Below are positions 1 to 13,289 of a stretch of 13,289 bases of DNA, in pieces. Source of the stretch: an uncultured Flavobacteriales bacterium (GTDB lineage Bacteria; Bacteroidota; Bacteroidia; Flavobacteriales; Vicingaceae). A program made the position numbers and the translations under genes. Numbering within the stretch: position 1 is the stretch's first letter; the number at the start of each line of letters is the position of its first letter. The notes beneath the pieces were generated by a model. The model ran no database searches, had not been told where the DNA came from, and saw nothing but the letters and a program-made list of their open reading frames with translations. Location: positions 1 through 13,289 of the forward strand of contig CAMPHX010000009.1 of NCBI GenBank assembly GCA_946886085.1, written 5' to 3'.

Positions 1-1
1 C

Positions 2-262
2 ACAAGATTTCAGCAGGATTTTTCATCCTTTAGAGGGTGGATGTATAGCTGGAATACAGATGTTGAACCATATTTTAGTAGAATTTTAGAAGGTGTTCCT
101 CCCGAATTTCCAGACGAAGTGATCAAAAACTCAGGCGATAGCTTATATGTAAGCAATTTGATAAAAAAGGCCGTCACTTGTGGTTCTTCATTTTACGCCT
201 GGAAATATGAAAGTCTGGCTGGAAAAAATTGCAATGAAGAAATAGCAAAAGGCTTCAACCAA
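2..262 (+). other. unrecognised coding extension in frame with the hydrolase
   Basis: All 87 codons from base 2 to base 262 are open and in frame with the hydrolase that follows. The other two forward frames hit stops within about 90 bases (for example the TAG at 31-33 in frame 1). A stop-free run of this length is unlikely by chance in DNA this rich in A and T. The translation looks like folded protein, with mixed hydrophobic and acidic residues and segments such as WNTDVEPYFSRILEGVPPEF. I do not recognise a family. It could be the C-terminal part of an upstream domain fused to the hydrolase, the tail of an upstream gene whose stop was lost, or a genuine N-terminal extension starting at base 41. 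Confidence 0.5.
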
Positions 263-1027
263 ATGACATTAAATTTTAAAAAAGAAGGAAATGCTACTGA
301 GTCGCTTATAATATTACATGGTTTGTTTGGTTCATTAGATAATTGGATGACTTTTGCTAAGCGAATGAGTGAGTATTTTACAGTTTATTTGTTAGATGCC
401 AGAAATCATGGACAGTCTTTCCATAGCGATGAATTTACTTATGAATGTATGGCCAAAGATGTAAAAAATTTTATGGATCAACAGCAAATTGAAGAAGCAA
501 TAATATTGGGTCATTCGATGGGAGGTAAAACAGCTATGCAGTTTGCATTTAATTATTCTCATTTAGTAAAAAAATTAATAGTAGCAGATATTGCTCCAAA
601 AGCTTATCCTGTGCATCATGATGAAATTATTAAAGGATTGCAATCATTAGACTTTAGTGTGATAAAAACTAGAGGAGAAGCAGATGAGAAATTAGCTGAA
701 AGCATACCCAATATAGCAGTTCGTCAGTTTTTGTTGAAAAATATGTATTGGAAAGAAAAAGAACAATTAGCATGGCGTTTTAATTTGGATGTAATCGCAG
801 AAAAAATTTTAAATGTTGGAGTAGAGATAAAAGCACCGTTTCCATTTAGTGAGCCTACCTTGTTTGTTAGAGGTGAACGTTCTAACTATGTGTTAGATGA
901 GGATGTAAGCAATATAAAAAATATTTTCCCCAACATGAAATTGGAAACGATTAATGGTTCTGGGCATTGGATTCATGCCGAAAAACCTAAGGAATTTATA
1001 AAGGTTGTCGAAGCGTTTCTTTTATAA
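41..1027 (+). CDS. ybfF: YbfF-type alpha/beta hydrolase (esterase) with in-frame N-terminal extension
   Basis: This is a serian esterase of the alpha/beta-hydrolase fold, probably cytoplasmic, since no signal peptide is visible. Numbering from the ATG at base 41, the sequence shows the oxyanion-hole motif LHGLFGSLDNW (92-102), DARNHG (119-124), the nucleophile elbow GHSMGG (157-162, Ser159), VADIAPKAYPVHHDE (181-195, Asp183) and GSGHW (306-310, His309). The Ser-to-Asp spacing of 24 matches the Ser89/Asp113 arrangement that I recall for E. coli YbfF. Counted from Met75 (base 263) the protein is 254 residues, the usual YbfF length, so the catalytic domain begins there. The first 74 residues are extra and unrecognised. 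The frame has no stop back to base 2, so the true start may lie outside the window, at base 41, or at base 263. The physiological substrate is unknown; the family hydrolyses short-chain acyl esters and thioesters. The family call is secure, the start is not. Confidence 0.85.
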   Translation: MYSWNTDVEPYFSRILEGVPPEFPDEVIKNSGDSLYVSNLIKKAVTCGSSFYAWKYESLAGKNCNEEIAKGFNQMTLNFKKEGNATESLIILHGLFGSLDNWMTFAKRMSEYFTVYLLDARNHGQSFHSDEFTYECMAKDVKNFMDQQQIEEAIILGHSMGGKTAMQFAFNYSHLVKKLIVADIAPKAYPVHHDEIIKGLQSLDFSVIKTRGEADEKLAESIPNIAVRQFLLKNMYWKEKEQLAWRFNLDVIAEKILNVGVEIKAPFPFSEPTLFVRGERSNYVLDEDVSNIKNIFPNMKLETINGSGHWIHAEKPKEFIKVVEAFLL

Positions 1028-1114
1028 AGGGAGTTTTCACAGAATGGATTGTTGCAACGTTTGAATTAAGATTTGCGTCTCAAGACAGTATAACAAAAAA
1101 TAATTTAAATAGGA

Positions 1115-1136
1115 AAATGCAACAAATATTGCATTT
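1115..1136. repeat. perfect 8-bp inverted repeat upstream of the giant gene
   Basis: AAATGCAA (1115-1122) and TTGCATTT (1129-1136) are exact reverse complements separated by 6 bases. The stem is A/T-rich and weak as a hairpin, and the nearest T run (1144-1149) does not follow it directly, so a terminator for the hydrolase gene is possible but poor. Its right arm overlaps the candidate -33 element of the downstream gene, so a dimeric regulator's operator is the more attractive reading. Neither role is shown by the sequence alone. Confidence 0.4.
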
Positions 1137-1158
1137 CGTAACATTTTTTGTATTATTG
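1129..1158 (+). promoter_or_regulatory. candidate Bacteroidota-type promoter for the giant surface-protein gene
   Basis: TTG at 1129-1131 is followed after 19 bases by TATTATTG at 1151-1158. This resembles the Bacteroidota primary-sigma pattern (TTG or TTTG, about 19-21 bases, then TAnnTTTG) with one mismatch in the -7 element. Transcription would start near base 1165, leaving an A-rich leader of about 25 bases and no clear Shine-Dalgarno site, which is normal for this phylum. Two copies of CGTAACA (1137-1143 and 1160-1166) lie 23 bases apart around the -7 element. This is a pattern match only. Confidence 0.35.
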
Positions 1159-1189
1159 TCGTAACAAATCGTTTAATAAAAAAAACTGA

Positions 1190-1261
1190 ATGAAATTTAT
1201 TAAGATATGTATGGTTGTTTTTACTCTAGTAATTTCAACCATATCCTTTAGCTTATTTGCT
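1190..1261 (+). other. Sec signal peptide of the giant surface protein
   Basis: The protein starts MKFIK, followed by an uninterrupted hydrophobic core (residues 6-23) and a small-residue site at Ala24/Ala25. Cleavage is likely after residue 24 or 25, giving a mature end at (A)DFYWVG. There is no lipobox cysteine at the site, so the protein is not a lipoprotein. T9SS substrates need such a Sec signal to reach the periplasm first. Confidence 0.88.
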
Positions 1262-4200
1262 GCTGATTTTTATTGGGTAGGTAATTCAGGTAGTTGGAAT
1301 AATCCATCTCATTGGTCGTTAAGCAGTGGCGGGCATGGAGGGGTAGGAGTTCCCTCAACAAGTGATAATGTTATTTTTGATAATTTATCAATTACACAAC
1401 CTTCAGAAATAGTTATTAATCAACAAGCCAATTGCGCTTCGTTTCAGGTGCAAACTTCGTATAAGATTGTTTTTTCATCTAATCATGTTGCTGAATTAAG
1501 TATAAATGGAGATTTTCAGGTTAATGAAAATTACGAAAATCAATTTTATGGAAAAACTATTTTTATATCTAATCAATCTGAAACACAAATAAATACAAAT
1601 AGAGCTACATTTTTAGGTGATATTGAATTCAATGCTTCTTCTAAATTTAATTTAATTAGTGATTTAATTTTAACGGATTCAAACTTTATTTACTTTAAAA
1701 AAGGAGAGTTATTAATTGATAATGTTACTGTTTATTCTGGTGGTATTGATGTTAGAAGTAATAGTACAAAGAAAATAACAACTAGAAATGCGGTTGTTTA
1801 TAATCATCAAAAAGCAAGATTTGATGCCAATAATTTTTCTTTAAGTAATGATAAGTCTGATATTATTATTTTTAGACAAGCTCAAGATGTAAATACAGGA
1901 AACCTTGATAAAAATAAACTTACATTTAGTAATGGTTCTAAAATGACTAATACATGTGGAGCAGTACCGTTTACAATAACCGTATCAGTTCTTACAAATT
2001 ATAATGGTTTTGGAGTTTCTTGTCAGGGAGTTTGTGATGCTGTTGTTTATGTTGATATCACTGGAGGGGTGGGGCCTTTTACTGTTTCATGGTCAACAGG
2101 AACTCCTTCACCTGGTTTAGGAGACACTATTTTTAATGTTTGTCAAGGAAATGTTGGTGTTCAGGTTACTGATATGGGTCAAAACCCTCCATTTGGAACA
2201 CAATGTACTGATCAGGTAAATGTTACTAATCCAATTGCTTTAGCAATTAATTTAATTGGAATTGTACAACCAACTTGTAATGGTGATTGTGATGGAGCAA
2301 TTGGAACAAACGTAGCTTTTGGAGTTGCTCCTTATTCAATTTCTTGGGTTCAAGTACCTGATACTACACAAACAATTACCAATATATGTGCCGGTGGTTA
2401 CGATATTAATGTTGTTGATGCTAATGGATGTACAGCAACTCGAAATTTTGTATTAACTGAGCCAGCTCCTTTAACTTTTCAGCTAGATAGTACAAATATT
2501 AATTGCTTTGGAACATGTACAGGAACTGCAACAGTATCTAATGAGGCAGGAGCAAACGGCCCTCCATATTCTTATTCTTGGTTACCTAATGGAGAAATAA
2601 CTTCAGGGATTATTAATTTATGCCCTGGAGTATATACCGTTACTGTTTCTGATGGAGATGGTTGTTCTACTACAGATAGTGTAAATATTACTATTCCAAA
2701 CCAAATGCAATGGGATACTACAGCTCAAAATGTTAGCTGTGGTGGAGCGTGTGATGGTTCAATTACGGTAAACATTTTAAGTGGAGGAACAGCTCCTTTT
2801 ACTCACAACTGGAGTACAGGAGTAACTAATAATGGATTTTCTTCAACAATTTCAGGATTGTGTGCCGGAACGTATACAGACTCTATAGTTGACGGAAATG
2901 GTTGTGATACAGTCATTACCATAATTATTACAGAACCTGATACCTTATTAACTTCAACAACTTCTTCAGATGTTACTTGTTTCAGTGATTGTGATGGTTA
3001 TGCGGTAACTACAACTACAGGAGGAACTCCTGTTTATACTTATACCTGGTCGTCAATTCCTGTAGGATTGACATTTAGTGGACAAGGAACAGATTCTATT
3101 TTTAATTTATGTCCGGGACAATATGTTGTGAGTATAGTTGATGCTAATAATTGTTCAACCTCAGATACTATAACCATAACAGAACCTGCATTGTTGGTTG
3201 CTAACCCTAGTGGCACTGACATGTCTTGTTCAGGTGTTTGTGATGGTAGTGTAACTGCTAACCCAACAGGAGGAACCATGCCTTATTCTTATGTTTGGAC
3301 TGGTCCGGGAGGCCCTTATAATACACAATCTGTTAATAGTTTGTGTGCAGGAACTTATGTGGTAACTGTTACAGATTCTAATAATTGTGTAGCGATAGAC
3401 AGTGTGATAGTAACTTCTCCACAACCGCTCGCTATTACTGTTAATAAAACAGATATGTCTTGTAATGGAGTTTGTGATGGAACAGCTACAGCAACAATAA
3501 CAGGAGGAACTACTCCTTTTACTATCGTTTGGACAAGTGTTCCTGCAGGTCAGGTTGCTGCAGGTCAAGGAACAACTTCTATTTCTGCTCTTTGTGCAGG
3601 AACGTATACTATAAATGTTACAGATTCTAATGGATGTACGGCAAACGCTTCTGTTGTAATAAATGAACCAACAAGCATAAATGCTAACTTAACACAAACA
3701 GAAGTTACTTGTAATGGAGCTTGTGATGCATCTGCAACTGTAACTCCATCTGGTGGTATTGCACCATACTCTGTTTCGTGGAATGGATTTGCTTTTGTCC
3801 CTGTAGTAGGAGGATTTAATACTATAAATGGATTATGTGCAGGTAATCATGCTGTTATTGTTAGAGATGCAAACAATTGTACTACAACAATTAATTTTAC
3901 TATTACTGAGCCAGCTGCATTAACAACAACCACAACAGGAACTGACTTATCTTGTAATGGAATTTGTAATGGTACTGCAACAACCACTCCTTCAGGAGGA
4001 AGTGGAACATATACTTTTACTTGGACAACAATACCTGCGGGACTTACTTTTACCGGCCAAGGAACAAATGCTATAACCAATCTTTGTGCAGGAACATATA
4101 TTGTTAATATTATGGATACGTCAAATTGTTCAGTTAACGATACTATTGTGATAAATGAACCTCCAGCTATTAATCCGAATATTCAGTTTTCTAATATGAG

Positions 4201-7200
4201 TTGTAATGGAATCAATGATGGTTCTGCAGTAGCAGTACCTACAGGTGGAAATCCGGCTTATAACATAAGTTGGGTATTATTACCAGGCACTCCAATTGCC
4301 GGAAACCCTATAAATGGGTTAGGAGCAGGACAGTATGAAGTGACTATTGTTGATGCTAATGGTTGTGAAGTTAGAGATACTATTACCATTACTAATCCTC
4401 CGGTTTTAAATCTTAATGTTACAGCTACAAATGCAAGTTGCCAAGCAATTTGTGATGGTTCTGCTGTAGCAGTAGCTTCAGGGGGAACTCCTGGATATTC
4501 ATATCAGTGGGATGCTAATGCAGGAAATCAAACTACAGACTCTGCAACAAATCTTTGTGCAGGAACATACAATGTTACAGTAACTGATACTAATGGGTGT
4601 ACGGCTTCCGGTAATGTTACTATAGCTCCATCAATTACTATTAATATCACAACCACAGCAATCACTATTAGTTGCAATGGTGTGTGTGATGGAAGTGCAA
4701 CAGCTAACCCATCAGGCGGAACATTGCCTTATTCATACAGTTGGTCTAATGGAGATACTACTCAAACTGCTACAGGTCTTTGTCCGGGGATGGTTTTTGT
4801 TACAGTAACTGATGCAAATGGTTGTACTGCAGTTGATTCGGTAAATATGCCTGTTGATCCATCTGTTTTAGTACCAAATGGCGTTATTGATCAGCAAATC
4901 ACTTGTGCAGGAAATTGCGATGGAATGGTGTCCTCAGCTCCAACAGGAGGAACTCCACCTTATTCAATTTCATGGTCAGTACCTGATACGAATAATGTTT
5001 GTCCTGGTATTGCTGTTGTAACAGTTACAGACAACAATGGTTGTATTCAATCTGATACGTTAACGTTAGTAGCACCTGATACCATAACTCCTAATCCTAC
5101 CATTACTAATGTCTTATGTAGTGGTAATAATACAGGAAGTATTTGTGTTGCTCCAACAGGAGGGACACCTGGATACACTTTTGTTTGGTCAGGAGGTTTA
5201 GGCACAAATGCATGTATTAATAATGTGCCAGCTGGAACATATTCTGTAACTATTACTGATTCAAGTGGATGTTCAAGGGTTGACACATTTACTATAACAT
5301 CACCTTCAGCATTAACATCTAACCCAATACAAACTAATGTAAGTTGTTTTGGAGCTAATGATGGTTCAGCAGGCGTAACTGTTTCTGGAGGTGTTTCTCC
5401 ATATACTTATACTTGGTCAACAACTGATACTACATCATCTATAACCAATTTAGCACCAGGAAATTATTCTGTAACGGTTATGGATTCTAATGGATGTACA
5501 ACGGTTCAGAATTTTATTATAACTGAGCCGAATCAATTGTTAGCTAATGCTACAGGAACTAATGTGGCTTGTGGTGGAGCTCCATGTACAGGAAGTGTTA
5601 CTGCTAGTCCATCTGGAGGTGTGCCAGGGTTTACTTATCTATGGTCAACAAGTACAAATCCTAACTTGGGAACAACACCATCTTTAACCAATTTATGTCC
5701 TGATACCTATATAGTAACAGTTACTGATACTAATGGATGTATAGCTGTGGATTCATTTACGGTGACAGCTCCAACAACACTTACAGTTGCTTTAACTTCT
5801 ACTGACCCAACCTGTAATGGTCTTTCTAACGGAAGTGCTACTGCAACACCAAGTGGTGGAACCGCTCCTTATACTTATTCATGGGTAGGAACATGTGCTC
5901 CTTCTCCTAATAATACTGCTACCGTTACTGGTTTGTGTGCAGGAAATTATACGGTAACAGTTACCGATAGCTTAGGATGTAGTTTTGTAGGTAACGTAAC
6001 CTTAACCGATCCTGCCCTAATTGCTGCAAACCCTGTGGTTACAAATGCTAACTGTGGTGTTTGTGATGGAGTTATTGCTACTTTCCCAACAGGTGGTGAT
6101 GGAGTTTATTCTCATTCTTGGTCAACAGGAGCTACAAGCTCTACCATAACTAATCTTTGTGCAGGATTTTATACTGATACCATTACCGATAATAGCGGTT
6201 GTGTGGGCATCTTTACAATAGCTGTAAGTAATCCAACAGGCCCATCAGGGATTACTTCAACTGTTAATAATGCGACTTGTTTTGGTGCTTGTGATGGATC
6301 GTTGAATGCTTTACCGATTGGAGGCACAGCGCCATTTTCATATGCTTGGACTTCTATTCCTCCAGGAGGACCTTATGCTAACGACAGTACATTAACAGGC
6401 TTATGTGCAGGTATATATAATTTAATATTAACAGACTCTAACAATTGTATATTGGCAGCAAGCGTTGTTGTTGGTCAGGCAGATAGTATTACTGAAAACT
6501 TAAATGTTTCAGATGCAACTTGTTTAGGAACTTGTGATGGGATTGCTTCTGTAGCACCATCAGGAGGAACAGCACCGTATACTTATTTATGGAGTAATGG
6601 AGCAACCACTTCTTCAACTTCAGGTTTATGTGTTGGAGCAGCAAGTGTAACTATTACTGATGCAAATGGGTGTAGCAAAGTAGTGAATTTTAATATTACT
6701 AGTCCATCTCAACTAACAGCAAGTACTTCTACTACTGATGCTACTTGTAATGGAAATTGTGACGGAACTGCAACAGCAACACCAAATGGGGGGACCGCTC
6801 CATATACGTATTCGTGGGATGATGCTTTAAATCAAACTACACAAACAGCGACAGGATTGTGTGCTGGTTCTTATAATGTACAGGTTATTGATGTGAATGG
6901 ATGTACAACAGTTGAAACAGTTGTTATTAACGAACCAGCTGTTATTACACCAAATTTAACAACTACCGATGCTACTTGCGGCAATGCTGATGGTACTGCC
7001 GGAGTTGCTCCTACAGGTGGAACACCGGGATATACTTATCTTTGGGATTTTGGACCTATCGTACCAAATGTCACAGGTTTATTAGCAGGTACCTACTCTG
7101 TTACTATCACTGATAATAATGGATGTAGTGTGGTTGTTCCCGTAACAATTAGCAATGCAAACGGGCCAAGTATTTCTTTAAATACAACGAATGTAACTTG

Positions 7201-10200
7201 TAGTGGTGTTTGTGATGGTTCAGCTTCGGTTGCTGTAACTTCAGGAGTGCCACCTTATACTTATTTATGGAGTAATGGTGCAACCACAACAAGTATTAAC
7301 GGACTTTGTGCAGGAAATTATACTGTGCAAGTAACCGATGGTAATGGATGTGTAACTGCTCAAGCTTTCACCATTTCAGATAATTCACCTATTAGTGTGG
7401 CAGTTTCTACGATAGATGCTACTTGTAATGGTGCTTGTGATGGTTCAGCAATTGCAACTCCAAATGGAGGGACAGCACCTTATACATATAGCTGGAGTAC
7501 AGGACATACTATTAATGCTGTAGCAGGATTGTGTGCCGGAAATTATATAGTAACAGTAATTGATGCTTTAGGTTGTAGTGTAGTTCAGAATATAAGCATT
7601 AATTCATCAAGTAATTTAACTGTTAATGTTTCAGGAAGTAATGCTAGTTGTAACGGAGGAAGCAATGGAACAGCAACAGCCACACCAAACGGAGGAACAG
7701 CTCCATATACGTATTCGTGGAATACTGGAGCTACAACAGCTTCTATTTCAGGATTAACAGCAGGAACTTATACGGTAACAGTTACAGATGCTAATGGTTG
7801 CTCAACTACTGGTAACGTAACTATTGGAGAAGGTTCTAACATTACTGCAACTATCAACACAACCGATGCAACTTGTGGTGTTTGTGATGGAATAGCTACA
7901 GTAACTGCTCCGGCAGGTGGTGCAGGTGGTCCATATACTTATTCGTGGTTACCTGGTGGTCAAACAACGGCCTCAATTAATGGATTATGCCCTGGTGCTT
8001 ACACTGTTGAGGTTACAGATAATAACGGATGTTCAAATACATTTAATGTATTAATTAGCAATCCAAATGGACCTTCTTTAAGCATGAGCGCTGATAGTGT
8101 TACTTGTTTTGGTAATTGTGATGGAATTGCTAATGTTACAGTAACTTCAGGAGCGGCACCATTCATTTATCAATGGGATGATCCAAGCTTATCTAATTTA
8201 GATAGTGCAGTAAACTTATGCGCAGGATTATATAATGTTGTAGTGCAAGATGCAAATGGATGTATAAGTGTAGATAGTATAACTGTTGGAACGCCACAAC
8301 AAATTTTAGCAAATATTACATCAACCAATCCAACATGTAATGGTGTGTGTGATGGTACAGCTACAGCGAACCCAACCGGAGGAATAGGCACCTATTCTTA
8401 TGCATGGAGTAATGGGCAGCTTACACCAACAGCTACTAACTTATGTGCAGGAACACATACAATTGTTATAACAGATCAAAATGGATGTTCAATAACTGAT
8501 AGTGTAACATTAACCGAACCAACAAGTATATTAATTACTGCAAGTTCAACTAATCCAACATGTAATGGTGATTGCGATGCAACAGCTTTAGCAACCGCTT
8601 CAGGAGGAACTGCTCCATATTCTTACTCATGGAATACATCGCCTGTACAAAACAACTCATTAGCTACTGCTTTATGTGCAGGGACTTATACTGTTACAGT
8701 TACGGATGCAAATGGATGTATAGATTCAGCTGTGGTTAATGTGGTAGATAATCCAATTTTAACTACTTCAACAAATACGACACCACCAACATGTAATGGA
8801 AATTGTGATGGAACTGCTACTACAACTCCAAGCGGAGGGGCAGCCCCATATAGTTATTCTTGGAGTAACGGACAAACTTCAGCGACAGCTATTAATTTAT
8901 GTGCAGGAACATATACGGTAACTATTACAGATGGAAATAATTGTACAACCACAGATACAGTGGTTATTAATAATGCACCTGTTGTTAATGATAGTACTGT
9001 AGTTACTAACCCAACTTGTGGCGTTTGTAACGGAGCAGTTACTTCTACTCCTGTTGGTGGTGTTGGTCCTTATGATTATGTATGGACAGCTGTTACAGGG
9101 TCAAATCCATCACTTCCTGCTACAACCACCAATGCGACAAGTTCTACCGTTAATGGATTATGTGCTGGAACTATTCAACTTCAATTAACGGACTTAGGAA
9201 CTGGTTGTGTTTCTACTCATACAATAATTATAAATAGTGATGTAACGGCTACAGTTAATATGACTTCTAATGATGAAACATGTGCAAATGCTTGTAATGG
9301 AACTGCTTTAGCATCAGTTAGTGGAGGTACTACACCTTATACGTTTAGTTGGTCACCTTCGGGAGGTAATGATTCTTTAGCAACCAACCTTTGTGCAGGA
9401 TTTTATACAGTAACTATTACTGATGCTAATGGTTGTATTTTAACAGATACAGTTACCATTAATACTAATAATTTGAATTTAAGTATTAGCAATATTGTTC
9501 CGGAATCATGTTTTGGAGCTTGTGATGGAATGGCTACTGTGGCAGTAGGAGCTGGAACTCCCCCATTTACTTATCAATGGAATGTTACCAACCCTTTACA
9601 AACAACACCAACTGCTACTAATTTATGTGCAGGGATTTATACTGCAGTAGTAACTGATAGTTTAAATTGTGTAGATTCTATTTCTGCTACGATAAATAGT
9701 CCAACTCAATTAGTCCCTTCAACTGCTGTAACAACACCAATTAGTTGTAATGGAATTTGTGATGGAGCAATAACAGCAAATCCAAGTGGAGGTTCTGCTC
9801 CATATACCTACTTATGGGATGATCCTTTAGCTCAAACTACTCAAACAGCGACAGGGTTATGTGCAGGAACTTATGTAGTGGTTGTTACTGATGCTAACGG
9901 TTGTTCTGGAAACGACACCATCACACTTAATGAACCTTCTGCGGTGTTAGCTAATGAAGTAATAGTTACTCCGGCTTGTAATGTTTGTGATGGTTCTATC
10001 ACCTTAAATCCAACTGGTGGAATTGGACCATTTACCTACTTATGGACAACTCCAACAAGCCCTCCTAATCCAACAACAGCAATGATTACGAATCTTTGTG
10101 CTGGAGCTTATTCGGTTGATATAACTGATCAAGGAACAGGTTGTGTAACTACTTTTAATTATGCGTTAAGTAATACTACTGCTCCGGATCCTAATACAAC

Positions 10201-11611
10201 TGTTACAGATATTTCTTGTAATGGTGTTTGTGATGGACAAATTGTTGCTAATCCAACTGGCGGAACTGCTCCTTATAGTATTTCATTTAATCCGGGTGGA
10301 ACTGCTAATCCTCAAACTAATCTTTGTGGTGGAGTTTACACCGTAACGGTTACCGATTCCGTTGGATGTATTGGTGTAGTGATTGATACTGTTGATGCTC
10401 CTGATGCTATGCTTACAAATATTAATTCAACTAATATTACTTGTAATGGTGCAAATGATGGTACAGCAACTGTAAATGTTATTGGTGGAGTTCCAACTTA
10501 TACTTTTTCTTGGTCACCATCATCTCAAACTACTCAAACAGCAACTGGTTTAAGTGCAGGAACACATATTGTTACAATTACTGATGATAATGGATGTAGT
10601 GTGGTTGATAGTGTTATCATTACTGAATCTTCAGCTATTTCTATTATAACATCAACAACAGATGTTACTTGTTCTTCGGTTTGTGATGGTGCTGCTACAG
10701 TTACTGTAAGCGGTGGAGCAGGAGGATACACTTTCCAATGGAATGGAGATTTAACTCCCGGACAAACAAATACAGCATCAAATTTATGTTTTGGAGCTAA
10801 TGGTCTTGTTGTAACTGACCAAAATGGATGTACAGATTCGTTTACTGTAAATATTGGAGCTATTGATACTGTATTGGCTTTTGCCGGAAATGATACTAAT
10901 GTTTGTTTTGGTTCTCCAATAACATTAATAGGAAATGGCATTGGAAATATAGCTTCAGTAGAATGGTTTGAGTTGCCTAGCATGACTTCAATAGTCACTA
11001 CTGATACCATAACTGTTACTCCAACATCAGCAGGGCAAGTTTGTTATGTCTATACAGTATATGGGACAAATGCAGGCTGTTTTGATATGGATACGGTTTG
11101 TGTAACCATAGATCCATTACCTGTTGCAAATGCAGGTCCTGATGTTACTATTTTTGAAGAAGGTTCTACTCAACTAAATGGTAGTGGAGGTGTGACATAT
11201 ACTTGGACACCTAGTTATGGTTTAAGTGATACAACTATCGCTAATCCGGTTGCTAATCCAATGCAAACTACTACTTATTATTTAACCGTAACATCTCCTG
11301 CAGGGTGTGTTTCTACTGATAGTGTAATTGTAACTGTTTTACCTAAAATTGTTTTCCCTGATGGTATTACACCGAATGGTGATGGAGTAAATGATGTTTG
11401 GATAATCGATTTTATAGAAGAATTCCCAAATAATGTTGTTGAAATTTACAACCGTTGGGGAGAATTATTATTTCATGCAGATGGGTATAAACAAGATTGG
11501 GATGGAAGCTATAATGGTAAACCATTACCAATAGGAACTTATTATTTTGTAATAGAGTTAAACGATGGAAAAACTAAACCTTATACAGGTCCGATAACCA
11601 TTTTAAGGTAA
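1190..11611 (+). CDS. giant SprB-repeat surface protein, type IX secretion type B substrate
   Basis: This 3473-residue protein is predicted to be exported by Sec, then by T9SS, and displayed on the cell surface. In order it has a signal peptide (1 to about 24), a beta-rich head opening with YWVGNSGSWNNPSHW (28-42), 38 SprB-type repeats (276-3226), two Ig/PKD-like domains (3227-3311 and 3312-3385) and a CHU_C sorting domain (3386-3473). F. johnsoniae SprB, a mobile gliding adhesin of about 6500 residues, shares the repeats, the C-terminal domain and the neighbouring sprF. The function here is therefore inferred to be adhesion or gliding; orthology to SprB itself is not shown, so no symbol is given. 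The single frame is intact across 10.4 kb. The ATG at 1190 is followed directly by a good signal peptide, which supports this start. The repeats are strongly acidic, with only six Lys/Arg in 2951 residues, and rich in cysteine. A SprF-like gene follows after 8 bases, implying co-transcription. Confidence 0.93.
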   Translation: MKFIKICMVVFTLVISTISFSLFAADFYWVGNSGSWNNPSHWSLSSGGHGGVGVPSTSDNVIFDNLSITQPSEIVINQQANCASFQVQTSYKIVFSSNHVAELSINGDFQVNENYENQFYGKTIFISNQSETQINTNRATFLGDIEFNASSKFNLISDLILTDSNFIYFKKGELLIDNVTVYSGGIDVRSNSTKKITTRNAVVYNHQKARFDANNFSLSNDKSDIIIFRQAQDVNTGNLDKNKLTFSNGSKMTNTCGAVPFTITVSVLTNYNGFGVSCQGVCDAVVYVDITGGVGPFTVSWSTGTPSPGLGDTIFNVCQGNVGVQVTDMGQNPPFGTQCTDQVNVTNPIALAINLIGIVQPTCNGDCDGAIGTNVAFGVAPYSISWVQVPDTTQTITNICAGGYDINVVDANGCTATRNFVLTEPAPLTFQLDSTNINCFGTCTGTATVSNEAGANGPPYSYSWLPNGEITSGIINLCPGVYTVTVSDGDGCSTTDSVNITIPNQMQWDTTAQNVSCGGACDGSITVNILSGGTAPFTHNWSTGVTNNGFSSTISGLCAGTYTDSIVDGNGCDTVITIIITEPDTLLTSTTSSDVTCFSDCDGYAVTTTTGGTPVYTYTWSSIPVGLTFSGQGTDSIFNLCPGQYVVSIVDANNCSTSDTITITEPALLVANPSGTDMSCSGVCDGSVTANPTGGTMPYSYVWTGPGGPYNTQSVNSLCAGTYVVTVTDSNNCVAIDSVIVTSPQPLAITVNKTDMSCNGVCDGTATATITGGTTPFTIVWTSVPAGQVAAGQGTTSISALCAGTYTINVTDSNGCTANASVVINEPTSINANLTQTEVTCNGACDASATVTPSGGIAPYSVSWNGFAFVPVVGGFNTINGLCAGNHAVIVRDANNCTTTINFTITEPAALTTTTTGTDLSCNGICNGTATTTPSGGSGTYTFTWTTIPAGLTFTGQGTNAITNLCAGTYIVNIMDTSNCSVNDTIVINEPPAINPNIQFSNMSCNGINDGSAVAVPTGGNPAYNISWVLLPGTPIAGNPINGLGAGQYEVTIVDANGCEVRDTITITNPPVLNLNVTATNASCQAICDGSAVAVASGGTPGYSYQWDANAGNQTTDSATNLCAGTYNVTVTDTNGCTASGNVTIAPSITINITTTAITISCNGVCDGSATANPSGGTLPYSYSWSNGDTTQTATGLCPGMVFVTVTDANGCTAVDSVNMPVDPSVLVPNGVIDQQITCAGNCDGMVSSAPTGGTPPYSISWSVPDTNNVCPGIAVVTVTDNNGCIQSDTLTLVAPDTITPNPTITNVLCSGNNTGSICVAPTGGTPGYTFVWSGGLGTNACINNVPAGTYSVTITDSSGCSRVDTFTITSPSALTSNPIQTNVSCFGANDGSAGVTVSGGVSPYTYTWSTTDTTSSITNLAPGNYSVTVMDSNGCTTVQNFIITEPNQLLANATGTNVACGGAPCTGSVTASPSGGVPGFTYLWSTSTNPNLGTTPSLTNLCPDTYIVTVTDTNGCIAVDSFTVTAPTTLTVALTSTDPTCNGLSNGSATATPSGGTAPYTYSWVGTCAPSPNNTATVTGLCAGNYTVTVTDSLGCSFVGNVTLTDPALIAANPVVTNANCGVCDGVIATFPTGGDGVYSHSWSTGATSSTITNLCAGFYTDTITDNSGCVGIFTIAVSNPTGPSGITSTVNNATCFGACDGSLNALPIGGTAPFSYAWTSIPPGGPYANDSTLTGLCAGIYNLILTDSNNCILAASVVVGQADSITENLNVSDATCLGTCDGIASVAPSGGTAPYTYLWSNGATTSSTSGLCVGAASVTITDANGCSKVVNFNITSPSQLTASTSTTDATCNGNCDGTATATPNGGTAPYTYSWDDALNQTTQTATGLCAGSYNVQVIDVNGCTTVETVVINEPAVITPNLTTTDATCGNADGTAGVAPTGGTPGYTYLWDFGPIVPNVTGLLAGTYSVTITDNNGCSVVVPVTISNANGPSISLNTTNVTCSGVCDGSASVAVTSGVPPYTYLWSNGATTTSINGLCAGNYTVQVTDGNGCVTAQAFTISDNSPISVAVSTIDATCNGACDGSAIATPNGGTAPYTYSWSTGHTINAVAGLCAGNYIVTVIDALGCSVVQNISINSSSNLTVNVSGSNASCNGGSNGTATATPNGGTAPYTYSWNTGATTASISGLTAGTYTVTVTDANGCSTTGNVTIGEGSNITATINTTDATCGVCDGIATVTAPAGGAGGPYTYSWLPGGQTTASINGLCPGAYTVEVTDNNGCSNTFNVLISNPNGPSLSMSADSVTCFGNCDGIANVTVTSGAAPFIYQWDDPSLSNLDSAVNLCAGLYNVVVQDANGCISVDSITVGTPQQILANITSTNPTCNGVCDGTATANPTGGIGTYSYAWSNGQLTPTATNLCAGTHTIVITDQNGCSITDSVTLTEPTSILITASSTNPTCNGDCDATALATASGGTAPYSYSWNTSPVQNNSLATALCAGTYTVTVTDANGCIDSAVVNVVDNPILTTSTNTTPPTCNGNCDGTATTTPSGGAAPYSYSWSNGQTSATAINLCAGTYTVTITDGNNCTTTDTVVINNAPVVNDSTVVTNPTCGVCNGAVTSTPVGGVGPYDYVWTAVTGSNPSLPATTTNATSSTVNGLCAGTIQLQLTDLGTGCVSTHTIIINSDVTATVNMTSNDETCANACNGTALASVSGGTTPYTFSWSPSGGNDSLATNLCAGFYTVTITDANGCILTDTVTINTNNLNLSISNIVPESCFGACDGMATVAVGAGTPPFTYQWNVTNPLQTTPTATNLCAGIYTAVVTDSLNCVDSISATINSPTQLVPSTAVTTPISCNGICDGAITANPSGGSAPYTYLWDDPLAQTTQTATGLCAGTYVVVVTDANGCSGNDTITLNEPSAVLANEVIVTPACNVCDGSITLNPTGGIGPFTYLWTTPTSPPNPTTAMITNLCAGAYSVDITDQGTGCVTTFNYALSNTTAPDPNTTVTDISCNGVCDGQIVANPTGGTAPYSISFNPGGTANPQTNLCGGVYTVTVTDSVGCIGVVIDTVDAPDAMLTNINSTNITCNGANDGTATVNVIGGVPTYTFSWSPSSQTTQTATGLSAGTHIVTITDDNGCSVVDSVIITESSAISIITSTTDVTCSSVCDGAATVTVSGGAGGYTFQWNGDLTPGQTNTASNLCFGANGLVVTDQNGCTDSFTVNIGAIDTVLAFAGNDTNVCFGSPITLIGNGIGNIASVEWFELPSMTSIVTTDTITVTPTSAGQVCYVYTVYGTNAGCFDMDTVCVTIDPLPVANAGPDVTIFEEGSTQLNGSGGVTYTWTPSYGLSDTTIANPVANPMQTTTYYLTVTSPAGCVSTDSVIVTVLPKIVFPDGITPNGDGVNDVWIIDFIEEFPNNVVEIYNRWGELLFHADGYKQDWDGSYNGKPLPIGTYYFVIELNDGKTKPYTGPITILR
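1262..2014 (+). other. N-terminal non-repeat beta-rich head domain
   Basis: Residues 25-275 precede the repeats. They open with DFYWVGNSGSWNNPSHWS and reach DNVIFD at 59-64, a module I recognise from the N-termini of other large Bacteroidota T9SS proteins. The rest alternates short hydrophobic beta segments with Asn/Ser-rich turns, in the style of a beta-helix or stacked-strand fold. Unlike the repeats it has normal Lys and Arg content (for example KKITTR near 195) and almost no cysteine. Being farthest from the C-terminal anchor, it would sit at the filament tip, a reasonable place for ligand binding. The fold and role are inference. Confidence 0.6.
2015..10867 (+). repeat. array of 38 SprB-type repeats
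   Basis: The 38 repeats start at residues 276, 361, 437, 515, 595, 678, 756, 839, 920, 1003, 1082, 1160, 1237, 1308, 1384, 1459, 1540, 1620, 1695, 1776, 1851, 1928, 2002, 2077, 2152, 2227, 2304, 2381, 2456, 2533, 2608, 2696, 2772, 2851, 2928, 3008, 3083 and 3159. Lengths run from 68 to 88 residues, mean about 78. The typical pattern is TCNGxCDGxATxxPxGGTxPYTYxWSNG, a variable loop, then LCAGTYTVTVTDxNGC and a closing strand with TEP. The tryptophan is present in all but the repeat at 3008 (Phe). The first cysteine and the NGC cysteine are present in all 38; the CDG and LCAG cysteines occur together in 31. The repeats probably form a chain of small disulfide-stapled beta-sandwiches. Confidence 0.93.
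10868..11344 (+). other. two Ig/PKD-like domains between repeats and sorting domain
   Basis: Residues 3227-3311 and 3312-3385 form two beta-sandwich-like domains. The first begins TVLAFAGNDTNVCFGSPITL and carries CYVYTVYGTNAGC and DTVCVTI. The second begins PVANAGPDVTIFEEGSTQL and continues GGVTYTWTPSYGLSDTTIA, TTTYYLTVTSPAGC and DSVIVTVLP. The second is the Ig-like module that very often sits directly before CHU_C domains in Bacteroidota. They probably act as a spacer between the repeat chain and the anchored C-terminus. Like the end of the repeat array, they have no Lys or Arg. Confidence 0.75.
11345..11608 (+). other. CHU_C / type B T9SS C-terminal sorting domain
   Basis: Residues 3386-3473 carry the hallmarks of the gliding-motility-associated C-terminal domain: VFPDGITPNGDGVND (3388-3402), VEIYNRWGELLF (3417-3428), DWDGSYNGKPLPIGTYYF (3436-3453) and a final ITILR. 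This type B signal directs translocation across the outer membrane by T9SS. In F. johnsoniae, type B substrates depend on a cognate SprF-like protein, in line with the next gene. The domain is full length and ends at the stop codon. Confidence 0.95.
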
Positions 11612-11619
11612 GTTATAAG

Positions 11620-12555
11620 ATGAAATTGTATATGAAGAATTATATAGTAATATTGGTTTTGATATTGTCAGGAAGTGCGGTATTTGCTCAGCAATTACCA
11701 CATTTTAGTCAATATTATTTGAATGACTTTTTGATTAATCCTGCTGTAGCAGGTACTAGAGATTATTTTGAAGGAAAATCAAGTCATCGTTATCAATGGG
11801 AAGGAATTACCGATGCTCCTCGTACATATACGTTAAGTGTAAACGGACCAATGAAAAATGAAAAGATGGGGTTGGGAGGATATTTATTTACCGATATGGT
11901 AGGACCAACAAGAAGAACAGGTTTTAATTTGGCTTACTCTTATCATGTTAGATTAAATGAAACCTTAAAATTATCATTTGGACTTTCTGCCGGATTATTA
12001 CAATTTATGATAGATGGTTCTAAAGTTACGTTAAGAGATGAGGGAGATGTTATTTTAACCAATGGAGTACAAAAAGTATTGGTGCCCGATGCAGGTTTTG
12101 GAACTTACTTATATCATGAGAAATATTATGTGGGATTTTCTGCTCCACAATTATTAAACAGTAGAGTAAAGTTTTTTAATGAAGGAGATAATCCAAATGG
12201 AACCTTACCGGCTCATTTCTTTTTAACAGGGGGGTATAAGTTTGATATAACGGATGATTTTATGTTAGAGCCCTCCTTTTTTGTAAAGTATATCTCTCCT
12301 GCTCCTGTAATGTATGATGGTAGCTTAAGAATAATGTATAAACAGAAAGTTTGGTTGGCAGGTACCTATCGTCATCGTGATGCGGTTGCTGTTTCGGTGG
12401 GTTATTTGATTTACGATTATTTTACTGTAGCTTATGCGTATGATTTTACCACCACCAATTTAAAAAATTATAACAATGGCTCACATGAATTAATGATAGG
12501 CATTAGGTTTCATAAAAATGAACCCAAAACGACATCAGCTCCTTCAATAAATTAA
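11620..12555 (+). CDS. PorP/SprF-family type IX secretion outer-membrane protein
   Basis: This 311-residue outer-membrane beta-barrel protein belongs to the PorP/SprF family. It has a signal peptide ending VFA at residue 23. The family hallmark QQLPHFSQYYLNDFLINPA follows (24-42), with AGT at 44-46. The rest is alternating strands and turns, such as KMGLGGYLFTDMVGPTRRTGFNLAYSY, ending in a barrel-closing LMIGIRFHKN (291-300). Members work with T9SS to secrete or anchor type B substrates, and SprF of F. johnsoniae is needed for SprB surface display. The gene starts 8 bases after the giant gene's stop, so the two are almost certainly one operon and a cognate pair. A second in-frame ATG at 11632 gives MKNYIVILVLIL, an equally good signal peptide; the sequence does not decide between them. 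Many paralogues exist in such genomes, so no symbol is given. Confidence 0.92.
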   Translation: MKLYMKNYIVILVLILSGSAVFAQQLPHFSQYYLNDFLINPAVAGTRDYFEGKSSHRYQWEGITDAPRTYTLSVNGPMKNEKMGLGGYLFTDMVGPTRRTGFNLAYSYHVRLNETLKLSFGLSAGLLQFMIDGSKVTLRDEGDVILTNGVQKVLVPDAGFGTYLYHEKYYVGFSAPQLLNSRVKFFNEGDNPNGTLPAHFFLTGGYKFDITDDFMLEPSFFVKYISPAPVMYDGSLRIMYKQKVWLAGTYRHRDAVAVSVGYLIYDYFTVAYAYDFTTTNLKNYNNGSHELMIGIRFHKNEPKTTSAPSIN

Positions 12556-12575
12556 GAAACTAATAAAAGCATATA

Positions 12576-12611
12576 AAAAAAACCACTTTGGAACTCCAAA
12601 GTGGTTTTTTT
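12576..12611. terminator. bidirectional intrinsic terminator
   Basis: CCACTTTGG (12583-12591) pairs perfectly with CCAAAGTGG (12596-12604) around a 4-base AACT loop. The stem is flanked by an A run on the left and a T run on the right (12605-12611), which can also pair. Read in either direction it is a stable hairpin followed by U residues. It lies between the convergent SprF-like and YceI-like genes and should terminate both transcripts. Confidence 0.92.
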
Positions 12612-12631
12612 GTTTTAGATAAAAATAAGTT

Positions 12632-13279
12632 TTAGTTACAATTTTTATCTAAAGATGCTTCAATGTTTAATTCAACAACCGACCATAATTTACTAACACC
12701 ATCTTCTCCTTTGTGTAAGTCTTCACAAACTTTGTTTAGTGAAGCAATAGCAGCATCTCCATTCCAGTTGATTAAATCAATTTCTCCGATTAAACTTATT
12801 TTGTTATCATTAACCTTGTAGTCTAGTGTAACTTCTTTTTCAATGTTGTTTAGGGTTAAGTAAAATGTACAAGTTCCGCTTTCATTGTTTCCTTTAGCTG
12901 ATTTTACCTGACCAATAATTAAATCGGTAGCGTCCATTGCACCAAAGAAAGATTCGATAATTTTTTTATCTCTGCCTTCATCTTTAGTAAAAGTACTTTC
13001 GGTCATTATAGTAAAGTTAATTCCATTAAGTACATCGGTTATTTTAGTAGATTTTTCTCCACCTTTAACCATTACCTGATTAAAAGTTCCTCCAACACCC
13101 ACTTTATCAGTTGTTTTAAAGGCTGTCCAGCTTACAGTTGCAGAAGAGGATTTAGTGTATTCATAAAAACAGATAGGTTCACTACTATTGACTGTGTTAT
13201 TTTTGTCTTTATCGCTCTCAGCACAAGAAATTAGAAACAAAGAAGTAATAATTACTGTAGGAAAAATAATTTTTTTCAT
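12632..13279 (-). CDS. YceI-like family lipoprotein
   Basis: This 215-residue protein has a lipoprotein signal peptide with lipobox LISC, so Cys19 would be lipidated and exposed in the periplasm or on the outer membrane. After an Asp/Lys/Asn-rich linker, residues about 45-210 resemble the YceI domain: a lipocalin-like beta-barrel that in characterised members binds isoprenoid or other hydrophobic ligands. Supporting segments are VSWTAFKTTDKVGVGGTF (49-66), the RDKKIIESFFGAMD region (103-116), LTLNNIEKEVTLDY (141-154) and SLIGEIDLINW (162-172). The ligand is unknown. The start at 13279 is chosen because MKKIIF leads straight into the signal peptide. Only 10 bases lie upstream in the window, so its promoter is not visible. 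It converges on the SprF-like gene across a shared terminator and is probably functionally separate. Confidence 0.82.
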   Translation of the reverse strand: MKKIIFPTVIITSLFLISCAESDKDKNNTVNSSEPICFYEYTKSSSATVSWTAFKTTDKVGVGGTFNQVMVKGGEKSTKITDVLNGINFTIMTESTFTKDEGRDKKIIESFFGAMDATDLIIGQVKSAKGNNESGTCTFYLTLNNIEKEVTLDYKVNDNKISLIGEIDLINWNGDAAIASLNKVCEDLHKGEDGVSKLWSVVELNIEASLDKNCN

Positions 13280-13289
13280 AATATAAAAT

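Follow-up and report, generated by a model that had tools for sequence, protein, structure and literature searches.

SprB-type proteins are very large, widespread surface proteins of the Bacteroidota. In the portion of PMC12635249 available to us, substrates of the type B T9SS are described as remaining on the cell surface, each bound to a carrier of its own, and in Flavobacterium johnsoniae a Cys-X-Cys motif in the C-terminal tail of the carrier SprF is described as tying it to the gliding track via GldK. The SprF-GldK bond reported there also indicates that Bacteroidota envelope proteins do form disulfides. A limited literature search, including the accessible portions of PMC12635249, PMC12618676 and PMC10202324, found nothing on the cysteines or disulfides of SprB repeats.

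The window analysed here, a stretch of 13,289 nucleotides, encodes a single protein with 38 SprB repeats in a 3,473-residue open reading frame. Up to four cysteine positions in each repeat are named C1 to C4 in order, and the features of the locus are as follows.

1190..11611, + strand: 3473-aa ORF with signal peptide, N-terminal region, 38 SprB repeats, two Ig-like domains and type B CTD
1955..1957, + strand: Cys256, a putative partner of Cys339 (C4 of the first repeat), with a matching Cys in the related loci L085-L087 and L212
2015..10867, + strand: 38 tandem SprB repeats with 142 Cys, every repeat even in Cys
10868..11119, + strand: domain 39, Ig_7 (PF19081), with C1 at 3239, C4 at 3297 and extra Cys at 3285 and 3304
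11120..11347, + strand: domain 40, PKD-like (PF22352), with C4 at 3373 and without C1; proposed C-terminal chain end
11354..11605, + strand: T9SS type B sorting domain, CHU_C / TIGR04131 (74.9 bits, cut-off 35)
11620..12555, + strand: PorP/SprF carrier protein with a Cys-free C-terminal tail (285.6 bits, cut-off 90.55)

The repeats belong to the SprB family by their total PF13573 score (875.6 bits against a cut-off of 28, in 33 stretches), and the TIGR04131/CHU_C C-terminal domain with an adjacent PorP/SprF gene marks the protein as a type B T9SS substrate. The array had been described as a periplasm-crossing filament; this was mistaken, as type B substrates are cell-surface proteins in the part of PMC12635249 at hand. 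The gliding adhesin SprB would be expected to have an SprF partner with a Cys-X-Cys tail, and the carrier in the window lacks cysteine there; the motif occurred in the last 25 residues of 0/58 distinct PorP-like ORFs of the fetched loci (phmmer E <= 1e-8). Gliding, if it occurs, may use another carrier. The nearest named record among the matches listed is Flavobacteriales bacterium UBA2669 (L105), with 94% identity over the query repeat. A YceI-like protein with an apparent lipoprotein signal lies convergent to the adhesin genes at 12632..13279 on the - strand.

The cysteine counts given for this array in the preliminary description hold up. C1 and C4 occur in 38 of 38 repeats and C2 together with C3 in 31; the five repeats named as lacking both carry Asn1009, Asn1390, Ala1933, Ser2158 and Asn3089 at C2 and Gly1045, Ala1422, Leu1965, Thr2190 and Ser3122 at C3, as stated, and the estimate of about 142 array cysteines corresponds to exactly 142 in residues 276-3226. 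These 31 and five repeats make 36, and the remaining two are r14 and r17.

4196..4432, + strand: r10, only C1 and C4
5111..5338, + strand: r14 (residues 1308-1383), second pair moved to Cys1319 and Cys1342
5339..5563, + strand: r15, only C1 and C4
5807..6046, + strand: r17 (residues 1540-1619), second pair Cys1569 with C3 (Cys1583)
6971..7192, + strand: r22, only C1 and C4
7643..7867, + strand: r25, only C1 and C4
10436..10663, + strand: r37, only C1 and C4

The repeat r14 lacks both C2 and C3, and r17 lacks C2 and keeps C3, yet each has four cysteines. Because both hold the second pair elsewhere, the cysteine count is even in 38/38 repeats, and the rule is stronger than first stated. Taken strictly, r17 has only one of C2 and C3; since its C3 has a possible new partner, the rule is generalised rather than broken. 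The co-occurrence test within the window gave 31 repeats with both, six with neither, one with C3 only and none with C2 only (Fisher p = 2.5e-6).

Repeats were drawn from the fetched loci of relatives with a profile built from 37 of the 38 window repeats (r1 left out), in which all cysteines were masked against selecting for Cys. The preliminary description had proposed a C1-C4 disulfide inside one repeat, and this the relatives contradict. If C1-C4 and C2-C3 were both intradomain, each repeat would be a self-contained four-Cys module; the co-occurrence of C1 and C4 in 2346 of 2389 interior domains is consistent with such a module, per-repeat counts alone fit it, and its C2-C3 part is right. 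Two cysteines bonded to each other in one repeat should, however, be lost together, and such joint loss is not seen: 28 interior domains lack C1 and all 28 retain their own C4, while 15 lack C4 and all 15 retain their own C1. We therefore regard the self-contained module as very unlikely.

It is in the following domain that the loss of C1 is answered. After the 28 C1-less domains, the next C4 is lost in nine cases, from nine different loci, and in the other 19 it is kept together with a junction Cys, defined as a Cys 9-16 residues after the previous C4; these 19 come from four loci (L123, L112, L142 and L166), with 13 recurrences in L123 alone. None of the 28 precedes a domain that keeps C4 while lacking a junction Cys, so all 28 show what an interdomain staple would lead one to expect, namely that absence of C1 in domain k goes with absence of C4 in domain k+1 or with a junction Cys. 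Among the 2361 domains with C1, the next C4 is present without a junction Cys in 2336, present with one in 14 and absent in 11. The association of C1(k) with C4(k+1) is strong (Fisher p 1.6e-13), while that of C1 with its own C4 is nil (p 1.0). In an offset control, C4 was missing in 2/45, 0/47, 3/47, 9/28, 0/27 and 2/26 cases at offsets -2 to +3, respectively. The pairing of C1(k) with C4(k-1), about 25 residues apart, was also considered and is ruled out (0/47).

Inspection by eye refined these counts. Seven of the nine losses of the next C4 fall between two SprB domains, and two (L129, L170) involve PKD-like domains; L106 has two further unusual cysteines. Four of the 11 domains that keep C1 ahead of a missing C4 seem truly unpaired, the next domain being one that looks HYR-like. 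The rest comprise three near-identical cases (L109) with a second Cys three residues on, one with a junction Cys, two alignment or anchor slips and one with no following domain. In 20 new regions picked before looking (431 domains, 27 runs), the rule called a single C1-less interior domain, which keeps its own C4 and has a successor without C4, in agreement with the interdomain model; the set also contained two cases of C1 kept with the next C4 missing; by eye, an anchor slip accounts for one of them, and C1 is truly lacking in the other.

Couplings from mean-field direct coupling analysis, computed over 2527 pairs of adjacent domains, point the same way. Between domains, C1(k)-C4(k+1) ranks 11 of 6084 (z 6.5), while C1-C4 within one domain ranks 1806 and 403. 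The k,k+2 control is flat (z 0.67) and the k,k+3 control is not clean (z 3.1); this, with C4(k)-C1(k+2) at rank 8 among the k,k+2 couplings, suggests some background from rare-loss columns. When cysteines are masked, the couplings place strands A and G parallel; C1 comes to lie next to the final part of G (columns 64-69), some 8-13 alignment columns away from C4, which sits where that strand starts (column 56). Positions at opposite ends of strand G again speak against the self-contained module. On our reading of the couplings, C1 and C4 would sit at opposite poles of their own domain, and C1(k) and C4(k+1) would flank the same junction. At the level of sequence, then, C1 covaries with the C4 of the next repeat and not with its own, and most likely C1(k) bonds C4(k+1), joining the domains covalently.

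In a chain of this kind, the opening domain should carry C1 and no C4, and the closing domain C4 and no C1. In 21/21 arrays, the final Ig-like domain, just ahead of the sorting domain, carries C4 (Cys3373 in the window) and lacks C1, which is also hard to reconcile with a C1-C4 pair inside each domain, and the penultimate one has C1 at +25 in 21/21; these 21 arrays are orthologs and do not represent 21 independent events. The N-terminal end is less uniform. In 7/21 arrays, a Cys at C4 is missing from the first domain detected; in L224 and L227 the first domain directly follows the signal peptide, and the cysteine totals from there, 158 and 98, are both even. The first repeat in the window does carry C4 (Cys339), and we think it likely from the sequence that Cys256 pairs with it. 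Cys82 (1433..1435), in the N-terminal region, would have no obvious partner if it does; in L085-L087 and L212, a Cys lies almost equally far from the first-repeat C4. Across all runs, C4 is missing in 22/95 first domains against 15/2389 interior ones, and C1 in 11/96 last domains against 28/2389. Run ends thus often retain their cysteines (C1 in 85/96 last domains, C4 in 73/95 first domains), and in many runs the neighbours may be Ig-like domains of other kinds, which the profile leaves uncounted.

An AF2 model of r13-r17 (mean pLDDT 95.1, pTM 0.70) has Ig-like arrays as its best PDB matches and places Cys1319 and Cys1342 in model strands 96-100 and 122-126, which, by analogy with the Ig fold, would be adjacent. 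With two repeats as the query, phmmer detected no relative in the PDB, while a five-repeat profile did find relatives. The AlphaFold model of r37 to domain 40, based on seven alignment rows (pLDDT 69.7), is too poor for use, with blocks of domains 39-40 mostly at 39-68.

As to the second pair, C1 and C4 are both present in 1821 units, and of these 495 carry C2 together with C3, 1309 carry neither, 13 have C3 only and four have C2 only; the outcome that would have told against the pair, many homologous repeats with only one of the two, is therefore confined to 17 of 1821. The 13 C3-only units have another Cys at C1+6 (five) or C1+27 (eight, including mutual orthologs). One of the four C2-only units has a Cys at C4-9, and the other three, near-identical copies in L109, have no substitute. 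C2-C3 is also by far the strongest intradomain coupling (rank 1, score 12.3, the next being 5.0), and its assignment as a putative intradomain staple, as originally proposed, is well supported.

Where C2 and C3 are not both present, a second pair may be found elsewhere in the domain: in strands B and E (C1+8/9 with C4-19; C1+10 with C4-20), in strands C and F (C1+25 with C4-10; C1+21 with C4-6), in strands F and G (C4-9 with C4+5), at C1+27 with C3, or in a loop at C1+14 with C1+19; four extra cysteines were seen in 17 domains. The sums for C1+4/C4-14, C1+9/C4-19 and C1+10/C4-20 are all -10, which fits one antiparallel ladder. Early cysteine counts placed the domain boundary at C4 (661/672 and 1705/1916 even). 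As the C4-9/C4+5 pairs straddled C4, the boundary was then moved to C4+12, which later counts use. With that boundary, 2417 of 2731 domains could be counted cleanly, 314 being dropped because C1 or C4 was not called by rule, no domain adjoined upstream or the hit was not full-length; 2310 of the 2417 are even and 107 odd, a looser parity than within the ortholog family described below. The odd domains include 51 with a lone Cys at C4-8, in strand F and probably buried, and the 13 L123 junction cases. A real exception to the pair rule is L182 (a Filimonas MAG), where a single extra Cys at C4-8 occurs in 37/45 clean domains.

It could be argued that the cysteines are not oxidised at all, and that the pairs reflect metal binding or the core packing of thiol pairs. 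Profile matches to VKOR, Thioredoxin_4, DsbB and DSBA were each found in 0/3 near genomes (G001, G003, G005), which is what unoxidised cysteines would predict for DsbA, DsbB and VKOR, and the lone cysteines tolerated at C4-8 count in the same direction. VKOR matches are present in 3/60 relatives, and thioredoxin-family matches do occur. Scattered two-Cys ladder sites are typical of cross-strand disulfides, and metal sites usually need 3-4 ligands; the two-Cys sites at many alternative positions in antiparallel-ladder register therefore stand against unoxidised thiols, as does the SprF-GldK disulfide of the Bacteroidota envelope, to judge by the available part of PMC12635249. We consider this account extremely improbable, and retain disulfides as the more plausible fate of both pairs.

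Gain and loss of the second pair could be followed directly in orthologous arrays, of which 21, anchored on the last repeat, were tabulated for extra cysteines only. The count of extra cysteines is even in 727/727 domains (r2-r38), bearing out the earlier view that C2 and C3 come and go as a unit; by label, two of the 727 cells (r4 of L222 and L223, there the first domain) lack C1 or C4. Parsimony on the PorP tree, with labels differing in loop length only merged, gives at least 43 changes of second-pair state at 19 of 36 repeats (r3-r38), against 47 changes at 20 repeats before merging. The chain-end set also comprises 21 arrays and is partly different, including L224, L227 and L228 in place of L088, L089 and L213; orthologous loci in neither set are L091, L096-L098, L216, L219, L221, L225 and L226 (partial, of other length or unchecked). 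The r14-type pair, at the sites of Cys1319 and Cys1342, is also found in L085-L088 and L210, and r15, which in the window has only C1 and C4, has a different pair in L210 (C1+21 with C4-6). At r22 the window has no second pair, L088, L211, L213, L215, L217 and L218 have a B-E pair and six arrays have C2-C3; the window and L088 copies of r22 are 80% identical, with two positions that are Cys only in L088. Paired gain and loss of these cysteines is thus apparent in the sequences themselves.

An alternative is that cysteine states spread by gene conversion of entire repeats, the pairing being inherited with the repeat rather than selected. The arrays are tandem, and for 3 of 13 switched repeats (r22, r34 and r37, compared with L214) the window copy is clearly closer to another repeat of that array than to its positional ortholog, suggesting that some repeat copying may also occur; a 10249-aa open frame in another genome (G015:C9, 382199-385015 and around), whose SprB repeats have identical scores, suggests recent duplication there. 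Set against this, no repeat matches better than the positional ortholog in 8 of the 13, and in 2 more that ortholog is within 0.02 identity of the best; at r15, r17 and r22, moreover, the type of pair differs between species. Shuffling of whole repeats is thus an unlikely explanation for the pairing.

The second pair had been thought a lineage-specific addition, which its patchy occurrence across the Bacteroidota does not bear out. A scan with r25, a two-Cys repeat, yielded L105-L184 as the best 80 loci; among its 79 listed named-record loci (L106-L184), 75 have countable domains, and C2 with C3 is present in at least 17 of these (172/1220 domains), including Bacteroidales and Aureispira records among the matches listed. 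With a two-Cys query and only the best 80 loci, the share of four-Cys repeats may be understated. The view that SprB repeats carry mainly C1 and C4 stands for Flavobacterium, where six loci with detected repeats have zero C2+C3 domains (a seventh, L148, has no detected repeat), and fails for those 17 or more loci elsewhere. Within the family of the window itself, four-Cys domains range from nearly all (L104, L229) to few (L224).

We suggest, with considerable confidence, that the Ig-like domains of this adhesin form a chain held by disulfides in two layers. In the first, nearly invariant layer, C1 of domain k, at the end of strand A or in the AB loop at the C-terminal pole, would bond C4 of domain k+1, in the FG turn at the N-terminal pole, so that a covalent staple would close every junction, starting at the first repeat and ending at the final PKD-like domain. 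The second layer would be optional, consisting of one extra intradomain staple, usually C2 (before strand B) with C3 (in the EF loop), sometimes moved to strands B-E, C-F or F-G or to a loop, and occasionally doubled. Extra cysteines would rarely be accepted other than in pairs, since an unpaired thiol beside some 140 half-cystines would presumably scramble the chain. The outcome would be a stiff surface rod, resistant to proteolysis and force, secreted by the T9SS and held by its PorP/SprF partner; the formation of the disulfides, the rigidity and the mechanical role are what we infer from these patterns. On a wider scale, we think it probable that SprB/Ig_7 arrays throughout the Bacteroidota are covalent chains, rods of hundreds of kilodaltons in which a C1(k)-C4(k+1) bond would hold almost every domain to its successor, with a backbone doubled by S-S bonds and a second, evolvable layer of intradomain staples whose cysteines arise and shift position almost exclusively in pairs.

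If this is true, a disulfide at each junction would explain the stiffness of long Ig rods under the forces of gliding or adhesion. It would also pose a question for the T9SS, namely whether oxidation of the chain precedes or follows its transit through the translocon, and what carries it out, given that no DsbA, DsbB or VKOR match was found in the three near genomes. The alternative staple positions amount to a natural map of the disulfide sites tolerated in one Ig-like fold, and the ortholog family to a history of substitutions made in pairs, with no single-Cys intermediate to be seen.

In titin and other tandem Ig arrays of eukaryotes, the canonical disulfides are intradomain, and we know of no systematic interdomain staple. 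Another point of comparison is the grappling hook protein GhpA of Aureispira, said to be heptameric. The five-repeat profile matches GhpA (PDB 9FLP, 9FLV, 9FLW, 9FLY) with E 8.9e-40; Ig-like arrays are common, the match is one at the level of the array, and by eye the GhpA domains look more like Ig_7/PKD. With SprB of Flavobacterium (PF13573) the window protein shares the repeat family, the T9SS type B CTD and the adjacent PorP/SprF gene; it differs in that most of its repeats have a second cysteine pair, whereas the six Flavobacterium loci have none, and in that its carrier lacks the Cys-X-Cys tail described for F. johnsoniae SprF in the accessible text of PMC12635249. The SprF-GldK disulfide, as far as it is described there, is likewise a structural disulfide in the Bacteroidota envelope machinery, but it is intermolecular and joins carrier to track, whereas the staples that we propose here would lie within the adhesin chain itself.
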